A stretch of DNA of 64,000 bases from Natronobacterium texcoconense (GTDB taxonomy: Archaea > Halobacteriota > Halobacteria > Halobacteriales > Natrialbaceae): contig NZ_FNLC01000001.1 of NCBI RefSeq assembly GCF_900104065.1, positions 558,001 to 622,000 of the forward strand. Direction: 5' to 3'. The notes under the pieces are model-generated. The model was not told the origin of the DNA and searched no databases. It worked only from the letters and a program-made list of their open reading frames with translations. Below, piece after piece: positions 1 to 64,000 of the stretch (position 1 is the stretch's first letter; each line of letters begins with the position of its first letter). The translations under genes were made by a program, and so were the position numbers.

Positions 1-451
1 CTACGACGTCGACGCAATCGACGTCGCTGACGAGGCTCTCGAGCGTGCCCGTCGACGGGCCGACGACCGTGGCGTCGAGGTCGACTGGATCCGTGCCGAC
101 CTCGCGGAGTACGAGTTCGAGGACGAGTACGACGTGATCACGGTGAGTTTCTTCGCCGCGCTCGAGTCCCTGCCGGCGCTCAAGGAGGCGCTCGCGCCGG
201 GCGGCGTCCTCGTCTACGAACATCACCTCCGCTCGAGCGACGAGATCGACGTCGGCCCCTCGAGCGACCGGTTCCGGTACCGGTCGAACGATCTGTTGCG
301 GGCGTGTCTGGATCTGACCGTCCTCTCCTACGAGGAACGGCGACGCGAGGTCATCGGTGGCACGGCAGCGGTCGTGACGCTCGTGGCGCGCAACTCACAC
401 GGCGGGAACCAGTCGTATCCGAACGAAGCCGCGTTCGACGATCCGTCGTAG
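1..451 (+). CDS. Class I SAM-dependent methyltransferase, 3' part
   Basis: The gene is open at the left edge and reads in frame from base 2; about 149 residues are visible, ending at TAG 449-451. It starts in the SAM-binding Rossmann core (YDVDAIDVADEALERAR, the strand that binds the ribose, then DWIRADL as the adenine-binding strand). It continues through YDVITVSFF and the typical LAPGGVLVYEHH strand after motif III. The C-terminal half ends in a beta-strand-rich segment as in TehB or UbiE-like methyltransferases. The N-terminal glycine-rich loop lies outside the window, so the start, length and substrate cannot be given. It converges with the next gene, whose stop lies 8 bases away. Confidence 0.8.
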   Translation, partial: YDVDAIDVADEALERARRRADDRGVEVDWIRADLAEYEFEDEYDVITVSFFAALESLPALKEALAPGGVLVYEHHLRSSDEIDVGPSSDRFRYRSNDLLRACLDLTVLSYEERRREVIGGTAAVVTLVARNSHGGNQSYPNEAAFDDPS

Positions 452-459
452 TTCGGACG

Positions 460-1065
460 TTACGAATCGTCGCCGGCCGACTCCTCGAGGGCGCGCTCGA
501 CGTTCGAGACGATCGTTCCGTCGCCCACGGTGCCCCGCTCTCGCCAGTGGACCTCGCCCTCGTCGTCGATCACCACAGTCGTGGGAAACCCGACGACGTC
601 GTAGTAGTCGTTGAGGGCTCCGGCTTCGTCGGTACCGATCGTCCACTCGCCGTCGTGTTCGCGCCACCAGTCGGCGAGTTCGTCGTCGGTCGGATTGGGG
701 CCCTGCGTTCCGTCGGTCACCGACAGGAACCGAACAGTGCCGTCCTCGCCGACGTCGTACTCGTCTGCGAGTTGCTGCCGTGCCGCGTCAACGGTCTCGA
801 GGAGCCCGGAACTGGTCGGGCATCTGGTTCTCGTGAAGTTGACGACTGCGACCGGCTCCGAAGGAGGGACGGTGATCGTGCCAGCGTCGCTTCCGGGCGC
901 GTCGACGGTGTGTACCTCGAACGGCGGTTCGGTCGCCGCGCCGATTGCCTCGTCGCTGTCCGGGCGTCCGTCGTCGCCATCGCTCTCGTCGGTCGTCGCA
1001 CGGTCCAGACAGCCAGTGCTGGCGACCAGTCCGCCGACGACGCTGACGAGTTCGCGGCGGTTCAT
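460..1065 (-). CDS. TlpA/thioredoxin-fold lipoprotein with a single active-site cysteine
   Basis: This 201-residue protein probably sits on the outer face of the membrane. Residues 1-19 are a Tat-type lipoprotein signal: paired arginines at 3-4, a hydrophobic run, and the lipobox ending at Cys19. I chose the ATG at 1065 because it puts this signal at the N terminus; an ATG eight codons upstream would disturb it. After an acidic linker the thioredoxin fold runs from about 50 to 195. The helix-start motif reads RCPTSS with Cys82, and the second cysteine of CxxC is replaced by serine. The cis-proline loop GFPTTVVID (Pro161) is intact. The fold resembles TlpA/SCO-like proteins, so a role in extracytoplasmic thiol or metal handling is inferred. 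No partner gene is adjacent. Confidence 0.75.
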   Translation of the reverse strand: MNRRELVSVVGGLVASTGCLDRATTDESDGDDGRPDSDEAIGAATEPPFEVHTVDAPGSDAGTITVPPSEPVAVVNFTRTRCPTSSGLLETVDAARQQLADEYDVGEDGTVRFLSVTDGTQGPNPTDDELADWWREHDGEWTIGTDEAGALNDYYDVVGFPTTVVIDDEGEVHWRERGTVGDGTIVSNVERALEESAGDDS

Positions 1066-1181
1066 ATCGGAACCCGGCCTCTCGAGCACATATCACGTCC
1101 TCGGGCCGAAACGACAAAGAACCGATGGGTCGGATTCGAGCCACTACCCTTTTGCCCGCCCGCTGCCGACTCGAGACCGAC

Positions 1182-1859
1182 GTGACGCTACTCACTACGA
1201 CACTCGCGGGGGTCGTCTTCGGACTGGCGCTTGCTGCGCCGCCAGGGCCGATGAACGCCATCATCGCCGAGGAGAGCGTCGTCCGTGGCTGGTCTGCAGG
1301 CTTCTGGGCGGGACTCGGGGCGATGCTCGCCGACGTCCTCTTTTTCGTGCTGACGCTGCTCGGCGTCGTCGCAGTGATCGACCGCTATCCAGCGGTTCGA
1401 CCCGCGCTCTATCTCGCCGGTGGTCTCCTCATGCTGTACTTCGCAGTCGGCGCGATCGAAGAGGCGAGAGCCGCTACGTCGTTCACCGACGGCGGCGAGG
1501 TCGACTCGAAGGGGTTCCGGAAGACGTTCGCGCTCTCGCTGACCAACCCCTACCAGATCGGCTTCTGGCTCACCGTCGGCGTCGGCCTGCTCGAGTCGGG
1601 CACCCTCGACGTGTTCGCACACGTTCCCGGCGTCGGCGAGGTGCTCGCGGGGAGTCTGCTGGTCGAGACCGGATCGCCGGCGCTGTTGCTCGGTTTCTTC
1701 GGCGGAATCGCGGTCTGGATCGTCGTCTATCCTGCGGCGCTGTCCTCGGCAGGTCGGCGCGTCGACGCGCTCGCGCCGGTCATCGCCGCGCTCAGTGCTG
1801 CGGTGCTTGCAGGATTCGGCGCGCTCTTTCTCGTGATGGGGGCGGCTCAACTGCTCTGA
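1182..1859 (+). CDS. LysE/RhtB family amino-acid exporter
   Basis: This membrane protein of 225 residues has about six hydrophobic segments. It carries the family signature near the N terminus: a first helix followed by APPGPMNAII and a second helix beginning GFWAGLGAMLADVLFF. Family members export amino acids or related small molecules. The GTG at 1182 is chosen because it begins directly at the first membrane helix, and a T-rich TATA-like stretch lies about 30-35 bases upstream. An earlier in-frame ATG at 1125 would add a hydrophilic lead unlike the family. The gene is single, between two minus-strand genes. Substrate unknown. Confidence 0.8.
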   Translation: MTLLTTTLAGVVFGLALAAPPGPMNAIIAEESVVRGWSAGFWAGLGAMLADVLFFVLTLLGVVAVIDRYPAVRPALYLAGGLLMLYFAVGAIEEARAATSFTDGGEVDSKGFRKTFALSLTNPYQIGFWLTVGVGLLESGTLDVFAHVPGVGEVLAGSLLVETGSPALLLGFFGGIAVWIVVYPAALSSAGRRVDALAPVIAALSAAVLAGFGALFLVMGAAQLL

Positions 1860-1882
1860 AAACTGGAACGCGCGTTCCGTCG

Positions 1883-3076
1883 TTACTCGTCGTCGCCGTC
1901 TTTCTCGTCGTCGCTGGCGTCCGTCATCCAGTCGTCACTGTCACTGCTCGAGTCGTCATCGCCGGTGTCCGTCCAGTGGTCTCCGTCGCGGTCGTTCTCG
2001 TCTTCGTCCGTCCAGTGATCAGTGGGTTCGTCTCGAGCCGTCGAGTCCGTTTCCTGCCCGTAATTGCGCGGACGGCGTTCTTCCTCGATACGACCGTCAC
2101 TGGCTCGACGACTCGAGCCACCGTCCGCTCGAACCGCTGCGCGCTGTTCGGGGATCAGGTCGAGGTCGCCGTCGGTGTCTCCGAGAATCAACAGCGCGTA
2201 GTACCGAACGTACGATCGGACCGGCGTCTCGAGCAGCGAGAGGACGTACGCGTAACAGAGGTACGCGACGAACAGTAGTGCGAACGCGACGACGACGAGG
2301 GAAGGGGCGATCATCTCGAGTCCAATTGTTAGCATAACGAATAGTATCAATCCGACGAACGTGACGACGAAACCGATGATCGCGAACAGGAACCAGAGCG
2401 TGACTCCGATCGTCCACGCGGCGGCGACGAACCCGAGGTAGCCTGCCGGGTTCGATGGGATCGTTCGCGCGAACTGGATCCACCCGCTGATCGGCCCACA
2501 GTCCTCGAGGAGCATGATCGGAACGACGAAAGCCGACGTCAGGAGGTCGACGAACCACCAGGCAATCGCGGCGAGGGCCACGAACGCGAGTATGCCGAAA
2601 AAGTAGCTGTCCGGCATCCCACTGGGTTCCGGGAAGTCGCCGAAAACGACCACGACGACGACGAGAGCGACGACTGCTGCCACCGCTGCGAGGAACAGCC
2701 CGATACGAAACAACAACAGCCACAGCGCGTGTCGGAGGTTCTCCCGCATGTACTGCCGAACGTGGACCGCCTCGGATCGAAGCGACTCGACGAAGACGAA
2801 CTCGAGAAGCGCCGCCAGATACGCGAACGCGAGAACGATTGCGAGAACGAGTGCGAGAACGAGTGCACCGACGAGGAGTATTCCCCAGAGTTCGTCCGTC
2901 GTCGCGTCGGCTACGGTCGCCGTTTCGGGGAAGACGTTGAAAACGTTCCAGAGGCTGCCGAATCCACCCATAAAGAGGAGGACGAGTGCGATCTTGAGCC
3001 AGCCGACGAAACCGATTTCGCCGAGATAGCGTCGGGTTACGGAGAGGGCGTCAGCGAGGTTAGCGGCTGCGTACAT
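1883..3076 (-). CDS. Haloarchaeal multi-pass membrane protein with acidic tail
   Basis: A 397-residue protein. About six strongly hydrophobic segments are spread over residues 20-290; short amphipathic stretches between them include LRSEAVHVRQYMRENLRHALW. From about residue 305 the chain becomes very acidic and low in complexity, with two copies of a DHWTD motif and a tail rich in Asp, Glu and Ser. This matches the layout of DUF4013/DUF7544-like haloarchaeal membrane proteins, but I do not recognise a function. Start ATG 3076 leads straight into the first helix region. The gene is followed on the plus side by an unrelated secreted-protein gene. Confidence 0.7.
   Translation of the reverse strand: MYAAANLADALSVTRRYLGEIGFVGWLKIALVLLFMGGFGSLWNVFNVFPETATVADATTDELWGILLVGALVLALVLAIVLAFAYLAALLEFVFVESLRSEAVHVRQYMRENLRHALWLLLFRIGLFLAAVAAVVALVVVVVVFGDFPEPSGMPDSYFFGILAFVALAAIAWWFVDLLTSAFVVPIMLLEDCGPISGWIQFARTIPSNPAGYLGFVAAAWTIGVTLWFLFAIIGFVVTFVGLILFVMLTIGLEMIAPSLVVVAFALLFVAYLCYAYVLSLLETPVRSYVRYYALLILGDTDGDLDLIPEQRAAVRADGGSSRRASDGRIEEERRPRNYGQETDSTARDEPTDHWTDEDENDRDGDHWTDTGDDDSSSDSDDWMTDASDDEKDGDDE
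2829..2864. repeat. Three tandem 12-bp repeats inside a membrane-protein gene
   Basis: Three consecutive 12-mers of the form gcgagaacgaNt run head to tail (2829-2840, 2841-2852, 2853-2864; the second and third are identical). They sit in the minus-strand membrane-protein gene and encode a repeating LVLA/IVLA hydrophobic segment of one transmembrane helix. Replication slippage is a simple explanation. Confidence 0.7.
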
Positions 3077-3123
3077 CTTGGCGCAAAAATATAAACTAAC
3101 GTACTAAATTGTTCTGGTCCCGT

Positions 3124-3654
3124 TCAACACTCGATGTGTTCGAACGGTCCGTCAAGCAGATCCTCGCCAGCACTGGGATCCTCCTCGTCGAAGTGTGGCG
3201 GATGATCCTCCTCGAGGCCGGCCGACTCGAGGTCGTCGAACATCGGTAACTGGAACTCGTAGCCGGTGACGACGGCGAAGGACTCGAGTGGGCCGTCGAC
3301 GAACTCGCCGATGCCGTCGGCGACGTATTTGACGCCTGCAACGATTTCGATGATCTGGGCGTCGGCGGTCGAACCGACGAGTTCGGCACCGAACGACCCG
3401 CCCGAGTCAGTGAGGGCGCTGACGTGTAGGCGGACCCAGATCGTGGCACTGTCGTCCGACCCGATCGTGAACGCGGTGCCACCGGCGCTCAGGCAGTTCC
3501 CGTCGGCCGTCGAATCAGTTTCGGTCATGCGATCGGTCCGCTGCTCGGCCTCGGCGATCCCGACGGCGGGAGCGACTGCGAGGACCGCGAGGCAAACGAG
3601 GACGACCGCTACCGCGGTAGCCGGTCGACGGACGCGTCTCATCGCTCGAGACAT
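3124..3654 (-). CDS. Secreted or anchored haloarchaeal protein of unknown function
   Basis: 176 residues. Residues 1-36 look like a Sec signal peptide: a basic start (MSRAMRRVRR), a long hydrophobic core and AEA before the mature part. The mature protein is acidic, with two cysteines (in DGNCLSAGG and at the C-terminal HIEC) that could pair outside the cell. A central IVAGVKYVADGIGEFVDGP stretch follows a beta-rich half. No known catalytic motif is visible; it resembles DUF7332-type haloarchaeal proteins, but that name is a guess. It is transcribed in the same direction as the membrane protein upstream of it (47 bp gap), so the two may be expressed together. Confidence 0.65.
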   Translation of the reverse strand: MSRAMRRVRRPATAVAVVLVCLAVLAVAPAVGIAEAEQRTDRMTETDSTADGNCLSAGGTAFTIGSDDSATIWVRLHVSALTDSGGSFGAELVGSTADAQIIEIVAGVKYVADGIGEFVDGPLESFAVVTGYEFQLPMFDDLESAGLEEDHPPHFDEEDPSAGEDLLDGPFEHIEC

Positions 3655-3728
3655 TCTCTTGCAGTATCAAGAACGTGCCGACTGAACCGGGACCGCCGGG
3701 ATCGTGATCGATGGCGTGAAAACGTCTG

Positions 3729-4403
3729 TCAGTCGCCGAGCGCTGCGATCTCGTCCTCGAGCCACTCCCGGAACCACTTCACGCGCTTGAGGCGCTGGTG
3801 GGCGATGCTCTCGGCGGTATCGCTCTCGACGCGGGAGGCCGCGTCGTAGCCGCGCTCGAGGACGCGATCGACCATCTCGTCGGCGTCCATGTGGGTCCGG
3901 GCTTCGTAGCCCATCCGCAACAGCATGAGCGCGGTGCCGTTCGCGCCGACCTTGTCGAGCAGGTCGGCCTCGATGAGACACTGCGTCTCGAGTGCGAGGT
4001 CGGTCAGGTCGCCCTGATAGGAGTGGTGTTCGATGGCGCGACACACCTGTTTGATGAACGATTCGGGGTAGTCCGCACGAGACTCGAGGTACTCGCGGGC
4101 GACGCGAGCGCCCGCCTCGGCGTGGAGTTCCTGATCGGTCTCGAGTTTGGCCACGTCGTGAAAGAGGGCGGCGACGCGGGTGACGTCGACGTCGGCACCC
4201 TCTTTGCGAGCGATCTCTTCGGAGAGTTCGACTACGTTGAGGATGTGGTTGTGCCGGTACTCGGCGGAGTGCCAGGGGTACCAGCGCATGCGACCACCTT
4301 CCTCCTCTTTCTCGACGCTGGCCGCGAGGTACTCGAAGACGAACCCCTTCATCTCCTCGAACTCCGCGTCGGACACCCTGTTTTCTTTTATTTCGACGCC
4401 CAC
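3729..4403 (-). CDS. HD-domain metal-dependent phosphohydrolase
   Basis: A 224-residue cytoplasmic HD-superfamily protein. Metal-binding residues appear in order: His45 in WYPWHSAEYR, His53 in the following NHILNVVEL helix, the paired His82-Asp83 in ALFHDVAKLE, and a later IEHHSYQG. HD enzymes hydrolyse phosphomonoesters or phosphodiesters, often of nucleotides; the substrate here is not evident. The start is uncertain. GTG 4403 gives VGVEIKENR, which agrees with my memory of haloarchaeal homologues. ATG 4352 (MKGFVFEYL) is possible and would have an AT-rich TATA-like stretch 30-40 bases upstream. It diverges from the mutase gene at 4626. Confidence 0.75.
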   Translation of the reverse strand: MGVEIKENRVSDAEFEEMKGFVFEYLAASVEKEEEGGRMRWYPWHSAEYRHNHILNVVELSEEIARKEGADVDVTRVAALFHDVAKLETDQELHAEAGARVAREYLESRADYPESFIKQVCRAIEHHSYQGDLTDLALETQCLIEADLLDKVGANGTALMLLRMGYEARTHMDADEMVDRVLERGYDAASRVESDTAESIAHQRLKRVKWFREWLEDEIAALGD

Positions 4404-4625
4404 GAGAGATCCCTCCGCAATAGACGAACGATAGTCATTGACAGAATGTTCGGTAGTTTCGCTCTTTAGCCTTTGGTTCGGACTAGTGACGCGACCGAAG
4501 ACCCTCACAGACTGTGAAGGTATTCCGTCGTTTACTCGGGATACGGTAGTTTTGGCTGCAGATCGTCGCCCCAACGTGCACCAACTTCCGTTAAAGTCAA
4601 ACATGCGGCCCGGGAACGTTCGCGT

Positions 4626-5042
4626 ATGAGTAGCGAACAGGAAGGGAAGTCGATCCGGTGTCTCGTCGCCAAGGTCGGCCTCGACGGTCACGACCGCGGG
4701 GCACACGTCATCTCGCGGGCGTTCCGTGACGCTGGCTTCGAAGTGATCTACTCCGGCCTCCACAAGGCACCGGAAGACATCGTCCAGGCAGCGGTCCAGG
4801 AAGACGTCGACGTCCTCGGCATCTCCATCCTCTCGGGCGCTCACGACACGCTCGTCCCGAAGGTCATGGACGGCCTCCGGGAGTACGACGCCGCAGAGGA
4901 CACGCTCGTCCTCGTCGGCGGCGTAATCCCCGAAGAGGACCGGCCGGAACTCAAAGACGAGGGCGTCGCCGCCATCTTCGGCCCCGGGACGTCGATCGAA
5001 GAGACCGTCGAGTTCGTCCGCGAAAACGCACCCGAGCGATGA
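4626..5042 (+). CDS. Methylmalonyl-CoA mutase, cobalamin-binding small subunit
   Basis: A 138-residue B12-binding domain protein. Residues 20-28 read DGHDRGAHV, the base-off cobalamin motif DxHxxG, with His22 as lower axial ligand. The later SILSGAH and GG-V-IPEED segments match the loops around the nucleotide tail of B12. In many archaea the mutase is split into a large catalytic chain and this small chain; the large chain is not in the window. The reaction interconverts methylmalonyl-CoA and succinyl-CoA. The stop overlaps the start of meaB by 4 bp (ATGA), so the two are translationally coupled. A TTAAAG box lies about 30 bases before the start. Confidence 0.93.
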   Translation: MSSEQEGKSIRCLVAKVGLDGHDRGAHVISRAFRDAGFEVIYSGLHKAPEDIVQAAVQEDVDVLGISILSGAHDTLVPKVMDGLREYDAAEDTLVLVGGVIPEEDRPELKDEGVAAIFGPGTSIEETVEFVRENAPER

Positions 5043-6139
5043 ACGCCGACGACGAACGACTGCTCGAGGACCTCCTCGAGGGGAAACACCGCGCGCTGGC
5101 TCGGGTCATCTCGAAGATCGAGGACCGATCGCCGGGCTACCGCGACCTCGTCTCGGAACTGTACGCACATACGGGAGACGCCGACGTCATCGGGATTACG
5201 GGCAGCCCCGGTGCGGGGAAGTCGACGCTGGTCGACAAACTCGCCGAGACCTACCGCGAGCGCGGCGAGACGGTCGGGATCATCGCGATCGACCCCTCCT
5301 CGCCCTTTTCGGGCGGCGCAGTGCTCGGCGACCGCATTCGGATGGGATCGACTATCGGCGACATGGACGTCTTCGTCCGCTCGATGAGCGCCCGGGGCAC
5401 GCTGGGTGGGCTCTCGACGGCGACCGCGGACGCAGTCAAGGCGATGGACGCCTTCGGCAAGGACAAGATCATCATCGAGACCGTCGGGGCCGGACAGAAC
5501 GAAATCGACATCGTTCGTACCGCCGACACCGTCGCCGTACTCGTCCCGCCGGGATCGGGCGACGACATCCAGACGCTGAAAGCCGGGATCTTAGAGATCG
5601 CCGACGTCTTCGTCGTCAACAAGGCCGATCGGGACGGTGCCGACCGGACCGTCCACGAACTACGGGACATGGTCGCTATGGGTGCCGGAGACAGCGTCAG
5701 TATGGCCGGCGGCCACCACGGTGCCGACTCGATGGCGATGCTGGAAGATCATCCGGACGACGAGGCACACGCCGACTGGGACGGCGGCGATACTGACGAC
5801 GGCAACGATGCCGACGACTGGGTCCCGCCGATCGTCGAAACCGTCGCCACCCGAAGCGAGGGCGTCGAGGAGTTCATCGACGAACTCGAGTCCCACCAGA
5901 CCTACCTCGTCGACTCCGGCACCCGCGCGGAGATGGCCCGAAAGCGCTACGCCGAGGAGATCCGGACGCTCCTGCGAGAGGACGTCCACGGCCTGCTCGA
6001 GGACGAACTCGAGCGCGCCGGCGGGATCGACGATCTCGCGGAAGACGTTCGGACCGGCGACACCGACCCGTACTCGATCGCGGGCGATCTGCTGACACCC
6101 GTCGAGGAGTGTCTCGAGGAACTCGAGACGGGGGAGTAG
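5039..6139 (+). CDS. meaB: MeaB/ArgK G-protein chaperone of methylmalonyl-CoA mutase
   Basis: 366 residues; a SIMIBI-class GTPase that protects and reloads B12-dependent mutase. The P-loop GSPGAGKST is at 55-63. The switch region IDPSSPFSGGAVLGDRIRM, characteristic of this family, is at about 85-102, the ETVGAGQNE stretch at 147-155 and NKAD at 194-197. The family's C-terminal helices follow (WVPPIVETVA onward). An extra segment of about 45 residues (roughly 214-260), rich in Asp, His, Met and Gly, separates the NKAD helix from WVPP; bacterial MeaB lacks it as far as I recall. The 4-bp overlap with the mutase small subunit supports the assignment. Confidence 0.93.
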   Translation: MNADDERLLEDLLEGKHRALARVISKIEDRSPGYRDLVSELYAHTGDADVIGITGSPGAGKSTLVDKLAETYRERGETVGIIAIDPSSPFSGGAVLGDRIRMGSTIGDMDVFVRSMSARGTLGGLSTATADAVKAMDAFGKDKIIIETVGAGQNEIDIVRTADTVAVLVPPGSGDDIQTLKAGILEIADVFVVNKADRDGADRTVHELRDMVAMGAGDSVSMAGGHHGADSMAMLEDHPDDEAHADWDGGDTDDGNDADDWVPPIVETVATRSEGVEEFIDELESHQTYLVDSGTRAEMARKRYAEEIRTLLREDVHGLLEDELERAGGIDDLAEDVRTGDTDPYSIAGDLLTPVEECLEELETGE

Positions 6140-6226
6140 CGACTCGAGCGGCAGGCTCTGCCGGAACCGTTCGGTCTACTGTCATGGTAGTTGCCTTGAT
6201 ATAGGTAGGGTCGATAACCGATTCGT

Positions 6227-6682
6227 ATGGCTGACTGGGGCGACGGGGCGGTGACAGCAGAGTCGGAAGCACCGGTCAGATATTTCTGCAAGGGAACCGC
6301 CGCCATCGGTATCGGCTGTGTCGTGACGGTTGGGACGGCGCTTGTACTGGTTGCCGCCGACGCGAGCGGCTGGATCGTCCTCTGGTCGCCACTCGCTGGC
6401 GGGATGGTGACTGGAGCGCTCTCGCCGGCGAATTTCATCGGCAGTACACTGTCTGGGGCTGTCGGTGGCGTGTTCGTCACCGCCGCGATGGTCGGTAGTT
6501 TTCTCTGGTGGGCAGCGAACGCGTCACCGCCGACGGCCAGTGCTGGGATGGCGATCATCGCCACACTTGCAGTTCTCGTCGCGCTGGGTGTGGTGCTCGT
6601 CTTGCTCACGACGGTCGGTGGGCTCCTCGGTGGCGTAATCCGTCGTGCCTACGAGCACGAACCGGATCGGACTCCCGAATGA
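6227..6682 (+). CDS. Small four-helix haloarchaeal membrane protein (DUF5518-like)
   Basis: 151 residues with four hydrophobic segments (about 24-46, 51-66, 74-98 and 108-136). Gly- and Ala-rich helices and the motifs WSPLAGGMVTGALSPANFIGS and GGVFVTAAMVGSFLWW recall the DUF5518 group. No function is known. A TATA-like GATATAGG lies about 30 bases before the ATG. The gene stands between meaB and a hydrolase gene, all on the plus strand, but gaps of 80-90 bases suggest separate promoters. Confidence 0.65.
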   Translation: MADWGDGAVTAESEAPVRYFCKGTAAIGIGCVVTVGTALVLVAADASGWIVLWSPLAGGMVTGALSPANFIGSTLSGAVGGVFVTAAMVGSFLWWAANASPPTASAGMAIIATLAVLVALGVVLVLLTTVGGLLGGVIRRAYEHEPDRTPE

Positions 6683-6759
6683 GGGTCCAGCACACTGTGA
6701 TCGCTCAGCGATTGCAGGGCAACCGCAGTTCTAAGACAATCGCCGTGATACCGCTGCGT

Positions 6760-7701
6760 ATGAAAGCCCGAACAGTTCTCGGCACAGCAATCGGCACCGT
6801 CGGTGCAGCCGTCGTCGGGAACCGGCTGCTCACCAAACGTGCAGGGGATCTCGACAACCCGCTGCCCGGTATCGAACGCACCTACCGATGGCGGGGAATC
6901 GAGACGACCTACACCGTCGCCGGCGACCCGAACGATCCCGAACTACTGCTCTGTCACGGGGTCTACGCGGGGGCGAGCAGCCACGAGTTCGAGCCGATCT
7001 TCGAGCAACTGGCCGAAGACTACCGCGTTATCGCGGTCGACCTCCCCGGTTTCGGCCGTTCGGAGCGGCCGCCGCTGGTCTACTCGCCGACGCTGTACGC
7101 CGAGTTCCTTCGAGACTTCTCGGAGAATGTGAGCGACGAACCGATCGTCGTCGCGTCGTCGCTAACCGGCACGTTCGCCGTCGACGCCGCCGACGAGACC
7201 GAGTTCGACCACCTCGTTCTGATCTGTCCGACCGAAGAGACCGCCCCGGAGCGACCGTGGCTGCGTACCCTCCTGCGGACGCCGGTCGTCGGCACGACGC
7301 TGTTCAACCTGCTCTCGAGCAGGCCCTCTATCCGGTACTTCTACGATCGGGACGGCTACTACGACGCCGATCGGATCGACGACGAGGAGGTCGCCTACGC
7401 CTGGGACAGCGCCCACCAGCCGGGCGCGCGGTATGCGCCCGCCTCCTTCGCGTCCGGGACGCTCGATCCGGAGTTCGACCTGGCGACCGAACTGGCCGCC
7501 CTCGAGACGCCGACGACGCTCGTCTGGGGTCGAGACGCCGAACTCGTTCCGCTCCGGAAAGGACGAGACCTCGCCGATGCCGCGGACCTGGAACTGGTCG
7601 TCATCGATTACTCGACGCTGTTGCCCCACGCCGAGCATCCGGAGAAGTTCGTCGAGTACCTGACTGCGGAACTGTTACACGCCGGAATCGATCACGAATA
7701 G
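6760..7701 (+). CDS. Alpha/beta-fold hydrolase
   Basis: 313 residues. The first ~30 residues hold a possible membrane-anchoring helix (TVLGTAIGTVGAAVVGNRLL). The hydrolase core follows, with the oxyanion loop LLCHGVYAG, strand VIAVDLPGFGRSE, and an elbow reading VVASSLTGTF. The elbow serine is in an S-S-L-T-G context rather than a clean GxSxG. A cap domain lies in the middle. The acid residue falls in LVWGRDAELVP and the catalytic His in LLPHAEHPEKF. Family members include esterases, epoxide hydrolases and dehalogenases; the substrate cannot be told. The ATG at 6760 is preferred because more upstream starts would overlap the preceding gene. Confidence 0.82.
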   Translation: MKARTVLGTAIGTVGAAVVGNRLLTKRAGDLDNPLPGIERTYRWRGIETTYTVAGDPNDPELLLCHGVYAGASSHEFEPIFEQLAEDYRVIAVDLPGFGRSERPPLVYSPTLYAEFLRDFSENVSDEPIVVASSLTGTFAVDAADETEFDHLVLICPTEETAPERPWLRTLLRTPVVGTTLFNLLSSRPSIRYFYDRDGYYDADRIDDEEVAYAWDSAHQPGARYAPASFASGTLDPEFDLATELAALETPTTLVWGRDAELVPLRKGRDLADAADLELVVIDYSTLLPHAEHPEKFVEYLTAELLHAGIDHE

Positions 7702-7726
7702 GCTCGCCACTCTCGTTAGCAACCCG

Positions 7727-8581
7727 TCAGAACAACGGCTCGGGCGTTGCCGGCGGCGTTCGTTTGTGTTCGCTCTCTTCGTGGAGCGTCTCGACGTGTT
7801 CGACGACCTCGACGCTCGTATCGGTAAGACGCGCAACGACCGACGCGGGCAGGTTGCCGTCGATATAGAGCGCGAGGATCGCATCGAGCGTATCGTAGTC
7901 GACGCCGAGTTCTTCCTCATCGGTTTCGTAGTCGACCATGCCGCCGGTCGGCGTCTTCTGGACGAGTGATTCGGGGACGCCGAGGTGGGCGGCGACCTGC
8001 CGAACCTGCTGTTTGTAGAGGTTGCCGAGCGGATTACAGTCGACGCCACCGTCGCCGTACTTCGTCACGTAGCCCGTCGCGAGTTCCGCGCGGTTCCCGG
8101 TCCCGAGGACGAGTCTGTTCTCGCGGCCAGCGACGAGATAGGTGATCGTCATGCGCACTCGAGCGCTGGTGTTCCCGACGTACCGGCCTCCCCAGCGATC
8201 TTCGGACTCGTTGTCGTCGCTGGCGTCGACGTCGGCGAGCAACCGGTCGACGGCCGAGTCGATCCCGATTACGTCGTACTCGATGCCGAGGTCTTCGGCG
8301 ACGCGTTCCGCGTCGCTCATGTTCTCGTCCTCGTTGACGGCCTTGGGAAGGATCAGCCCGTGGACGGCGTCGGCACCGAGACTTTCGACGGCGAGGTACG
8401 CGACCGCCGTACTGTCGATCCCACCCGAGAGCGCGATCTCGACGCCGTCGGCGTCCGCTGCCTCGACGCGATCGCGGATGAAGGTCGTGAGATGATCGAC
8501 CTGTGTCTCGATCTCTGCTTCCGAAAACTGGAGGTTTACCGGATCGATCTCTGCTCGTGTCTGGGCGTAGAGGTTCGCCAT
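7727..8581 (-). CDS. nadE: NH3-dependent NAD+ synthetase
   Basis: 284 residues. It amidates nicotinic acid adenine dinucleotide to NAD+ with ATP. The PP-loop SGGIDS is at 52-57, in EIALSGGIDSTAVAYLA. ARVRMTITYLVA, VLGTGNRAELATGYVTKYGDGGVD and the C-terminal QKTPTGGM-YETDEEELG loop are the classic NAD- and ATP-contacting segments. There is no glutaminase domain, so it uses ammonia. An acidic insert (VDASDDNESEDRWGG) precedes the RYVGN segment, as in halophiles. The ATG at 8581 fits the family length. It converges with the hydrolase upstream of it. Confidence 0.95.
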   Translation of the reverse strand: MANLYAQTRAEIDPVNLQFSEAEIETQVDHLTTFIRDRVEAADADGVEIALSGGIDSTAVAYLAVESLGADAVHGLILPKAVNEDENMSDAERVAEDLGIEYDVIGIDSAVDRLLADVDASDDNESEDRWGGRYVGNTSARVRMTITYLVAGRENRLVLGTGNRAELATGYVTKYGDGGVDCNPLGNLYKQQVRQVAAHLGVPESLVQKTPTGGMVDYETDEEELGVDYDTLDAILALYIDGNLPASVVARLTDTSVEVVEHVETLHEESEHKRTPPATPEPLF

Positions 8582-8680
8582 GCGAACGCCCGGGTTAGGG
8601 CCAGTGCGACGGAAAAGGGATGTGCTTTCGGAATCCGTCGGTTTCGGTGAACGACCCGCGGTCGTCGTACGGTGATCCGA

Positions 8681-9067
8681 TCAGGCCGGACTGAATTCAA
8701 CGACCCGCTCGCCGGTCGTTTCCGAGACGGTAATCGAAATTTCGACCGTCAACCCGTTTTCGACCGCCTCGAGGTCGATCTCGACGACTTGTCCGGTCAG
8801 TCGAACCGCTCCGAAGTCGGCGATCGCCGTCGCGTACGGCGCGTCCTCCTCGAAAGCGGGCGTGGGGACGTGCGTGACGGTAAACGTCGCTATCTCGCCC
8901 GTCTCGGGAAGCGACGTTTCCTCGAGGTCGGTCGCGCCACACTCCGGACAGACTCGTCGTGGCGGCAGGGAGCCGTGACCGTCGGGGCACTCGAGGTAGT
9001 ACGCCTCGCCGTCCTCGGCGGCGTCTAACCAGTCGTCGAAGCCGGCGTCCTGGACGTCGTCGCTCAT
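8681..9067 (-). CDS. DUF35 zinc-ribbon/OB-fold acyl-CoA-associated protein
   Basis: 128 residues. The N-terminal rubredoxin-like zinc ribbon has ECPDGHG and RRVCPECG. It is followed by an OB-fold that starts TGEIATFTVTHVPTPAF and ends with the GLTVEISITV strand. DUF35 proteins pair with SCP-x type thiolases or hydroxymethylglutaryl-CoA synthases and stabilise the acyl-CoA channel between enzymes. The start ATG at 9067 overlaps the thiolase stop by 4 bp, so a thiolase-DUF35 complex is the natural reading. Confidence 0.88.
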   Translation of the reverse strand: MSDDVQDAGFDDWLDAAEDGEAYYLECPDGHGSLPPRRVCPECGATDLEETSLPETGEIATFTVTHVPTPAFEEDAPYATAIADFGAVRLTGQVVEIDLEAVENGLTVEISITVSETTGERVVEFSPA

Positions 9068-10236
9068 GGTTGACCCACCTCCTCGAGCACGTGAACCGTC
9101 GCACTGGCGACCGTGCCACCCGCGTTGTGGGCAATGCCGGTCGTCGCGTCGGAGACGTGGGCGCTGTTGGGATGGTCGCCCGCGAGCAGTTTCGTGACCT
9201 CTGCGATCTGAGAGGCGCCGGTGGCGCCGACGGGGTGGCCCTTCGCCTTCAGCCCACCCGAGAGGTTGACCGGCGTCTCGCCGTCCGCGGTCGTCCGGCC
9301 GTCTCGAGCGGCCGAGATTCCCTCGCCGACCTGTTCGATGTCGAGCGCCTCGAGTGCGAGCACTTCGGCGATCGTAAAGCAGTCGTGGACCTCGGCGAGG
9401 TCGACCTCGTCCGCGTCGACGCCGGCGTCGGCGTAGGCTTCTTCGCCGGCCTCGCGAGCGGCCGGGGACCGCGCGAGGTGATCGCGGTCGTGTAGCGCCA
9501 TCCGGTCGCCGCCCTGCCCGGTGCCCGTGATCGCGACGGGTGCCTCGAGATCGTGTTTCTCGGCGTAGGACTCGCTCGTGAGGACGAGCGCGGCCGCACC
9601 GTCCGAGAGCGGACAGGAATCGTACAGTCCGAGTGGCGCGGAGACCGTCGGTGCCTCGAGAGCGTCTTCGACTTCGATCGCGCTCTGGTACTGGGCCTTC
9701 TCGTTCGAGAGGGCGTTCTCGTGGTTCTTGACCGCGATGTGTGCGAGGTCCTCGCGTTCGCCGCCGAACCGGTCGAAGTAGGCCTGTGCCATCAACGCGT
9801 AGGCGCCGGGGAACGTCGTTCCAGCACGGACTTCCCAGAGGTCGTCCGCGGCGATGGCGAGTGCCTCGGTCGCGCCCGCCGTACCCAGATTGGTCATCCG
9901 CTCGGCGCCGCCGACCAGCACGACGTCGTCCTCGCCGTTTCGAATCCGCATGACAGCGTCCCGAATGGCTGTCCCGCTCGAGGCACACGCCGACTCGTAG
10001 CGCGTCGCAGGTGCCTGCACGCCCGCTGCTTCGGCCATCAGCGGTCCTTGATGGCCCTGATGTTCGGACAGTTCGCCCATGAAGTTGCCGTAGAGGACGG
10101 CGTCGACGTCGTCTCGAGAAACGCCGCTGTCCTCGAACGCCTCGATCGTCGCCTCGGCGAAGAGGTCTCGGCTCGTCCGTTCCGGGGTGTTTCCGAACGA
10201 GGTCAACCCCGTCCCTGCAACGCGCACGTGGCTCAT
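9064..10236 (-). CDS. SCP-x type thiolase (acetyl-CoA acetyltransferase family)
   Basis: 390 residues. The nucleophile Cys84 lies in ESACASSGTA. The second conserved region VHDCFTIAE and the C-terminal GGLKAKGHPVGATG complete the thiolase active site. Sequence style (FAEATIEAF, MAEAAGV, VLVGGAERMT) matches the archaeal SCP-x-like group, which lies next to DUF35 in many archaea. Possible roles are acetoacetyl-CoA formation for mevalonate synthesis or beta-oxidation cleavage; context does not decide. It is cotranscribed with the downstream DUF35 gene. A TATA-like GGTATTAACG is about 25 bases before the ATG. Confidence 0.9.
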   Translation of the reverse strand: MSHVRVAGTGLTSFGNTPERTSRDLFAEATIEAFEDSGVSRDDVDAVLYGNFMGELSEHQGHQGPLMAEAAGVQAPATRYESACASSGTAIRDAVMRIRNGEDDVVLVGGAERMTNLGTAGATEALAIAADDLWEVRAGTTFPGAYALMAQAYFDRFGGEREDLAHIAVKNHENALSNEKAQYQSAIEVEDALEAPTVSAPLGLYDSCPLSDGAAALVLTSESYAEKHDLEAPVAITGTGQGGDRMALHDRDHLARSPAAREAGEEAYADAGVDADEVDLAEVHDCFTIAEVLALEALDIEQVGEGISAARDGRTTADGETPVNLSGGLKAKGHPVGATGASQIAEVTKLLAGDHPNSAHVSDATTGIAHNAGGTVASATVHVLEEVGQP

Positions 10237-10258
10237 ACACGGATGTAACCGCCGGACC

Positions 10259-10268
10259 CGTTAATACC
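10259..10268 (-). promoter_or_regulatory. Putative TATA box of the thiolase-DUF35 operon
   Basis: On the minus strand the stretch reads GGTATTAACG, 23-32 bases before the ATG at 10236. This fits a leaderless transcript. Confidence 0.55.
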
Positions 10269-10360
10269 CCGTGGTTAATATCGCAACCGTCGACGTGCGT
10301 TTATCGACGAACCACCTTCCATCGTCGGGCGGTTTCGACGGTCACCGCGTTTCCGCGCAC

Positions 10361-10367
10361 TTATATG
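10361..10367 (+). promoter_or_regulatory. Putative TATA box of the M42 peptidase gene
   Basis: TTATATG starts 29 bases before the ATG at 10390, as expected for a leaderless haloarchaeal transcript. Confidence 0.6.
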
Positions 10368-10389
10368 TGGGAGTTACACACGATCACAC

Positions 10390-11457
10390 ATGACTGCCAC
10401 TCCGTTCGACTTCGACCTGCTCCGCGAACTGACAGAGACGAGCGGCGTACCGGGCTACGAGGACCGCGTCCGCGAACTCGTCGTCGATGAACTCGAGGAG
10501 ACCGTCGACAGCGTCGAGACCGACGCGATGGGCAACGTCGTCGGCACGCTCGAAGGTTCCAGCGATCATTCGGTCGCAGTTGCGGCTCATATGGACGAAA
10601 TCGGCTTTATGGTCCGTCACGTCGCCGGCGACGAGGACAGCGGCGGGTTCCTCGAACTCGACGCCCTTGGCGGCTGGGACGCCCGCGTTCTCAAGGCCCA
10701 GCGAGTGACCATTCACACCGACGACGGCGACCTGCCGGGCGTCATCGGCTCGCCGCCGCCGCACACCTTAGACGAAAAAGACCGCGAGAAGACCCCCAAG
10801 GTCGAGGACGTCTTCGTCGACGTCGGCCTCCCATACGAGGAACTCGAGGACCGCGTCTCGCGTGGCGACCTCGTGACGATGGATCAGACGACCGAACTGG
10901 TCGGCGAGACGGTCACGGGTAAGGCCCTCGACGACCGCGTCTGCCTGTTCGCGATGCTCGAGGCGGCCCGCCGGATCGAGGACCCTGACGCGACGATCCA
11001 CTTCTGTGCGACCGTTCAGGAAGAAGTCGGTCTCCGGGGTGCACAGGCGCTCGGCGTCGACGTCGATCCCGACCTCGCGATCGCACTGGACGTCACCGTC
11101 GCCAACGACGTTCCCGGCTTCGACGCCGGCGAACACGTCACCCAGCTCGGCGAGGGGACGGCGATCAAGCTCAAGGACTCGAGCGTGATCACGAGCCCGA
11201 AGGTCCACAAACGCATGCAGTCGGTCGCCGACGACGAAGAGATCGATTATCAGCTCGAGATCCTTCCCGCGGGCGGTACCGACACGGCCGGGTTCCAGAA
11301 CACCGCGGGCGCGAAACCCGTCGGTGCGATCTCGATCCCGACGCGCTATCTCCACACGGTCACCGAGACGGCCCACGTCGACGACGTGGCGGCGACGATC
11401 GATCTGCTCGAGGCGTTCCTTGCGAGCGAGGACGGCTCCCACGAGTACACGCTGTAG
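10390..11457 (+). CDS. M42 family metallo-aminopeptidase (tetrahedral aminopeptidase/endoglucanase type)
   Basis: 355 residues. The zinc-ligand motif AAHMDEIGFMV (His67) is followed by KALDDRVCLFAML and FCATVQEEVGLRGAQALGVD, carrying the bridging Asp and the catalytic Glu pair. The last ligand is in IPTRYLHTVTETAHVDD. An inserted PDZ-like beta domain occupies roughly 75-170. M42 enzymes form large tetrahedral particles that trim peptides released by the proteasome or Lon. It stands alone with its own promoter and is followed closely by a convergent gene. Confidence 0.93.
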   Translation: MTATPFDFDLLRELTETSGVPGYEDRVRELVVDELEETVDSVETDAMGNVVGTLEGSSDHSVAVAAHMDEIGFMVRHVAGDEDSGGFLELDALGGWDARVLKAQRVTIHTDDGDLPGVIGSPPPHTLDEKDREKTPKVEDVFVDVGLPYEELEDRVSRGDLVTMDQTTELVGETVTGKALDDRVCLFAMLEAARRIEDPDATIHFCATVQEEVGLRGAQALGVDVDPDLAIALDVTVANDVPGFDAGEHVTQLGEGTAIKLKDSSVITSPKVHKRMQSVADDEEIDYQLEILPAGGTDTAGFQNTAGAKPVGAISIPTRYLHTVTETAHVDDVAATIDLLEAFLASEDGSHEYTL

Positions 11458-11463
11458 CTCGCG

Positions 11464-12009
11464 TCAGGGCATCTCGTGAACTGTCAACTCGACGTCACGC
11501 GGCTGTGATCGGCCTTCGATGTCCATGACCAGTCGCTTGACGACGGTCTCGGCTTCGCCGAGGAGTCGCGGTTCGACCTTCTTGACGACTCGATCCAGTG
11601 AGACGAATCGTGGAAGCGAGATGGCGCTCTTGTCGGCGGAGTATGGGTCGTAGACCGCCTCGAAGTAGATCCGGCTCGCGGTCTCGACCTCGTCGTCGAC
11701 CGCACCGCCGTCGGGAATCGCGTCGGGTTCCGGTTCGACGCGCCACTCGCCGCGGGCGTCGATGTCCTTGACCAGTCGCCACTCGAGCGATTCCGGCGGC
11801 GAGATGTCGACGACTTTCGACCGGGCGGTGTAGCTGAGTTTCCACCAGGCGAGTCGCAGATCGTAAATCGAGCCGACGTCGCCGTCGCCGTGGACGTCGA
11901 CGTCTTTCAGGTGTTCGGTGTAACGGGGGTACTCGGTAAACGACCGCACGTACGGAAAGACCTCCTCGGGCGGGCGGTAAACGACGGTACTGAGGAGAAT
12001 TCTGTCCAC
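11464..12009 (-). CDS. SRPBCC/START-like lipid- or quinone-binding protein
   Basis: 181 residues. It starts with VDRILLSTVVYRPPEEVFPYVRSFTEYPRYTEHLKDV, the helix-grip entry strand of the polyketide cyclase/COQ10 group. A central WKLSYTARSKVVDISPPESLEWRLVKD hairpin follows. Such proteins bind hydrophobic ligands without a fixed catalytic motif. The GTG at 12009 is chosen because the family begins right at this strand; no ATG fits. It is divergent from the flavoprotein gene at 12097, with only 87 bases between the starts. Confidence 0.75.
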   Translation of the reverse strand: MDRILLSTVVYRPPEEVFPYVRSFTEYPRYTEHLKDVDVHGDGDVGSIYDLRLAWWKLSYTARSKVVDISPPESLEWRLVKDIDARGEWRVEPEPDAIPDGGAVDDEVETASRIYFEAVYDPYSADKSAISLPRFVSLDRVVKKVEPRLLGEAETVVKRLVMDIEGRSQPRDVELTVHEMP

Positions 12010-12096
12010 ACCCTGCCTATGCCGTGATCGAAAGTAAGGGTTACTCTCGGATCTCGAGTCGCCAGGTTCTATAGTCGCTACGGCAAACGCCGTGAC

Positions 12097-12846
12097 ATGA
12101 GAGACGTCTGTATCGTCGGTGGCGGCGTCGCCGGACTCGCCGCCTCGATTTTCACCGCTCGAGCGGGCCTGGACACGCTCGTCGTAGATGGTGACGACGA
12201 CGAATCGATCCTCGCCCGAAACGCCAGCCTCGAGAACTACCCCGGATTCCCGCTCGGCGTCGACGCCCGACAGTACCTGCGACTGGTCCGCGAACAGGCC
12301 GACAACGCAGGCGCGACGTTCCACGAAGGACGCGTCACTGGCGTCGAACCGGTCGACGAGGACGACCTCGAGGAGGGATTCGTCCTCGAGACCGAAGACG
12401 GCGACTCGCTCGAGACACGGCGAGTGATCGCAGCCTCCTGGCCGGACAGCGAGTACCTCGTTCCGCTGGACGTCGGCCGGATCCAGCGCGGGAGCAAGTA
12501 CATGATTTCGGTCGACGAGGGTGGCCGAACGGCTGTCGACGGCATCTACGCGGCAGGCCGGATCGCCGGCGAACCCCACCAGACCATCGTCGCGGCTGGC
12601 CACGGGGCGAAAGTCGGCCTCGCGGTCATCCACGACTCCGACGCGAACTTCTATCACGACTGGGTCGCGCCCGAGGGCTACTTCACCGGCCGCGGCCGAG
12701 AGGTGCCGCCTGCCTGCGAGGAAATCGACGACGAGGAACGCCGCGAACGCGACGATCGAGCGAGGGAACGGCTGCTCGAGGCGTTCGAGGAACCGCTGGA
12801 CGAACGGCCGACGATGCACCCGAGCGTCGCGGAAGACGAGGACTGA
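12097..12846 (+). CDS. FAD-dependent oxidoreductase, thioredoxin-reductase-like without CxxC
   Basis: 249 residues. The FAD dinucleotide fold is at the N terminus (VCIVGGGVAGLAASIFTARAG) and the second FAD motif DGIYAAGRIAGEPHQTIVAAGHGA is near residue 150-175. The segment NYPGFPLGVDARQYL resembles thioredoxin reductases, but there is no CxxC pair and no full NAD(P)H domain. It is therefore a short single-domain flavoprotein of unknown substrate. The last ~70 residues are highly charged and helical. Upstream AT-rich bases could serve both this gene and the divergent START-like gene. Confidence 0.8.
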   Translation: MRDVCIVGGGVAGLAASIFTARAGLDTLVVDGDDDESILARNASLENYPGFPLGVDARQYLRLVREQADNAGATFHEGRVTGVEPVDEDDLEEGFVLETEDGDSLETRRVIAASWPDSEYLVPLDVGRIQRGSKYMISVDEGGRTAVDGIYAAGRIAGEPHQTIVAAGHGAKVGLAVIHDSDANFYHDWVAPEGYFTGRGREVPPACEEIDDEERRERDDRARERLLEAFEEPLDERPTMHPSVAEDED

Positions 12847-12858
12847 ACCAGAAGTCGA

Positions 12859-14070
12859 CTACTGTTCTATCGCGGCGTCCGACGAAGAGAGTACGTCGGT
12901 AGGTGGGACGGTAAACGAGAACGTCGATCCCTCGCCGGGAGCCGAGTCGACCCAGATCTCGCCGTCGTGTCGTTCGACGATCCGTTGGCACAGCGCCAGC
13001 CCGATCCCGGAGCCGGCGTGTTCGTCGACCGAGTGGAGTCGCTGGAAAATCTCGAAGATCCGATCCTGATCGTCGGGATCGATACCGATCCCGTCGTCGG
13101 AAACCGAGACGACCCACTCGTCGTCGCGTCGCTCGGCGCCGATTCGAACTCGGGGCGGTTCGTCGCCGCAGTACTCGATCGCGTTCGCGAGCAGGTTCTG
13201 AATCAGTTGTCGCAACTGGCTCTCGTCGCCTACGACGACAGGGTGGTCCGTGACAGTGATCTCCGCGTCGGTCTCGTCGATCAACACCTGGAGGTCGTCG
13301 AGGACGTCCTCGAGCACCTCTCCGAGGTCGACGGGTTCGAACGGTTCTCCCTGCGTGTCGATTCGCGAGTACTGCAGCAGGTCGTCGATCATGGTCTGCA
13401 TTCGGGTCGCGCCGTCGACGGCGAATTCGAGGAATTCCTCGGCGTCCTCGTCGAGTTCCTCGGCGTATCGGTTCTCCAGCAGCGTCAGGTACATCGTCAC
13501 CATCCGGAGCGGCTCTCGGAGGTCGTGGGAGGCGGCGTATGCGAACTGCTCGAGTTGCTCGTTCGATTCGTGTAACCGCCGGTTCGCCCGCTCGAGTTGT
13601 TCGCGCGTCCGATCCAGTTCGTCGTTGCGGTGCTCGAGCTCTCGACGGACTCGTTTCAGGTTCTCGTTCTTCTCGCTGACCTCCCGTTCGCGGGTGAGGG
13701 CGCGCGCTTCGTGGATTCCGATCCCGAGTCCCGCGACCGATCCGATCGAGAGCGCGATAGCTCTCGTCCCGAAGGAAAACGGCGTCGAGACGCCGGGGTG
13801 GACCGCTCGCAGGATGATAAAGACGAACATCACGCCGACGCCGCCGAGACACCACAGCGCGATCCGGGGATAGAGGCCGGGATCGAGCGTCGTACTCGTG
13901 AGCCACCGGCCGACGTAGAGGAGCAAGACCCCTGGGAAGCCGACCAGAACGAAGTCGATCGCCGCCTCGAGAAGCGGTCCACCGTCGGCAACTTTGAGGG
14001 CGAACTGTCCGCCGGCAATGAGGACGAATAGCACACCGAGGGCGTAGATGTAGTGCGATCGCTGGACCAT
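12859..14070 (-). CDS. Membrane-bound sensor histidine kinase
   Basis: 403 residues. Four hydrophobic segments occupy about 7-27, 37-56, 68-89 and 101-120. A charged coiled coil spans 125-175, and the HisKA region has the phospho-acceptor His182 in AYAASHDLREPLRM. The ATPase domain shows the N box NLLANAIEY, G1 VSDDGIGID and G2 HAGSGIGLALCQRIVERHDG. There is no receiver, PAS or HAMP domain, and no response-regulator gene nearby, so the partner is unknown. The ATG at 14070 begins just before the first helix. It converges with the flavoprotein gene, 12 bases apart. Confidence 0.93.
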   Translation of the reverse strand: MVQRSHYIYALGVLFVLIAGGQFALKVADGGPLLEAAIDFVLVGFPGVLLLYVGRWLTSTTLDPGLYPRIALWCLGGVGVMFVFIILRAVHPGVSTPFSFGTRAIALSIGSVAGLGIGIHEARALTREREVSEKNENLKRVRRELEHRNDELDRTREQLERANRRLHESNEQLEQFAYAASHDLREPLRMVTMYLTLLENRYAEELDEDAEEFLEFAVDGATRMQTMIDDLLQYSRIDTQGEPFEPVDLGEVLEDVLDDLQVLIDETDAEITVTDHPVVVGDESQLRQLIQNLLANAIEYCGDEPPRVRIGAERRDDEWVVSVSDDGIGIDPDDQDRIFEIFQRLHSVDEHAGSGIGLALCQRIVERHDGEIWVDSAPGEGSTFSFTVPPTDVLSSSDAAIEQ

Positions 14071-14211
14071 TTCGTCTCTGTAGGCCCGATCAGTATATGA
14101 GGCTGTAGCCGATCGTTCTCTCTTCTTACGTGTCAGGGGATGTGGCGGGCGTTTCGTACAGTTTGTAGGTGGCGTAAGTAGAGGCGGCACCCGACCGTAC
14201 CGATCGCTCGC

Positions 14212-14219
14212 TATACTTA
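14212..14219 (+). promoter_or_regulatory. Putative TATA box of coaBC
   Basis: TATACTTA lies 29-36 bases before the ATG at 14248. Confidence 0.55.
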
Positions 14220-14247
14220 ACACGTCTCGAGTGAGAATACGAGACGA

Positions 14248-15441
14248 ATGCTCGAGGGAGTCAACGTCGCGCTCGGGGTGACGGGATCGATCGCGGCCGT
14301 GAAGACGGTCGAACTGGCCCACGAGTTGCGACGCCGGGGTGCCGAAGTGCGGGGCGTGATGACCGACAGCGCACAGGGTATCGTCCACCCGTGGGCAGTC
14401 GAGTTCGCGACCGACAACGACGTCGTCACCGAGATCACGGGCGAGGTCGAACACGTCGACCTCTGTGGCTACGACGGCTGGGCCGACGTCTTCCTGATCG
14501 CGCCGGCGACCGCAAACACCGTCGGCAAGATCGCCGCCGCCGTCGACGACACGCCGGTGACGACCTGTGCGACGACCGCGCTGGGTGCTGACACGCCGGT
14601 TGTGATCGCACCCGCGATGCACGAACCGATGTACGACCACCCCGGCGTCCTCGAGGCCATCGACACCGTCTCCGAGTGGGGCGTCGAGTTCGTCGATCCG
14701 CGCATCGAGGAAGGCAAAGCCAAGATCGCGAGCGAGGAAGCGATCGTCTGCGACGTCGCCCGCGCAGCGGGAGAGCGCCCGCTCGAGGGCGATCACGTCG
14801 TCGTCACGAGTGGCGCGACCGCCGAATCGATCGATCCCGTCCGCGTGCTCACGAACCGCTCGTCGGGGAAGATGGGACGCGCCGTTGCGAGGGCCTGCTA
14901 CGTGCGCGGGGCCGACGTGACGCTGGTTCACGGCGTCGTCGGTCCACGGCCGCTCGCGTCCGATCCGGAGCGGGGCGACGTCCCCTACGCGGACGTCCGG
15001 CAGGTCGAAACCGCCGCGGAGATGCTCGAGGCGACCCGGGAGGCCTGTGACGGTGCAGACACGCTCGTCTCGGCGGCCGCGATCGGCGACTATACCACCG
15101 AGGAACGCGCCGAGAAACTTCGGTCGGGCCAGGAGCGAACGCTCGAACTCGAGCCGACGTCGAAACTCATCGACGAGATTCGTGACGAGCGGCCCGACCT
15201 GCCGATCGTCGGCTTCAAGACCGAGACCTCCGGCGACGAGACGGCGATGATCGAGCAGGCCCGTGCGACGCTCGAGCGAACCGGCCTCGCCTTCGTCGTC
15301 GCAAACGACGCGAGCGTGATGGGGGCAGACGAGACGAGGGCGCTGCTCGTCCACGCCGAAGACGCAGCACGGTTCGAGGGGACGAAGGCAGGACTCGGCG
15401 GCGAAATCGCCGAGTCGATCGCCGCGATACTCGCTCCGTAA
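14248..15441 (+). CDS. coaBC: Phosphopantothenoylcysteine decarboxylase/phosphopantothenate-cysteine ligase
   Basis: 397 residues, two enzymes of CoA synthesis in one chain. The N-terminal flavoprotein half (1-180) shows VNVALGVTGSIAAVKTVEL, the active-site His in the EHVDL region, APATANTVGKIAAAVDDT, and PAMHEPMYDHP, where the family carries the PXMNXXMW motif. The C-terminal CoaB half shows VVVTSGATAESIDPVRVLTNRSSGKMG, the DTLVSAAAIGDYT segment, and LELEPTSKLIDEI, the lysine loop that binds CTP phosphates. Its length is normal for the fused enzyme. It is transcribed away from the kinase gene and stands alone. Confidence 0.95.
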   Translation: MLEGVNVALGVTGSIAAVKTVELAHELRRRGAEVRGVMTDSAQGIVHPWAVEFATDNDVVTEITGEVEHVDLCGYDGWADVFLIAPATANTVGKIAAAVDDTPVTTCATTALGADTPVVIAPAMHEPMYDHPGVLEAIDTVSEWGVEFVDPRIEEGKAKIASEEAIVCDVARAAGERPLEGDHVVVTSGATAESIDPVRVLTNRSSGKMGRAVARACYVRGADVTLVHGVVGPRPLASDPERGDVPYADVRQVETAAEMLEATREACDGADTLVSAAAIGDYTTEERAEKLRSGQERTLELEPTSKLIDEIRDERPDLPIVGFKTETSGDETAMIEQARATLERTGLAFVVANDASVMGADETRALLVHAEDAARFEGTKAGLGGEIAESIAAILAP

Positions 15442-15546
15442 CGCGTCGTTGACTCGCGTGGCAGGAGTATTATATAGAAGGCGTACAACCCACGAATTAA
15501 TGGAGATACTCCCGAAATCAGGTAGGTACTTTGTCAGTACGGCGAG

Positions 15547-16143
15547 GTGATCGTGGTGGCCCAGCACCAGCGAACCCAGATGGACGACAGAAGCACCGCT
15601 CCCCTCTCGAAGGGCGACGTCTTCGAGTTGCTTCGAAACCAGCGGCGACGATACGTCCTCCACTTCCTGAAACGGGACGACCGCCCCGTCGAACTCGGCG
15701 ATCTCGCCCAGCAGATCGCCGCCTGGGAGTACGATACCTCCCTCGAGAGCGTCACTCCCGAACAGCGAAAGCGGGTGTACACGACGCTCCAGCAGACGCA
15801 TCTCCCGAAGATGGACGAGGCCGGAATCCTCACGTTCGATTCGGATCACGGCGTCGTCGAACCGACTGCTCGAACCCGAGACATCAGCGTCTACCTCGAG
15901 ATCGTCCCGGGACGGGAGTTCGCGTGGCGGGAACTGTATCTCTCGCTCGGTGCGGTAAGCTGTGCGCTCGTCGCCGCGCTGTGGGTCGGTATCTATCCGC
16001 TGACGCTCCTTTCGTCGACCACCTGGGCTGGAATCATCGCCGTGACGCTCACCGTAACCGCAGTCGGTCACATTTACTACGAGCGCAACATGCGACTCGG
16101 CCACGGCGATCAGCCCCCGGAGCTGAGTCACGGTGACGAGTAG
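15547..16143 (+). CDS. Winged-helix membrane protein (DUF7344-like)
   Basis: 198 residues. The N-terminal half is a winged-helix domain: LSKGDVFELLRNQRRRYVLHFLKRDDRPVELGDLAQQIAAWE, then RKRVYTTLQQTHLPKMDEAGILTFD. Two hydrophobic helices follow (about 137-158 and 161-180), and the tail is charged. Proteins with this DUF7344 wHTH plus C-terminal membrane helices are common in haloarchaea and are thought to be membrane-tethered regulators; no target is visible. The start is uncertain between GTG 15547 and ATG 15580 (MDDRSTAPLSKG). A strong TATA-like TTATATAG at about 15470 favours a leadered message. Confidence 0.75.
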   Translation: MIVVAQHQRTQMDDRSTAPLSKGDVFELLRNQRRRYVLHFLKRDDRPVELGDLAQQIAAWEYDTSLESVTPEQRKRVYTTLQQTHLPKMDEAGILTFDSDHGVVEPTARTRDISVYLEIVPGREFAWRELYLSLGAVSCALVAALWVGIYPLTLLSSTTWAGIIAVTLTVTAVGHIYYERNMRLGHGDQPPELSHGDE

Positions 16144-16167
16144 CACGGAACCGACACGTATCGTCAA

Positions 16168-16173
16168 CTTTTA
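16168..16173 (+). promoter_or_regulatory. Putative TATA box of hpt
   Basis: CTTTTA lies 25-30 bases before the ATG at 16198, which suits a leaderless start. Confidence 0.45.
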
Positions 16174-16197
16174 CTCCGATACCAACCGACCCACGAC

Positions 16198-16767
16198 ATG
16201 GATCAACTGAAGCAGTCGCTCCTCGAGGCGCCGATTATCGAGAAAAACGGCTATCATTACTTCGTCCACCCGATCAGCGACGGTATCCCCAAACTCGAGT
16301 CCGATCTCCTCCGCGAGATCGTCGTCCGCATCACCCGCAAGGCCGACCTGGAGGACGTCGACCGGATCGTCACGCCGGCAGCGATGGGGATTCACATCTC
16401 CACCGCGGTCTCGCTGATGACCGACATCCCGGTAACGGTCATCCGAAAGCGCGAGTACGGACTCGAGGGCGAGGTCGAAATCTCCCAGCAGACTGGCTAC
16501 TCCGAGAACGAGATGTTCATCAACGACGTCCGCGAGGGCGAGCGCGTGCTCGTCATCGACGACGTCCTCTCGACGGGTGGGACGCTCGCGGCCGTGCTCG
16601 ACGCGCTCGACGGAATCGGTGCCGAGGTCGTCGACACCGTCGCCGTCATCAAGAAAGCAGGCGGCGAGAACAAGGTCGACGAGGCCGGCTACGACGTCAA
16701 GACGCTGATCAACGTCGACGTCGTCGACGGCGAAGTCGTCATCGTCGACGAACACGGCGACGACTGA
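16198..16767 (+). CDS. hpt: Hypoxanthine/guanine phosphoribosyltransferase
   Basis: 189 residues. It transfers phosphoribose from PRPP to hypoxanthine or guanine in purine salvage. The PRPP-binding motif is [22 protein letters not shown], preceded by the [31 protein letters not shown] stretch typical of the archaeal enzyme, and the long N-terminal hood [26 protein letters not shown]. Length and start agree with haloarchaeal Hpt. It is a single gene with its own promoter; the following gene starts 142 bases later. Confidence 0.93.
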
Positions 16768-16878
16768 ACTCGCGTTCGACCGCTCGAGTTTGCCGCTGCC
16801 GAACTGTAACGATTGGTTCGCCGACGAGACTCGTTTCTGGATCCGGCGCTGGACATCGACCGCTTTCGACCGAATATC

Positions 16879-16885
16879 TTTTTAT
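16879..16885 (+). promoter_or_regulatory. Putative TATA box of the Cys-rich gene pair
   Basis: TTTTTAT lies 24-30 bases before the ATG at 16909 within a locally AT-rich stretch. Confidence 0.55.
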
Positions 16886-16908
16886 CGAATAGCCAATATA
16901 GGGAGAGT

Positions 16909-17472
16909 ATGTCTAACGGATCGGCAGCCGAGCGCATCAAATATCGACAGGAAAACGCGGTAGATCCCGAGGAGTTCCTCCTCGATCTCGGCATCGTCGA
17001 ACTGACCGAAGACGGCGAGAATCTCCAGTTTACCGTCGAGTTCGCCGACCGACTCGAGGAGCAACTCGAGCAGGTTCGTGCCGACGGCGTCGATACTGAC
17101 GACATCGCGACCATGTTCGGTGCCGACGAATCGGACGTCTCCGTCCCGGACCGGTCGTACACGGCCTACAAGACGGACTACATGGTCCGGAGCTGGCCCT
17201 CTGAGGGGGCACTCCAGCTCGACGTCGCGACGGACCGGGAACTGCGCGCGGAAACCGACCAGTGGGACGACGTTCCGGTTCGACAGCGATACCGACTGCT
17301 GCAGTCGCTGCGGTCGTTCCTCGATGAGTGTCTGTTCTGCTCGGGTCCGATTTCCTCGACCGACAGGACGGTCGAGTCCTGCTGTGGGGATATGACGGTC
17401 TTTGCGGTCGGCTGTGACGACTGTGATCGTCGATTCCTGGAGTTTTCGGCGGACGCGATCGCGGAATCGTAA
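16909..17472 (+). CDS. Uncharacterised protein with C-terminal cysteine cluster
   Basis: 187 residues, soluble and acidic. The N-terminal half is helical (AERIKYRQENAVDPEEFLLDLGIVEL). The C terminus carries CLFCSG, a CC pair and CDDC within 45 residues, which could make one or two zinc sites. I do not recognise the family. The ATG at 16909 is used because a TATA-like box lies about 28 bases upstream; an earlier in-frame GTG would extend through the promoter. It is followed after 23 bases by a small membrane protein that also has a CxxC, so the two probably form one unit. Confidence 0.75.
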   Translation: MSNGSAAERIKYRQENAVDPEEFLLDLGIVELTEDGENLQFTVEFADRLEEQLEQVRADGVDTDDIATMFGADESDVSVPDRSYTAYKTDYMVRSWPSEGALQLDVATDRELRAETDQWDDVPVRQRYRLLQSLRSFLDECLFCSGPISSTDRTVESCCGDMTVFAVGCDDCDRRFLEFSADAIAES

Positions 17473-17495
17473 CGAGATCCGTTCTGGTTCAGCAG

Positions 17496-17876
17496 ATGTC
17501 TGTTTCCGACTTCCTGGATTGGTTTCGACAGCCGGAGTACACGGGCGACAACCGATGTGTTCCGTGTACCGTGCTCAACGTCGGCATCGCGGTGGTGCTC
17601 TCGATCGGTGTCGGCGTCGGCAGCCGATACGGGGCGGGGATGACGGCGTCGATAGTCCTCGGCCTGGCGACGTTCGGGTTTACGCTCGTCGTGATCTACC
17701 TCAGAGGCTATCTCGTCCCCGGAACGCCCCGACTCACCGAGACCTACCTGCCGGAACGAATCCGTCGCCGATTTCACGACCGACCGACGGGGATCGACGA
17801 CGATGCTGACGTCGACCTCGCGTTGAAGGGTGTCGGGGTGACACTTCCGGAAGACGAGCGGTCGGACGACGAATAA
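17496..17876 (+). CDS. Small two-helix membrane protein with N-terminal CxxC
   Basis: 126 residues. It begins MSVSDFLDWFRQPEYTGDNRC and has a CVPC motif just before two hydrophobic segments (about 28-47 and 50-69). Then LRGYLVPGTPRLTETYLPERIRRRFH forms a basic amphipathic region and the tail is acidic. Family unknown to me. The 23-base distance from the Cys-rich upstream gene and shared direction suggest cotranscription. A redox or metal-linked pair is inferred only from the cysteines. Confidence 0.72.
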   Translation: MSVSDFLDWFRQPEYTGDNRCVPCTVLNVGIAVVLSIGVGVGSRYGAGMTASIVLGLATFGFTLVVIYLRGYLVPGTPRLTETYLPERIRRRFHDRPTGIDDDADVDLALKGVGVTLPEDERSDDE

Positions 17877-17920
17877 ACGAGAGCGGACGGAAGAAATCGA
17901 TTCACCGAGCGGCCAGTGGC

Positions 17921-18457
17921 CTACTCGAGAATCCGGACCGTCGTCTCGTCGACGAGTCCGTTACGGAGCGGGCCGTCGACGTTGATCGCCGCACGGATCG
18001 TGTACTCGCCGGGTTCGGCCGGCTCCCACTCCCGGTCGGAGACGCGAAACAGCCCCGACCAGGTCTTCCGGAACTGCAGTCGCTCGCCGCGGTCGAAGTG
18101 CAGTTCACCGGTTCGTTCGGGTGGATCTCGAGTCGTGACACGGGACGCTTCCGGAACGCCGTCTACCGACCACGACCACAGTACCGGCGACGCCGTCCGG
18201 ATGGTGATCGGAATCGGCAACGCGTTTTTCATCGTGACGGTAAACGGAATCGGCGTCTCAGGAGCGAACTCCGTTTCCGGCGTCGTCACCTCGAGCGAAA
18301 TCGCGCGTCGCCGGAGCCAGTGTGGAACCAGTCGCTTGCTCCAGGCCGAGCCGTTGATCGACCGTGCTGCCTGGGGTTCGGTCGTGGAATCACGTTCGCT
18401 CGGCGAGAAGGGGTCGTCGTCCCGTGTGATTGCATCCGACTCGTAGATCCGGCGCAT
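17921..18457 (-). CDS. Uncharacterised beta-rich protein (BsuPI/DUF7974-like)
   Basis: 178 residues. The N-terminal third is polar. From about residue 45 a single Ig-like beta sandwich is evident: ISLEVTTPETEFAPETPIPFTVTMKNALPIPITIRT, WSWSVDG, then EPAEPGEYTIRAAINV near the end. This pattern resembles intracellular proteinase-inhibitor (BsuPI) and related haloarchaeal domains. There is no signal peptide or membrane helix. ATG 18457 is preferred over a TTG one codon earlier. It lies 71 bases after the peptide-transporter operon on the same strand and could be its distal member, but its role is unknown. Confidence 0.68.
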   Translation of the reverse strand: MRRIYESDAITRDDDPFSPSERDSTTEPQAARSINGSAWSKRLVPHWLRRRAISLEVTTPETEFAPETPIPFTVTMKNALPIPITIRTASPVLWSWSVDGVPEASRVTTRDPPERTGELHFDRGERLQFRKTWSGLFRVSDREWEPAEPGEYTIRAAINVDGPLRNGLVDETTVRILE

Positions 18458-18528
18458 CAACTACTGCAAGCGCCGGGAGTAACTAAATCTTTCCGGGGAA
18501 AGACAGGAAATCGCGACAGCAGTCCGTC

Positions 18529-19902
18529 TCAGTCGTCCGCGACGGCGCCGTCACCGCTCTCGCCGGTCCGATCGACCGGCGCGGTCCCATACTGGTCGTC
18601 GTAGAGCAGACACGCGATCTCGTGTGTCTCCGATACGTCGGCAACCGGGGGAACCGTCGTCTCACACGGCGAGACGAACGCTTCCTCGAGGGTCGCGACA
18701 GCGTCGGTGACGCCACTCGAGTGCAGGTCGTCGATCGACCGCTCGAGGAGGGTCTCTGCCGACGGATCGCCCACCGTTTCCGGAAGCCCGTACTCGTCGC
18801 GGATCCTCGTTTCGAACTCGTCGCGTGGGAGCGACGTGACGTCCTCACGAAGTGACTCGTCGGAGACGGTCAACAGCTCCGCTACCGATTCGGCTTCCTC
18901 GGCTCGAAGCTTGAAGTTCAGTATCGAACGCCACGTCGACTGCTCGAGATCGAACTCGCCCGGCGGGATGACCTGTTGGCATCGCGTGTGGAACGGACAG
19001 CCGGACGGCGGATCGATCGGCGAGGGAACCTGTCCCTCGAGAAGGATCTTCTCGCCCTCCCAGAGCGGATCCGGTTCGGGGATCGCCGAAAGCAGCGCCT
19101 CGGTGTAGGGGTGGTACGGTTCCGAGAAGATGTCCTCGGTCGTCCCCACCTCGGCGAACTCGCCGAGATACATCACGGCAATCCGGTCGGAGATGTGTTC
19201 GACGACGCTCAGGTCGTGAGCGATGAAGATGTACGAGAGGTCGAACTCGTCCTGAAGGTCCTCCAGCAGGTTCAGGATCTGTGCCTGGACGCTCACGTCG
19301 AGTGCGCTCACCGGCTCGTCACAGATGATGACCTCCGGATCGACGGCCAGCGCCCTGGCGATGCCGATCCGCTGTCGCTGCCCACCCGAGAACTCGTGTG
19401 GATATCGGTAGGCGTGACTCGCACTCAACCCGACGGTCTCGAGCAGTTCCTGGATGCGTTCGGTTCGTTCCTGCCCGCTCGCGATGTCGTGGATGTCCAG
19501 CGGTTCGCCGATGATGTCGCCGACGGTGAGTCGCGGATTCAGACTCGAGAACGGATCCTGGAAGATGTACTGCAGGTCCGTCCGGAGGTCCCGCAGTTCG
19601 GAGCTCGAAAGGTCTGTCAACTCGATCTCCCGGACCGTTCCGTCGTCCTCTTCCTTTCGGTACGTAACCGACCCCTCTGTCGGTTCGACGAGTCGCATCA
19701 TCGACCGTCCGAGCGTCGTCTTTCCACAGCCACTCTCTCCGACGACGCCGAGGGTCTCGCCCGGATACAGTTCGAGGTCGACGTCGTCGACTGCCTTGAC
19801 GAGCTGTGACCGTCCGAGCAGGTTGTCGACGATACCACTGTCCGTCTCGTAGTACTTCGACAGGCTCTCCGTCCGTAGGATCGGCTCGTTCTCGCTACTC
19901 AT
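18529..19902 (-). CDS. dppF: Peptide/nickel-type ABC transporter ATPase, DppF/OppF
   Basis: 457 residues. Walker A GESGCGKT is at 55-62, the Q-loop in QYIFQDPFSSLNPRLTV, signature EFSGGQRQRIGIARAL, Walker B VIICDEPVSALDVSVQ and switch IFIAHDL. The C-terminal oligopeptide domain begins YHPYTEALLSAIP and GCPFHTRCQ. About 95 extra acidic, helical residues then separate the second cysteine from the last pair (SPCETTVPPVADVSETHEIACLL). The ATG at 19902 overlaps the dppD stop by 8 bp. The protein powers import together with DppD. Confidence 0.92.
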   Translation of the reverse strand: MSSENEPILRTESLSKYYETDSGIVDNLLGRSQLVKAVDDVDLELYPGETLGVVGESGCGKTTLGRSMMRLVEPTEGSVTYRKEEDDGTVREIELTDLSSSELRDLRTDLQYIFQDPFSSLNPRLTVGDIIGEPLDIHDIASGQERTERIQELLETVGLSASHAYRYPHEFSGGQRQRIGIARALAVDPEVIICDEPVSALDVSVQAQILNLLEDLQDEFDLSYIFIAHDLSVVEHISDRIAVMYLGEFAEVGTTEDIFSEPYHPYTEALLSAIPEPDPLWEGEKILLEGQVPSPIDPPSGCPFHTRCQQVIPPGEFDLEQSTWRSILNFKLRAEEAESVAELLTVSDESLREDVTSLPRDEFETRIRDEYGLPETVGDPSAETLLERSIDDLHSSGVTDAVATLEEAFVSPCETTVPPVADVSETHEIACLLYDDQYGTAPVDRTGESGDGAVADD

Positions 19903-21229
19903 GATGTTCACCGGATACGGCTTCGTTCATACGGCGGTCGTCCTCGACGGTGACAGTGAACCCGACGCCGTCCTCGAGATCGTCGGTGTACTCGAGACAC
20001 TTCGCCGAGCGACTCTCGGACTCCTCGTCGAACTCGACCATCTTCGGCTCTTTTCGCTTGCAGGCGTCTTCGGCGTACGGACACCGGGGATGGAAACTAC
20101 AGCCCGACGGCGTATCGATCAGGTCCGGCATCGACCCGGGAATCGTCTGTAGCCGCTCGCGGTCGTCGCCGATGCGCGGAATCGAACTCATCAAACCGAC
20201 CGTGTAGGGATGTTTCGGGTCGTAGTACAGCTCTTCGACCGGTGCCTTCTCGACGGGCTGACCCGCGTACATGACCATCACCTGATCGCAGAGTTCGGCG
20301 ACGACACCGAGGTCGTGCGTGATCAGTTGTACTGCCGTGTCGAACTCGTCGGTGATGTCCCTGAGCAGATCGAGGATTTTCGCCTCCGTCGTCACGTCCA
20401 GCGCCGTCGTCGGCTCGTCGGCGATGAGGACGTCGGGGTCACACGAGAGTGCCATCGCGATCACTGCCCGCTGTTGCATCCCGCCGGAGAACTCGTGTGG
20501 GTAGTCCGTGTACCGATTCTCGGCGTCCGGAATGCCGACCTGATCCAGCAGTTCGATCGTTCGCTGTTTCGCCTCCTCGTCGCTGTAATCGAGGTGATGT
20601 CTGATCGCCTCGGAAATCTGTTCGCCGACCGTGTAGACCGGGTTGAGGGCAGTCTGGGCGTCCTGGAAGATCATCGCCACGTTGTTGCCACGGAGCGAAC
20701 GTACCGCCGCCTCCGGTGCACGGAGCAGTTCGACGTACTGCTCGTCACCGTCGTAGACGATGAAATCCTCCTCACCGATAACGCCGGCTTCGCTCGCGTG
20801 ACCCTGATCGATCAGGTCACGCATGTCCAGTTCGCCTGCAGCCAGCGATTCTTTCAGTTCGTCGTACCGGTGGTTATCGGCCAGCTCTGTCTCTTCGTCG
20901 TCGTCTCCCTCGAGCCGTTCGATGACCGCCTCGAGGTCGTACTCGTTGCGAAGTTCCTCGACGTCGACGACGTGGTCGGGATACGATTCCTCGAGTCGTG
21001 CCACGGTATCGGGGTCACGGAACCGGATCGAACCGCGTTCGATCTCGCCGGGGCTCTCGATGAGTCGCAACAGCGAGAGCGCGGTGACGCTTTTCCCGGC
21101 ACCGCTTTCGCCGACGACGCCGAACTTCTCTCCGCGGTCGATTTCGTAGGTGAGTTCGTCGACTGCCGTAACGACTCCTTCCGACGTGTAGAAGTTGACT
21201 GTCAGGTTCTCGACTTCGAGTAGTGCCAT
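19895..21229 (-). CDS. dppD: Peptide/nickel-type ABC transporter ATPase, DppD/OppD
   Basis: 444 residues. Walker A GESGAGKS is at 40-47, the Q-loop Gln189 in MIFQDAQTALNPV, signature EFSGGMQQRAVIAMAL, Walker B VLIADEPTTALDVTTE, switch QLITHDL. The oligopeptide C terminus includes YDPKHPYTVGLMSSIPRI and a four-cysteine motif starting GCSFHPRCPYAEDAC. The distance from Walker A to the Q-loop is about 140 residues, some 90 more than usual, because of an acidic helical insert (about 75-165). ATG 21229 overlaps the dppC stop by one base. Confidence 0.92.
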   Translation of the reverse strand: MALLEVENLTVNFYTSEGVVTAVDELTYEIDRGEKFGVVGESGAGKSVTALSLLRLIESPGEIERGSIRFRDPDTVARLEESYPDHVVDVEELRNEYDLEAVIERLEGDDDEETELADNHRYDELKESLAAGELDMRDLIDQGHASEAGVIGEEDFIVYDGDEQYVELLRAPEAAVRSLRGNNVAMIFQDAQTALNPVYTVGEQISEAIRHHLDYSDEEAKQRTIELLDQVGIPDAENRYTDYPHEFSGGMQQRAVIAMALSCDPDVLIADEPTTALDVTTEAKILDLLRDITDEFDTAVQLITHDLGVVAELCDQVMVMYAGQPVEKAPVEELYYDPKHPYTVGLMSSIPRIGDDRERLQTIPGSMPDLIDTPSGCSFHPRCPYAEDACKRKEPKMVEFDEESESRSAKCLEYTDDLEDGVGFTVTVEDDRRMNEAVSGEHHE

Positions 21230-22239
21230 TATCCACCACCTCCGATGTCGTCGACCTGAGTGTCGAGTGCGTCGTTGATGACGTCACCGATCATGTTCAT
21301 CGACATGACGAACAGGAAGATCATCAGGCCCGGGAAGACGGTCGCCCACCAGTACCAGCTGCCGCCGTCACCGGTCGCCAGCGTATCCCGTTCGCCGTCG
21401 AGGATCGTCCCCCACTCGGGCGTACCGGGGTCGAAGCCGATCCCGAGGAACCCGAGTGCGGCGACGCCGATGACGACGGTACCGACGCTCAGCGTCGCCT
21501 GGACGATCACTGGCGCGATGGCGTTAGGGATGATGTGTCGGAACAGCACCGATTGATCCCGTGCGCCGAGTGCTTTCGCGGCCAGGACGTACTCGTTTTG
21601 TTTTACCTTCAGAATCTCACCGCGGATGATACGTGCGTACGACGCCCAGCCGACCAGTACGAACGCACCGACCAGCGGCCAGAACCCGCCGCCGAACAGG
21701 GACACGAGAACCAGCGCCAGCACGAGTGCGGGGAACGCGAAGACGAGGTCCAGAAAGCGCATGAGGACGCTATCGACCCAGCCGCCGAAGTAACCGGAGA
21801 CGCTCCCGTAGATCACGCCGAACGTCGACGCGATCGCAGTGACGATGATTCCGATCGAGATACTGTATCTGCCACCGATCATAACCCGGGAGAACATGTC
21901 TCGCCCCAGTCGATCGGTTCCCATGAAGTGATCGAGTGACGGTGGATCGTGCCGTCCGCCCACCGCCGTCGCAGTCGGATCGTACGGTGCGAGCGAGAAC
22001 GGTTGTACCGTCACTCCCGAAATCGTGATCGGGCGTGCAAGCAGTGCGGCGACCGTCATCACGACGACGACCGTGATTCCGAGCAACGCCAGCCTGTCCC
22101 GGACGAGACGGTTCGCGATTCGACGCCACACGCTCTGTGGTTCGACGTACTCTTCGTCGTGGGCTGTGTCCGGTTCCCGGTCCTCGAGATCGTCGGTCTC
22201 GAACCCCGTGATTCGTATTCGTCCTCGTTGTGTTGACAT
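21229..22239 (-). CDS. dppC: Peptide ABC transporter permease, DppC/OppC
   Basis: 336 residues. A polar N-terminal tail of about 40 residues precedes the first helix (LALLGITVVVVMTVAALLA). The family lead-in MGTDRLGRDMFSRVMIGGRYSI comes next, followed by five further helices. The EAA-like loop that docks the ATPase is AAKALGARDQSVLFRHIIPNAIAPVIV. It is the second permease of the importer. Start and stop touch the neighbouring genes (TAATG with dppD; 4 bases from the dppB stop). Confidence 0.93.
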   Translation of the reverse strand: MSTQRGRIRITGFETDDLEDREPDTAHDEEYVEPQSVWRRIANRLVRDRLALLGITVVVVMTVAALLARPITISGVTVQPFSLAPYDPTATAVGGRHDPPSLDHFMGTDRLGRDMFSRVMIGGRYSISIGIIVTAIASTFGVIYGSVSGYFGGWVDSVLMRFLDLVFAFPALVLALVLVSLFGGGFWPLVGAFVLVGWASYARIIRGEILKVKQNEYVLAAKALGARDQSVLFRHIIPNAIAPVIVQATLSVGTVVIGVAALGFLGIGFDPGTPEWGTILDGERDTLATGDGGSWYWWATVFPGLMIFLFVMSMNMIGDVINDALDTQVDDIGGGG

Positions 22240-22243
22240 ATAT

Positions 22244-23200
22244 CTAGTATTCGTCTCTGATTCGTGGATCGAGTATTCCGTACACGATGTCGGCGAGCAA
22301 GTTCGCGAGCACGATGACGGTACCGGTCAGCAGTGTGATGATCAAGATGAGGTTGATCTCTCTGAGCTGAATCGCCTGAATGAGCTCCCTGCCGAGACCG
22401 GGCCAGCCGAACACCACCTCGACGACGACCGAACCGGAGACGAGGCTCGCGGTCAGGAACGCGGCGACCGTCGTGACCGAGATGAGCGAGTTCCGCAGGA
22501 CGTGTTTCAGGAAGACGGTCCGCTGGGGGAGCCCCTTCGCTCGCGCAGCGGTCACGTACTCCTTGTTGAGTTCCTCGGCCATCGACGTCCGCATGATACG
22601 CATCAGATTCGCCGACGCTGCCGTCCCGATCGTGATCCCCGGAAGGATCAACCACCAGAGCATCTCTCTCGAAAGGAGGGCGGTCTGGGGGTCGAGCGTC
22701 GGGAACCAGTCGAGGTAGACGGCGAAAAACGCCATCAGCATCAGGCCAAGCCAGAAGTTCGGGATCGAGATTCCCGAGAGGGCGAAGACACGGCTGATGT
22801 CGTCACCGAGTTGGTCCTTGTTGATGGCGGCGTAGATCCCGCCAGGGATGGCGATCAGAACGGCAAACACCCAGCCGAACGCCCCGAGGAGGAGTGTTTC
22901 GGGAAGGCGGGCCCAGACGATCGCACTGGCGTCGCGACTTTCGGAGAACACCTCACCGAAGTCGCCGGTCAGGACGCCAGTCAACCAGTCGAGATACTGG
23001 ACCCAGATCGGATCGTGAAATCCGTACTCCTGACGGAGTCGGGTGGCTTCTCCCGGTGGGACGTTGGGATTTGCGTTGACCATTTGATCGACCACGTCAC
23101 CGGGCGCAAGATGCATGAGCCCGAACGTTATCACTGAAACACCGAACAGTACTGGAATGGATGACAGTATTCTTCTCAGAATGAACTTTTGCAAACTCAT
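22244..23200 (-). CDS. dppB: Peptide ABC transporter permease, DppB/OppB
   Basis: 318 residues with six helices. The N-terminal signature is FILRRILSSIPVLFGVSVITFGLMHLAPGD. The ATPase-docking loop is YVTAARAKGLPQRTVFLKHVLRNSLISVTT. A periplasmic-type loop between helices 1 and 2 carries EYGFHDPIWVQYLDWL, as in DppB proteins. It starts 30 bases after the substrate-binding protein gene ends, within the five-gene operon. Confidence 0.93.
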   Translation of the reverse strand: MSLQKFILRRILSSIPVLFGVSVITFGLMHLAPGDVVDQMVNANPNVPPGEATRLRQEYGFHDPIWVQYLDWLTGVLTGDFGEVFSESRDASAIVWARLPETLLLGAFGWVFAVLIAIPGGIYAAINKDQLGDDISRVFALSGISIPNFWLGLMLMAFFAVYLDWFPTLDPQTALLSREMLWWLILPGITIGTAASANLMRIMRTSMAEELNKEYVTAARAKGLPQRTVFLKHVLRNSLISVTTVAAFLTASLVSGSVVVEVVFGWPGLGRELIQAIQLREINLILIITLLTGTVIVLANLLADIVYGILDPRIRDEY

Positions 23201-23230
23201 ACCTTGGAAAGATGTGGAACTCGGGCCGCG

Positions 23231-25243
23231 TTACCGATCGAGATAGATGAGCTGTTCGTCTGCTGGGTTGTAGAGCGCGTAGGTCAGGATCGCCTGGGTC
23301 TGCGGGTGGACGTTGAATCCGACGACCTCGTTGCTGGTCGTCCCCGTGTTCAGCGAGTAGTCGACGATCACGTTCGCGCTCATGTCGACGACCTCGGGCC
23401 AGAACTCGTCGTACGCCTGGCGGCGAGTGTCGGGGTCCTCGGCCACGTCGACGCCGAACCGACAGCTCTCCATCTGATCGATGAACTCGTCAGGGAACGT
23501 CCCTTCCGGGAAGAAGAAGTTACAGCACCCGTTGTGCATCATCGGGTGGTGAAGCACCTGGTGGAATCCGTGCGGATCCGGCGTCCCTGCAAGTCCGATG
23601 ACGGCAGGGGCGTTGCGCTCGGCGCTATCGTGGCGAGCCCCATCCTCGTAGAGCTCTCCGGTCCAGTCACCGAGTGCAGCCGGCGTCTCGAGTTCGGCCT
23701 CGAACAGACCGCTCTCGTTGAGCTGGTCCACGACGAGTTCCATCTTGTCGATTCGCTCGTCGTCGTCGGAGTTGGTCTCGATGGTGACCTCGACCGGCCT
23801 TTCGACGTCCGCTTCGTCGAGGAGTGCTTCGGCTTCGTCCGGATCTGGCTCGACGTTGTAGGCCCAGTCCTGGGACTCGAGTTCCTCGTAGTCCATGGCG
23901 GTACCCATATCGCTTGCCGGCTCCGGAATCGGTGCGCGTGCTGGGTCACCCCAGCCCTGTTCGACGAGGTCGACGATCTGCTGGCGCGGGATGAGCGCAC
24001 TCACTGCCTGACGGACCTCCCGCTCGGCGAACGCGCCACCTTCGTCGGTGTCCTCCATGGGGAACTGCATGAACTTGAACCCGAACGCCGGATTCGCGGA
24101 GACGACGAAGTCCTCGGAGGCGTGGAAGTTGTTTCGGGCCTCCGATGGCAGTTCGTACGCGATGTCGACGTCGCCGTCCTCGAGTGCGTTACTCCGACCG
24201 GCGCTGTCGTCGACGAACCGAATGTTGATCTCGTCGATGACGGGAGCCTCCGGGAAGTCCGAAGGACCGTCGTACCACGGAATGTTCTCGAGGCCGACCT
24301 CTTCGACCCAGTAGTTGTCGGTCCGCTCGAGCAGGAGTTGCGATCCTTCCTCGAACTCTGCGATCTCGTATGGACCCGTCCCGATCGGGACCATGTCCTC
24401 GTCGTCTCGTGGGTCCAGATCACCGGCAGCAACGTCGAAGTGTTCGGACGGGAAGATGTACGATGGCAGCTCGAGGAACGCGGCGGCGTCTGCTTCCTGG
24501 GCGTAGAGTTCGAACGTGTACCCGTCGTCGCCGTCGGGCGCTCTGGCGTGCAGGAAGCTGTCGAACATCTGTCCCTCGTTGTCGGAGCCAACGTACCGAT
24601 CGTAGGAGCGGACGATGTTCTCTGCGGTCAGCTCTTCGCCATTGTGGAACTCGATACCTTCGTGGAGTCGGCCCTCGATCCGGATACCGAACGTTCCGTC
24701 GTCGACGGCGTCGGCAGCCTCGTCACGGGTCAGCACGCGCATTGGCTCGCCTTCCTCCGGTTCGTCGTCCGGATGCTGCATCAGGACGAGGTTGTTATCG
24801 TCGAGGGAGTCACTGAAGAACGCAACCCCGTCTTCGACGCTGTCGGGCTCCATCTCGACCATGTACTCCTCGTAGTCTTCGACGCTGACGTCGTTCGCCT
24901 CGTCTGGCTCGTACTCCGCTGCCATCCACGTATTGGTTTCACCAGTACCGTCCGTCGTGGTCAGTCCGTCGTAGACGGCTTCGAAGACGACCGTGTCCTC
25001 TGCCGCGGTACTCTGAGCGATGTCGTAGTCGGAGATGCTGTCGCGCGGAATGGCGAACTCGAGTCGGCCACCCTCCTGAACGGCGTCGAGGTCGACCGTG
25101 TTTCGGTCGAGGGCAGTCGAGACATCGATTTCTTCGTCCCCGTTCTCACCACCCATACAGCCTGCGAGACCGATTGCACCGGTGGCAGCGATACCTTGAA
25201 GAAGCCGTCGTCGATCGAGATTCGTTGTGTTACTCTTTGACAT
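23231..25243 (-). CDS. dppA: Peptide ABC transporter substrate-binding lipoprotein, DppA/OppA
   Basis: 670 residues, first gene of the operon. The N terminus is a Tat lipoprotein signal: RRRLLQG at 11-17, a hydrophobic stretch, and lipobox LAGC with Cys29. A long acidic mature chain follows. The SBP family-5 fold is recognised by IRIEGRLHEGIEFHNGEELTAENIVRSYDRYV, VPIGTGPYEIAEFEEGSQLLLERTDNYW and the terminal lobe segments. It is longer than bacterial DppA (about 530), with extra acidic segments near 80-200. Lipid anchoring outside the membrane is inferred. Peptide as the substrate is likely but not proven by sequence. Confidence 0.92.
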   Translation of the reverse strand: MSKSNTTNLDRRRLLQGIAATGAIGLAGCMGGENGDEEIDVSTALDRNTVDLDAVQEGGRLEFAIPRDSISDYDIAQSTAAEDTVVFEAVYDGLTTTDGTGETNTWMAAEYEPDEANDVSVEDYEEYMVEMEPDSVEDGVAFFSDSLDDNNLVLMQHPDDEPEEGEPMRVLTRDEAADAVDDGTFGIRIEGRLHEGIEFHNGEELTAENIVRSYDRYVGSDNEGQMFDSFLHARAPDGDDGYTFELYAQEADAAAFLELPSYIFPSEHFDVAAGDLDPRDDEDMVPIGTGPYEIAEFEEGSQLLLERTDNYWVEEVGLENIPWYDGPSDFPEAPVIDEINIRFVDDSAGRSNALEDGDVDIAYELPSEARNNFHASEDFVVSANPAFGFKFMQFPMEDTDEGGAFAEREVRQAVSALIPRQQIVDLVEQGWGDPARAPIPEPASDMGTAMDYEELESQDWAYNVEPDPDEAEALLDEADVERPVEVTIETNSDDDERIDKMELVVDQLNESGLFEAELETPAALGDWTGELYEDGARHDSAERNAPAVIGLAGTPDPHGFHQVLHHPMMHNGCCNFFFPEGTFPDEFIDQMESCRFGVDVAEDPDTRRQAYDEFWPEVVDMSANVIVDYSLNTGTTSNEVVGFNVHPQTQAILTYALYNPADEQLIYLDR

Positions 25244-25839
25244 GATTTGTATTGGTTATCGGTTGAATGTCCTTCCCCTTGTCAGACGTGTCTTCGAACG
25301 GATGGCGACTGGGTCGACGTGAGTAACCCCACTTTTCCCGTCGCCGTGTCACGTTCATGCGACACTATACCAACCATATCTAAGCGGCAGTATAAATAAG
25401 TTAGTATTTTCTATTCACATTATTGGTGTGACAATAGTGGGTTGGGAATATCTATGGCGCATGAATAGACGATCATCTAACTTCAGCCGATAATAGTGGA
25501 CTAACTTTGTATGATGGTTTCCGCAATCCGATGGACATTCCCATACAAAAATAATCAATTGTGTAGTATAGCAGTGGACAGTTCTTCCTGTGCGGGTAAC
25601 CCAACTTTGAAACGAGTAACCCCGTATCGTACCGTTTCCTGCTGATTGGGAGCGAACGCAGTCACTCTCGAAATCGGGTTCCTGGCCGGTAGTATCGTTT
25701 CAGAATTCAGTGCCAACAGGTAACCGTGAAGTGTCCAATCCGAATCAGCAACTCGTCAGAGCAACGTCTCTCGTCATCGCGAAACTGCGTCGCTATTTCG
25801 AACGGACGTCACCCGGAATTGTCGTTCGAACCAAAACGA
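25244..25839. other. Non-coding, relatively AT-rich region upstream of dppA
   Basis: No convincing gene lies here on either strand. On the minus strand a TATA-like CTTATTTATA (25400-25391) would give a leader of over 100 bases before dppA. A GTAACCC-ACTTT motif occurs at 25323-25335 and 25596-25608, and a shortened GTAACCCC at 25616-25623. The base composition is visibly lower in GC than the flanking genes. This fits either a long regulatory region or decayed inserted DNA. Confidence 0.5.
25323..25335. promoter_or_regulatory. Repeated GTAACCC(C/A)ACTTT motif upstream of dppA
   Basis: This 13-base motif lies about 80 bases before the dppA start. It recurs with one mismatch at 25596-25608, followed by GTAACCCC at 25616-25623. 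It could be an operator, but only the repetition supports this. Confidence 0.3.
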
Positions 25840-25863
25840 TAGCGGGAGGTAGATTTGAACTAC
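25840..25863 (-). repeat. 24-bp exact duplicate of the 3' end of tRNA-iMet
   Basis: The 24 bases are identical to 25993-26016. They cover the discriminator base, the 3' acceptor strand and nearly the whole T arm of the initiator tRNA gene, in the same orientation, 153 bases downstream of the original. The match stops abruptly at both ends. Such duplicated tRNA 3' ends are the usual footprint of tRNA-targeting integrases (attL/attR), though no integrase gene lies between. Confidence 0.8.
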
Positions 25864-25921
25864 GCAAAGACGGACCTGCTCGCTACGCTCGCAGGTTGCG
25901 ACTTTTCTCGTTCAAATCTAC
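25849..25921. repeat. Inverted repeat built from the tRNA T arm
   Basis: Perfect 12-bp arms (25849-25860 and 25910-25921) enclose a nested hairpin. The left arm belongs to the duplicated tRNA end and the right arm is an inverted copy of it. Inside, ACCTGC/GCAGGT pairs again around a TCGCTACGCTC core. Confidence 0.75.
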
Positions 25922-25929
25922 GCGGCGTA

Positions 25930-25991
25930 TTTTGACGAATTACGGACTCACTCCTCACTATGCTCGTCGTTCGTCGTCGAATTCGTCAAAA
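25930..25991. repeat. Second inverted repeat next to tRNA-iMet
   Basis: Perfect 12-bp arms TTTTGACGAATT (25930-25941) and AATTCGTCAAAA (25980-25991) flank 38 bases and end one base short of the tRNA gene. It could act as the tRNA terminator or as part of the inserted structure. Confidence 0.7.
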
Positions 25992-25992
25992 G

Positions 25993-26067
25993 TAGCGGGA
26001 GGTAGATTTGAACTACCGATCTGCGGGTTATGAGCCCGCCGGAATCTCCTGGCTATCCCATCCCGCT
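25993..26067 (-). tRNA. Initiator tRNA-Met (CAU)
   Basis: The minus strand folds into a full cloverleaf of 75 bases without encoded CCA. The acceptor stem AGCGGGA pairs with TCCCGCT, including an A1-U72 pair; the anticodon stem is GCGGG/CCCGC around the loop CTCATAA (anticodon CAU); the T arm is GGTAG-TTCAAAT-CTACC; the discriminator is A. The run of three G:C pairs next to the anticodon loop and A1-U72 mark it as the initiator rather than the elongator. There is no intron. A TATA-like CTTAACT lies about 25-30 bases upstream (26097-26091). Confidence 0.95.
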
Positions 26068-26090
26068 ACCTGTTCATAACCGAGTGGACT

Positions 26091-26097
26091 AGTTAAG
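26091..26097 (-). promoter_or_regulatory. Putative TATA box of tRNA-iMet
   Basis: CTTAACT on the minus strand, centred about 27 bases before the tRNA 5' end. Confidence 0.45.
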
Positions 26098-26133
26098 GAT
26101 TGTGATTCCCCTGCCGTGTGCGGATTCCTCACG

Positions 26134-26580
26134 TTACTCCCGGTGAACCTTCCACGTGAAGAGGCTCTCGAAGGTGTAATTGACGAAAAAGCCGACGCCG
26201 ATACCGATCACGTTCGCGAGCAGATACCAGACGGCGAAAAACTCTATCAGCGCCGTATACACGCCGAGCGTGACGAGAAACCCGCCAAACCGAACCGTGT
26301 AGGACCGGCCGAGTCGTCTCCCCAGTGCTCGAGGCGACATCGCGCCGAACGTCGAGAACGTCCAGGACTCGTTGATCGCGAAGATGACCGCGATCGCGAT
26401 CACCCAGGCGACGACCTTGGCAGGGACGAAGCCGACGCCACCGAACTCGACCAGCAGGAGAAGCACGCCGTTGTCGACGGCGGCACCGACGGCTCCGACG
26501 CCGGCAAACTGGCTGAACCGGGTTACCGAAACGAGCGCGCGAACCCGCGTCCGGACGGCCTCGAGGAGCGACTCAGTCAT
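26134..26580 (-). CDS. GtrA-like four-helix membrane protein
   Basis: 148 residues with four hydrophobic helices. The GtrA signature FSQFAGVGAVGAAVDNGVLLLL is in the first helix, with a later EFFAVWYLLANVIGIGVGFFVNYTFESLFTWK typical of the last helix. GtrA proteins help move polyprenyl-linked sugars across the membrane. The start overlaps the stop of the upstream glycosyltransferase by 8 bp, the usual GT plus GtrA pairing. Confidence 0.9.
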   Translation of the reverse strand: MTESLLEAVRTRVRALVSVTRFSQFAGVGAVGAAVDNGVLLLLVEFGGVGFVPAKVVAWVIAIAVIFAINESWTFSTFGAMSPRALGRRLGRSYTVRFGGFLVTLGVYTALIEFFAVWYLLANVIGIGVGFFVNYTFESLFTWKVHRE

Positions 26581-27373
26581 CGTCTACGTCTCGCTCCAGT
26601 TCGGTGTCGATACCGAGTCGTTCGAGTATCGTCGGCTCCGTTTTCCGTCTCCCGAGCGTCGTGTCGCCGCTGTCCCCGGTAACCTGTTTCGCGCGATTAC
26701 GTGCGCGGACGGCCCCGCGTGCGAGCTCGAGTGGCGTTTCGACAGACGAGACGGTCGAATCGGGGGCATCAGCCCACGTCACGGGGACTTCGTCGATCCG
26801 ATAGCCGAGGGCGTCGACGACGGCGAGCAGTTCGACGTCCCAGGCGAACCCGTGTTCGTGGAGGTGGGGGCAGGCGTCGGCCCAGGCGACCTCGTCGATC
26901 GCCTTTGCGCCACACTGGTAATCCGACACCGAGACTGCGAGCAGGCGTCGAGCGAGCCAGGCGAACCCGTCCCCGAGACGTTCACGCAGTACTGACTGAC
27001 TGCTCAAGACGTCGGCCTCGGGGTGGCGACGGGAACCGACCGCGAGATCCGTCTTTCCAGTACGAACGCGGTCGACGATCGTCGCGACCGACTCGACTGC
27101 CGTGCTCCCGTCCGCGTCGGCGAACGCCCTGACGTCGGTCTCGAGCGCACAAAACCCGGCCGTCACCGCGGCTCCCTTCCCGCGACGCCTGTCGACGGCG
27201 TTGATCGTCGCGGGGAGCGCCTCGAGTTGCTCGACGGTCTCGTCCGCCGGATCGTCGAGTTCGATTCTGATCGTTTCGGGCTCGAGTCGCTCCTCGAGAT
27301 CGAGTACGTACGCACGGAGAGCATCGACGTTCGGGCGGAACGCCGGAACGACGAGGCCAATCGTCCGGCTCAT
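26573..27373 (-). CDS. Family 2 glycosyltransferase, dolichyl-phosphate sugar synthase-like
   Basis: 266 residues. The GT-A fold begins TIGLVVPAFRPNVDALRAYV. The nucleotide-sugar site includes NAVDRRRGKGAAVTAGFCALETDVRAFADADGST (Asp-x-Asp metal motif in ADADG). DLAVGSRRHPEADV, DYQCGAKAIDEVAW and FAWDVELLAVVDALGYRIDEVPVTW follow, as in dolichyl-phosphate glucose or mannose synthases. No membrane helix is present; the adjoining GtrA gene supplies one. Likely product is a lipid-linked sugar for protein or surface glycosylation. Confidence 0.88.
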   Translation of the reverse strand: MSRTIGLVVPAFRPNVDALRAYVLDLEERLEPETIRIELDDPADETVEQLEALPATINAVDRRRGKGAAVTAGFCALETDVRAFADADGSTAVESVATIVDRVRTGKTDLAVGSRRHPEADVLSSQSVLRERLGDGFAWLARRLLAVSVSDYQCGAKAIDEVAWADACPHLHEHGFAWDVELLAVVDALGYRIDEVPVTWADAPDSTVSSVETPLELARGAVRARNRAKQVTGDSGDTTLGRRKTEPTILERLGIDTELERDVDDD

Positions 27374-27426
27374 TGTGGAGAAGGTTCGCCCGATACCTCA
27401 AAAGCGTGCTGAAAAATTCGAGACAG

Positions 27427-27693
27427 TTACACGGCGAGGTCGCCTTTCGCTCGGACGACCTGGATCTCTTCGGCGTCGACGCGCTCGACGTCGAGGAAGT
27501 GGGGAACGTAGTTTCGCTTCTCGTAGTCCTCGTACTCGGACTGGTCGCCGACGGTACACCACAGCTGGACCTCCTCGGGGCCGTGCCACTCGCCGTTGCG
27601 GTTGATGCCGAAACAGACCAGTTCCTCCCCGCCGTGTTCGACGATGGCTCCCTTCCGGATTCCGGGGTCCCCGTGAATGATGAGCTGCTTCAT
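27427..27693 (-). CDS. HAH_0734 family small haloarchaeal protein
   Basis: 88 residues beginning MKQLIIHGDPGIRKGAIVEH. It is a compact beta-rich protein with GINRNGEWHGPEEVQLWCTVGD in the middle. The family is conserved in haloarchaea but has no known function; the family name is from memory. The start ATG at 27693 gives the usual family N terminus; longer in-frame extensions run through the palindromic intergenic DNA and are rejected. It is divergent from rpl44e. Confidence 0.8.
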   Translation of the reverse strand: MKQLIIHGDPGIRKGAIVEHGGEELVCFGINRNGEWHGPEEVQLWCTVGDQSEYEDYEKRNYVPHFLDVERVDAEEIQVVRAKGDLAV

Positions 27694-27738
27694 ATCTCGG
27701 CGTTCGTCGGAGGGACGATTAAACGCTTCGGACACGTG

Positions 27739-27818
27739 TAGTAGCCACTGCAAGTCAATGGACACCTGATCGTACGACCGCTGTACGATCAGTATGTGAA
27801 TAGTTGCAGTGGTTACTA
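27739..27818. repeat. Nested palindromic element between divergent genes
   Basis: Outer 15-base arms (27739-27753 and 27804-27818) match with one mismatch. Inside lie perfect 10-base arms CTGATCGTAC and GTACGATCAG (27766-27775, 27783-27792) around a 7-base loop. The 80-base unit stands free in the gap between the HAH_0734 gene and the rpl44e promoter. Two nested stems plus defined ends suggest a MITE-like or protein-binding element. Confidence 0.75.
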
Positions 27819-27901
27819 TAATGAGAACGCTTGCACGTCGGTTCGAAGACGTGAAACTGCATTGAGGAAAGCCGCCGACGGCGACGACGAACCAAACGGG
27901 T

Positions 27902-27908
27902 TTTAAAC
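27902..27908 (+). promoter_or_regulatory. Putative TATA box of the rpl44e operon
   Basis: TTTAAAC lies 35-41 bases before the ATG at 27943, preceded by a short purine-rich run. Confidence 0.45.
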
Positions 27909-27942
27909 GGCCCCGTCTTAGCCCACGGCAAGTGAGATAACC

Positions 27943-28227
27943 ATGCAGATGCCACGCCGATTCAATACGTACTGCCCGCATTGTAACGAACACCACGAAC
28001 ACGAAGTCGAGAAGTCGCGAACGGGCGCTTCGACCGGAATGAAGAAGGTCGCGGACCGCCAGCGCAAGCGCCAGACCTCGAGCATCGGTAACTCCGGTAA
28101 GTTCTCGAAGGTCCCCAGTGGCGAGAAGCCGACCAAGAAGACCGACCTCAAGTACCGCTGCAGCGAGTGTGGCAAGGCCCACCTCCGCAAGGGATGGCGC
28201 GCCGGCCGACTCGAGTTCCAGGAGTGA
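27943..28227 (+). CDS. rpl44e: Ribosomal protein L44e
   Basis: 94 residues, large-subunit protein. The zinc ribbon uses CPHC ([22 protein letters not shown]) and the distant YRCSECGK pair. The basic linker [33 protein letters not shown] is typical of L44e. It opens a cluster with S27e, aIF2-alpha and Nop10. Confidence 0.97.
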
Positions 28228-28232
28228 TTACG

Positions 28233-28406
28233 ATGGCAGGAAACTTCTACAGCGTCAAATGCAGCGACTGTGAGAACGAACAGGTCGTCTTCGGCAAAGC
28301 CTCCACGGAGGTCGCCTGCGCCGTCTGCGGGACGACGCTGGCCCGACCGACCGGTGGCAAAGCCGAGATCGACCACGAGATAGTCGAAACGGTCGAATCA
28401 CGATGA
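28233..28406 (+). CDS. rps27e: Ribosomal protein S27e
   Basis: 57 residues, small-subunit zinc protein. The four zinc cysteines are in KCSDCEN and [18 protein letters not shown]. The ATG at 28233 gives [10 protein letters not shown], the usual archaeal N terminus. It lies 5 bases after rpl44e and overlaps the aIF2-alpha start by 4 bp. Confidence 0.96.
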
Positions 28407-29203
28407 AATACAGCGGCTGGCCCGACCCCGGCGAACTCGTCGTCGGCAAGATCGACGAGATCGAAGACTTCGGCGTCTTCGTCGATCTCGAGGAGTACGA
28501 GGACAAGCGCGGCCTCATCCACATCTCCGAGGTCGCCAGCGGATGGATCAAGAACGTCCGCGACCACGTCCGCGAGGGCCAGATCGTCGTCTGTAAGGTC
28601 CTGGACGTCGACGAGGAGTCCCAGCAGATCGACCTCTCGCTGAAAGACGTCAACGACCACCAGCGCTCCGAGAAGATCCAGCAGTGGAAAAACGAGCAGA
28701 AAGCCGACAACTGGATGGAACTCGCGCTGGGCGAGGAAACCGACGACGAGGTCTACACAGAGGTCGCGAACGAACTGATCGCCGCCCACGGTAGCCTCTA
28801 TCAGGGCTTCAAGCAGGCCGCGATCCACGGCGAGGAGGCCCTCGAAGAGACCGATCTCTCGGCCGACAACCTCGACGCCATCGTCGAGACGGCCCGCGAG
28901 AACGTTTCGGTGCCGTACGTCAACGTCACCGGCTACGTCGACCTCGAGAATCCGTCGCCGTCCGGCGTCGACGGCATCCGTGAGGCGCTCGAGGCTGCGG
29001 AAGGGAACGGCGAAGTGCCCGACGAAGTCGACCTCGAGGTCAGCTACGTCGGCGCGCCCGAGTACCGCATCGAGGTGCAGGCGCCCAACTACAAGACCGC
29101 CGAGTCTCAACTCGAGGAAAGCGCCGAGCGCGCGGTCGCCGCCATCGAGGACCACGACGGCGAGGGCGAGTACCACCGCGAGCGTCGCACCGACGACGAA
29201 TGA
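28403..29203 (+). CDS. Translation initiation factor IF-2 alpha subunit
   Basis: 266 residues. The N-terminal S1/OB domain (about 1-85) has [42 protein letters not shown] and ends [11 protein letters not shown] helical middle domain and a C-terminal alpha-beta domain ([24 protein letters not shown]) follow, as in archaeal and eukaryotic IF2-alpha. It binds the gamma subunit and initiator tRNA. Overlaps of 4 bp upstream and 4 bp downstream (with nop10) show tight coupling. Confidence 0.96.
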
Positions 29204-29379
29204 AATCCGACATCCGGGTGTGTTCGGCGTGGCGCAAGCGACACGACCGCCCGGTGTATACCCTTTCTGCGGACTGTCCGGAGTGTGGTGCCGACGCCGA
29301 GAACAGCGCGCCCGCGCCGTTCGATCCCGAGGACCCGTACGGCGAGTACCGACGGTCTCTTAAACGTCGCAATCGCTGA
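29200..29379 (+). CDS. nop10: Nop10, H/ACA RNA-protein complex subunit
   Basis: 59 residues; too short for routine gene calls but clearly recognisable. It starts [20 protein letters not shown], then [10 protein letters not shown], which carries part of the zinc site. The family ending [20 protein letters not shown] follows. Nop10 supports Cbf5 in RNA-guided pseudouridylation and ribosome maturation. The first zinc half usually reads CxxC; here a single Cys8 is followed by SAW, so the zinc site looks incomplete as in some other archaeal Nop10 proteins. ATG overlaps the aIF2-alpha stop. Confidence 0.93.
29359..29365 (+). promoter_or_regulatory. Putative TATA box of the PAC2 gene inside nop10
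   Basis: CTTAAAC sits within the last codons of nop10, 22-28 bases before the PAC2 ATG at 29387. PAC2 may therefore also be transcribed on its own. Confidence 0.4.
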
Positions 29380-29386
29380 TACGGGT

Positions 29387-30157
29387 ATGGACGAACTCGA
29401 GATCGACGCGGTCGCGGAGGCACAACTGGACGATCCAGTACTCGTCGAGGGGCTGCCGGGCGTCGGTCACGTCGGCAAACTCGCGGTCGACCACCTGCTC
29501 GAGGAACTCGAGGGGGACAGCACGCTCGTTCGTCGCATTTACTCTCGGGAGTTTCCGCCGCAGGTGACCGTCGAGGACGGCGTCTCGGAGTTGACCTGTG
29601 CGGAGCTCCACGCCGTCTCCGTTCCCGAGGGTCGTGACCTGCTCCTGTTGACGGGCGACCATCAGGCACAGACCAACGACGGCCACTACCTGCTGACGAC
29701 GGCGTTTCTGGACATCGCCGAGGAGTTCGGCGCGTCGGAGGTGTTCGCGCTCGGTGGCGTCCCAACCGGCGAACTCATCGACGAGTACGCGGTCGTCGGT
29801 GCCGTCAGCGACGAATCCATGTGCGAGACGTTCGAGGACGCCGGTGTCGAGTTCCGCGAGGACGAACCAGCGGGCGGCATCGTCGGCGTCTCCGGGCTGC
29901 TGCTGGGCCTCGGCGAACGCCGCGGCTTCGAGGCGGCCTGTCTGATGGGCGAGACCAGCGGCTACCTCGTCGATCCGAAAAGCGCCCGTGCGGTACTCGA
30001 GGTACTCGAAGACCTCCTTGGGTTCGAACTCGACTACGAGACCCTGGACGAACGGGCTGATGAGATGGAAGACGTCATCGGAAAGATCCAGGAGATGGAA
30101 CAACAACAGCAACAACAGCAGATGCCGACGGACGACGACCTGCGGTACATCGGTTGA
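29387..30157 (+). CDS. PAC2 family protein, proteasome-assembly-chaperone-like
   Basis: 256 residues. The PAC2 fold shows PVLVEGLPGVGHVGKLAVDHLLEEL, then RDLLLLTGDHQAQTNDGHYLLTTAFLDIAEEFG and the glycine-rich ALGGVPTGEL. GIVGVSGLLLGLGERRGFEAACLMGETSGYLVDPKSARAVLEVL comes next. The C terminus has a helical region and a run of six or more glutamines (EMEQQQQQQQMP). The ATG at 29387 is 7 bases after the nop10 stop. Archaeal PAC2 proteins are linked by name to proteasome assembly, but their job in archaea is not settled; its place after Nop10 is widely conserved. Confidence 0.92.
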   Translation: MDELEIDAVAEAQLDDPVLVEGLPGVGHVGKLAVDHLLEELEGDSTLVRRIYSREFPPQVTVEDGVSELTCAELHAVSVPEGRDLLLLTGDHQAQTNDGHYLLTTAFLDIAEEFGASEVFALGGVPTGELIDEYAVVGAVSDESMCETFEDAGVEFREDEPAGGIVGVSGLLLGLGERRGFEAACLMGETSGYLVDPKSARAVLEVLEDLLGFELDYETLDERADEMEDVIGKIQEMEQQQQQQQMPTDDDLRYIG

Positions 30158-30258
30158 ATACGGTAAATCAACGCAGCGTCGTTCGTTCACGGACCGGGCT
30201 CGATTCACCGGTCGCCGTTTCCAAAATAGTGTTGTAGTTACAGGTTCGATGTGACAGC

Positions 30259-31566
30259 GTGACGCTGACACCGGACCGATGGCTCCAGATTCGTATTGCC
30301 GCGGCGCTCGTGCTGGTCGTGGGGGTCAACGTGTTCGTCCTCTCGGTACTTGCCTGGAGCACCCTGCAGGTACTGTCCGCAAGCGGTCGGTCGATACCTG
30401 TCGAGTCCGGTCTCCCGCTTACCGCTGGGGCAGTACTACTCGGTGCGATCGCTCTCGTTGCCGTCCAGGCACGATACGGACCGAAGACCGTCGTCTCCGG
30501 ACTCGAACACGAAACGGTCGACGGCGATGGTCCACGTAACGTCGGTGCACGGATTCGGAGGCTGTCGAAGCAGGCAGACGTCCCAGTCCCGTCAGTTGCC
30601 GTTGCCGACCACGACGAACCGAACTGCTTGACCGTCGGCACGCAACGGTCTCCGACGATCGTGGTCACGACAGGGTTGTTCGAGGCCCTCGACGACGACG
30701 AACTCGACGCGGCACTGGCTCACGAAATCGCTCACCTCGTGAATCACGATCTCACGGTCGTAAGCGTCGTTGCCTCGGTCGTTGCGATCGGTGATCGGTT
30801 GCTCGAGCGGGAACGAGCGCTTCGAGGATTGCTCGTAACGATCGTCGCAGTCGTCGCGTACACCTTCGGTGCACTGTGGATCGTGCCGTACCTCGCCGTC
30901 GTCGGGGTTTTGCTGTTGGTCCTTCTCGTCGGTCCGTATCTCGTGATCGCGACGGTCTTTCTCGTCGTGAGCGCCGTCGCTCGGCTGTTGCTCGGGGTGA
31001 ACGCGATCACGCTCGGCCTGTTCGCGAAGACCCGCGAGTACGCCGCCGATCGTGGTGCGAGTCGGTTAACCGGTGATCCGGCTGCGATGGCGAGTGCGCT
31101 CGAAACGCTCGAGGAAAACAGTCGTCCGGAACGGGACCTACGTCTAGACGCGAGCGCGACGCTCGGAATCATCCCGCAGTCGCTTTCGGCCGAGCAACCG
31201 GACGACGAGACGGACGACGAGGCGGAAGGGTGGTTCGAACGCTGGTTCGTGAGCCAGTTTCGAACGTGGTACGAGAACCTCTCGGAATTTCGACTCGAGG
31301 AACGGTTCGGTGGCGAGGTCTCCGAGGGAGAATCCGAGGAACGGCAGTGGCAGAAAGCGGAGAGACAGCGTGCCCGCGGTCACGACTCTGCGGACGACGT
31401 CGACGGTGACGGACAGTCCTGGATCGTCGATCCGTTCGTAGACCACGTCGTCTCTCCGATCCGGCTCCGGATCCGTCGAGTGTTACAGTGGCGTCCGTCG
31501 ACACATCCCGCGACCGAAGCGCGGATCGAACAGTTGCGGACGCTCGAGCGTCGTCAACGCGATTGA
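30259..31566 (+). CDS. M48 family membrane metalloprotease (HtpX-like)
   Basis: 435 residues. Two helices at the N terminus (about 12-36 and 53-70) precede the protease core. The zinc motif is ALAHEIAHLVNHD and the third ligand falls in TREYAADRGASRLTGDP. Two more helices lie between them (about 195-245). A long acidic tail region (EQPDDETDDEAEGWF onward) and the end THPATEARIEQL match haloarchaeal M48 proteins. HtpX-type proteases clear misfolded membrane proteins. The GTG at 30259 is chosen because it opens just before the first helix. Confidence 0.9.
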   Translation: MTLTPDRWLQIRIAAALVLVVGVNVFVLSVLAWSTLQVLSASGRSIPVESGLPLTAGAVLLGAIALVAVQARYGPKTVVSGLEHETVDGDGPRNVGARIRRLSKQADVPVPSVAVADHDEPNCLTVGTQRSPTIVVTTGLFEALDDDELDAALAHEIAHLVNHDLTVVSVVASVVAIGDRLLERERALRGLLVTIVAVVAYTFGALWIVPYLAVVGVLLLVLLVGPYLVIATVFLVVSAVARLLLGVNAITLGLFAKTREYAADRGASRLTGDPAAMASALETLEENSRPERDLRLDASATLGIIPQSLSAEQPDDETDDEAEGWFERWFVSQFRTWYENLSEFRLEERFGGEVSEGESEERQWQKAERQRARGHDSADDVDGDGQSWIVDPFVDHVVSPIRLRIRRVLQWRPSTHPATEARIEQLRTLERRQRD

Positions 31567-31705
31567 TCGGGTTTTCCGAACGAGAGACGTGGGTTCATGA
31601 AGGGAGGGATTCGGTCTGGCAAACGAGTTACGGACGAAATTCGCGACTGAGTCGGACCCGTACGAACAGTTCTCGAGAACGTTGGCCGAGGCGTTTTTGG
31701 CGACG

Positions 31706-32485
31706 TTAAGCTTCGAGCACTTCGTAAGAGACGTCTGCGTCCCGCAGCGTGTCGGTGACCCGTCCGGTGGCGTCGGCGGTCGTGACGGCGACGACCTCGA
31801 GGCCGCGTTCGGCGGCCGCGGCAGCGACGTCGCCGACGGCGAAGCTGGCGGCTGGCTCGGTATCGGCTTCGCGACAGGTGACGACGGCTTCGACGCCCGT
31901 TGCGACGACGAGGTCGGCCTCATCACAGCGGTCCGAGACGTTCTCGAGGTCGGCCGCTCGGCTGCCGCCGCTTCTGACGGCGGGGATCTGCAGGACGGTC
32001 ACGGATCCGGGTTCGAGGTCGATGACGCCTTCGAAACTGGTGACGCCGACGTCGGTGCCGGCCTCGGCGTCGGTCGTGACGACGCCGGTTGCGCCCCCTT
32101 CGTTGCCCGGGGTCGCGTGGAGGAGGCCGTCCTCGATGGACAGGGAGACGATGTCGCCCTCCTCTACGTCGTCGGTCGCGATGGCGGCGTCTTCGCCCAT
32201 CGCGCCGAGGACGTCCTCGGTGACGTGATTTGCGAACCGCCGGACGTCGCCGGCGGCCTGAAAGAGCCAGTCGACGCCTTCTTTGGTGACGCGATAGCGG
32301 GACCGGCCTTCTTTCTCGACGAGGCCGTCGTCGACGAGTTCGCGGATGTACTCGCTGACCGCCTGACTCGTGACGCCGACTTCCTCGGCGATCTCTCCCT
32401 GGCTGACTGCAGGCTGTCGCTCGGCGATCTGGACGAGGATCCGGAACCGCGTCGCAGCCCGCTTGTTGTCGAGGACGTCGACCAT
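31706..32485 (-). CDS. Winged-helix transcriptional regulator with C-terminal sensing domain
   Basis: 259 residues. Residues 10-70 form a winged helix (RFRILVQIAERQPAVSQGEIAEEVGVTSQAVSEYIRELVDDGLVEKEGRSRYRVTKEG). The middle joins to a beta-rich domain, and the C-terminal part (DLVVATGVEAVVTCREADTEPAASF onward) is an alternating alpha-beta fold that could bind a small ligand. This matches an archaeal regulator family whose targets I cannot name with certainty. A TrpY-like role is possible given the TGTACA boxes at trpC, but this is only a guess. It stands alone and diverges from the lipid reductase gene. Confidence 0.78.
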   Translation of the reverse strand: MVDVLDNKRAATRFRILVQIAERQPAVSQGEIAEEVGVTSQAVSEYIRELVDDGLVEKEGRSRYRVTKEGVDWLFQAAGDVRRFANHVTEDVLGAMGEDAAIATDDVEEGDIVSLSIEDGLLHATPGNEGGATGVVTTDAEAGTDVGVTSFEGVIDLEPGSVTVLQIPAVRSGGSRAADLENVSDRCDEADLVVATGVEAVVTCREADTEPAASFAVGDVAAAAAERGLEVVAVTTADATGRVTDTLRDADVSYEVLEA

Positions 32486-32652
32486 GGACGATCTTTCTCG
32501 ACCGTGGCAAAAAAGATACGCGGTCCCGACTTACTCAGTACCCGAGAGAGATTCTCGATCTCGACAGATGAAAATTGAACCAAAAAGTAATCAGAAACCT
32601 GTCACTGGCCGGGACCGAACAGACTAATTAGGCCCCGAGACAGTTTCGAATC

Positions 32653-33882
32653 ATGAACGATCGTTACGACGTGGTGATCGCTGGTGCCGGCCCCGCAGGT
32701 GGCCAGTGTGCTCGAGACCTCGCAGCGAGAGGATACGACGTCGTCGTCCTCGAGACCGAGGCTGAAGACGAGTTCCCGCGCCAGAGCAACAAGTCGACGG
32801 CAGGTACGTTCCCGTCGATGATGGCCTCCTTCGGCGTTCCGGACGACGTGGTAATGCAGTACACCGACAGCGTCGTCCTCGAGTCGCCGACCGACTACTA
32901 CGTTCGGGACCAGCCCGGTGCTGTCCTCGAGTTCGCTGACTTCAAGCGCTTCCTCGTCGAGGACAGTCGCGAAGACGGTGCGGAGTACCGGTTCGACGCG
33001 CGTGTCACCGGTCCGATCATGGAAAACGGCGAGATCGTCGGCGTCGAGTACAACGGCGACGAGGAAGTCTACGGCGAGATCGTTATCGACGCGACCGGTC
33101 CGAGCGCGCCGCTGGCCAAGAAACTCGGCGTTAGCGACCTGGAACGCGAGAATCACGCCATCGGCATCGAGTACGAGTTCGAGGGGATCGACGTCGATCG
33201 CCCCGGGTTCGCGGATCTGCACGACGCGATGATGCTGCGACTCGACCACGAGATCGCACCCGGTGGCTACTCCTGGATCTTCCACACCGGCGAGGACACC
33301 GCCAAGGTCGGCCTCTGTTACATCCAGAACGACTACCACAAGCAGTACGCCAAGGACGGCTACACGATCGACGACTACCTCGAGCACTGGCTCGAGACCG
33401 ATCCGCGGTTCGACGACGCCGAACCCATCGAGGGCAAACAACACCGCGGCTCGGCACACATCCAGATGCCCGGCAAGATGCACACCGACCGGTTCATGGC
33501 CATCGGCGACACCGTACCGACGGTCGACCCGCTGTGGGGAGAGGGGATCCACACCTGCATGAAATCGGGCCGGGCGGCCGCTGCCACGGCCGACAGCTGT
33601 CTCAAACACGGCGGCCTCGAGCCGAACGCGGAGAACCTGGAGGTCTACGAGACCCTGTGGCACCGCGACGTCGCGCCGAACGTACGCAACCGACAGCTGA
33701 TGACGAAACTGCTGTATCTCGCCGAAAACGAGCGGTACGACGAGCTGATGGCGGACCTGAACCGGCTCGACGACGACACGCTCGCGAAGGCAAACAACGG
33801 GAACTTCCGTGCGATCAGGAAACTGCTCGGCGTCCGTGACGTCCCGATGCTCGCGAAGTTTGCGAAACGAGAACTCCTGTAG
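32653..33882 (+). CDS. Digeranylgeranylglycerophospholipid reductase (GGR family flavoprotein)
   Basis: 409 residues. The FAD-binding fold is at the start (YDVVIAGAGPAGGQCARDLAARGYDVVVLE). EFPRQSNKSTAGTFPSMM follows, then the family loops VIDATGPSAPLAKKLG and MAIGDTVPTVDPLWGEGIHTCMKSGRAAA near 290. The enzyme saturates the isoprenoid chains of archaeal ether lipids, using eight electrons per chain pair. It is membrane-associated in the family, without clear helices here. An AT-rich promoter region lies between it and the divergent regulator gene. Confidence 0.92.
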   Translation: MNDRYDVVIAGAGPAGGQCARDLAARGYDVVVLETEAEDEFPRQSNKSTAGTFPSMMASFGVPDDVVMQYTDSVVLESPTDYYVRDQPGAVLEFADFKRFLVEDSREDGAEYRFDARVTGPIMENGEIVGVEYNGDEEVYGEIVIDATGPSAPLAKKLGVSDLERENHAIGIEYEFEGIDVDRPGFADLHDAMMLRLDHEIAPGGYSWIFHTGEDTAKVGLCYIQNDYHKQYAKDGYTIDDYLEHWLETDPRFDDAEPIEGKQHRGSAHIQMPGKMHTDRFMAIGDTVPTVDPLWGEGIHTCMKSGRAAAATADSCLKHGGLEPNAENLEVYETLWHRDVAPNVRNRQLMTKLLYLAENERYDELMADLNRLDDDTLAKANNGNFRAIRKLLGVRDVPMLAKFAKRELL

Positions 33883-33885
33883 AAA

Positions 33886-34578
33886 CTACTTGTCCTCTAA
33901 CGGTCGTCCGTCGATCCGTTTCGCGCCCTCCGAATCGTGGACGACCACCTCGCCCGGGTCGGGACCGGCTGGCTCGTAGCTGTCCCGGACGGCGATCGCT
34001 TCCTCGAGTTCTCTGACGGCACGCTCTTTCAGCGCGCGTGCGAGTTCCTCCGCATCCTCACGAGAGATGTCTCGCCCGAGTCCCTCGCACTCGTGAGCGC
34101 GCACGATGCCGGCTTCGTCTACTGCCTCGCCCATCGGCTGGCTGGTGCCCGCGAGCGCGACGCTGAACGGGTACGTTCGACAGATCAGCGGGCGGTCGTC
34201 GTGGGCGACGCAGGCTCCCATCCCGTCGTCGGTTTCCTCGTAGAAGACGCAGTCGCCACAGCCGTCGGTCTGGAGCGCCCACTCGAACGTTTCGCCCGAT
34301 AAGCCTTCGTCGGTCTCCTCGAGGCCGTACGGCATCGGCCGGGCGACGTCGCGCCAGTCGCGCTCCTCGGTCGACGGAACCGTGTCGCTCTCCCCGTCGG
34401 CCGACTCGAGGTCGCGCACCTCGTCGGGAAACACCGTCGCAGTGTGTTCGTCCTCGCCGTGACCCGTACAGCAGGCACCACAGCGCGTACACTCGAAGCC
34501 GATCGACTCGATCGCGTCCGCGAGGTCGGCGACCGAGAGGTCGCGGGCCTGCTCGAGTTCCTCCTCGAGGGATTGCAC
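33886..34578 (-). CDS. YkgJ family cysteine-cluster protein
   Basis: 230 residues. The family cysteine pattern is complete: FECTRCGACCTGHG, then DGCGDCVFYE, GACVAHDDRPLICRTYPFSVA and a later HECEG. Such clusters bind zinc or an Fe-S centre; function is unknown. The GTG at 34578 (VQSLEEELEQARDL) is chosen because it gives the usual helical lead-in. Only 3 bases separate its stop from that of the convergent lipid reductase gene. Confidence 0.87.
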   Translation of the reverse strand: MQSLEEELEQARDLSVADLADAIESIGFECTRCGACCTGHGEDEHTATVFPDEVRDLESADGESDTVPSTEERDWRDVARPMPYGLEETDEGLSGETFEWALQTDGCGDCVFYEETDDGMGACVAHDDRPLICRTYPFSVALAGTSQPMGEAVDEAGIVRAHECEGLGRDISREDAEELARALKERAVRELEEAIAVRDSYEPAGPDPGEVVVHDSEGAKRIDGRPLEDK

Positions 34579-34630
34579 GGCTGTACCTACGTCCCGGCGG
34601 GGAAAAGTCAGTCGCTCTCGCGGTCGAGTG

Positions 34631-35416
34631 CTATCGTTCCGCGCGGAGACAGACCGACCTCGACGGCCGGTGGCGGAGTTCGCGCGCGAGGTCCGGATAG
34701 TCGCGCTGGAACTCCTCGGTCGGCTCCGGTTCGACGAGTTCGGAGAGGTCGAACCCGGCGGCGAGCAGCGGATCGAGCAACGCGTGGAGAGGACGTCGGT
34801 AGTACGTTCCCGGGTTCTCGCTGTCGGGTCCTCCCCAGTGAACTTCGAACCGTTCCGTCTCGTGATACGCGGGTTTCTCCCGGTCGGCGACGACGTGTGG
34901 ATCGAGGTCCATCTCGAGTGCGTCGGTCGTGTTCGGATACTCGCGGTCACGGACGATCAGGAAGTCGTGGAACGGATGGTGGGTCGAGACCACAAGCGTC
35001 CCGCCCGGGCGGAGCACGCGAGCGAACTCCGAGAGCGGCGTCTCGAGCGACAGGAGGTGTGAAAACACGTGCTGGCAGAGCACGACGTCGACGGAATCGT
35101 CCTCGATAGCGGGGAGCGGTTCGGAGAGGTCCGCACGACGAAACTCGACGTCGTCGCCGTACCGGTCGCGGGCGACCCGAACCATCTCCTGGCTCGCGTC
35201 GATACCGAGCACGTCTCCACCCCGGTCAGCGAGAAGGGAGGCGTAGTAGCCGTCGCCACACCCGGCGTCGAGGACGCGTTTCCCGGATAGCGACGGGAGC
35301 AAGGAGTCGATAGCTGGGAAGAGAATTCGTTCTTTCGTCGGTCCGCGCGTTATCGCTTCCCAGTTGGACGCAAGTTCGTCGTAGTGGCGCGTGATCGACC
35401 GCTGATCGTCGTCCAT
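34631..35416 (-). CDS. Class I SAM-dependent methyltransferase
   Basis: 261 residues. Motif I VLDAGCGDGYYASLLADRG, acidic loop DVLGIDASQEMV, motif II VEFRRADLSEPLP and motif III VLRPGGTLVVSTHHPF are all present. The N terminus ITRHYDELASNWEAITRGPTKERILFPAIDSLL is typical of small-molecule methyltransferases of the UbiE/Methyltransf_11 group. Substrate unknown. ATG 35416 gives the full lead-in; upstream in-frame codons lie in the next gene. Confidence 0.88.
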   Translation of the reverse strand: MDDDQRSITRHYDELASNWEAITRGPTKERILFPAIDSLLPSLSGKRVLDAGCGDGYYASLLADRGGDVLGIDASQEMVRVARDRYGDDVEFRRADLSEPLPAIEDDSVDVVLCQHVFSHLLSLETPLSEFARVLRPGGTLVVSTHHPFHDFLIVRDREYPNTTDALEMDLDPHVVADREKPAYHETERFEVHWGGPDSENPGTYYRRPLHALLDPLLAAGFDLSELVEPEPTEEFQRDYPDLARELRHRPSRSVCLRAER

Positions 35417-35462
35417 ACGGTACTGTCGATGGCGGGACGGAATACCGAACGGATACTCACAA

Positions 35463-36260
35463 TTACTGACGTTTTCCGGTCGCCGGACGCGCACGCTCGC
35501 CGTCCCACTCGAGTCGCCCTTCCACGTCGAGTTTTTCGAGGTGTGCGACGGCCGTCGCCCGCGCGAGGTCACGGACACCGGTCAGATCCTTCTCGTAGGC
35601 CGACTCGAGGATCTCCTCGAGCGTTTGAGCGCCGTCGTCGACGGCCTCGCGGATGCGCTGTTCGCGTCGCGCCCGATGGTCGAGCAGGCGCTCGATGGTC
35701 TCCCGTGGCGAGACGATTTCGGGGCCGTGGCCCGGATACAGCGACGGCGGATCGATTGCCCACAGCCGACGGAGCGTCGTCACGTACGCGCGCATATCTC
35801 CCTCGGGTGCGCCGACGACGACGCTTCCCTCCTGGACTGCACAGTCGCCACAGAGGATCGGTCCGTCGTGGCCGGCCTCGAGTGCGACGTGGTCGGGCGC
35901 GTGACCTGGGGCATCGAGGATCCGTACCCGGTCGTCGCCGAGGGGAATCTCCGTTCCCGGACCGAACTCGCGGTCCGGAACGGAGTCGGTCGCTTCTCGG
36001 AATCGGTCGGCGTGACCTGTTCGAGCCCAGACGGTGGCCCCAGTTTCGGCGGCGTAGTGTGTGACTGCGCCGACGTGATCCGGATGAGTGTGGGTAACCA
36101 GTACGTGTTCGACGGTCCGGTCTCCGACGATGTCGTCGAGTTCGTCGGTTCGAGCGGCTGGATCGACGAGCATCGCGGTCCCGGTTCCGAGCACGTAAGC
36201 GTTCGTATCACCGGTCGGTGCCCGCGTTCCAGTCGGGACGACGCAGCGAGCCACGTCCAT
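35463..36260 (-). CDS. Metallo-beta-lactamase fold hydrolase with winged-helix tail
   Basis: 265 residues. The zinc motif LVTHTHPDHVGAV is followed by DAPGHAPDHVAL, GPILCGDCAV and SLYPGHGPEIVSP, giving the other ligands in order. The last 80 residues (DHRARREQRIREAVDDGAQTLEEIL onward) form the winged-helix extension of the LACTB2-like group, whose human member is an RNase; others are hydrolases of various esters. The ATG at 36260 is used since it begins the first strand. It is on the same strand as the two genes after it. Confidence 0.88.
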   Translation of the reverse strand: MDVARCVVPTGTRAPTGDTNAYVLGTGTAMLVDPAARTDELDDIVGDRTVEHVLVTHTHPDHVGAVTHYAAETGATVWARTGHADRFREATDSVPDREFGPGTEIPLGDDRVRILDAPGHAPDHVALEAGHDGPILCGDCAVQEGSVVVGAPEGDMRAYVTTLRRLWAIDPPSLYPGHGPEIVSPRETIERLLDHRARREQRIREAVDDGAQTLEEILESAYEKDLTGVRDLARATAVAHLEKLDVEGRLEWDGERARPATGKRQ

Positions 36261-36332
36261 AACTCGAGATGACGGGGGATCGAAGAAGTGCGTGTCGTAA
36301 TGGCGCAATCGACCGTGGCGGTCGTGGTCGAC

Positions 36333-36614
36333 TCAGTACTTCAGGAAGTAAACCTGCTTGCGCGCATCACGGAAACTGTATCGGGAATCGACGAGTCCGA
36401 CGTCCTCGAGGCGGTTGAGCGCGTAGCGGACGGTGCGGTCGGGCAGCAGCGACTCCTCGGCGAGCTGTCCCTGCGAGAGCGGGGAGTCGGTCTCGAGGAC
36501 TTTCGCGACCAGTTTCGCGCTCGGTGGCAGGTCACGCAGGCGGTCGCGGTACTCCTCTTCGGTCAGCGTCTGTTCGGTCGCTCCACCACGATCCTCAGTG
36601 GTACTCGTGCTCAT
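36333..36614 (-). CDS. Small winged-helix regulator (MarR/TrmB-like)
   Basis: 93 residues. An acidic N-terminal tail is followed by one winged helix (LPPSAKLVAKVLETDSPLSQGQLAEESLLPDRTVRYALNRLEDVGLVDSRYSFRD) with no ligand domain. The recognition helix is DRTVRYALNRLE. Widely conserved haloarchaeal type; targets unknown. The upstream gap is AT-rich with several TATA-like sequences and an 11-bp palindrome TATAAGTTATA (36680-36690), a possible binding site. Confidence 0.85.
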   Translation of the reverse strand: MSTSTTEDRGGATEQTLTEEEYRDRLRDLPPSAKLVAKVLETDSPLSQGQLAEESLLPDRTVRYALNRLEDVGLVDSRYSFRDARKQVYFLKY

Positions 36615-36847
36615 AACACTTCCAGTGAAGTCGCCGCTGGTAAACCTTCCCTATATGTAGATAGGAACAATGTAGTTTGTATAAGTTATATAAACACATA
36701 TTTATCTCGGCCGTACATCCGGGAAAACCGGCCTGAGTAACCTCCATCGGCCCTGTCTCGTGGTTTTCGCACATATCGAGAGGTGGTGATCGTACTGGAC
36801 AGACTCCAGTATCGTTTTATTGTCCGCCCACTGTAGTTGCGCCCAGT
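36615..36847. promoter_or_regulatory. AT-rich divergent intergenic region
   Basis: 233 bases between the winged-helix gene and a methyltransferase gene. The stretch 36650-36710 is strikingly AT-rich. It contains CCTATATGTAGATAGG (an imperfect palindrome) and the perfect palindrome TATAAGTTATA (36680-36690). Both genes may be controlled from here. Confidence 0.4.
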
Positions 36848-37555
36848 GTGAAAGGACAGGAGTGGTACCAGGCCGACGACGTCGCCGAGGAGTACGACGA
36901 CAAGCGATTCTCCAAGGGTGGTCAGCTGATCGACCGTCGGGAGAAAGAGGCGGTCCTCGAGGCGATCATGCCCGTCGAGGACCGGAACGTCCTCGAAATC
37001 GCCTGTGGTACCGGGCGATTTACCGTCATGCTCGCCGAGCAGGGAGCAGACGTCGTTGGACTCGACATTTCGGCGGCAATGCTACAGCAGGGACGACAGA
37101 AAGCAAAAGACGCCGACCCCGAGGGACAACTCGAGTTCCTCCGGGGTGACGCGGGACGACTTCCCTTCCCGGACGATCACTTCGACACCGTCATCGCGAT
37201 GCGGTTTTTCCACCTCGCGGACGACCCCGAAGCGTTCCTCCGGGAGATGCGTCGCGTCTCGCGCGATCAGATCGTCTTCGACACGTTCAACCGCTTCAGC
37301 GCCCGCAGCGTCTACAACTGGGCGCTGCCGATGGGGTCGCGACTCTACTCGAAGAGCGAAGTCTCGGAGTTGCTCGCGAAGACGGACCTGACGCTGGTCG
37401 ACGTCGAAGACGATTTCCTCGCCCCGTACGGACTCTACCGATCGATTCCGAACGGACTCGCGAACCCGATCCGGCAGATCGACGAGGCCGTCGGCGGGAA
37501 CTCGGTAACCGACCACCTCGCGTCGGTTTCCTACTGGAATACGCGGCTCCGCTGA
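36848..37555 (+). CDS. Class I SAM-dependent methyltransferase (UbiE-like)
   Basis: 235 residues. Motif I VLEIACGTGRFTVMLAEQG, VVGLDISAAMLQQGRQK, motif II LEFLRGDAGRLPFPDDHFDTVIAMRFFHLADDP and EMRRVSRDQIVFDTFNR are clear. The lead-in is WYQADDVAEEYDDKRFSKGGQLIDRREKEAVL. The C-terminal SKSEVSELLAKTDLTLVDVEDDFLAPYGLYRSIP could shape the acceptor pocket. GTG start at 36848; no ATG in place. Probably acts on a quinone, lipid or pigment precursor; unproven. Confidence 0.85.
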   Translation: MKGQEWYQADDVAEEYDDKRFSKGGQLIDRREKEAVLEAIMPVEDRNVLEIACGTGRFTVMLAEQGADVVGLDISAAMLQQGRQKAKDADPEGQLEFLRGDAGRLPFPDDHFDTVIAMRFFHLADDPEAFLREMRRVSRDQIVFDTFNRFSARSVYNWALPMGSRLYSKSEVSELLAKTDLTLVDVEDDFLAPYGLYRSIPNGLANPIRQIDEAVGGNSVTDHLASVSYWNTRLR

Positions 37556-37568
37556 CCCCGCCGCGACG

Positions 37569-37574
37569 TTTTTT
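37569..37574 (+). terminator. T-tract terminator after the methyltransferase gene
   Basis: Six consecutive T residues 14 bases after the stop at 37555; archaeal termination often uses such T runs. Confidence 0.4.
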
Positions 37575-37717
37575 GCGATCGACTGCCGATAGTCGTTTTC
37601 GTTGCTCGAAACGAGACACTGATCTAACAAATTCGGTGAACGATCGGTTCGAGAGGGTGAATTTGGCCGTCTGGCGTGGCCGTCCCATTTTTATTACCGG
37701 AGAGTTTACGAGCGGGT

Positions 37718-38641
37718 ATGGAGCTCTCGGCAGTCGTCTCGACGCTCAACGACCGAGAGCGACTGCTGTCGTGTCTCGACGCCCTCGAGAAGCGGACGCC
37801 ACCGTCGACGGAAATTATCGTCGTCAACGGTCCGTCCTCCGACGGGACCAGTGGGGTCGTCCGCGAGCGAGATGACGTCGACGTCCTCGTCGAAATCTCC
37901 GAGCGCAACCCGAACGTCTCCCGGAACGCCGGTCTGGGCGTCGCTTCCGGTGACGTCGTCGCGTTTCTCGACGGCGAGTACGCCGTCGAAGCCGGCTGGC
38001 ACAGCGCCATCGAACGAACGCTCGAGAACGGTGCGGACGTCGTCACCGGGCCGGTGACCGGCGAAGACAGGTTCGGCGGCGCCGATCCTCGCCGACCCCG
38101 GACCGTCGCCGGGCGAGACGTGACGCTCTTCGACGGCGACAACGTCGCGTTCGATCGAACCGTGCTCAAGGCACTCGACGGCTTCGACGAGTACCTCGAG
38201 GTCGGTGGCGCACGGGACTGTGCCCACCGCGTTGCGGGACTGGGATTCGAGGTCGACTGGGCGATGGAGATGGCGGTCTGTCGCGAGGTGGGAACCGACG
38301 GCGGGCGGACCGATCCCGCCTTCGATCCAGCAGCCGACTGGGGGGCGGTCTACCGATCGCTGGCCTATCGTCTCGCGAAAAACTACGGGCCGCGACCGAA
38401 CGTCGTCGTCCGGACGGTCGGGAGTGCGCTCCGCGACGGGGTCGGCACCGTTCGCGAAGTCGTCTCCGGCGACGAGACACCCACGGACTGGCTGTCGAAC
38501 GGGACCGACGTCGCCGCCAACGCCGGCAGCGGGCTACGTGATGGAATCCGAGCCCGCTACAGCGACCGGTCGGCTCAGCGCAATCCGTACGGCCTCTCGG
38601 CCAGACACGACCGGGCAGTGCGGATGTACGACCGGCGATAG
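37718..38641 (+). CDS. Family 2 glycosyltransferase
   Basis: 307 residues. The GT-A start is MELSAVVSTLNDRERLLSCLDALEKR, then EIIVVNGPSSDGTS, NPNVSRNAGLGVASGDVVAFLDGEY and a VTLFDGDNVAFDRTVLKALDGFDEYLEVGGARDCAHRV acceptor segment. The usual DxD is replaced by LDGE, so metal binding may differ. No membrane helices. ATG 37718 follows a T-rich TATA-like stretch (CCATTTTTATTACC) by about 25 bases. The convergent neighbour is a polyprenyl-phosphate transporter candidate, which fits lipid-linked glycan work. Confidence 0.85.
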   Translation: MELSAVVSTLNDRERLLSCLDALEKRTPPSTEIIVVNGPSSDGTSGVVRERDDVDVLVEISERNPNVSRNAGLGVASGDVVAFLDGEYAVEAGWHSAIERTLENGADVVTGPVTGEDRFGGADPRRPRTVAGRDVTLFDGDNVAFDRTVLKALDGFDEYLEVGGARDCAHRVAGLGFEVDWAMEMAVCREVGTDGGRTDPAFDPAADWGAVYRSLAYRLAKNYGPRPNVVVRTVGSALRDGVGTVREVVSGDETPTDWLSNGTDVAANAGSGLRDGIRARYSDRSAQRNPYGLSARHDRAVRMYDRR

Positions 38642-38655
38642 CGCGACTGTTCTTT

Positions 38656-39618
38656 TCACTCCGGGTCGAACCCGCCAGCGAGAGCGTCCAGTCCGAACAG
38701 GGCGACGGCGCCGACGATCGCCCAGCCACCGGTCAGCAGGACGATATCGGTCGTCCAGGCGTAGACTTCGCCGACGTTGTGAAGCGGTGCCGGAACCGAT
38801 CCGGCGATCAGTCCGACCAGGAAAAGCAGCGTTAGCTCCCGCCGGTAATCGAGGGCTCGACGGACGATTCTCGCGATCGTTACGAGTCCGAGGAACCCAC
38901 CCGTGACGAACAGGACGACCGTCGTTCCGGGGCCGATCACGCCCTCGAGCGTCCCGTTCCCCGATACGAGCGCTCCGAGGGAGCCGAGAAACGCCGTCAG
39001 TTGATCCGAGAGGAAGACGTACTGGCCGAGCAGGATCAGGATGAGCGCGCCGGAGATGCCCGGCAGGATCATCGCGCTGATCGCTAGCGCGCCCGAGAGG
39101 AAGATCAGGAGTGCACCGCTGCCCGGCAGTTCGACGACGCCACTGGCGACGAGCAACGCGAGTACGGTACCGGCGCTGGCTGCGAGAGCGTGCTGGAGGG
39201 AGCGAAACGGCAGGCTCCGGAAGAGGACGACCGCGGACGCGGCGATCAGCCCCGTAAAGAAGCCGAAGAGCGCAATGGGGTTCGACTCCGCGAGTGCGGA
39301 GACCGCACCGGCGATGAGCGCGACGGCCGTCACCATCCCGACGCCGAGCGGCAGCAGGAACTGCAGATCCATCTCGAGCAGGGCCTCTCGCGCTCGCGTT
39401 CGACGGTCCGGATCGTATCCCCGGAGGACGTCGAGGCCACGTCTCGGCGTCAGGGACGTAATGGCTGCGATCAGCCGACCGTAGAAGCCAAGCAGCAGGG
39501 CGACGGTGCCGCCGGAGACGCCGGGGAGCGCGTCGGCCGTCCCCATACAGAGCCCGTAGGTGTACACCTTGAGTAACTCGAGTCGGTCGACGACTCGACC
39601 GTCCAGGTTATACCCCAT
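38656..39618 (-). CDS. DUF368 membrane protein, polyprenyl-phosphate transporter candidate
   Basis: 320 residues with about eight to nine helices. The family signature VYTYGLCMGTADALPGVSGGTVALLLGFYGRLI is at the N terminus, and its internal repeat SAMILPGISGALILILLGQYVFL is in the middle. In bacteria DUF368 (PopT) proteins recycle undecaprenyl phosphate across the membrane; here dolichyl phosphate would be the natural substrate, by inference. It faces the glycosyltransferase gene with 14 bases between the stops. Confidence 0.9.
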   Translation of the reverse strand: MGYNLDGRVVDRLELLKVYTYGLCMGTADALPGVSGGTVALLLGFYGRLIAAITSLTPRRGLDVLRGYDPDRRTRAREALLEMDLQFLLPLGVGMVTAVALIAGAVSALAESNPIALFGFFTGLIAASAVVLFRSLPFRSLQHALAASAGTVLALLVASGVVELPGSGALLIFLSGALAISAMILPGISGALILILLGQYVFLSDQLTAFLGSLGALVSGNGTLEGVIGPGTTVVLFVTGGFLGLVTIARIVRRALDYRRELTLLFLVGLIAGSVPAPLHNVGEVYAWTTDIVLLTGGWAIVGAVALFGLDALAGGFDPE

Positions 39619-39773
39619 TCTCGGCCCCGCTTGTTCGTCGGTCGGTCGTCCTCGAGAGCGCCGACTCGAGGTTCCGTCTCGCGTCCATATCTATCGGATG
39701 GCGGGGCAGTGGCATAAATGGACAGACTCCCTGCACGGAACGAAGATTCGGGACGGACGCGGCGTCGAGCCGG

Positions 39774-40619
39774 TCACTGCCAGCTCGTCGCGTCCGGTGA
39801 CAGCACGTCGATCACGCGACACGCGTTCTTCGAGAAGATCCGCCGGAGCAAGTCCTCGGAGACGTCGAGAGTGAGCGTCTCCATGACGGCGACGTTCGGG
39901 TGGCTTGCCGGTGCACCGCTGCCGAACAGGACTCGATCGGGGTGTTCGAGTACGGCTCGCTCGAGGACGTCGCGATAGCGGACGAAACTCGTCTCGAGGT
40001 AACAGTCGTCGTACTTTTCGAGGAGGTCGACCATCGTATGCATGAGTTTGCGGTCGAGCGGGTGCCCGCCGAAGTGAGCGACGATCACGGGGAACTCGCG
40101 GCCGAGCAGGGCGTCGGCCAGCGCGTTCGGCGGTGCGTCGGCACCCCCGTGAACGACCAGCGGGAGTCCGACGTCCTCGAGGGTCTCGAGGAGGTCCTCG
40201 TCGGGGTAGTCGTCGACCGTGGGGTCGAGGACGAAGCCGTGAAATCGGTCGTCGTAGGCGTACATTTCGACGTCTTCCGGCGTGGTGTGGTCGTCCGTTG
40301 GCCGGTTGACGGCGTTTCGAAGGCGGCCAGTCGTAGTGTGTTCCGAGTGTCGGGTTCCTCTGATCCGGGCGAACGCGACGAACGGCCGATCGACGCTGTG
40401 ACGAGCGACGCCGTTGTTCGGTGCGACGTAGCTCGTCTCGCGTCTGGCAGGCGGGAAGACGATCGACCGCGTGATCCCCGCCTGGTGCATCTCACGCTCG
40501 AGTCGATCGGGCGTAATCGTCCGTCCCGGTCTCCGGGTTCGGGATTCCCCTTCCCGTTCGTCGAGCGCCAGCGTGGTGTAGACGTCGACGACCCGAAACC
40601 CGTGTTCCAGTTCCAGCAT
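39774..40619 (-). CDS. Amidohydrolase family 2 (TIM-barrel metal hydrolase)
   Basis: 281 residues. It begins [19 protein letters not shown] in place of the usual H-x-H strand, so the first metal ligands look replaced (VVDVYTTL). Later motifs are intact: [37 protein letters not shown], and [20 protein letters not shown], as in amidohydrolases or decarboxylases of this group. The ATG at 40619 gives the usual start. Loss of the first HxH suggests a changed metal site. It diverges from the thermosome gene. Confidence 0.82.
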
Positions 40620-40732
40620 CCCACTGGGTCGTTGTAGGCCGATCCATATTTTGGTACCGGCTTCTCGCTCGCGCTGCCGTGGCGACGATTCACACGACAA
40701 TCGCAAGACGGAGTGGCTCCGGTAGGGAAACG

Positions 40733-40740
40733 CTTATATA
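40733..40740 (+). promoter_or_regulatory. Putative TATA box of the thermosome gene
   Basis: CTTATATA lies 36-43 bases before the ATG at 40776, within a purine-rich context (GGGAAACGCTTATATAG) like strong haloarchaeal cct promoters. Confidence 0.65.
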
Positions 40741-40775
40741 GAAGTGCTGACGACATAGTTACTGAGGCTTCAACT

Positions 40776-42353
40776 ATGGCACAACAGGGACGCATGGGCG
40801 GACAGCCTATGTTCATCATGAGCGAGGACAGCCAGCGAACCCAGGGCCGGGACGCCCAGTCGTCCAACATCATGGCCGGCAAAGCAGTCGCCGAGTCGGT
40901 ACGGACGACGCTTGGCCCCCGTGGGATGGACAAGATGCTCGTCGACTCCAGCGGGGAGGTCGTCATCACGAACGACGGGGCGACCATCCTCGACGAGATG
41001 GACATCGAGCATCCCGCGGCCCAGATGATCGTCGAAGTCGCCGAAACCCAGGAGGAAGAGGTCGGCGACGGCACGACGACTGCGGGCGTGATCGCTGGCA
41101 ACCTGCTCGGTGAAGCCGAGGACCTGATCGAGCAGGACGTCCACGCGACGACGATCGTCGAAGGCTACCACGAGGCCGCTCGCATCGCTCTCGAGGCGAT
41201 CGACGAGCAGGTCCAGGAGGCCGAGGTCGACGACGACGTGCTCAAACAGGTCGCCGAATCCAGCATGACCGGCAAGGGTACCGGCGGCCTGACCGCCGAG
41301 TCGCTGGCCGAGACGGTCGTCGAGGCCGTCCGCCACGTCGAGAGTGACGACGGCGTCGCCCGCGACAACGTCACCGTTCACACCCAGATCGGTGCGTCCT
41401 CGAACGCGACCGAACTCGTCCCCGGCATCGTCGTCGACGAGGATCCCGCCCACGACGGCATGCCCGACGAGGTCGAGGACGCCTCGATCGCGATCCTCGA
41501 CGTCGAACTCGACGTCCGCACCGGCGACGTCGACGCCGAGTACGCCATCGACTCGATCGACCAGCTCAACGCCGCTATCGACGCTGAAGAGAGCGAACTG
41601 CAGGGCTACGCCGAGACCATCGCCGAGAGCGGTGCCGACGTCGTCTTCACGACCGACGACGTCGCCGACCGCGTCGCCGCCGCGCTCGCTCGAGAGGACG
41701 TCCTCGTCTTCGACAGCCTGAGCGACAGCGACGCCAAGGACATCGCCTCCGCGACCGGTGCCCGCCGCGTCGGAGCCCTCGACGACCTCGAGGAGGAAGA
41801 CTTCGGCGAGGCCGACCGCGTTCGCTCGGAGAACTTCGGTGACGACGACCTCGCGTTCGTCGAGGGTGGCGCGGCTGCCGAGGCCGTCACCGTCTTCGTC
41901 CGCGGTGGCACCGAACACGTCGTCGACGAACTCGAGCGCGCCATCGGTGACGCTCTGGACGTCGCTGCGACGGCGCTCGAGTCCGGCGAAGTCGTCCCCG
42001 GCGCCGGCGCGACCGAGATCGCAATCGCGGACAAGGTCCGCCAGGAGGCCGCCGGTATCGAGGGCCGCAAGCAGCTGGCCGTCGACGCCTTCGCGGACGC
42101 AATCGACGTCGTCCCGCGAACGCTGGCCGCGAACACCGGCCGTGACCCCATCGACTCGCTCGTGGACCTCCGTGCCGCCCACGAGTCCGAGGGCCGTGCC
42201 GGTCTGATCACCAGCGGCGAGGAAGTCACCATCGACGATCCGTTCGAGTACGGCGTCGTCGACCCGGCTGACGTCAAGCGCGAGGCCATCGAGAGCGCGA
42301 CCGAAGCCGCGACGATGATCGCGCGCATCGACGACGTCATCGCTGCCGAGTAA
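40776..42353 (+). CDS. Thermosome subunit (group II chaperonin)
   Basis: 525 residues. It opens [19 protein letters not shown] and has [32 protein letters not shown], then [16 protein letters not shown] as the ATP site and the catalytic Asp region. [22 protein letters not shown] comes near the end. The apical domain carries [29 protein letters not shown]. The tail lacks a GGM repeat. It folds proteins in an ATP-driven double ring, alone or with another subunit. The ATG at 40776 is preferred; a short extension upstream would run through the promoter. Confidence 0.96.
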
Positions 42354-42369
42354 CGCGATTCGTTCTCCG

Positions 42370-42377
42370 TTTTTCTT
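42370..42377 (+). terminator. T-tract terminator after the thermosome gene
   Basis: TTTTTCTT 16 bases after the stop codon, a typical archaeal T-rich termination site. Confidence 0.45.
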
Positions 42378-42445
42378 CGGCGCTCGATAGGCTCCCTCGG
42401 TAATTGGCCAGTAGTGTTAAGTGTTAACATGCGAGTCTGTCGATT

Positions 42446-42805
42446 ATGTCCGGATCAGCACCCGCGGATCGACTGACCCCGATCGACGACACTGCCGGAC
42501 GAACCATCTACTACGACAGCGACAGCGAAACCTATCACACGTGGTGTGTAGATGGGGAGTACGAGCCGGCGACCACGGCGGTCCTCATGGCCGTTACGTC
42601 GATCCGTGGCGTCGGTCCGGACGAACTCGAGGCGCTCTCGGAGCGTGTCGATCCGGACGCGCTGAACACGCTGGTCACACACTGGCAAGCGGACAGCCGA
42701 ACGGTCGAGGGAGAACTCTCGTTTCCGTTCGCCGGTTGTTCGGTGACTGTTCGGTCGAACGGCGAAATCGTCATCGAACCTGACGGCGTTCCGACCCAAA
42801 AGTAG
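42446..42805 (+). CDS. HalOD1 output-domain protein
   Basis: 119 residues. It shows the haloarchaeal HalOD1 pattern: YYDSDSETYHTWCVDGEYEPATTAVLMAVTSIRGVGPDELEALSERVDPDAL followed by a beta-hairpin GELSFPFAGCSVTVRSNGEIVIEP. HalOD1 is an output domain of unknown detail often fused to receivers; here it stands alone. Its stop touches that of the convergent DUF62 gene. Confidence 0.88.
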   Translation: MSGSAPADRLTPIDDTAGRTIYYDSDSETYHTWCVDGEYEPATTAVLMAVTSIRGVGPDELEALSERVDPDALNTLVTHWQADSRTVEGELSFPFAGCSVTVRSNGEIVIEPDGVPTQK

Positions 42806-43624
42806 TTACGTTCCCTCGAGAACCACGCCATCGCCGACCTCGAGTCCGAACGCCTCGTCCCCTCGTCCCTGATTGACGTCGAGTTCGACGTAGCTGTGGC
42901 TCCCGACGGTCACGAGTCGCTCGCCGACGGAAACCGCCGCGAAGGTGTCGCCGACCGGCACCGTCTCGCCGCCAACGTCGACCTGCTCCCGGCCCTCGAG
43001 GAAGCTTCCGGGAACGTTCGTGATCGCGTTCCCGAAGTCGTCGACGACAAGCACTTCTCCGGTCGCGCGGTCGCCGTCGACGGTCGCTGCGGGCAACTCG
43101 CAGTCGACGGTCGCCTCGACGTCGACCGGGGAGAGGGACTCGAGCGAGTCGAGGTCCTCGAGGCCGGTTTCGTGGACGTCGGCGGCCGTCGGTGCGAAGA
43201 CGTCCCGGCCGTGGAACGTGTTGCTCGCGGGTCCGTCGGTCGTCTCCGGCGTCCAGCCGGTCGAGGCGGGAACGACCGATCCGATTTCGGTTTCGTCGAC
43301 GACGTACGCCTCGAGCGCGCCGTCACTGGCGAGTCGTGGAGCGACCGGCCGGAGGACGCCGTTGTCGGGTCCGACGAGAACGTGCTCGCCAGCACGGACT
43401 ACGAGCGCGTCCCGGTCGGTGCCGACGCCGGGGTCGACGACGACCAGATGCGTCGCGGGCGGATAGTACGGAAGCACTTCGCGGAGCCAGAACGCAGCGG
43501 CTCGGACGTCCTGCCGGGGGAAATCGTGGGCGACGTCGACCAGTCGTGCGTCGGTTCGCTGGAGGATCACTCCCTTCATCGCCGCTGGATACGGCGTTCC
43601 GAAGTCGGATGCGAGCGTGATCAT
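42806..43624 (-). CDS. SAM hydroxide adenosyltransferase (DUF62 family)
   Basis: 272 residues. It begins MITLASDFGTPYPAAMKGVILQR. Family segments include LVDVAHDFPRQDVRAAAFWL, ATHLVVVDPGVGTDRDALVVRAGEHVLVGPDNGVL, and the C-terminal VLVVDDFGNAITNVPGSFLEGRE. DUF62 enzymes cleave SAM with water to adenosine and methionine; relatives in actinobacteria use chloride or fluoride. The Asp-Arg-His set that favours hydroxide appears present (GTDRDAL), so the hydrolytic reaction is expected. Confidence 0.88.
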   Translation of the reverse strand: MITLASDFGTPYPAAMKGVILQRTDARLVDVAHDFPRQDVRAAAFWLREVLPYYPPATHLVVVDPGVGTDRDALVVRAGEHVLVGPDNGVLRPVAPRLASDGALEAYVVDETEIGSVVPASTGWTPETTDGPASNTFHGRDVFAPTAADVHETGLEDLDSLESLSPVDVEATVDCELPAATVDGDRATGEVLVVDDFGNAITNVPGSFLEGREQVDVGGETVPVGDTFAAVSVGERLVTVGSHSYVELDVNQGRGDEAFGLEVGDGVVLEGT

Positions 43625-43681
43625 GTGAGTTCGTACTGGCCGGTCGAGGAAAGGGAGTTCGGCACGGGTTCATACGGATTG

Positions 43682-43748
43682 CTGTACCGATTTACCGGCG
43701 CAACCGCCGCCTGGGTCGCGGTTGCGCCGGAAATGACTTCCAGTGAAC
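43682..43748. repeat. Dispersed palindromic element, copy A
   Basis: A perfect 13-bp stem (CCGGCGCAACCGC 43695-43707 with GCGGTTGCGCCGG 43718-43730) encloses a 10-base loop. Conserved flanks CTGTACCGATTTA on the left and ATGACTTCCAG on the right match copy B at 52568-52634. It lies between the DUF62 start and the end of the NMN adenylyltransferase gene. Confidence 0.8.
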
Positions 43749-43763
43749 CGTATCAGTGTGTGA

Positions 43764-44282
43764 TCAGCCGCCGTTCGTGTCCGAGTCGCTCACCATCTGG
43801 ATGCGTTCGATCCCGCCGATCTCTTCGACGACCTCGACGACGGGTGCCGGAACGAGCGACTCCCAGTCGCCGTCGTTTATCATCCGTTCGCGGACCTCAG
43901 ACCCCTCGAGGACCTCGCGGTTGAACATCGGCGACTGGCGCACCTCGATGCCGGCCTCGCGAAACAGCTGGATGACGAGTGGGTTGTTCGAGTAGGCGAC
44001 GTCGAAGTCGGGGCTCATGCTCTGGACGTGGCTCACCCACACCGAGTTGCGCTCGAGGTCCTCGATCGGGACGGCGTAGGTGACGAGGTCGCTGTCGACG
44101 AGGGACTTCGTGATCATCATGATCCGTTCGCCGGCAGTAAACGGGTTCCGGACGGTGTGTGAGTCGTCGGCGCTGCCGATTCCGAGAATCAGTTCGTCGA
44201 CCTCGTCGGCGATCCGTTCGACCATGTTGTAGTGGCCGTCGTGAAACGGCTGGAACCGTCCGATGTAGAACCCCCGTGTCAT
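43764..44282 (-). CDS. Nicotinamide-nucleotide adenylyltransferase
   Basis: 172 residues. It joins NMN and ATP into NAD. The nucleotidyltransferase motif GRFQPFHDGHYNMV is near the N terminus (GFYIGRFQPFHDGH), followed by ELILGIGSADDSHTVRNPFTAGERIMMI and REVLEGSEVRERM (the ISGT-like end, altered). The ATG at 44282 gives the family start MTRGFYIGRF. A TATA-like CTTAAGCG lies about 27 bases upstream. Together with nadE in the same window it completes the end of the NAD pathway. Confidence 0.94.
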   Translation of the reverse strand: MTRGFYIGRFQPFHDGHYNMVERIADEVDELILGIGSADDSHTVRNPFTAGERIMMITKSLVDSDLVTYAVPIEDLERNSVWVSHVQSMSPDFDVAYSNNPLVIQLFREAGIEVRQSPMFNREVLEGSEVRERMINDGDWESLVPAPVVEVVEEIGGIERIQMVSDSDTNGG

Positions 44283-44467
44283 GCCAGAAACTCTACCAGC
44301 GAGGCGCTTAAGCGTGGCGTGTTCTCTCTCGAATTTCCTCGAGTCGTCCGGGCTACGACCGGCGCAGCTCGTCACTGTCTCGTTCGATGAACGGTAATCT
44401 GTTTCCTGCTTTCGAGCGCTGTAGACGCCGTCTGCGGCCATCCACACCATCCTCCGCATGGAGAAAG

Positions 44468-44473
44468 TATATC
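44468..44473 (+). promoter_or_regulatory. Putative TATA box of lonB
   Basis: TATATC lies 40-45 bases before the ATG at 44513, implying a short leader. Confidence 0.45.
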
Positions 44474-44512
44474 AGTCCCAATCCCTTCGAATCAGGTACT
44501 GAACAGAGTTCT

Positions 44513-46699
44513 ATGAGCAACGATACGAACGTTGACGACACTCCCGAGGATCCTTCCGAACCTGGCGACGCTCCCGACGAGGAACGGAGCCAGGCGGACC
44601 GCTCCCAGGACGAGGAGCCAGTCCGAGACGAAGGGCCACAGGGAGCACGGTCGCCGCTCGAGGAGGACGGTGACCGAACCGACGAGGACGCGACCGGCGT
44701 CGGGTCTGACTCGGAGTCGACCACCAACGACGAAGACGACATCGAGACCGTCGAGGATCTCGGTAGCACCGTCGACGTCGATCCGGGTGTCGAAATCGAC
44801 GAGGAGAACGCCGAGGACGATCTGCTCGGCGGTCTCCAGATCGATTCGACGGACGACATCGAGGTACCCGACCGGCTCGTCGATCAGGTCATCGGTCAGG
44901 ACGAGGCTCGGGACATCATTATCAAGGCAGCCAAGCAGCGTCGCCACGTGATGATGATCGGTTCGCCGGGGACCGGCAAGTCGATGCTGGCGAAGGCGAT
45001 GAGCCAGCTGTTACCCCAGGAGGATCTGCAGGACGTTCTCGTCTACCACAACCCCGACGACGGGAACGCGCCGAAAGTTCGGACCGTTCCCGCCGGCAAG
45101 GGCGAACAGATCATCGACGCCCACAAGGAGGAAGCCCGGAAGCGCAACCAGATGCGGTCGATCCTGATGTGGATCATCATCGCGATCGTCATCGGGTACG
45201 CGCTCCTGGCGGCGAACATCCTGCTCGGTATCCTGGCAGCGGGTATTATCTGGCTGATCTTCCGGTACACCTCTCGCGGTACGGACGCGATGGTGCCGAA
45301 CATGATCGTCGACAACGGCGATCAGCGACAGGCACCGTTCGAGGACGCAACGGGGGCTCACGCCGGTGCCCTGCTGGGCGACGTCCGCCACGACCCGTTC
45401 CAGTCCGGCGGCATGGAGACGCCGAGCCACGACCGGGTCGAACCGGGTTCGATCCACAAGTCCAACAAGGGCGTGCTGTTCGTCGACGAGATCAACACCC
45501 TGGACGTCCGTACCCAGCAGAAGCTGATGACGGCGATCCAGGAAGGCGAATTCTCCATCACCGGACAGAGCGAGCGCTCTTCGGGTGCGATGGTCCAGAC
45601 CGAACCCGTTCCCTGTGACTTCGTGATGATCGCGGCAGGGAACTTAGACGCGATGGAAAACATGCACCCCGCACTCCGTAACCGCGTCAAAGGGTACGGA
45701 TACGAGGTGTACATGGAGGATACCATCGAGGACACCCCCGAGATGCGCCGGAAGTACGCCCGGTTCGTCGCCCAGGAGGTCGAACGCGACGGCCGCCTGC
45801 CACACTTCACCGACGACGCCGTCGAGGAACTCATCCTCGAGGCGAAGCGTCGCTCGGGTCGGAAGAACCACCTGACGCTGCACTTCCGCAGCCTCGGTGG
45901 ACTGGTCCGCGTCGCCGGCGACATCGCCCGCGCCGAGGACCGGGAGTACACCACCCGCGAAGACGTCCTCCAGGCAAAACAGCGCTCGCGGTCGATCGAA
46001 CAGCAACTCGCAGACGACTACATCGAACGCCGCAAGGACTACGAACTGCAGGTCACCGACGAGGCCGTCGAAGGTCGCGTCAACGGCCTCGCAGTTATGG
46101 GTGAAGACTCCGGTATCATGCTTCCAGTGATGGCCGAAATCGCACCCGCCCAGGGTGGTGGCCAGGTGATCGCCACCGGTAAGCTTCAGGAGATGGCCGA
46201 GGAATCGGTCCAGAACGTCTCGGCGATCATCAAGAAGTTCTCCGACGTCGACCTCTCGGAGAAAGACATCCACATCCAGTTCGTCCAGGCCGGACAGCAG
46301 GGCGTCGACGGCGACTCCGCCTCCATCACCGTGGCGACCGCCGTCATCTCCGCGCTGGAGGACATCCCGGTCGACCAGTCGGTCGCGATGACCGGATCGC
46401 TCTCCGTCCGAGGAGACGTCCTGCCGGTCGGTGGCGTCACTCACAAGATCGAGGCCGCCGCGAAAGCCGGCTGTGACAAGGTCATCATCCCGAAGGCCAA
46501 CGAGCAAGACGTGATGATCGAAGACGAGTACGAGGAGATGGTCGAGATCATCCCGTGTGCGAACATCAGCGAAGTGCTGGACGTCGCGCTGATGGGCGAA
46601 CCGAAGAAGGACTCGCTGGTCGACCGACTCAAGTCGATCACCGGGACGGCGCTGGATCGACAGCAGGCCGTCAGCGGGTCGAACCCGAGCCCGCAGTAA
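44513..46699 (+). CDS. lonB: Membrane-bound ATP-dependent protease LonB
   Basis: 728 residues. The first ~115 residues are very acidic and disordered-looking, then the AAA domain: P-loop GSPGTGKS at 150-157, two membrane helices inserted between Walker A and B (about 216-250), and Walker [14 protein letters not shown]. The Lon protease domain has Ser602 in [12 protein letters not shown] and Lys645 in [14 protein letters not shown], 43 residues apart as in bacterial Lon. LonB degrades regulatory proteins and affects lipid and carotenoid content in haloarchaea. The ATG at 44513 is used. The next gene starts 3 bases after the stop. Confidence 0.96.
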
Positions 46700-46702
46700 T
46701 CG

Positions 46703-47650
46703 ATGGCTGACTGGGCGACGTTCGCCGGCATCACGGGCGTCGTCCTCGTTTTGTTGCTGGTTCTTTCACATCTGACTCAGTCGACGTTTTCCGACGACCC
46801 CGAAGCGACGGCATCGGACGACGACCCGCTCGAGAACTCGCGTTCCGACCTCGAGTCGGACCCGCTCGGCGTTTCGCAAGAATCTGGGCCGAACGTCGAC
46901 GAGAGCGAGGCAGATTCCGCCGTCGACGTGGCCGCGTTGATGGAAGAAACCGACGAGAGCGATCAGCTCGACTCCGGACCTGACGAGGGTGAACGGCCCG
47001 ACAAACCGAACCGTCCGGCCCACGGCGAGGTCGACCCCGCGTCGCTGTCGACGGGAGCTATCCTCGCGAACGTCGCGCTCTCACAGGGGATGTTCGCGCT
47101 CGTCCTGATCGGTGCGGCTATCTACACGGGACTCCCGGCCGAGGCGCTCGGCATCGAGTTCTCTCTGAGCTATCTCGAGACGGGCCTGCTCGTCGGTATC
47201 GGTGCTGGACTCGTCCTGTACGCCGCAAACGAGATCGGTGCGGCGACGGCGACCTGGTTCGGTTTCGATCACGACGAGCAGTTACGGGAACTGCTGGCTC
47301 CGGAGACGACTCGCGGGTGGGTCATCCTGCTGGTCGGCGTCCTGCCGATCATCGCCGTCTTCGAGGAACTACTCTTCCGTGCGGCGCTGATCGGCGCGCT
47401 CTCGATGGGCTTTGGCATCGATCCGTGGCTGCTCGCAGTCCTCTCGTCGATTGCCTTCGGCATCGGCCACGGGATGCAGGGATCGGTCGGCATCGTCGTC
47501 ACGGGATTGCTCGGTTTCGTCCTCGCGACCGTGTTCATCTTCACCGGGAGCCTGCTCGTAGTCGTCGTCGCCCACTACCTCATCAACGCCCTCGAGTTTC
47601 TCGTCCACGAGGGGCTGGGACTCGAGTGGGCGGAAACCATTGAAAGCTAA
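46703..47650 (+). CDS. CPBP family intramembrane metalloprotease
   Basis: 315 residues. One N-terminal helix is followed by an acidic linker (about 30-110) and then a bundle of helices. The glutamate-arginine motif is IAVFEELLFRAALIGAL, and the histidine motifs are IAFGIGHGMQG and VVVVAHYLINALEFL. CPBP (Rce1-like, Abi) enzymes cut membrane proteins; some process bacteriocins or lipoprotein tails. Three bases from lonB and in the same direction, so the two proteases are very likely one operon. Confidence 0.92.
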   Translation: MADWATFAGITGVVLVLLLVLSHLTQSTFSDDPEATASDDDPLENSRSDLESDPLGVSQESGPNVDESEADSAVDVAALMEETDESDQLDSGPDEGERPDKPNRPAHGEVDPASLSTGAILANVALSQGMFALVLIGAAIYTGLPAEALGIEFSLSYLETGLLVGIGAGLVLYAANEIGAATATWFGFDHDEQLRELLAPETTRGWVILLVGVLPIIAVFEELLFRAALIGALSMGFGIDPWLLAVLSSIAFGIGHGMQGSVGIVVTGLLGFVLATVFIFTGSLLVVVVAHYLINALEFLVHEGLGLEWAETIES

Positions 47651-47675
47651 GGGGTAGCCGGCCTTCGCTACGGGT

Positions 47676-48029
47676 ATGAGTAGTATCGACGATACCGGTA
47701 TTCCGGAGCGGGCGTATCGATGGATCTTCTTCGGCGTCGTCCTCTACTTCGCACTGGTTGGGTACAGCGCGGTCGCGAACGAGCCGCTGGCAATGCTCGC
47801 AGCGACAGTAATCTTCGGCGTGATCGCGATCGGGCTGGGCGTGGTCCTCTACCGCCAGAGCGGTGGCGAGCCGTCGCCGACGCTCGCTGCAGCGATATTT
47901 CTCACGCTCGGTGGCTTCCTGCAGTTTGCCTTCCTCGCGACCGGTCAGTCCGTGATCGACGACCTCTCGTCGCTCGCGGTCTTTGCCGGGGTAGGACTGT
48001 ACCTGTACACGGTCTGGAGCGACAACTGA
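47676..48029 (+). CDS. Small four-helix membrane protein of unknown function
   Basis: 117 residues with four hydrophobic segments (about 16-33, 37-58, 67-86 and 92-113) and short polar ends. No motif is recognised. It starts 25 bases after the CPBP protease and may be the third gene of the lonB unit. Confidence 0.68.
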   Translation: MSSIDDTGIPERAYRWIFFGVVLYFALVGYSAVANEPLAMLAATVIFGVIAIGLGVVLYRQSGGEPSPTLAAAIFLTLGGFLQFAFLATGQSVIDDLSSLAVFAGVGLYLYTVWSDN

Positions 48030-48054
48030 TTCTGGAGACGGTCCGACGGCGCGT

Positions 48055-48543
48055 CTACAGCCCCTCGAGCGAGCGCAGTTTCTGTTCGACGGCCGGCGGT
48101 GCGGCGCTTGGCCCATCCCGGACGCGATGGTCGGGGATCAGGATTGGTGCTGGATTCGCGTCCAGGGCGGTCCGAACGAGGATCTGATCGTCCTCGTCGT
48201 CGGCGTCGAGTTCCGGCGTCATTCGGGTCAGCGCCTCGACGCCGACCTGATCGCCGTAGGGTATCTGCCGTACCTGTTCCAGAATGGACCGCTGGTCGGT
48301 CGGCACCGTCAGCGCGACCTGGACGTCGTCGAAGGTGACCTCTTCGAGTCCGTCGAGGTACTCGAAGATCCGCTCGAGGACGGGACTTTCCTCGCTGTCG
48401 TCGGTGACGACGGTAGCCTCGTCGTCCGGGTGGTCGGGAAACGAGACGTCCAGGACACGCCCGCTGGCGACGCCGAGTTGCACGTAACAGTCGAGGTACG
48501 ACGATTCCCGCGCGTAGATCCCAGCGTCGGTAACGTCCTCCAT
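48055..48543 (-). CDS. MGMT-like alkyltransferase-domain protein with Asp in place of the reactive Cys
   Basis: 162 residues. The C-terminal MGMT fold is clear: RSILEQVRQIPYGDQVGVEALTRM and the active-site strand ANPAPILIPDHRVRDGPSAAPPAVEQKLRSLEG. In O6-alkylguanine-DNA alkyltransferases the site reads PCHR; here it is PDHR, so methyl transfer to cysteine is impossible. The protein therefore resembles alkyltransferase-like proteins that only bind lesions, or has another role. It is divergent from trpC and shares a 93-base control region with it. Confidence 0.87.
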   Translation of the reverse strand: MEDVTDAGIYARESSYLDCYVQLGVASGRVLDVSFPDHPDDEATVVTDDSEESPVLERIFEYLDGLEEVTFDDVQVALTVPTDQRSILEQVRQIPYGDQVGVEALTRMTPELDADDEDDQILVRTALDANPAPILIPDHRVRDGPSAAPPAVEQKLRSLEGL

Positions 48544-48603
48544 ACGCTCTGGGTACGGGGTAGGGGCTTGAATAATCGCCGGTCACGTCCCGATGGCGCA
48601 AGG

Positions 48604-48633
48604 CTTTTGTACATATGAGTACGTCGATGTACA
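48604..48633 (+). promoter_or_regulatory. trpC promoter with two TGTACA boxes
   Basis: A T-rich TATA-like start (CTTTTGTA, 48604-48611) runs into an inverted repeat with 7-base arms TGTACAT (48608-48614) and ATGTACA (48627-48633). Box centres are 20 bases apart, two helical turns. The right box ends three bases before the ATG at 48637. A regulator bound here would block both the TATA box and the transcription start. TGTACA is the consensus TRP box bound by TrpY in Methanothermobacter. Confidence 0.65.
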
Positions 48634-48636
48634 ATA

Positions 48637-49422
48637 ATGAACTCTAGTACGGCGCTCGCTCCCGAGGTGGAGTCGATACTGGCCGCTGCCCGGGAACGGC
48701 CGGGCGGGGACACTCCGCTGGAGGTCGCGCCACGACCGTTCTCCGACGCCCTCGAGCGCGCGGAAACGGACGGACGCGTCCCCGTGATCGCGGAAGTGAA
48801 GCCGACGAGTCCGACCGCGGACGGCACCCGCGAGGACGACCCCGTCGAACTGGCCGAGGCGATGGTTGCGGGCGGCGCGACCGCGATCTCGGTCCTCACC
48901 GAGCCGACCCACTTCGGCGGTTCGCCCGAGACGCTGACGCGAGTGCGCGAGGCCGTCGACGTCCCCGTCCTCCGGAAGGATTTCCTTCTTCGCGAGGAGC
49001 AACTCGATGTCGTCGAAGCCGACCTCGTGCTGGTGATCGCACGGTTCGTCGATAATCTCGCAGACCTCGTCACTGCCGCCCGTGACCGCGGCTTCCAGCC
49101 GCTGGTCGAGGTCCACGACGAGGCCGAACTCGAGGCAGCCCTCGAGGCGGACGCCGATCTCATCGGGGTGAACAATCGGGATCTGGCGCGACTCGAGGTG
49201 GATCTGGGGACGTTCGAGTCGGTTTCAGCCGACGTGCCTGACGACGTCACTCTGATCGCCGAGAGCGGCATCTCGACGCCGGCGGACGTCCGTCGGATGC
49301 GGGCGGCGGGTGCCGACGCCTTGCTCGTCGGTAGTGCCATTATGGACCACGGCGCGGAAGAGGCTGACGTCGAGGCGAACACGCGACGACTGACGCGATC
49401 GACCGTGGAGGAAGAGACATGA
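48637..49422 (+). CDS. trpC: Indole-3-glycerol-phosphate synthase
   Basis: 261 residues, TIM barrel. [14 protein letters not shown] carries the first catalytic Glu and Lys pair. [21 protein letters not shown] supplies Lys-Asp, the INNRDL equivalent is [13 protein letters not shown], and [13 protein letters not shown] closes the pocket. It makes indole-3-glycerol phosphate for TrpA. It is the first gene of the operon; its stop overlaps trpB by 4 bp. Confidence 0.95.
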
Positions 49423-50738
49423 GCACGAGCGACTACGACGACGAGAAACGCGAACGAACCAGTGACGCTACGTTTGGTGACGACTATGGCGGCCAGTACG
49501 TCCCCGAGGCGCTGATGCCCGCCCTGCAGGAACTCGAGGACGCCTACGAACGGTACGTCCTCGAGAACGAGGACGGCTTCATGGACGAGTTCCGCGAACG
49601 GATGCGTGACTTCGGCGGGCGACCGACGCCGCTACAGCGTGCGGATCGGCTCAGCGAGCGCTACGACCGGGAGATCTACCTCAAGCGCGAGGATCTGGTC
49701 CACGGCGGCGCGCACAAACTGAACAACGCACTCGGGCAGGTCCTGCTGGCCAAATACATGGGCAAAGAACGGATCATCGCCGAAACCGGTGCCGGACAGC
49801 ACGGCACGGCGACGGCGATGGCCGCGGCCCACCTCGACATGCCCTGTGAGATCTACATGGGCCGGACCGACATCAACCGCCAGCGACCGAACGTCTACCG
49901 GATGCGGATGAACGGCGCGGAGGTAAACCCCGTGACGGCAGGGTCGGGAACGCTGAAGGAGGCGATCAACGAGACGATGCGCGACTGGGCGACGACCGTC
50001 GAGCGCACCCACTACGTTATCGGGTCGGTCGTCGGTCCCCACCCGTTCCCGAAACTGGTGCGTGACTTCCAGTCGGTCATCAGCGAGGAGGCCCGCGCAC
50101 AGGTACAGGAGCAAGCGGGACGGCTCCCCGACAGCGTCGTCGCCTGCGCGGGCGGCGGTTCGAACACGATGGGGTCGTTCCACGCGTTCGTTCCGGACTG
50201 CGCGAACCCACGGTTCGCGAACGAATCGAGCGGACGTAGTCCGCGAGACGAAGACGTGGAACTGTACGCCGTCGAGGCCGGCGGCTCGAGCCTCGAGATC
50301 GACGCCGAGGAGGGCCTCGCACCAAACTCCGCGACGCTCTCGACGGGCACCGATGGCGTGCTCCACGGCGCGATGACGAAACTCCTCCAGAGCGAAGAGG
50401 GCCAGATCGTCGAATCCCACAGCGTCAGCGCGGGGCTCGACTACGCCGGCGTCGGTCCCGAACTCGCTCACCTGGTCGAGTCGGGCCGCGTGACGCCGGC
50501 AAACGTCGACGACGACGCCGCACTGAACGGCTTCCATCGGCTGTCGAACCTCGAGGGGATCATCCCGGCGCTCGAGTCGAGTCACGCGCTGGGATACTTG
50601 GAAGAACATCACGACGAGTTGGGTGATATCGTCGTCGTCACCGTCTCCGGCCGCGGCGACAAGGACCTAGAGACCGTCCTCGAGGAGACCGAGAAACGTG
50701 ATCTCGAGGCCGCGCCGGACGTGGAGGTGCTCGAGTAA
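49419..50738 (+). CDS. trpB: Tryptophan synthase beta chain
   Basis: 439 residues. The PLP lysine is Lys100 in [40 protein letters not shown] (phosphate cup) and [12 protein letters not shown] match the TrpB1 type. An extra segment of about 18 residues (about 262-279, [18 protein letters not shown]) sits right after the phosphate cup and is encoded by two tandem DNA hairpins (50201-50219 and 50230-50244). It condenses indole and serine to tryptophan with TrpA. Stop and trpA start overlap by one base (TAATG). Confidence 0.96.
50201..50244. repeat. Tandem-hairpin insert in trpB
   Basis: Hairpin 1 has 8-bp arms CGCGAACC/GGTTCGCG around CAC (50201-50219). After a 10-base spacer, hairpin 2 has 6-bp arms GCGGAC/GTCCGC around GTA (50230-50244). 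Both are perfect. The stretch is in frame and codes for the extra peptide of TrpB. Confidence 0.8.
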
Positions 50739-51736
50739 TGGTTGGCGAGGATCGACGACCGGAGGGAGGAGAGCCTCGAGAAACGCGAGCGGGGAGCGAC
50801 GACCAGGAGCGACCCGTGAGCGCCGACGGCGGCACCGACAGCGACGTCGAGGCCGCCATCCGCGAGAACCACCCCGCACTGATCACCTACGTCACCGCGG
50901 GCGATCCTTCCCTCGAGGACACGAAAGAGTACGTCGAGGCCCTCGACCGTGGCGGCTCGGACCTGATCGAACTTGGCCTGCCGTTCTCGGAGCCGATCGC
51001 CGAGGGGCCGACGATTCAGGCGGCGATCAACCGCGCGCTCGAGGCCGGCACCACGCCAGAGGGCTTTTTCGAACTGGTCGACGACCTCGAGACTGAAGCA
51101 CCGTTGCTTGTGATGACGTACTACAACATGATTCTGCAGTACGGAGCGAGCGAGGCGCCACACGCCTCGGATAGTGACGCGGCGAAGCCGCGGAACGAAC
51201 CCGACGTCCGGCCGTTCGTAGAACGTGCCGCCGACGCCGGCCTCTCGGGGATCATCGTCCCCGACCTCCCGGCTGAGGAGACCGATCCCCTCCGGGAGGC
51301 CTGTGACAACCACGGACTCGACCTCGTCTTTATCGTCGCGCCGACGACCGAGGGCGAGCGCCTCGAGAACATCATGTCCCAGGTATCGGGCTTCGCCTAC
51401 GTTCAGGCCCGACTCGGGACGACGGGCGCGCGGGCGAACGTCTCGACGGCGACCCACGACAGCCTTACGCGTCTCGAGGAGTACGAGGTACCGAAGGCGG
51501 TCGGCTTCGGTGTCAGCGAGGGCGACCACGCGGCCGAGATCATCGAGGCCGGTGCCGACGGCGTCATCGTCGGCAGCGCGCTGGTCGATCTGATCGCCGA
51601 ACACGGCGAGGGCGACGCGCCTGCAGCTGACGCACTCGAGACAAAGGCGACCGAACTCAAACGGGGTGCGCTCCGCGGTGCAGGAATCGACCCCGATGCG
51701 TTCGACGGAAACGTACCGGAACCAGAACAGCCATAA
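50738..51736 (+). CDS. trpA: Tryptophan synthase alpha chain
   Basis: 332 residues, about 60 longer than bacterial TrpA. The first ~35 residues are an acidic extension; an internal start at GTG 50816 is possible. The TIM barrel follows: [35 protein letters not shown] with the catalytic Glu in IELG. The second catalytic position, Asp60 of the bacterial enzyme, is Glu here. [12 protein letters not shown] and [27 protein letters not shown] close the phosphate site. A segment of about 20 residues after MILQYGASE is encoded by two DNA hairpins. It cleaves indoleglycerol phosphate to indole for TrpB. Confidence 0.95.
51151..51192. repeat. Tandem-hairpin insert in trpA
   Basis: Hairpin 1 has 7-bp arms CGAGGCG/CGCCTCG around CCACA (51151-51169). 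After 8 bases, hairpin 2 has 6-bp arms CGCGGC/GCCGCG around GAA (51178-51192). Lengths 19 and 15 are the same as in the trpB insert. The stretch is in frame and codes for [14 protein letters not shown]. Confidence 0.8.
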
Positions 51737-51760
51737 CGACGAGTTTGCTACAACCTCACA

Positions 51761-52558
51761 ATGACTACCACCGGCACTGACGCACGACTCGAGCGGATCG
51801 GTACAGACGGATCGTACGTAATCATCCCGATGGACCACGGCATTACGATGGGCGCGGTCCAGGGGCTGAAAGAGATCGAATCGACCATCGACGGCGTCAC
51901 TCGCGGCGGCGCGGACGCCGTCCTCACGCAGAAAGGGATCGCCCCACGCGTTCACGAGAACAAGAACGGCAAGGGGTACATCGTCCACCTCAACGGCTCG
52001 ACGACGATCGGTCCAGACGAACAGGACAAACGAATGACTGGGACCGTCGAGGAGGCGATCCGGGCCGGCGCCGACGCCGTCTCTTTCCACATCAACGTCG
52101 GCTCGGACCACGAACCCGACCAGATCAGCCAGCTCGCGGAGGTTACCGAGAACGCCGAGCGGTTCGGTATCCCCGTCCTCGCGATGGCCTACGCCCGCGG
52201 CCCCGGCGTCGACTCCACGGACCCCGAAGCACTGGGTCACGCGGTTCGACTCGCCGAGGAACTCGGCGCGGACCTCGTCAAGACTGGCTACAGCGGCGAC
52301 GCCGAGAGCTTCCAGCACGTCGTCGAGTCGACCCGGCTTCCGGTCGTCATCGCTGGCGGCTCGAAGGGGACCGACCGCGAGACGATCGAGATGGTCCGTG
52401 GCGTGATGGATGCCGGCGGCGCGGGCGTCTCGATGGGTCGATCGATCTTCCAGCACGAGGATCCCGAAGCGATCGCGACGGCCGTCAGCGGCGTCGTCCA
52501 CGACGACCGCTCGGTCGACGAGGCACTGACGGAAGCAGGACTGGCCATCGAAGCCTGA
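51761..52558 (+). CDS. 2-amino-3,7-dideoxy-D-threo-hept-6-ulosonate (ADH) synthase
   Basis: 265 residues, class I aldolase barrel of the DeoC/FbaB group. YVIIPMDHGITMGAVQGLKEIE, DAVLTQKGIAPRV, AVSFHINVGSDHEPDQI, GADLVKTGYSGDAESF (Schiff-base lysine in VKTGYSG) and VVIAGGSKGTDRETIEMVRGVMDAGGAGVSMGRSIFQHE are the expected segments. In archaea lacking the usual DAHP synthase this enzyme opens the alternative shikimate route. Its place 24 bases after trpA connects entry and exit of aromatic synthesis. Confidence 0.92.
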   Translation: MTTTGTDARLERIGTDGSYVIIPMDHGITMGAVQGLKEIESTIDGVTRGGADAVLTQKGIAPRVHENKNGKGYIVHLNGSTTIGPDEQDKRMTGTVEEAIRAGADAVSFHINVGSDHEPDQISQLAEVTENAERFGIPVLAMAYARGPGVDSTDPEALGHAVRLAEELGADLVKTGYSGDAESFQHVVESTRLPVVIAGGSKGTDRETIEMVRGVMDAGGAGVSMGRSIFQHEDPEAIATAVSGVVHDDRSVDEALTEAGLAIEA

Positions 52559-52567
52559 TACGGCCCC

Positions 52568-52634
52568 CTGTACGACTTACTGGTGCAACCGCGAACCAGC
52601 ATGCGGTTGCGCCGTCGATGACGTCCAGCAGTCC
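52568..52634. repeat. Dispersed palindromic element, copy B
   Basis: An 11-bp stem (GGTGCAACCGC 52582-52592 with GCGGTTGCGCC 52603-52613, one G-T pair) encloses a 10-base loop. Flanks CTGTAC-GACTTACTGG and ATGACGTCCAG match copy A (43682-43748). It starts 9 bases after the ADH synthase stop and could also end that transcript. Confidence 0.75.
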
Positions 52635-52724
52635 GTCCGATCTCCGTTCTTTCATCTGCCGGTCCAAGCTTCAACCGTCCGGCTCCTGTAGGAGAGGCAA
52701 GCGCACCGTGCGTGGAGAGTTTCC

Positions 52725-53501
52725 ATGACGGACAATCAGGATCACGACCACGACCTATCCGCTGACGACACGATCGACCGACTGACACCGGACGAGGACC
52801 TCGAGACGCGAGACCCGATCTCGAGCGTCGTTTCGCTTTCGAACGCCCTCCCGCGGGGCACAATCAGCGTCGCAGGGGGTGGGCTCTTGCTCGTCTCCGC
52901 GCTTCGGTCGCTCGCGAAGGGACAGCTTCGAGCCATACCGAAAGCCATCGCTGGCGGCGGACTGGTGAGATACGGACTCGAGCGACGATCCAGAGAGCGA
53001 GACGAGGGACCGAGCACGTTCGAACCCGACACCGGAGACGTAGCGGGTGGAACCGACGGCAAAGACGTCTCCGACCAGGCGCACGCGGCTGGCTCCCGCC
53101 ACGACCTCGGTCGAACGTCAGAAACCGGTCCCGAGGGCGACGTCTCGAGTTCCGCTCAACTCGGTGACGAACGGGACGCGGAATCGGAGGGTGAGATCGA
53201 GTTTACGGACGGGGAAGACGAGGGAGAGACACGATCGAAACCCGACGCCACGGACACGGACGATCCCCGACGAAACACCGACGATGACGACGTCGAGATC
53301 GACGTTTCCGATACGGCGATGGCCGACGAGCCCGCCGAAGCGACCGGTCCCGATCCGGAGCAGGCACAGCCGTCACAGACCGACGCCACGGAACCGGAGG
53401 AAACCCCGGAGGAAGACGCATCACACATGAAAGTCGATCCGGACGAGGACGCGGACAACGAGGACGAAATAGCCGGCGCGGACGAAGACGAGGACACGTA
53501 A
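52725..53501 (+). CDS. Acidic low-complexity haloarchaeal protein with one hydrophobic segment
   Basis: 258 residues. Residues 42-75 (LPRGTISVAGGGLLLVSALRSLAKGQLRAIPKAIAGGGL) form a glycine-zipper-like hydrophobic patch. The rest is very acidic and repetitive in Asp, Glu, Thr and Pro, probably disordered. No family is recognised. The next gene begins 4 bases after its stop, so the two are likely cotranscribed. Confidence 0.65.
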   Translation: MTDNQDHDHDLSADDTIDRLTPDEDLETRDPISSVVSLSNALPRGTISVAGGGLLLVSALRSLAKGQLRAIPKAIAGGGLVRYGLERRSRERDEGPSTFEPDTGDVAGGTDGKDVSDQAHAAGSRHDLGRTSETGPEGDVSSSAQLGDERDAESEGEIEFTDGEDEGETRSKPDATDTDDPRRNTDDDDVEIDVSDTAMADEPAEATGPDPEQAQPSQTDATEPEETPEEDASHMKVDPDEDADNEDEIAGADEDEDT

Positions 53502-53505
53502 CCGG

Positions 53506-54639
53506 GTGGTGTTCGATACCGGTCCGCGAGTCGATCCGCCGCCGTCCGATCCGCGGAGTCACGTTCCGACCTGGCGGTACCACGCCCGCGAACTCGGTCG
53601 CCGTCTCTCCCACTACGTCGCCAAACGCCGTCGCGGGTATCGGGATCGTGGCTCGCTCGAGCGGGCAGCCGAGACGATCCTCGCGGAACGGGCCGAACGC
53701 GGGTTCGAGGCCGGCGGACACTTTCGAGGCGTCTGGCCGCGAGACCTCTGTTTCGCGGCTCGTGGGCTCGTGGCTGCCGGCTACGGGTCCGAGGTCGCAG
53801 AGACTGGCGATCGAATCATCGACTCACTCTCGGAGGTCTTCTACACCGACTTCCACGACGAATACCGGGCCGCGACGCCGGCTGAGGGCGTCGACACGTT
53901 CCCCGCTCTCGTCCTCTTGCTCTCGGCGGTCGATCGCCTCGAGGCACACGCCGACTCGATCATCGATCTCGCGGCGATCTACCGCGAGAAGTTCGTCGGT
54001 CCCGAGACGGGACTGGTAACAGGGAGGGGGAGTTCCTGGTGGGACTCGGCGGCCCAGCCACGCGAAGCGTACAACACCGTGCTGTTGCTTGCTGCAGTCG
54101 AGCGACTCGAGGAGCGTGGGATCGCGACGACGTTTACCGGCGAGTCGGAGTCGATTCGGAACGCACTCGTCTCGCATCTCTGGAACGGCAGCTACTTCGA
54201 CGAGCGACGGGGATCGTCCGTGCTCGCGTGTGACGCGAACGTCACGGCGCTTTACTTCGGCCTGGTCGACGACGAACGGGCACGATCGATCGCCGATTCG
54301 CTCTCGACTCTCGAGACGCCGTACGGCCTCCGGATGCGAGCGCGTCCGTTCGGCCCGACCGAGGTCCACCCGTTCTTCCTCCTGCACCGGGACTACCACT
54401 ACCACGTCTGGCCCTGGAACAGCCTCACGTACGCGAACGGGATTGCTGGATACGGCCTCGAGGAGCGAGCCCAGCGGGAAGTAAACCGCATCGAGCGACT
54501 GCTCGCTCCCTACGGCAACTTCCTCGAGGTGTGTACGTTCGAGGGCGAGCCGTACGTCAAACGCGGCTACGCGAGCGCGGAGGACTTCACGGTCGCGGCG
54601 GCGCTGTGGACGGAGTACGACCGGCGGTTCAGGGACTGA
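53506..54639 (+). CDS. Six-hairpin (alpha/alpha-6) glycosidase, glucoamylase-like
   Basis: 377 residues. The fold shows repeated helical hairpins and aromatic-acid clusters: GHFRGVWPRDLCFAARGLVAAGY (an acid near the start of the catalytic face), PALVLLLSAVDRLEAH, WWDSAAQPREAYNTVLLLAAVERLEE, and HYHVWPWNSLTYANGIAGYGLEERAQ. This matches amylo-alpha-1,6-glucosidase or glucoamylase-like enzymes of haloarchaea. No signal peptide, so probably cytoplasmic (glycogen or trehalose-type substrate). GTG at 53506; a second GTG follows directly. Confidence 0.8.
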   Translation: MVFDTGPRVDPPPSDPRSHVPTWRYHARELGRRLSHYVAKRRRGYRDRGSLERAAETILAERAERGFEAGGHFRGVWPRDLCFAARGLVAAGYGSEVAETGDRIIDSLSEVFYTDFHDEYRAATPAEGVDTFPALVLLLSAVDRLEAHADSIIDLAAIYREKFVGPETGLVTGRGSSWWDSAAQPREAYNTVLLLAAVERLEERGIATTFTGESESIRNALVSHLWNGSYFDERRGSSVLACDANVTALYFGLVDDERARSIADSLSTLETPYGLRMRARPFGPTEVHPFFLLHRDYHYHVWPWNSLTYANGIAGYGLEERAQREVNRIERLLAPYGNFLEVCTFEGEPYVKRGYASAEDFTVAAALWTEYDRRFRD

Positions 54640-54750
54640 TTCGTAGTTTCGTTTCCTCCTGCCGGACAGTCTCTCCGAGCGTGGAAAACCCTCATTTCCA
54701 CGTTAGTTGTAGGTGAGACGAACCGCGCTACCGGCGCGTCGGGGATCGAA

Positions 54751-56436
54751 ATGAGCGAGACACCACAGCACGAACGGCCGAGCATCGACCCCGAGTACGA
54801 TCACATCCGGGAAGAGGGCGTCGACGAGGACCGACTCGAGGAGTTGCTGTCGGCGTACACGCTCCGTCGGGACGACCACGAGAACGCGCCTGCGTTCGTG
54901 ATCCGGCCGACCGACGTCCAGGAGGTGCTGACGCTGCTTCGTGAGGAGGCGGGGTTCGATCACCTCTCGTGTATCACTGCCCAGGAGTACGAGGATCGGT
55001 ACGAGTCGATTCTCCACCTGACGAAGTACGATCAGCGGACCCACGAGGTATCGCTGGTCGTCCAACTTCCGCGTGACGATCCGGTCTGTCAGAGCGCCGA
55101 ACCCGTCTTCCGGACCGCGGACTGGCACGAGCGGGAGGCCTACGACCTCGTCGGCATCGAGTACGAGGGCCATCCCGACATGCGACGAATCTTGCTGCCC
55201 GACTCGTGGCAGGGACATCCGCTCTCGCTGGACTACGACCAGAACAAGCCGCAGGTAATCCAGTTCGCCGAACACGCGAACCCACTCCAGGAGAGCCGCA
55301 GGGGCGCCGAGTCGGAGACGATGTTGCTCAACATCGGCCCGCACCACCCGGCAACCCACGGCGTGCTCCACCTCAAAGCGGTACTGGACGGCGAGACAGT
55401 CGCTGACGTCGATCCGGACATCGGTTACCTCCACCGCTGCGAGGAACAGATGTGCCAGCAGGGGACCTACCGCCACCAGATCATCCCCTACTCCAACCGG
55501 TGGGACTACACGGCGAACCTGCCCAACGAGTGGGCGGTCGCCCGCGCGATCGAGGACGTCGCCGACATCGAGGTCCCCGAGTACGCCCAGGTCCTGCGAA
55601 CGATGGCGACGGAACTGGGTCGCATGCTCGGTCACTTCCTCGCGCTCGGCACCTTCGCGCTCGACGTCTACGGCGAGTTCACCGCCATCTTCCAGTACGC
55701 CTTCCGCGACCGCGAGGTGGTCCAGGACATCCTGGAGGACCTGACCGGCCAGCGGATGATGTTCTACTACTTCCGACTCGGCGGCGTCTGCTGGGATCTG
55801 CCCGAACCCCGCGAGGAGTTCATCGAGAAGACCAGGGACTTCCTCGACGAACTGCCCGCGAAACTCGACGAGTACCACGACCTCATCGTCACCAACGAAA
55901 TCTTCCAGCTTCGAACCGTCAACACCGGAATTCTCGAGCCGGAAGTGGCCAAAGACTACGGCGTCACGGGACCGGTCGCCCGTGGATCGGGGATCGACTA
56001 CGACGTCCGGCGTGACGATCCGTACGGCTACTACGAGAATCTGGAGTGGGACGTCGTCACCCGCGACGGCTGTGACAACCACGCTCGCGTCCTCTGTCGC
56101 ATGCAGGAAGTCGAGGAATCGGCCAAGATCGTCCAGCAGTGTCTCGACCTGCTCGAGGACTGGCCCGAGGACGAACGCACGGTCCAGAGTAACGTCCCGC
56201 GGACGCTGAAGCCGGACGCCGACGTCGAGACCTATCGTGCGGTCGAATCCGCGAAGGGCGAACTTGGGATCTATCTCCGTTCGGACGGCACGAACTCCCC
56301 GGCCCGGTTCAAGATCCGCAGCCCGTGTTTCCACAACCTCTCGGCACTGCCCGAGATGGCCGAAGGCGAGTACGTCCCCGACCTGATCGCGTCGCTCGGG
56401 AGCCTGGATATCGTCCTGGGGAGCGTCGACCGCTGA
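54751..56436 (+). CDS. nuoCD: NADH-quinone oxidoreductase subunit CD
   Basis: 561 residues, fused NuoC and NuoD. The NuoC part (about 30-165) ends in the signature WHEREAYDLVGIEYEGHPDMRRILLPDSWQGHPL. The NuoD part has NIGPHHPATHGVLHL, holding the quinone-site histidine, YLHRCEEQMC, RMLGHFLALGTFALDVYGEF and GELGIYLRSDG near the end. The four NiFe-hydrogenase cysteines are absent, as in complex I. In haloarchaea the gene normally lies in a nuoA-B-CD-H-I-J-K-L-M-N operon. Here it is alone: neither neighbour is a nuo gene. It converges directly onto the next gene. Confidence 0.93.
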   Translation: MSETPQHERPSIDPEYDHIREEGVDEDRLEELLSAYTLRRDDHENAPAFVIRPTDVQEVLTLLREEAGFDHLSCITAQEYEDRYESILHLTKYDQRTHEVSLVVQLPRDDPVCQSAEPVFRTADWHEREAYDLVGIEYEGHPDMRRILLPDSWQGHPLSLDYDQNKPQVIQFAEHANPLQESRRGAESETMLLNIGPHHPATHGVLHLKAVLDGETVADVDPDIGYLHRCEEQMCQQGTYRHQIIPYSNRWDYTANLPNEWAVARAIEDVADIEVPEYAQVLRTMATELGRMLGHFLALGTFALDVYGEFTAIFQYAFRDREVVQDILEDLTGQRMMFYYFRLGGVCWDLPEPREEFIEKTRDFLDELPAKLDEYHDLIVTNEIFQLRTVNTGILEPEVAKDYGVTGPVARGSGIDYDVRRDDPYGYYENLEWDVVTRDGCDNHARVLCRMQEVEESAKIVQQCLDLLEDWPEDERTVQSNVPRTLKPDADVETYRAVESAKGELGIYLRSDGTNSPARFKIRSPCFHNLSALPEMAEGEYVPDLIASLGSLDIVLGSVDR

Positions 56437-56739
56437 CTACGCCCGTTCGCTCTCCTCGACGTACTGGATGCAGTGGTTTCGAGCCGTCGACACGTGATCG
56501 GCTGTCTCCCCCGACGCTTCCTCGGCCAACCCGTCGAGTTTCTCCGCGATTTCGACGATCCGATCGTCCTTCGGCCCCGGTTCGGACTGGGTGAGTCGGC
56601 CGTCCTGTTCTTCGAAAACGCCGGCCGTGATCGACTCGAGCTGTGACTTGATCGTTCGGTCCGCGCCGTCGACAGCCAGCTGGAGGTGCTCGCGTACTCG
56701 TTTGAGGTGTTCTTCGGGGTCGTCTTCCCGGTCGCTCAT
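56437..56739 (-). CDS. Small helical haloarchaeal protein (DUF7553-like)
   Basis: 100 residues, all helical and acidic: HLKRVREHLQLAVDGADRTIKSQLESITAGVFEE, then IVEIAEKLDGLAEEASGETADHVSTARNHCIQYVEE. No known motif. ATG at 56739. The stop codon lies directly beside that of the convergent nuoCD gene, with no gap. Confidence 0.75.
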   Translation of the reverse strand: MSDREDDPEEHLKRVREHLQLAVDGADRTIKSQLESITAGVFEEQDGRLTQSEPGPKDDRIVEIAEKLDGLAEEASGETADHVSTARNHCIQYVEESERA

Positions 56740-56940
56740 ACCGGTCGTAGGAGAGCGATTGGGGTAGGTGTCGGGCCTGCTGGTGATGGTGACGTTCGAC
56801 GTGTCCCTGTTACTTTCCCACATACGATAGCGACACCAGCCCGTCACAGACGATGGCAACACTATCCGATACCGACGAGATTCCCCGAGACGCCGAGGGA
56901 TCGACAGCCGTAAGTACGCCACACCGGACGCTCCGAACGA

Positions 56941-57081
56941 ATGTCGATCGAACGGTTGTGGGTGGGCGTCGCGACGCTTCGATCCCGCTGGCGGGCGCTC
57001 GAGCGTGACTGGCAAAGCGTCGTCGTCGCAGCGATCGTCGTCGCGACGACCGTCGCACTCGAGGTCCGGGTTCCCTGGTGA
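56941..57081 (+). CDS. 46-residue single-helix membrane peptide upstream of yeiH-type gene
   Basis: A short gene of 46 codons: MSIERLWVGVATLRSRWRALERDWQ, then a hydrophobic helix of about 17 residues ending EVRVPW. It ends 4 bases before the exporter start, so they are probably coexpressed. The basic N terminus and one helix suggest a small accessory protein of the exporter, which is inference. Confidence 0.5.
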   Translation: MSIERLWVGVATLRSRWRALERDWQSVVVAAIVVATTVALEVRVPW

Positions 57082-57085
57082 CGAA

Positions 57086-58069
57086 ATGTCGGTACGTCGA
57101 CTTCTTCCGGGCCTCGTCGCCCTCTGTCTCGGTGCCGTTCTCGCTCGCGCCGTCGGACTCGCTGTCGGCGTCAACCACCTGCTGGTCGCCATCGCGCTCG
57201 GATTCGTACTGGCAAATGCCGTCGGCGTCCCCGACCGCCTCGCACCCGGCGTTGGGACCCACAAGCTCTGGCTGGGTGCCGGGATCGTCCTCATGGGCGC
57301 GTCGCTGACGCTCGAGACGGTCCTCGAGGTCGGCGGGCGCGTCCTGCTCGTGTTGCTGGTCGTCACCACGAGCACGCTCCTGTTCGTCGAGGTGCTCTCC
57401 CGGAACGTCGCCGGACTCGGGGACCGACTCGGATCGCTGCTCGCGGCCGGAGCCAGCATCTGTGGCGTCTCGGCCGTCGTCGCCGTCGCCGGCGCGATAC
57501 GCGCTCGTGAGGATCAGATCGCCTACGCCGCCGCAACCGTACTGTTGTTCGACGCTGTCACCCTCGTCGTCTATCCGATCGTCGGCGACCTGCTCGGCCT
57601 CTCGAGCACCGTCTTCGGCGTCTGGGCCGGCGTCAGCATGTTCTCGACCGGGCCCGTCGTCGCGGTCGGGTTCGCCCACTCCGACGCCGCTGGCCAGTGG
57701 GCGACGATGACGAAACTCGCCCGGAACGCCCTGATCGGGGTCGTCGTCCTCGCCTACGCGAGTTACTACGCCCGCGGGACCGACGGTGGCCGTCTCTCGG
57801 TCCGGACCCTCTGGGACGAGTTCCCCAAGTTCGTGCTCGGATTTCTCGTGCTTGTCGCCCTCTCGAGCCTGGGCGCGTTCTCACCGGCACAGCAGGCATC
57901 GATCGAGAACGCCTATAGCTGGCTGTTCTTGCTCGCGTTCGTCGGGCTCGGGATGGAGATTCGGCTCGCTCAACTCCGGAGTACCGGACTCGCACCTGCG
58001 GCCGTCGTGCTGGCGGCGCTGATCGTCGCCAGTACGCTGTCTCTCGTGGCACTTACGGTGTTGTTCTGA
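57086..58069 (+). CDS. YeiH family putative sulfate exporter
   Basis: 327 residues with nine or ten helices. Family features include LGFVLANAVGVPDRLAPGV, LWLGAGIVLMGASLTLETVLEVGG, SLLAAGASICGVSAVVAVAGAIRARE and the end SWLFLLAFVGLGMEIRLAQLRSTGLAPAAVVLAALIVA. The YeiH group is named for possible sulfate export but its substrate is not proven; bacterial copies are often under CysB- or LysR-type control. ATG 57086 is used; a longer in-frame start would overlap the peptide gene. Confidence 0.88.
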   Translation: MSVRRLLPGLVALCLGAVLARAVGLAVGVNHLLVAIALGFVLANAVGVPDRLAPGVGTHKLWLGAGIVLMGASLTLETVLEVGGRVLLVLLVVTTSTLLFVEVLSRNVAGLGDRLGSLLAAGASICGVSAVVAVAGAIRAREDQIAYAAATVLLFDAVTLVVYPIVGDLLGLSSTVFGVWAGVSMFSTGPVVAVGFAHSDAAGQWATMTKLARNALIGVVVLAYASYYARGTDGGRLSVRTLWDEFPKFVLGFLVLVALSSLGAFSPAQQASIENAYSWLFLLAFVGLGMEIRLAQLRSTGLAPAAVVLAALIVASTLSLVALTVLF

Positions 58070-58382
58070 GCGCATCGTCACCGACGAGCATCGATCTCGG
58101 CACGTAGTTCGCACCAATATTTGCCACTGCGTCGCCGATCCCGTGCGTTGGTTGCGTTAGCGGTCGTCAGCGCGACTGTTTCACCGTTCGAGACGTTCGC
58201 TCGCCGATCGGCCCGGCCCTTCAGAGACCGAAATCGAGGGCCTGCGGTTGGATCGCGGTACCTCTCCGTGGCTGTTATTCACACGCCTTCGCTGGCAACG
58301 CTTGCCCAGTTCTGGTTGAAAACCAAAGAATTGCAGGCTAACGAGGGGATACAAGGTCGGGAACACTACGGAGGGATAGTTC
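58070..58382. other. Non-coding region upstream of pstS
   Basis: 313 bases without a convincing gene. The right half is lower in GC and has AT-rich stretches (GTTGAAAACC and AACCAAAGAATTG, 58313-58334) that could hold the TATA box for a leader of 50-60 bases. No clear phosphate-box repeat was found by eye. Confidence 0.5.
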
Positions 58383-59363
58383 ATGCAACGAACCTATTCG
58401 CGCCGTTCTGTACTGGAGCTTGCAGGTGTCGGGTCTGCTATCTCTCTTGCGGGCTGTACCGGTGCCTTCGGTGGCGGCGACGCCGTTCGAATCTCCGGTG
58501 GCGTCGGGCCACTGCCGATGGTCGAGGTGTGGGCGGACATCTACGAGGACCAGCACGAGGATGTCTCGTTCGACATCTCCGGCGGTGGCACCGGCGTCGG
58601 CGTCTCCGACCTGTTCAACGGCCAGGTCGACATCGCGATGATGGGCCGCGAACCCGAACCCGAAGAGACCGAGCAGGGACTGTTCGCCGTCCCGATGCTC
58701 ATCGACACCGTCGTCGGCACAGTCAACGTCGACAACCCCGTCCTCGAGGAACTCCAGAAGGACGGCCTGACCCGCGAAGAACTCGAGGCCGTCTTCACCC
58801 GGGAGATTACCAACTGGGGCGAACTCGTCGACGCCGACGTCGACGAGGAGATCACCGTCTACGGCCGCTCGGACGCTTCTGCAGCCTACAAGCAGTGGGG
58901 CGACTTCCTCGCGGGCGAGGGCGACGCCTACACGGAGAGCGAACTCGAGGACTACGCAGACGCCAACCACAACGGCGATCAGCCGGTCGCCGAGGCCGTC
59001 GCAAGCAACGAGAACGCCATCTCGCTGAACAACATCAACTACGTCTACGACCTCGACAGTGGCGAACTCGAGGGCGACATCCGTCCGGTGCCGCTCGACC
59101 GGGACGGCGAGGGACTCTCCGAGGAGGAGGACTTCTACGAGACTCGCGAGGACTTCCTCGCGGCCGTCGAAGCCGGCGAGTATCCGGCCCCGCCAGCACG
59201 CGAGATGTTCCTCGCGTCCAACGGCGGCTTCGAGGGCGAAGCCTACGACTTCGTCGAGTGGGTCCTCACCGAGGGCCAGCAGTACGTCCGGGACAACGGC
59301 TACGTGCCGCTCGAGGAGGACACGCTCGAGGAGGCACAGGAGAACCTGGCCGAGGGGCCGTGA
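58383..59363 (+). CDS. pstS: PstS-type phosphate ABC transporter substrate-binding lipoprotein
   Basis: 326 residues. The Tat signal has SRRSVLELAGVGSAISLAGC, with the lipobox Cys25. The phosphate-binding fold shows RISGGVGPLPMVEVWADIYEDQ, SFDISGGGTGVGVSDLFNGQVDIAMMGREP, then GRSDASAAYKQW and AVASNENAISLNNINYVY. Compared with typical PstS, the first phosphate loop (usually GSSTV) reads GGVGPLP, so binding details may differ. The gene order pstS-C-A-B and its position fix the assignment. Ends 5 bases before pstC. Confidence 0.87.
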   Translation: MQRTYSRRSVLELAGVGSAISLAGCTGAFGGGDAVRISGGVGPLPMVEVWADIYEDQHEDVSFDISGGGTGVGVSDLFNGQVDIAMMGREPEPEETEQGLFAVPMLIDTVVGTVNVDNPVLEELQKDGLTREELEAVFTREITNWGELVDADVDEEITVYGRSDASAAYKQWGDFLAGEGDAYTESELEDYADANHNGDQPVAEAVASNENAISLNNINYVYDLDSGELEGDIRPVPLDRDGEGLSEEEDFYETREDFLAAVEAGEYPAPPAREMFLASNGGFEGEAYDFVEWVLTEGQQYVRDNGYVPLEEDTLEEAQENLAEGP

Positions 59364-59368
59364 ACTGA

Positions 59369-60313
59369 ATGTCGGGCTCGACGGAATCGACGGGTAGTGC
59401 TCGAGGACGAGGAAGCCGGCTCCGCCGTCGCCTGCTTCTCGAACGGCTGAGCAGCGACTGGTTTCTCGGTGCCGGCTACTTCGCCATCGCCCTGTTCGCG
59501 CTGATCGTCCTGACGCTGCTGTACCAGTCGCTGCCGCTGCTCGAGCAGTACTCGGTCGTCCAGATGTTGACCTCGTCGAACTGGGATCCCGCACAGAACG
59601 AGTTCGGGTTCCTTCCGGCGATCGTCGGGACCATTTACGTCACGATCCTCTCGATGGCGATGGGGACGCCGATCGCGATCCTCGCGGCGATCTACATCGC
59701 CGAGTACGCCGAGGGTCGACTGAAGACGATCGTCTCCTCGTTCATCGACGTCCTCGCGGCAATTCCCAGCGTCATCTTCGGGCTCGTCGCCTTGATCGTC
59801 GTCGTCCCGTTCGTCGGCGACTACCTCGCGCCTGCCGTGGGCTCGAGCGCGACCGGCCTGGGGATTCTCACAGTTAGTCTTGTGATGGCGATCGTCGTCA
59901 CCCCCTTCATGATCTCACTGTCGGTCGAGTCGCTCGAGGCCCTGCCGGACGAACTCCGGGAGTCCTCGCTGGGCGTCGGCGCGACGAAGTGGGAGACGAT
60001 CCGGTCGGTCCTGTTGCGTGCTGCGGGGCCGGGCATCTTCTCGGCAATCTTGCTCGGCTTCGGACGGGTCTTCGGCGCGACGATCGTTCCCGCAATGTTG
60101 ATCGGTGGCCAGACCCAGCTTCCCGACTCGCTCTTTGCGACCGGGCAGACGCTCCCGACGCTGATCGTCAACGACTTCGGCGAACTCATGTCGCTGCCGC
60201 TGACCCAGTCGGCGCTGATCTTCGTCGGGCTGATGCTCGTCGTCGTCGTCTGGCTCTTCAACTTCGGCGCGATGCTCGTCCGCCGCCGACTGCAACGGAG
60301 GTGGCAGTACTGA
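59369..60313 (+). CDS. pstC: Phosphate ABC transporter permease PstC
   Basis: 314 residues with six helices. The ATPase-docking loop reads ALPDELRESSLGVGATKWETIRSVLLRAAGPGIFSAILLGFGRVFGATIVPAML. An N-terminal polar tail is followed by GAGYFAIALFALIVLTLLYQSLPLL. GTG or ATG alternatives before 59369 would overlap pstS; the ATG at 59369 is used. Its stop overlaps pstA by one base. Confidence 0.92.
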   Translation: MSGSTESTGSARGRGSRLRRRLLLERLSSDWFLGAGYFAIALFALIVLTLLYQSLPLLEQYSVVQMLTSSNWDPAQNEFGFLPAIVGTIYVTILSMAMGTPIAILAAIYIAEYAEGRLKTIVSSFIDVLAAIPSVIFGLVALIVVVPFVGDYLAPAVGSSATGLGILTVSLVMAIVVTPFMISLSVESLEALPDELRESSLGVGATKWETIRSVLLRAAGPGIFSAILLGFGRVFGATIVPAMLIGGQTQLPDSLFATGQTLPTLIVNDFGELMSLPLTQSALIFVGLMLVVVVWLFNFGAMLVRRRLQRRWQY

Positions 60314-61173
60314 TGGACCGCTACGCCAGACAGCGGCTGTTCGGCTGGCTCGCCCGCGGTGCCGCCGCGCTCGTCGTCGCCGTGATGGTCATGGTCGTCG
60401 CCGTGACGCTCTACCGTGGCGGACGCGTGTTCCTCACCGACCCCGCCATCGCGATCACGCCGCCGGGATCGCGGTACATGCTCGAGGCCGAGGGCGGATT
60501 CCTGCACGCCGTCGTGGGCAGCGTCTTCATCGTCGGCCCGGCGACGGTCGTCTCCGCGATCCTCGCGATGTCGACCGCGATCTACCTCCAGAGCGACTAC
60601 TCGAGCGAACGGTTCGCCGACGCGGTGAACATGTTCCTGAACGTACTCTGGGGGACGCCACCGATCGTCTACGGGGTGTTCGTCCTGACGATCATCATCG
60701 CGATCGGTGCCCGGACGAGCCTGTTCTTCGGGATCGTCGCCATCGCGATCTTCCAGTACCCGATTATGACCAGGTACATCGACGAGGCACTGCGGTCGGC
60801 CCCCGACACCGTGAAGGAAGCGACCTACGGTCTCGGCGGAACCCGACTCGAGGCTGCGCTGATGACCGCGCGTGCGGCGCTGCCGGGGATCGTCGCCGGG
60901 ATCATCATGGGCTTCGCCCGCGGCATCGGCGACGCCGCGACCGTTCTCTTCACCGCGGGTCGGAGCACGAACATGCCCTCGGGCCCCTTCGACGGCGCGA
61001 CGACGCTGCCGGTGATGATCTTCGACCAGGCGATGTCGTTCAACGCCGAGGTCCGGTCACACGCCTACGCAGCGGCGTTCATCCTCATCGTCGTCGTGCT
61101 GGGGCTGATCCTCGTCTCGAAACTGCTCGCCGGCCGCTACGCCCGGTTCGCACCAGGAGGTAGCCACTCATGA
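60313..61173 (+). CDS. pstA: Phosphate ABC transporter permease PstA
   Basis: 286 residues with six helices. The docking loop is APDTVKEATYGLGGTRLEAALMTARAALPGIVAGIIMGFARGIGDAATVLFTAG. VLWGTPPIVYGVFVLTIIIAIG and SDYSSERFADAVNMFLN are typical PstA stretches. ATG 60313 shares the base A with the pstC stop (TGATG); pstB follows with a 4-bp overlap. Confidence 0.92.
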   Translation: MDRYARQRLFGWLARGAAALVVAVMVMVVAVTLYRGGRVFLTDPAIAITPPGSRYMLEAEGGFLHAVVGSVFIVGPATVVSAILAMSTAIYLQSDYSSERFADAVNMFLNVLWGTPPIVYGVFVLTIIIAIGARTSLFFGIVAIAIFQYPIMTRYIDEALRSAPDTVKEATYGLGGTRLEAALMTARAALPGIVAGIIMGFARGIGDAATVLFTAGRSTNMPSGPFDGATTLPVMIFDQAMSFNAEVRSHAYAAAFILIVVVLGLILVSKLLAGRYARFAPGGSHS

Positions 61174-62003
61174 CAGATGCGACACTCACCACCGAGAACC
61201 TCGCCGTAACGTACACCGGAGACCGCGAGGTCGAGGCCGTCAAGGGCGTCGACCTCGAGTTCGCCGCGAACCAGTTGACTGCCATCATCGGCCCTTCCGG
61301 TTGTGGGAAGTCGACGCTGCTGAAGTCGCTGAACCGGCTCCACGAGATCCAGCCCAACGCGGAGATCACGGGTGACGTCGCCCTGAACGGGGAGTCGGTC
61401 TACGACACGGACGACCCCGCACCCGAGATCCGCAGGCGGATCGGCTACGTTCCACAGGAGCCGACGCCGCTGCCGCTGTCGATCTACGAGAACGTCGCCT
61501 ACGGCCTGCGGATCCACGGCGACTACGACTCTCAGGCGGAACTCGACGAACTCGTCGAGAGCTACCTGCGGAAGGTCAACCTCTGGGAGGAGGTCGAGGA
61601 TCGATTGGACGCGCCGGGCGCGGAACTCTCGACCGGTCAGATCCAGCGGCTCTGTCTCGCCCGCTCGCTTGCCGTCGAGCCCGAAGTCCTGCTCTGTGAC
61701 GAAGTCACCTCCGCGCTCGACCCCATCTCGGCCGAGACAGTCGAGGAGACGCTCGCGGACCTCAAGGAGGAGTACACGATCGTCATGGTCACCCACAGCA
61801 TGGACCAGGCCAGACGGCTCGCCGACGAGGTCGTCTTCCTCTACCTGGGCGAGGTCGTTGAGCAAAATGACGCACGGTCGTTCTTCGAGAATCCACAGCA
61901 CGAACGGACGAAACAGTTCGTCAAGGGACACGTGATCGGAGCCGACTCGGACGCCGAAGACGACGAGGCGACCGCCGGCGAGACCGTCGCCGCCAGGCAG
62001 TAG
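61170..62003 (+). CDS. pstB: Phosphate ABC transporter ATPase PstB
   Basis: 277 residues. Walker A IIGPSGCGKSTLLKSL, the Q-loop in RIGYVPQEPTPLPLSIYENVAYGL, signature ELSTGQIQRLCLARSLA, Walker B VLLCDEVTSALDPISAE and switch TIVMVTHSMDQA are present. The signature has ELSTGQ where LSGGQ is usual, as in many PstB proteins. It drives phosphate uptake. No phoU follows; the next gene is on the other strand, 24 bases away. Confidence 0.94.
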   Translation: MTDATLTTENLAVTYTGDREVEAVKGVDLEFAANQLTAIIGPSGCGKSTLLKSLNRLHEIQPNAEITGDVALNGESVYDTDDPAPEIRRRIGYVPQEPTPLPLSIYENVAYGLRIHGDYDSQAELDELVESYLRKVNLWEEVEDRLDAPGAELSTGQIQRLCLARSLAVEPEVLLCDEVTSALDPISAETVEETLADLKEEYTIVMVTHSMDQARRLADEVVFLYLGEVVEQNDARSFFENPQHERTKQFVKGHVIGADSDAEDDEATAGETVAARQ

Positions 62004-62027
62004 CGCGACTCGAGCGCACTCTTCTCA

Positions 62028-63443
62028 CTACTCGAGCCACTCGAGTTCGTACTCGTCGGTGACCTCCCCGGCAATCTCGTCGAACCGATCGAACGCCATT
62101 GGCGGCGGATGCGGATGGCGTGCGCTAATATCGTCGGAGATGTCCTCGTGGTAACGGACCTGGACCTCCACGTCGTAGGGGAACTCTTCGGGGTCGGTGC
62201 CGACGAACCCGTGGCCGTCCTGCGCTCGGGCGAGGAGGCTCCGCCACTGGTCGGCCGACGCGAGTCCTGCCGATTCGACGCCGTGGGCGAAGAGGTTCGC
62301 CCGGATCTCGTCGTACGCGTCCGTGTTCTCGAGGTACTCCTCCATAAATTCGGTGTCCGACTCGGTGTTGAACGCCGCCCAGTAGGGAACAGAGCCGGTC
62401 CGGATCGTCCACCAGGGTTCGACGAGGGCAAAGGACTGGACGAACAGCCGATCGACCGACCGGTCTCGTCTTTCGTACCGGCGTCGATAGAGATCCGCGA
62501 CGAACGGACTCAGATCGCGCGGATCGTCGAACTGGAGCCGCCGGAGGTCGTATCCCTGCTCGTCGGCGACCCGCTCTACGTCCTCGAGCAGCGCGGGCTC
62601 GAACCCCCACTCGGCCTCGAGGGTCCGGCCGTCGGGTTCCGGCACGTCCCACTCGCGGACGTCGGCGTCCTGTCGCTCGAGGAACTCCGAGATCTTCTCG
62701 CTGCCCTCGTAGTACTCCTCGGGTTCGAGCCCTCCGAGCCCGCCGAGCTGGAAACTGTGCCGGTCGCCGAGGTCGATCGCCGGCCAGTCGTGTTCGCACT
62801 CGAGCGAGATCACGGTCCCGCCGGGCTCGAGCACGGTTTTCAGGAACTCCTCGTAGGCCTCGCCCAGCACGCACGATTTCGTCCGGAAGTAGCCGAGTTT
62901 CCGGACCATCAGCCGATCCTGGTTGGGGTCGTGCATCTGGTGGAGCGACACGTCGGGGTTCGCCTCGAGGAACGGCTCGGCGTGTTCGTACCCCCATCGG
63001 ATATCCTCACGGATCGCGTCGGGGTGACAGTCCCGCCGGACGGGGACGAGAAACGTCTGGGGGAGCCACGGGATACCCAGCAGTGCCGAGAGGAAGACGC
63101 CCGCGCCGTTGCTCGAGCCGACGATCACCGCCGGATACCCCCGCGTGGGGTACTGGTCGACGACCCACTCGCGGAAGCGTTCGACGTCGACGGAGTCGAG
63201 GTCGTCCGGCGAGACGCCCTCGTTCGCACCGCCCTGCGTGTAGATGGCGGTCCGGAGTCGCCGAGGGAGGTGATTGACGCGCTTCGCCAGTGGGGTTAGC
63301 CCGGGGTGAAGCATCCCGAGCCTGGGGAACTGCTCACCCCGGAGGTAGCTCGCCGCCGCCCGGACGAACACGGTCGTCGAGTCGAAGTTCGGGAGTCCCT
63401 GGGGGGTCGAACGATCGCCGGAGAGTAACTGTGAGATTCGCAT
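62028..63443 (-). CDS. Large uncharacterised protein, possibly alpha/beta-hydrolase-like
   Basis: 471 residues. It starts MRISQLLSGDRSTPQGLPNF. A GSSNGAG segment in YPAVIVGSSNGAGVFLSALLGIPWLPQTFLVPV looks like a nucleophile elbow (G-S-S-N-G), and the following CHPDAIREDIRWGYEHAEPFLEANPDVSLHQMHDPNQDRL is conserved-looking. The C-terminal half is helical with many aromatics and acids. I do not recognise a named family, and the hydrolase idea rests on one motif. ATG 63443 is chosen because the sequence beyond it is low-quality and runs toward the divergent trpB. Confidence 0.7.
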   Translation of the reverse strand: MRISQLLSGDRSTPQGLPNFDSTTVFVRAAASYLRGEQFPRLGMLHPGLTPLAKRVNHLPRRLRTAIYTQGGANEGVSPDDLDSVDVERFREWVVDQYPTRGYPAVIVGSSNGAGVFLSALLGIPWLPQTFLVPVRRDCHPDAIREDIRWGYEHAEPFLEANPDVSLHQMHDPNQDRLMVRKLGYFRTKSCVLGEAYEEFLKTVLEPGGTVISLECEHDWPAIDLGDRHSFQLGGLGGLEPEEYYEGSEKISEFLERQDADVREWDVPEPDGRTLEAEWGFEPALLEDVERVADEQGYDLRRLQFDDPRDLSPFVADLYRRRYERRDRSVDRLFVQSFALVEPWWTIRTGSVPYWAAFNTESDTEFMEEYLENTDAYDEIRANLFAHGVESAGLASADQWRSLLARAQDGHGFVGTDPEEFPYDVEVQVRYHEDISDDISARHPHPPPMAFDRFDEIAGEVTDEYELEWLE

Positions 63444-63547
63444 CGACTGCGTACCGATGGCAACGACACTCTGTCGGATAATACGCGGGCAAGCATTGCA
63501 CACTGCGGCGCGGAACTTACTTGAGAGTGAACCCCTACTTGACAGGT

Positions 63548-64000
63548 ATGTCCAACGATGCACACGACGAGGGAACGTTCGACGAATACGGGGGTCGACA
63601 CGTTCCGGAACCGCTCGAGAGGCCACTCGAGCAACTCGCCGCCGCCTACGACGAGGTTGCGACGACCGAGGAGTTCCAGGCCGACTTTCGGGACCACCTC
63701 GAGGAGTTCGCGGGACGGCCGACGCCGCTGTACTACGCCGGAAACCTGAGCGACCGCTACGGCGCGGACATCTATCTCAAGCGCGAGGACCTGCTGCACG
63801 GCGGCGCGCACAAGATCAACAACGTGCTCGGCCAGGCGCTGCTGGCCAAACGCGCCGGCCGCGACCGACTGATCGCCGAAACCGGAGCAGGACAGCACGG
63901 CGTCGCGACCGCGATGGCCGGTGCGCTGTTCGACCTCGAGACGGAGATCTACATGGGCCGAAAAGACGTCGAGCGACAGGAGATGAACGTCTTCCGGATG
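63548..64000 (+). CDS. trpB: Second tryptophan synthase beta chain, 5' part
   Basis: 151 residues are visible before the window ends. The PLP lysine is Lys89 in [11 protein letters not shown], in the context [32 protein letters not shown], then [20 protein letters not shown] and [19 protein letters not shown]. It is of the TrpB1 type but clearly different from the trpB of the operon at 49.4 kb. No trpC or trpA lies just upstream. Whether trpA follows is outside the window. It diverges from the unknown 471-residue gene, with 104 bases between the starts. Confidence 0.93.

Follow-up and report, generated by a model that had tools for sequence, protein, structure and literature searches.

Hairpin cassettes ending in a copy of the tRNA tail, a widespread family downstream of haloarchaeal tRNA genes

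A repeated tRNA 3′ end and two hairpins at tRNA-iMet

The window (the whole stretch of DNA analysed here, 64 kb from Natronobacterium texcoconense) carries a tRNA-iMet gene followed, along the tRNA strand, by a partial copy of itself. The preliminary description of this locus reported a direct repeat of 24 bases, and we confirm it: TAGCGGGAGGTAGATTTGAACTAC is present at 25840-25863 and at 25993-26016 in the same direction, with 100% identity and a start-to-start spacing of 153 bp. Since ARAGORN places tRNA-Met(CAT) on the minus strand at 25992-26067, the repeat represents the 3′ end of the tRNA (T-loop, 3′ strand of the T-stem, 3′ acceptor strand and discriminator). The final three matching bases, TAC, are probably a chance match rather than tRNA-derived, because in 77 units of the type described below the tRNA-derived identity stops sharply at nt 53/54 and at nt 73.

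Two further elements were missing from the preliminary description. The first is a third copy, in inverted orientation (the antitail), which forms a helix, P1, with the tail copy, a hairpin lying between the two; the second is another hairpin, located directly 3′ of the tRNA. The 12-mer GTAGATTTGAAC has three matches (with at most one mismatch) in the 64 kb, against 0.07 expected, and three matches were reached in no shuffle. Along the tRNA strand the order of parts is tRNA tail, hairpin A, antitail, hairpin B and tail copy (Table 1). The predicted fold of the 158-nt iMet stretch (−56.1 kcal/mol, z −3.8) consists essentially of hairpins A and B. Covariance model R1 matches 25852-25918 on the minus strand with 68.8 bits, the iMet unit itself being in the training set. 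An open frame of 107 aa (25710-26033, plus strand, GRFELRKDGPARYARR...GGRFELPICGL) runs antisense to the tRNA and the cassette; it is almost certainly not a gene.

Table 1. Coordinates of the features (window positions, except in the last line)
Feature	Position	Strand	Basis
tRNA-iMet gene, anticodon CAT	25993..26067	minus	ARAGORN tRNA-Met(CAT) 25992-26067; Rfam RF00005, 58.5 bits, 25993-26067
Native tail, tRNA nt 53-73, GTTCAAATCTACCTCCCGCTA	25993..26013	minus	sequence; limits from the identity profile of 77 units
Hairpin A, directly after the tRNA, begins with a T4 run	25930..25991	minus	repeat search, RNA fold
Arms of hairpin A, 12 bp, perfect	25980-25991 / 25930-25941	minus	inverted repeat
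Antitail, inverted T-loop and 3′ T-stem, GTAGATTTGAAC	25910..25921	minus	inverted repeat, fold, P1 covariation (122 units)
Hairpin B, GAGAAAAGTCGCAACCTGCGAGCGTAGCGAGCAGGTCCGTCTTTGCGTA, module common to other tRNA loci and genera	25861..25909	minus	fold, covariance model, related copies
Tail copy, nt 53-73 of tRNA-iMet	25840..25860	minus	direct repeat; 24-nt identity reaches 25863
Whole tRNA-tail cassette (hairpin A, antitail, hairpin B, tail copy)	25840..25992	minus	153 bp period
Integrase of the G096 element	L230 (G096:C1:1214000-1233900), 6188-7303	minus	

Distribution, anatomy and folding of the units

The iMet repeat is a member of a family of haloarchaeal hairpin cassettes, ~100-150 bases long, that is widespread and apparently undescribed; a search of open-access full texts, a coverage outside which subscription journals lie, yielded no description of such units. 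A DNA search with the hairpin B region found four further places in the same genome, beside tRNA-Glu, Ser, Ile and Ser genes, and each of the four copies terminates in the tail of the adjoining tRNA, not in the iMet tail. When the flanks of the 43 tRNAs detected in the window's genome were fetched, copies of the tRNA's own tail were present downstream of 25 and upstream of none, while foreign tails, used as a control, gave matches in 8 of 1548 trials. A second survey, with tails normalised to nt 53-73, covered three haloarchaea from three families: the window's genome and two genomes from other families within the same order, G096 and G312. Own tails were found downstream of 26/41, 21/42 and 7/19 tRNAs, respectively, and upstream of 0, 1 and 0; the foreign-tail controls gave 0/1086, 1/1088 and 0/198. 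In a large archaeal class, arrays of such units appear to stand behind about every second tRNA gene. An array has one to four repeats behind a tRNA, and the first copy is mostly offset by 75-175 nt from the tRNA across many tRNAs and species. In G048, a genome of the same phylum that falls outside the order and belongs to a different family, own tails occur downstream of 3/24 tRNAs and upstream of 3/24, which probably reflects tandem tRNA genes.

A covariance model built on the antitail-B-tail segment detected 90 distinct places in the three genomes, of which 85 follow a tRNA at a distance of up to 700 nt and share its orientation; the chance expectation for matches near a tRNA is about 2%. 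Two of the remaining five lie behind a tRNA-Pro(CGG) gene absent from the tRNA list and another two at the far ends of integrated elements. The model had no matches in two genomes outside the order, G048 included. The number of matches per genome was 4-9 in four congeners (at a threshold of 1e-6) versus 32 in the window's genome (at a threshold of 0.01). The pattern GATTTGAA-N25-55-TTCAAATC occurs in 46 of 53 Halobacteriales genomes, with a maximum of 17 per genome; of the 242 genomes from the rest of the phylum, 15 have one match apiece, which is background. All 50 named iMet loci, from Haloferax to Halococcus, have a tail copy about 100-270 nt from the tRNA; these loci were picked by an exact-match scan, so they indicate spread and not frequency.

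In the identity profile of the 77 units, values rise from about 0.3 (nt 49-51) through 0.75 (nt 52) to 0.86-1.00 inside the tail, then drop to 0.52 at +1 and to about 0.3 at +6 and beyond. The 3-mismatch threshold is partly responsible for the inner values; the outer values are free of that selection. An inverted T-loop stands ahead of the tail copy in 64 of the 77 units, mostly at 26-60 nt, and extends into the tRNA's own T-stem by 2.0 nt on average, compared with 0.97 for foreign stems. What typically comes after a tail is a T-rich start with a hairpin A. Hairpin B exists in a few types, with fixed boxes beside the T-loop (e.g. NYAG...CGTRG) and freely varying stems. Near-identical B modules are found at different tRNAs and in different families (e.g. 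tcagaccgaggttctgcg...cgcaggttctcgggcgtgg); no flipping of hairpin B was seen.

Two further features of the units recur. Some tail copies at unrelated tRNAs (tRNA-Lys, Thr and Pro of G000, Phe of G096 and Pro of G312) have an extra pyrimidine in the T-loop (TTCAYAATC, TTCGACATC), which would form a bulge in the antitail-tail helix and make the copy unfit to serve as a tRNA end. An apical motif (CGAACGAAGTGAG, CGAGCGAAGCGAG) is present at the apex of hairpin B and in many A hairpins; tandem G-A pairs and a GNA loop would be possible only on the tRNA-sense strand. A search of the hairpins by eye gave no convincing kink-turn.

Over 59 units, fold z averages −5.2 for the antitail-B-tail segment, whose sense strand is stabler than the antisense strand by 46:11 (p = 4e-7), whether RNA or DNA parameters are used. 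The T-stem pairs 62, 63 and 64 and the pair B2:B-2 are formed in 122 units more often than in any of 5000 shuffles, a test that overstates significance because the unit sequences are related. With non-iMet units alone, from many different tRNAs, the counts for 62, 63, 64 and B2:B-2 are 0, 5, 2 and 0 of 5000 shuffles.

Covarying pairs, a better folding sense strand, units always oriented as the tRNA and the T-rich start with hairpin A after most tails would all suit a structured RNA: the tRNA transcript would continue through the units and the hairpin would act in 3′ processing, in termination or as a small RNA, a situation that can be likened to the rtT RNA of the E. coli tyrT operon. Such a role would be the main functional alternative to recombination cassettes and, if real, would define a new class of tRNA-linked structured RNA. 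We regard it as unlikely. The units are dispensable, because their presence at the same tRNA differs among strains and congeners and many tRNAs have none; the conserved unpaired acceptor part of the tail copy is left unexplained; and tRNA is the only Rfam family above the gathering score.

Integrase insertions and changes in the arrays

In the preliminary description the repeat was taken as the attL/attR footprint of a tRNA-targeting integrase, perhaps the scar of an element since excised or deleted. Such an event does leave a direct repeat of the tRNA 3′ end on the downstream side, and tRNA tails do serve as integrase targets in the same order. Neither version could be sustained: the same spacing and hairpins stand behind most tRNAs of the genome, and the layout is found order-wide, each copy having the tail of its own tRNA. 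The offsets of the first copy, kept mostly within 75-175 nt over many tRNAs and species, and the conserved internal hairpin structure also make an att scar highly improbable. The iMet loci of relatives and the 50 haloarchaeal iMet loci compared contain no large element at the tRNA and no integrase gene or element between the repeats. The same arrangement in relatives with no insertion, which had been named as counting against the footprint, is largely what we observed, except that some same-genus relatives have no tail copy at iMet.

Searches for a partner site gave a similar picture. No distal tail copy was found downstream (over about 20 kb for most) of eight tRNAs lacking copies. In viral contigs the iMet tail occurs twice, both times inside a complete tRNA-Met gene, and the unit pattern does not occur; a phage collection gave no match. 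The plasmid tail matches that were inspected are real tRNA-Met genes on megaplasmids, with no attP among them.

Genuine integrase insertions were found at two other tRNAs, and they look different. In G312, tRNA-Ala(CGC) (788324-788395, minus strand) has no unit directly behind it; about 16.7 kb downstream lies CCCCGCGAGTCCA, a 13-nt att adjoining a phage-integrase gene (PF02899/PF00589; L229 (G312:C1:764000-783900), 7759-8814, minus strand), and then a tail array. The second insertion is at tRNA-Arg(TCG) of G096 (1166485-1166559), where CCTGCAACGCCCAT, a 14-nt att, lies about 55 kb downstream with another integrase (Table 1), and an array comes next. In neither insertion does the repeat reach beyond the acceptor side of the tail; the cargo is 17-55 kb. 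Integrases of this clade use 13-14 nt within nt 61-73, without an antitail hairpin, whereas the cassette copies have 20-21 nt and cover nt 54-73; att sites of SNJ2 are 13-14 nt as well (PMC8371274). An integrase insertion displaces an existing tail array from its tRNA rather than creating the array. The iMet repeat shows none of these features.

Units are gained, lost and recombined as modules, wholes as well as halves, as follows from differences among strains and congeners. At the plasmid iMet locus of Haloferax gibbonsii, strain ARA6 has a unit X and strain LR2-5 a unit Y, with the same flank after; at the iMet locus H. gibbonsii ATCC 33959 has unit Y and Haloferax Q22 has X then Y, and arrays X-Y-X and Y-X also occur in Haloferax. 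The tRNA-Ser(CGA) gene in the window's genus is followed by no unit in G001 and G004, by one in G003 and by three in G000, and in each case the same sequence lies downstream; the single unit of G003 is an A2-type half fused to a B3-type half. The same tRNA in G002 has its first unit broken within the antitail by an IS-like insertion starting with GGCTCTGTTGAA (L245, G002:C24, near 2716-2880). A block of two units is present in tandem copies in G096 (705396-705937). The suggestion in the preliminary description that this might be the smallest kind of integrative unit was therefore near the mark, because the duplication is part of something that is acquired and lost in one piece; the integrase footprint in that suggestion did not stand.

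Several further iMet loci deserve mention. Haloarchaeal megaplasmids have their own tRNA-iMet genes (L219, L220, L221 and L223), with tail arrays in Haloferax gibbonsii. On a Halomicrobium urmianum plasmid (L221, around 3001-3026) the tail plus TCAGCT (26 bp) is tandemly duplicated behind the plasmid-borne tRNA-iMet. In an H. gibbonsii contig (L094) part of tRNA-iMet is apparently duplicated around an N, probably an assembly artefact.

Changes of this kind could also occur in passive repeats, i.e. hairpin terminators between tail repeats, resized by homologous recombination or by quasi-palindrome template switching, with no dedicated enzyme and no function. The tandem two-unit block in G096, the X-Y-X and Y-X arrays of Haloferax and the 26-bp duplication in Halomicrobium agree with this explanation, as does the fit of the antitail to the resident tail, which is expected of quasi-palindrome correction. 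It leaves unexplained how tRNAs whose tails differ come to have the same B modules, why the copy is so sharply limited to nt 54-73, and the conserved flanking boxes NYAG...CGTRG and order-wide spread; we consider it unlikely. Snap-back copying as the only origin of the units was rejected, given B modules common to several tRNAs and families and fixed boundaries.

Possible recombination at tRNA tails and comparison with known systems

The repeat is a unit of haloarchaeal non-coding ‘tRNA-tail cassettes’, gained and lost as modules; our tentative explanation, to which we give a probability of about 0.45, is that this occurs by tail-directed recombination of a folded strand. Site-specific or hairpin-guided recombination would occur at the T-loop/3′ end of the tRNA, the putative site being the folded sense strand of the antitail-B-tail segment. 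The arriving unit would supply a fresh tail and a downstream hairpin A, so that the tRNA would be left intact and each insertion would be marked by a displaced tail; old tails would be pushed outwards in an array resembling integron cassettes without genes. Three observations suggest insertion of this kind: the copy spans the T-loop interior to exactly nt 73, the part that a unit has to bring along if the tRNA is to stay whole; inverted T-loops around a variable stem look like a folded recombination site; and modules reach tRNAs with differing tails.

Several observations weigh on the other side of tail-directed recombination. We found neither a recombinase nor a circular intermediate, nor an empty site that was clearly ancestral, and the loci with no unit could be precise deletions between tail repeats. 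Losses and duplications are explicable by homologous recombination between the 20-21 bp tails, for which a special enzyme is unneeded. The antitail of recently shared modules already fits the new tRNA, something that simple cassette transfer would not lead one to expect, and strand-specific folding is also compatible with an RNA role. The tendency of tails to be more decayed the farther they lie from the tRNA is only weak. The broader proposition, that haloarchaea run an unrecognised integron-like cassette system at tRNA genes in which insertion renews the 3′ end and archives the old one downstream, is speculative and somewhat unlikely. If the units are recombination cassettes, they would represent a novel type of site-specific array and would also renew tRNA 3′ ends in a new way.

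Integron cassette arrays with attC sites consist of head-to-tail units with inverted core boxes around a variable stem; attC folding is strand-specific and cassettes are exchanged whole. The tRNA-tail cassettes are alike in head-to-tail order, inverted boxes, strand-specific folding and whole-unit exchange, the gain and loss of whole units being seen in the Haloferax iMet and tRNA-Ser(CGA) comparisons, and the paired boxes have both structure and covariation, their use as a recombination site being putative. They differ in having no genes in the units, a core that is the T-loop of a tRNA and one array per tRNA.

The nearest precedent is E. coli tyrT (rtT RNA, Rfam RtT), where tandem repeats downstream of the tRNA each contain the tRNA's 3′-terminal bases. 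To our knowledge, repeats of the tyrT type are known for one tRNA; the cassettes, in contrast, have a separate tail for each tRNA and an antitail hairpin and extend over a whole order. No match to the RtT family was found with cmscan at E<=10.

The MITEs, SMRs and PATEs of Haloquadratum are mobile repeats whose targets are largely other mobile elements (PMC3119063). Like the cassettes, they are short, non-coding and palindromic, without a transposase (PMC3119063); unlike them, the cassettes stand behind tRNA genes in a single orientation and include the local tRNA tail. The units do not match a MITE, with its inverted termini, target duplication and dispersed distribution: 85 of 90 stand only downstream of tRNAs and in one orientation. 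The family lacks the tested features of att footprints and of MITEs and has those of integrons in part.

Haloarchaeal tRNA-integrated elements (SNJ2-type and other tyrosine recombinases) also leave the tRNA intact, with a piece of its 3′ end repeated directly downstream. They have 13-14 nt att sites, kb-sized cargo with an integrase and no antitail hairpin, whereas tRNA-tail cassettes have 20-21 nt copies and are gene-free, tandem and present at about half of all tRNAs. As the cassettes imitate att sites, repeat-based island finders will call false haloarchaeal islands; a remedy would be to demand a 13-14 nt core together with an integrase. At tRNA-Glu(CTC) of G000 (L057, G000:C2:696706), for which no distal tail copy lies within 40 kb, a frame near the tRNA, downstream of it, resembles by eye the N-terminus of a site-specific integrase.
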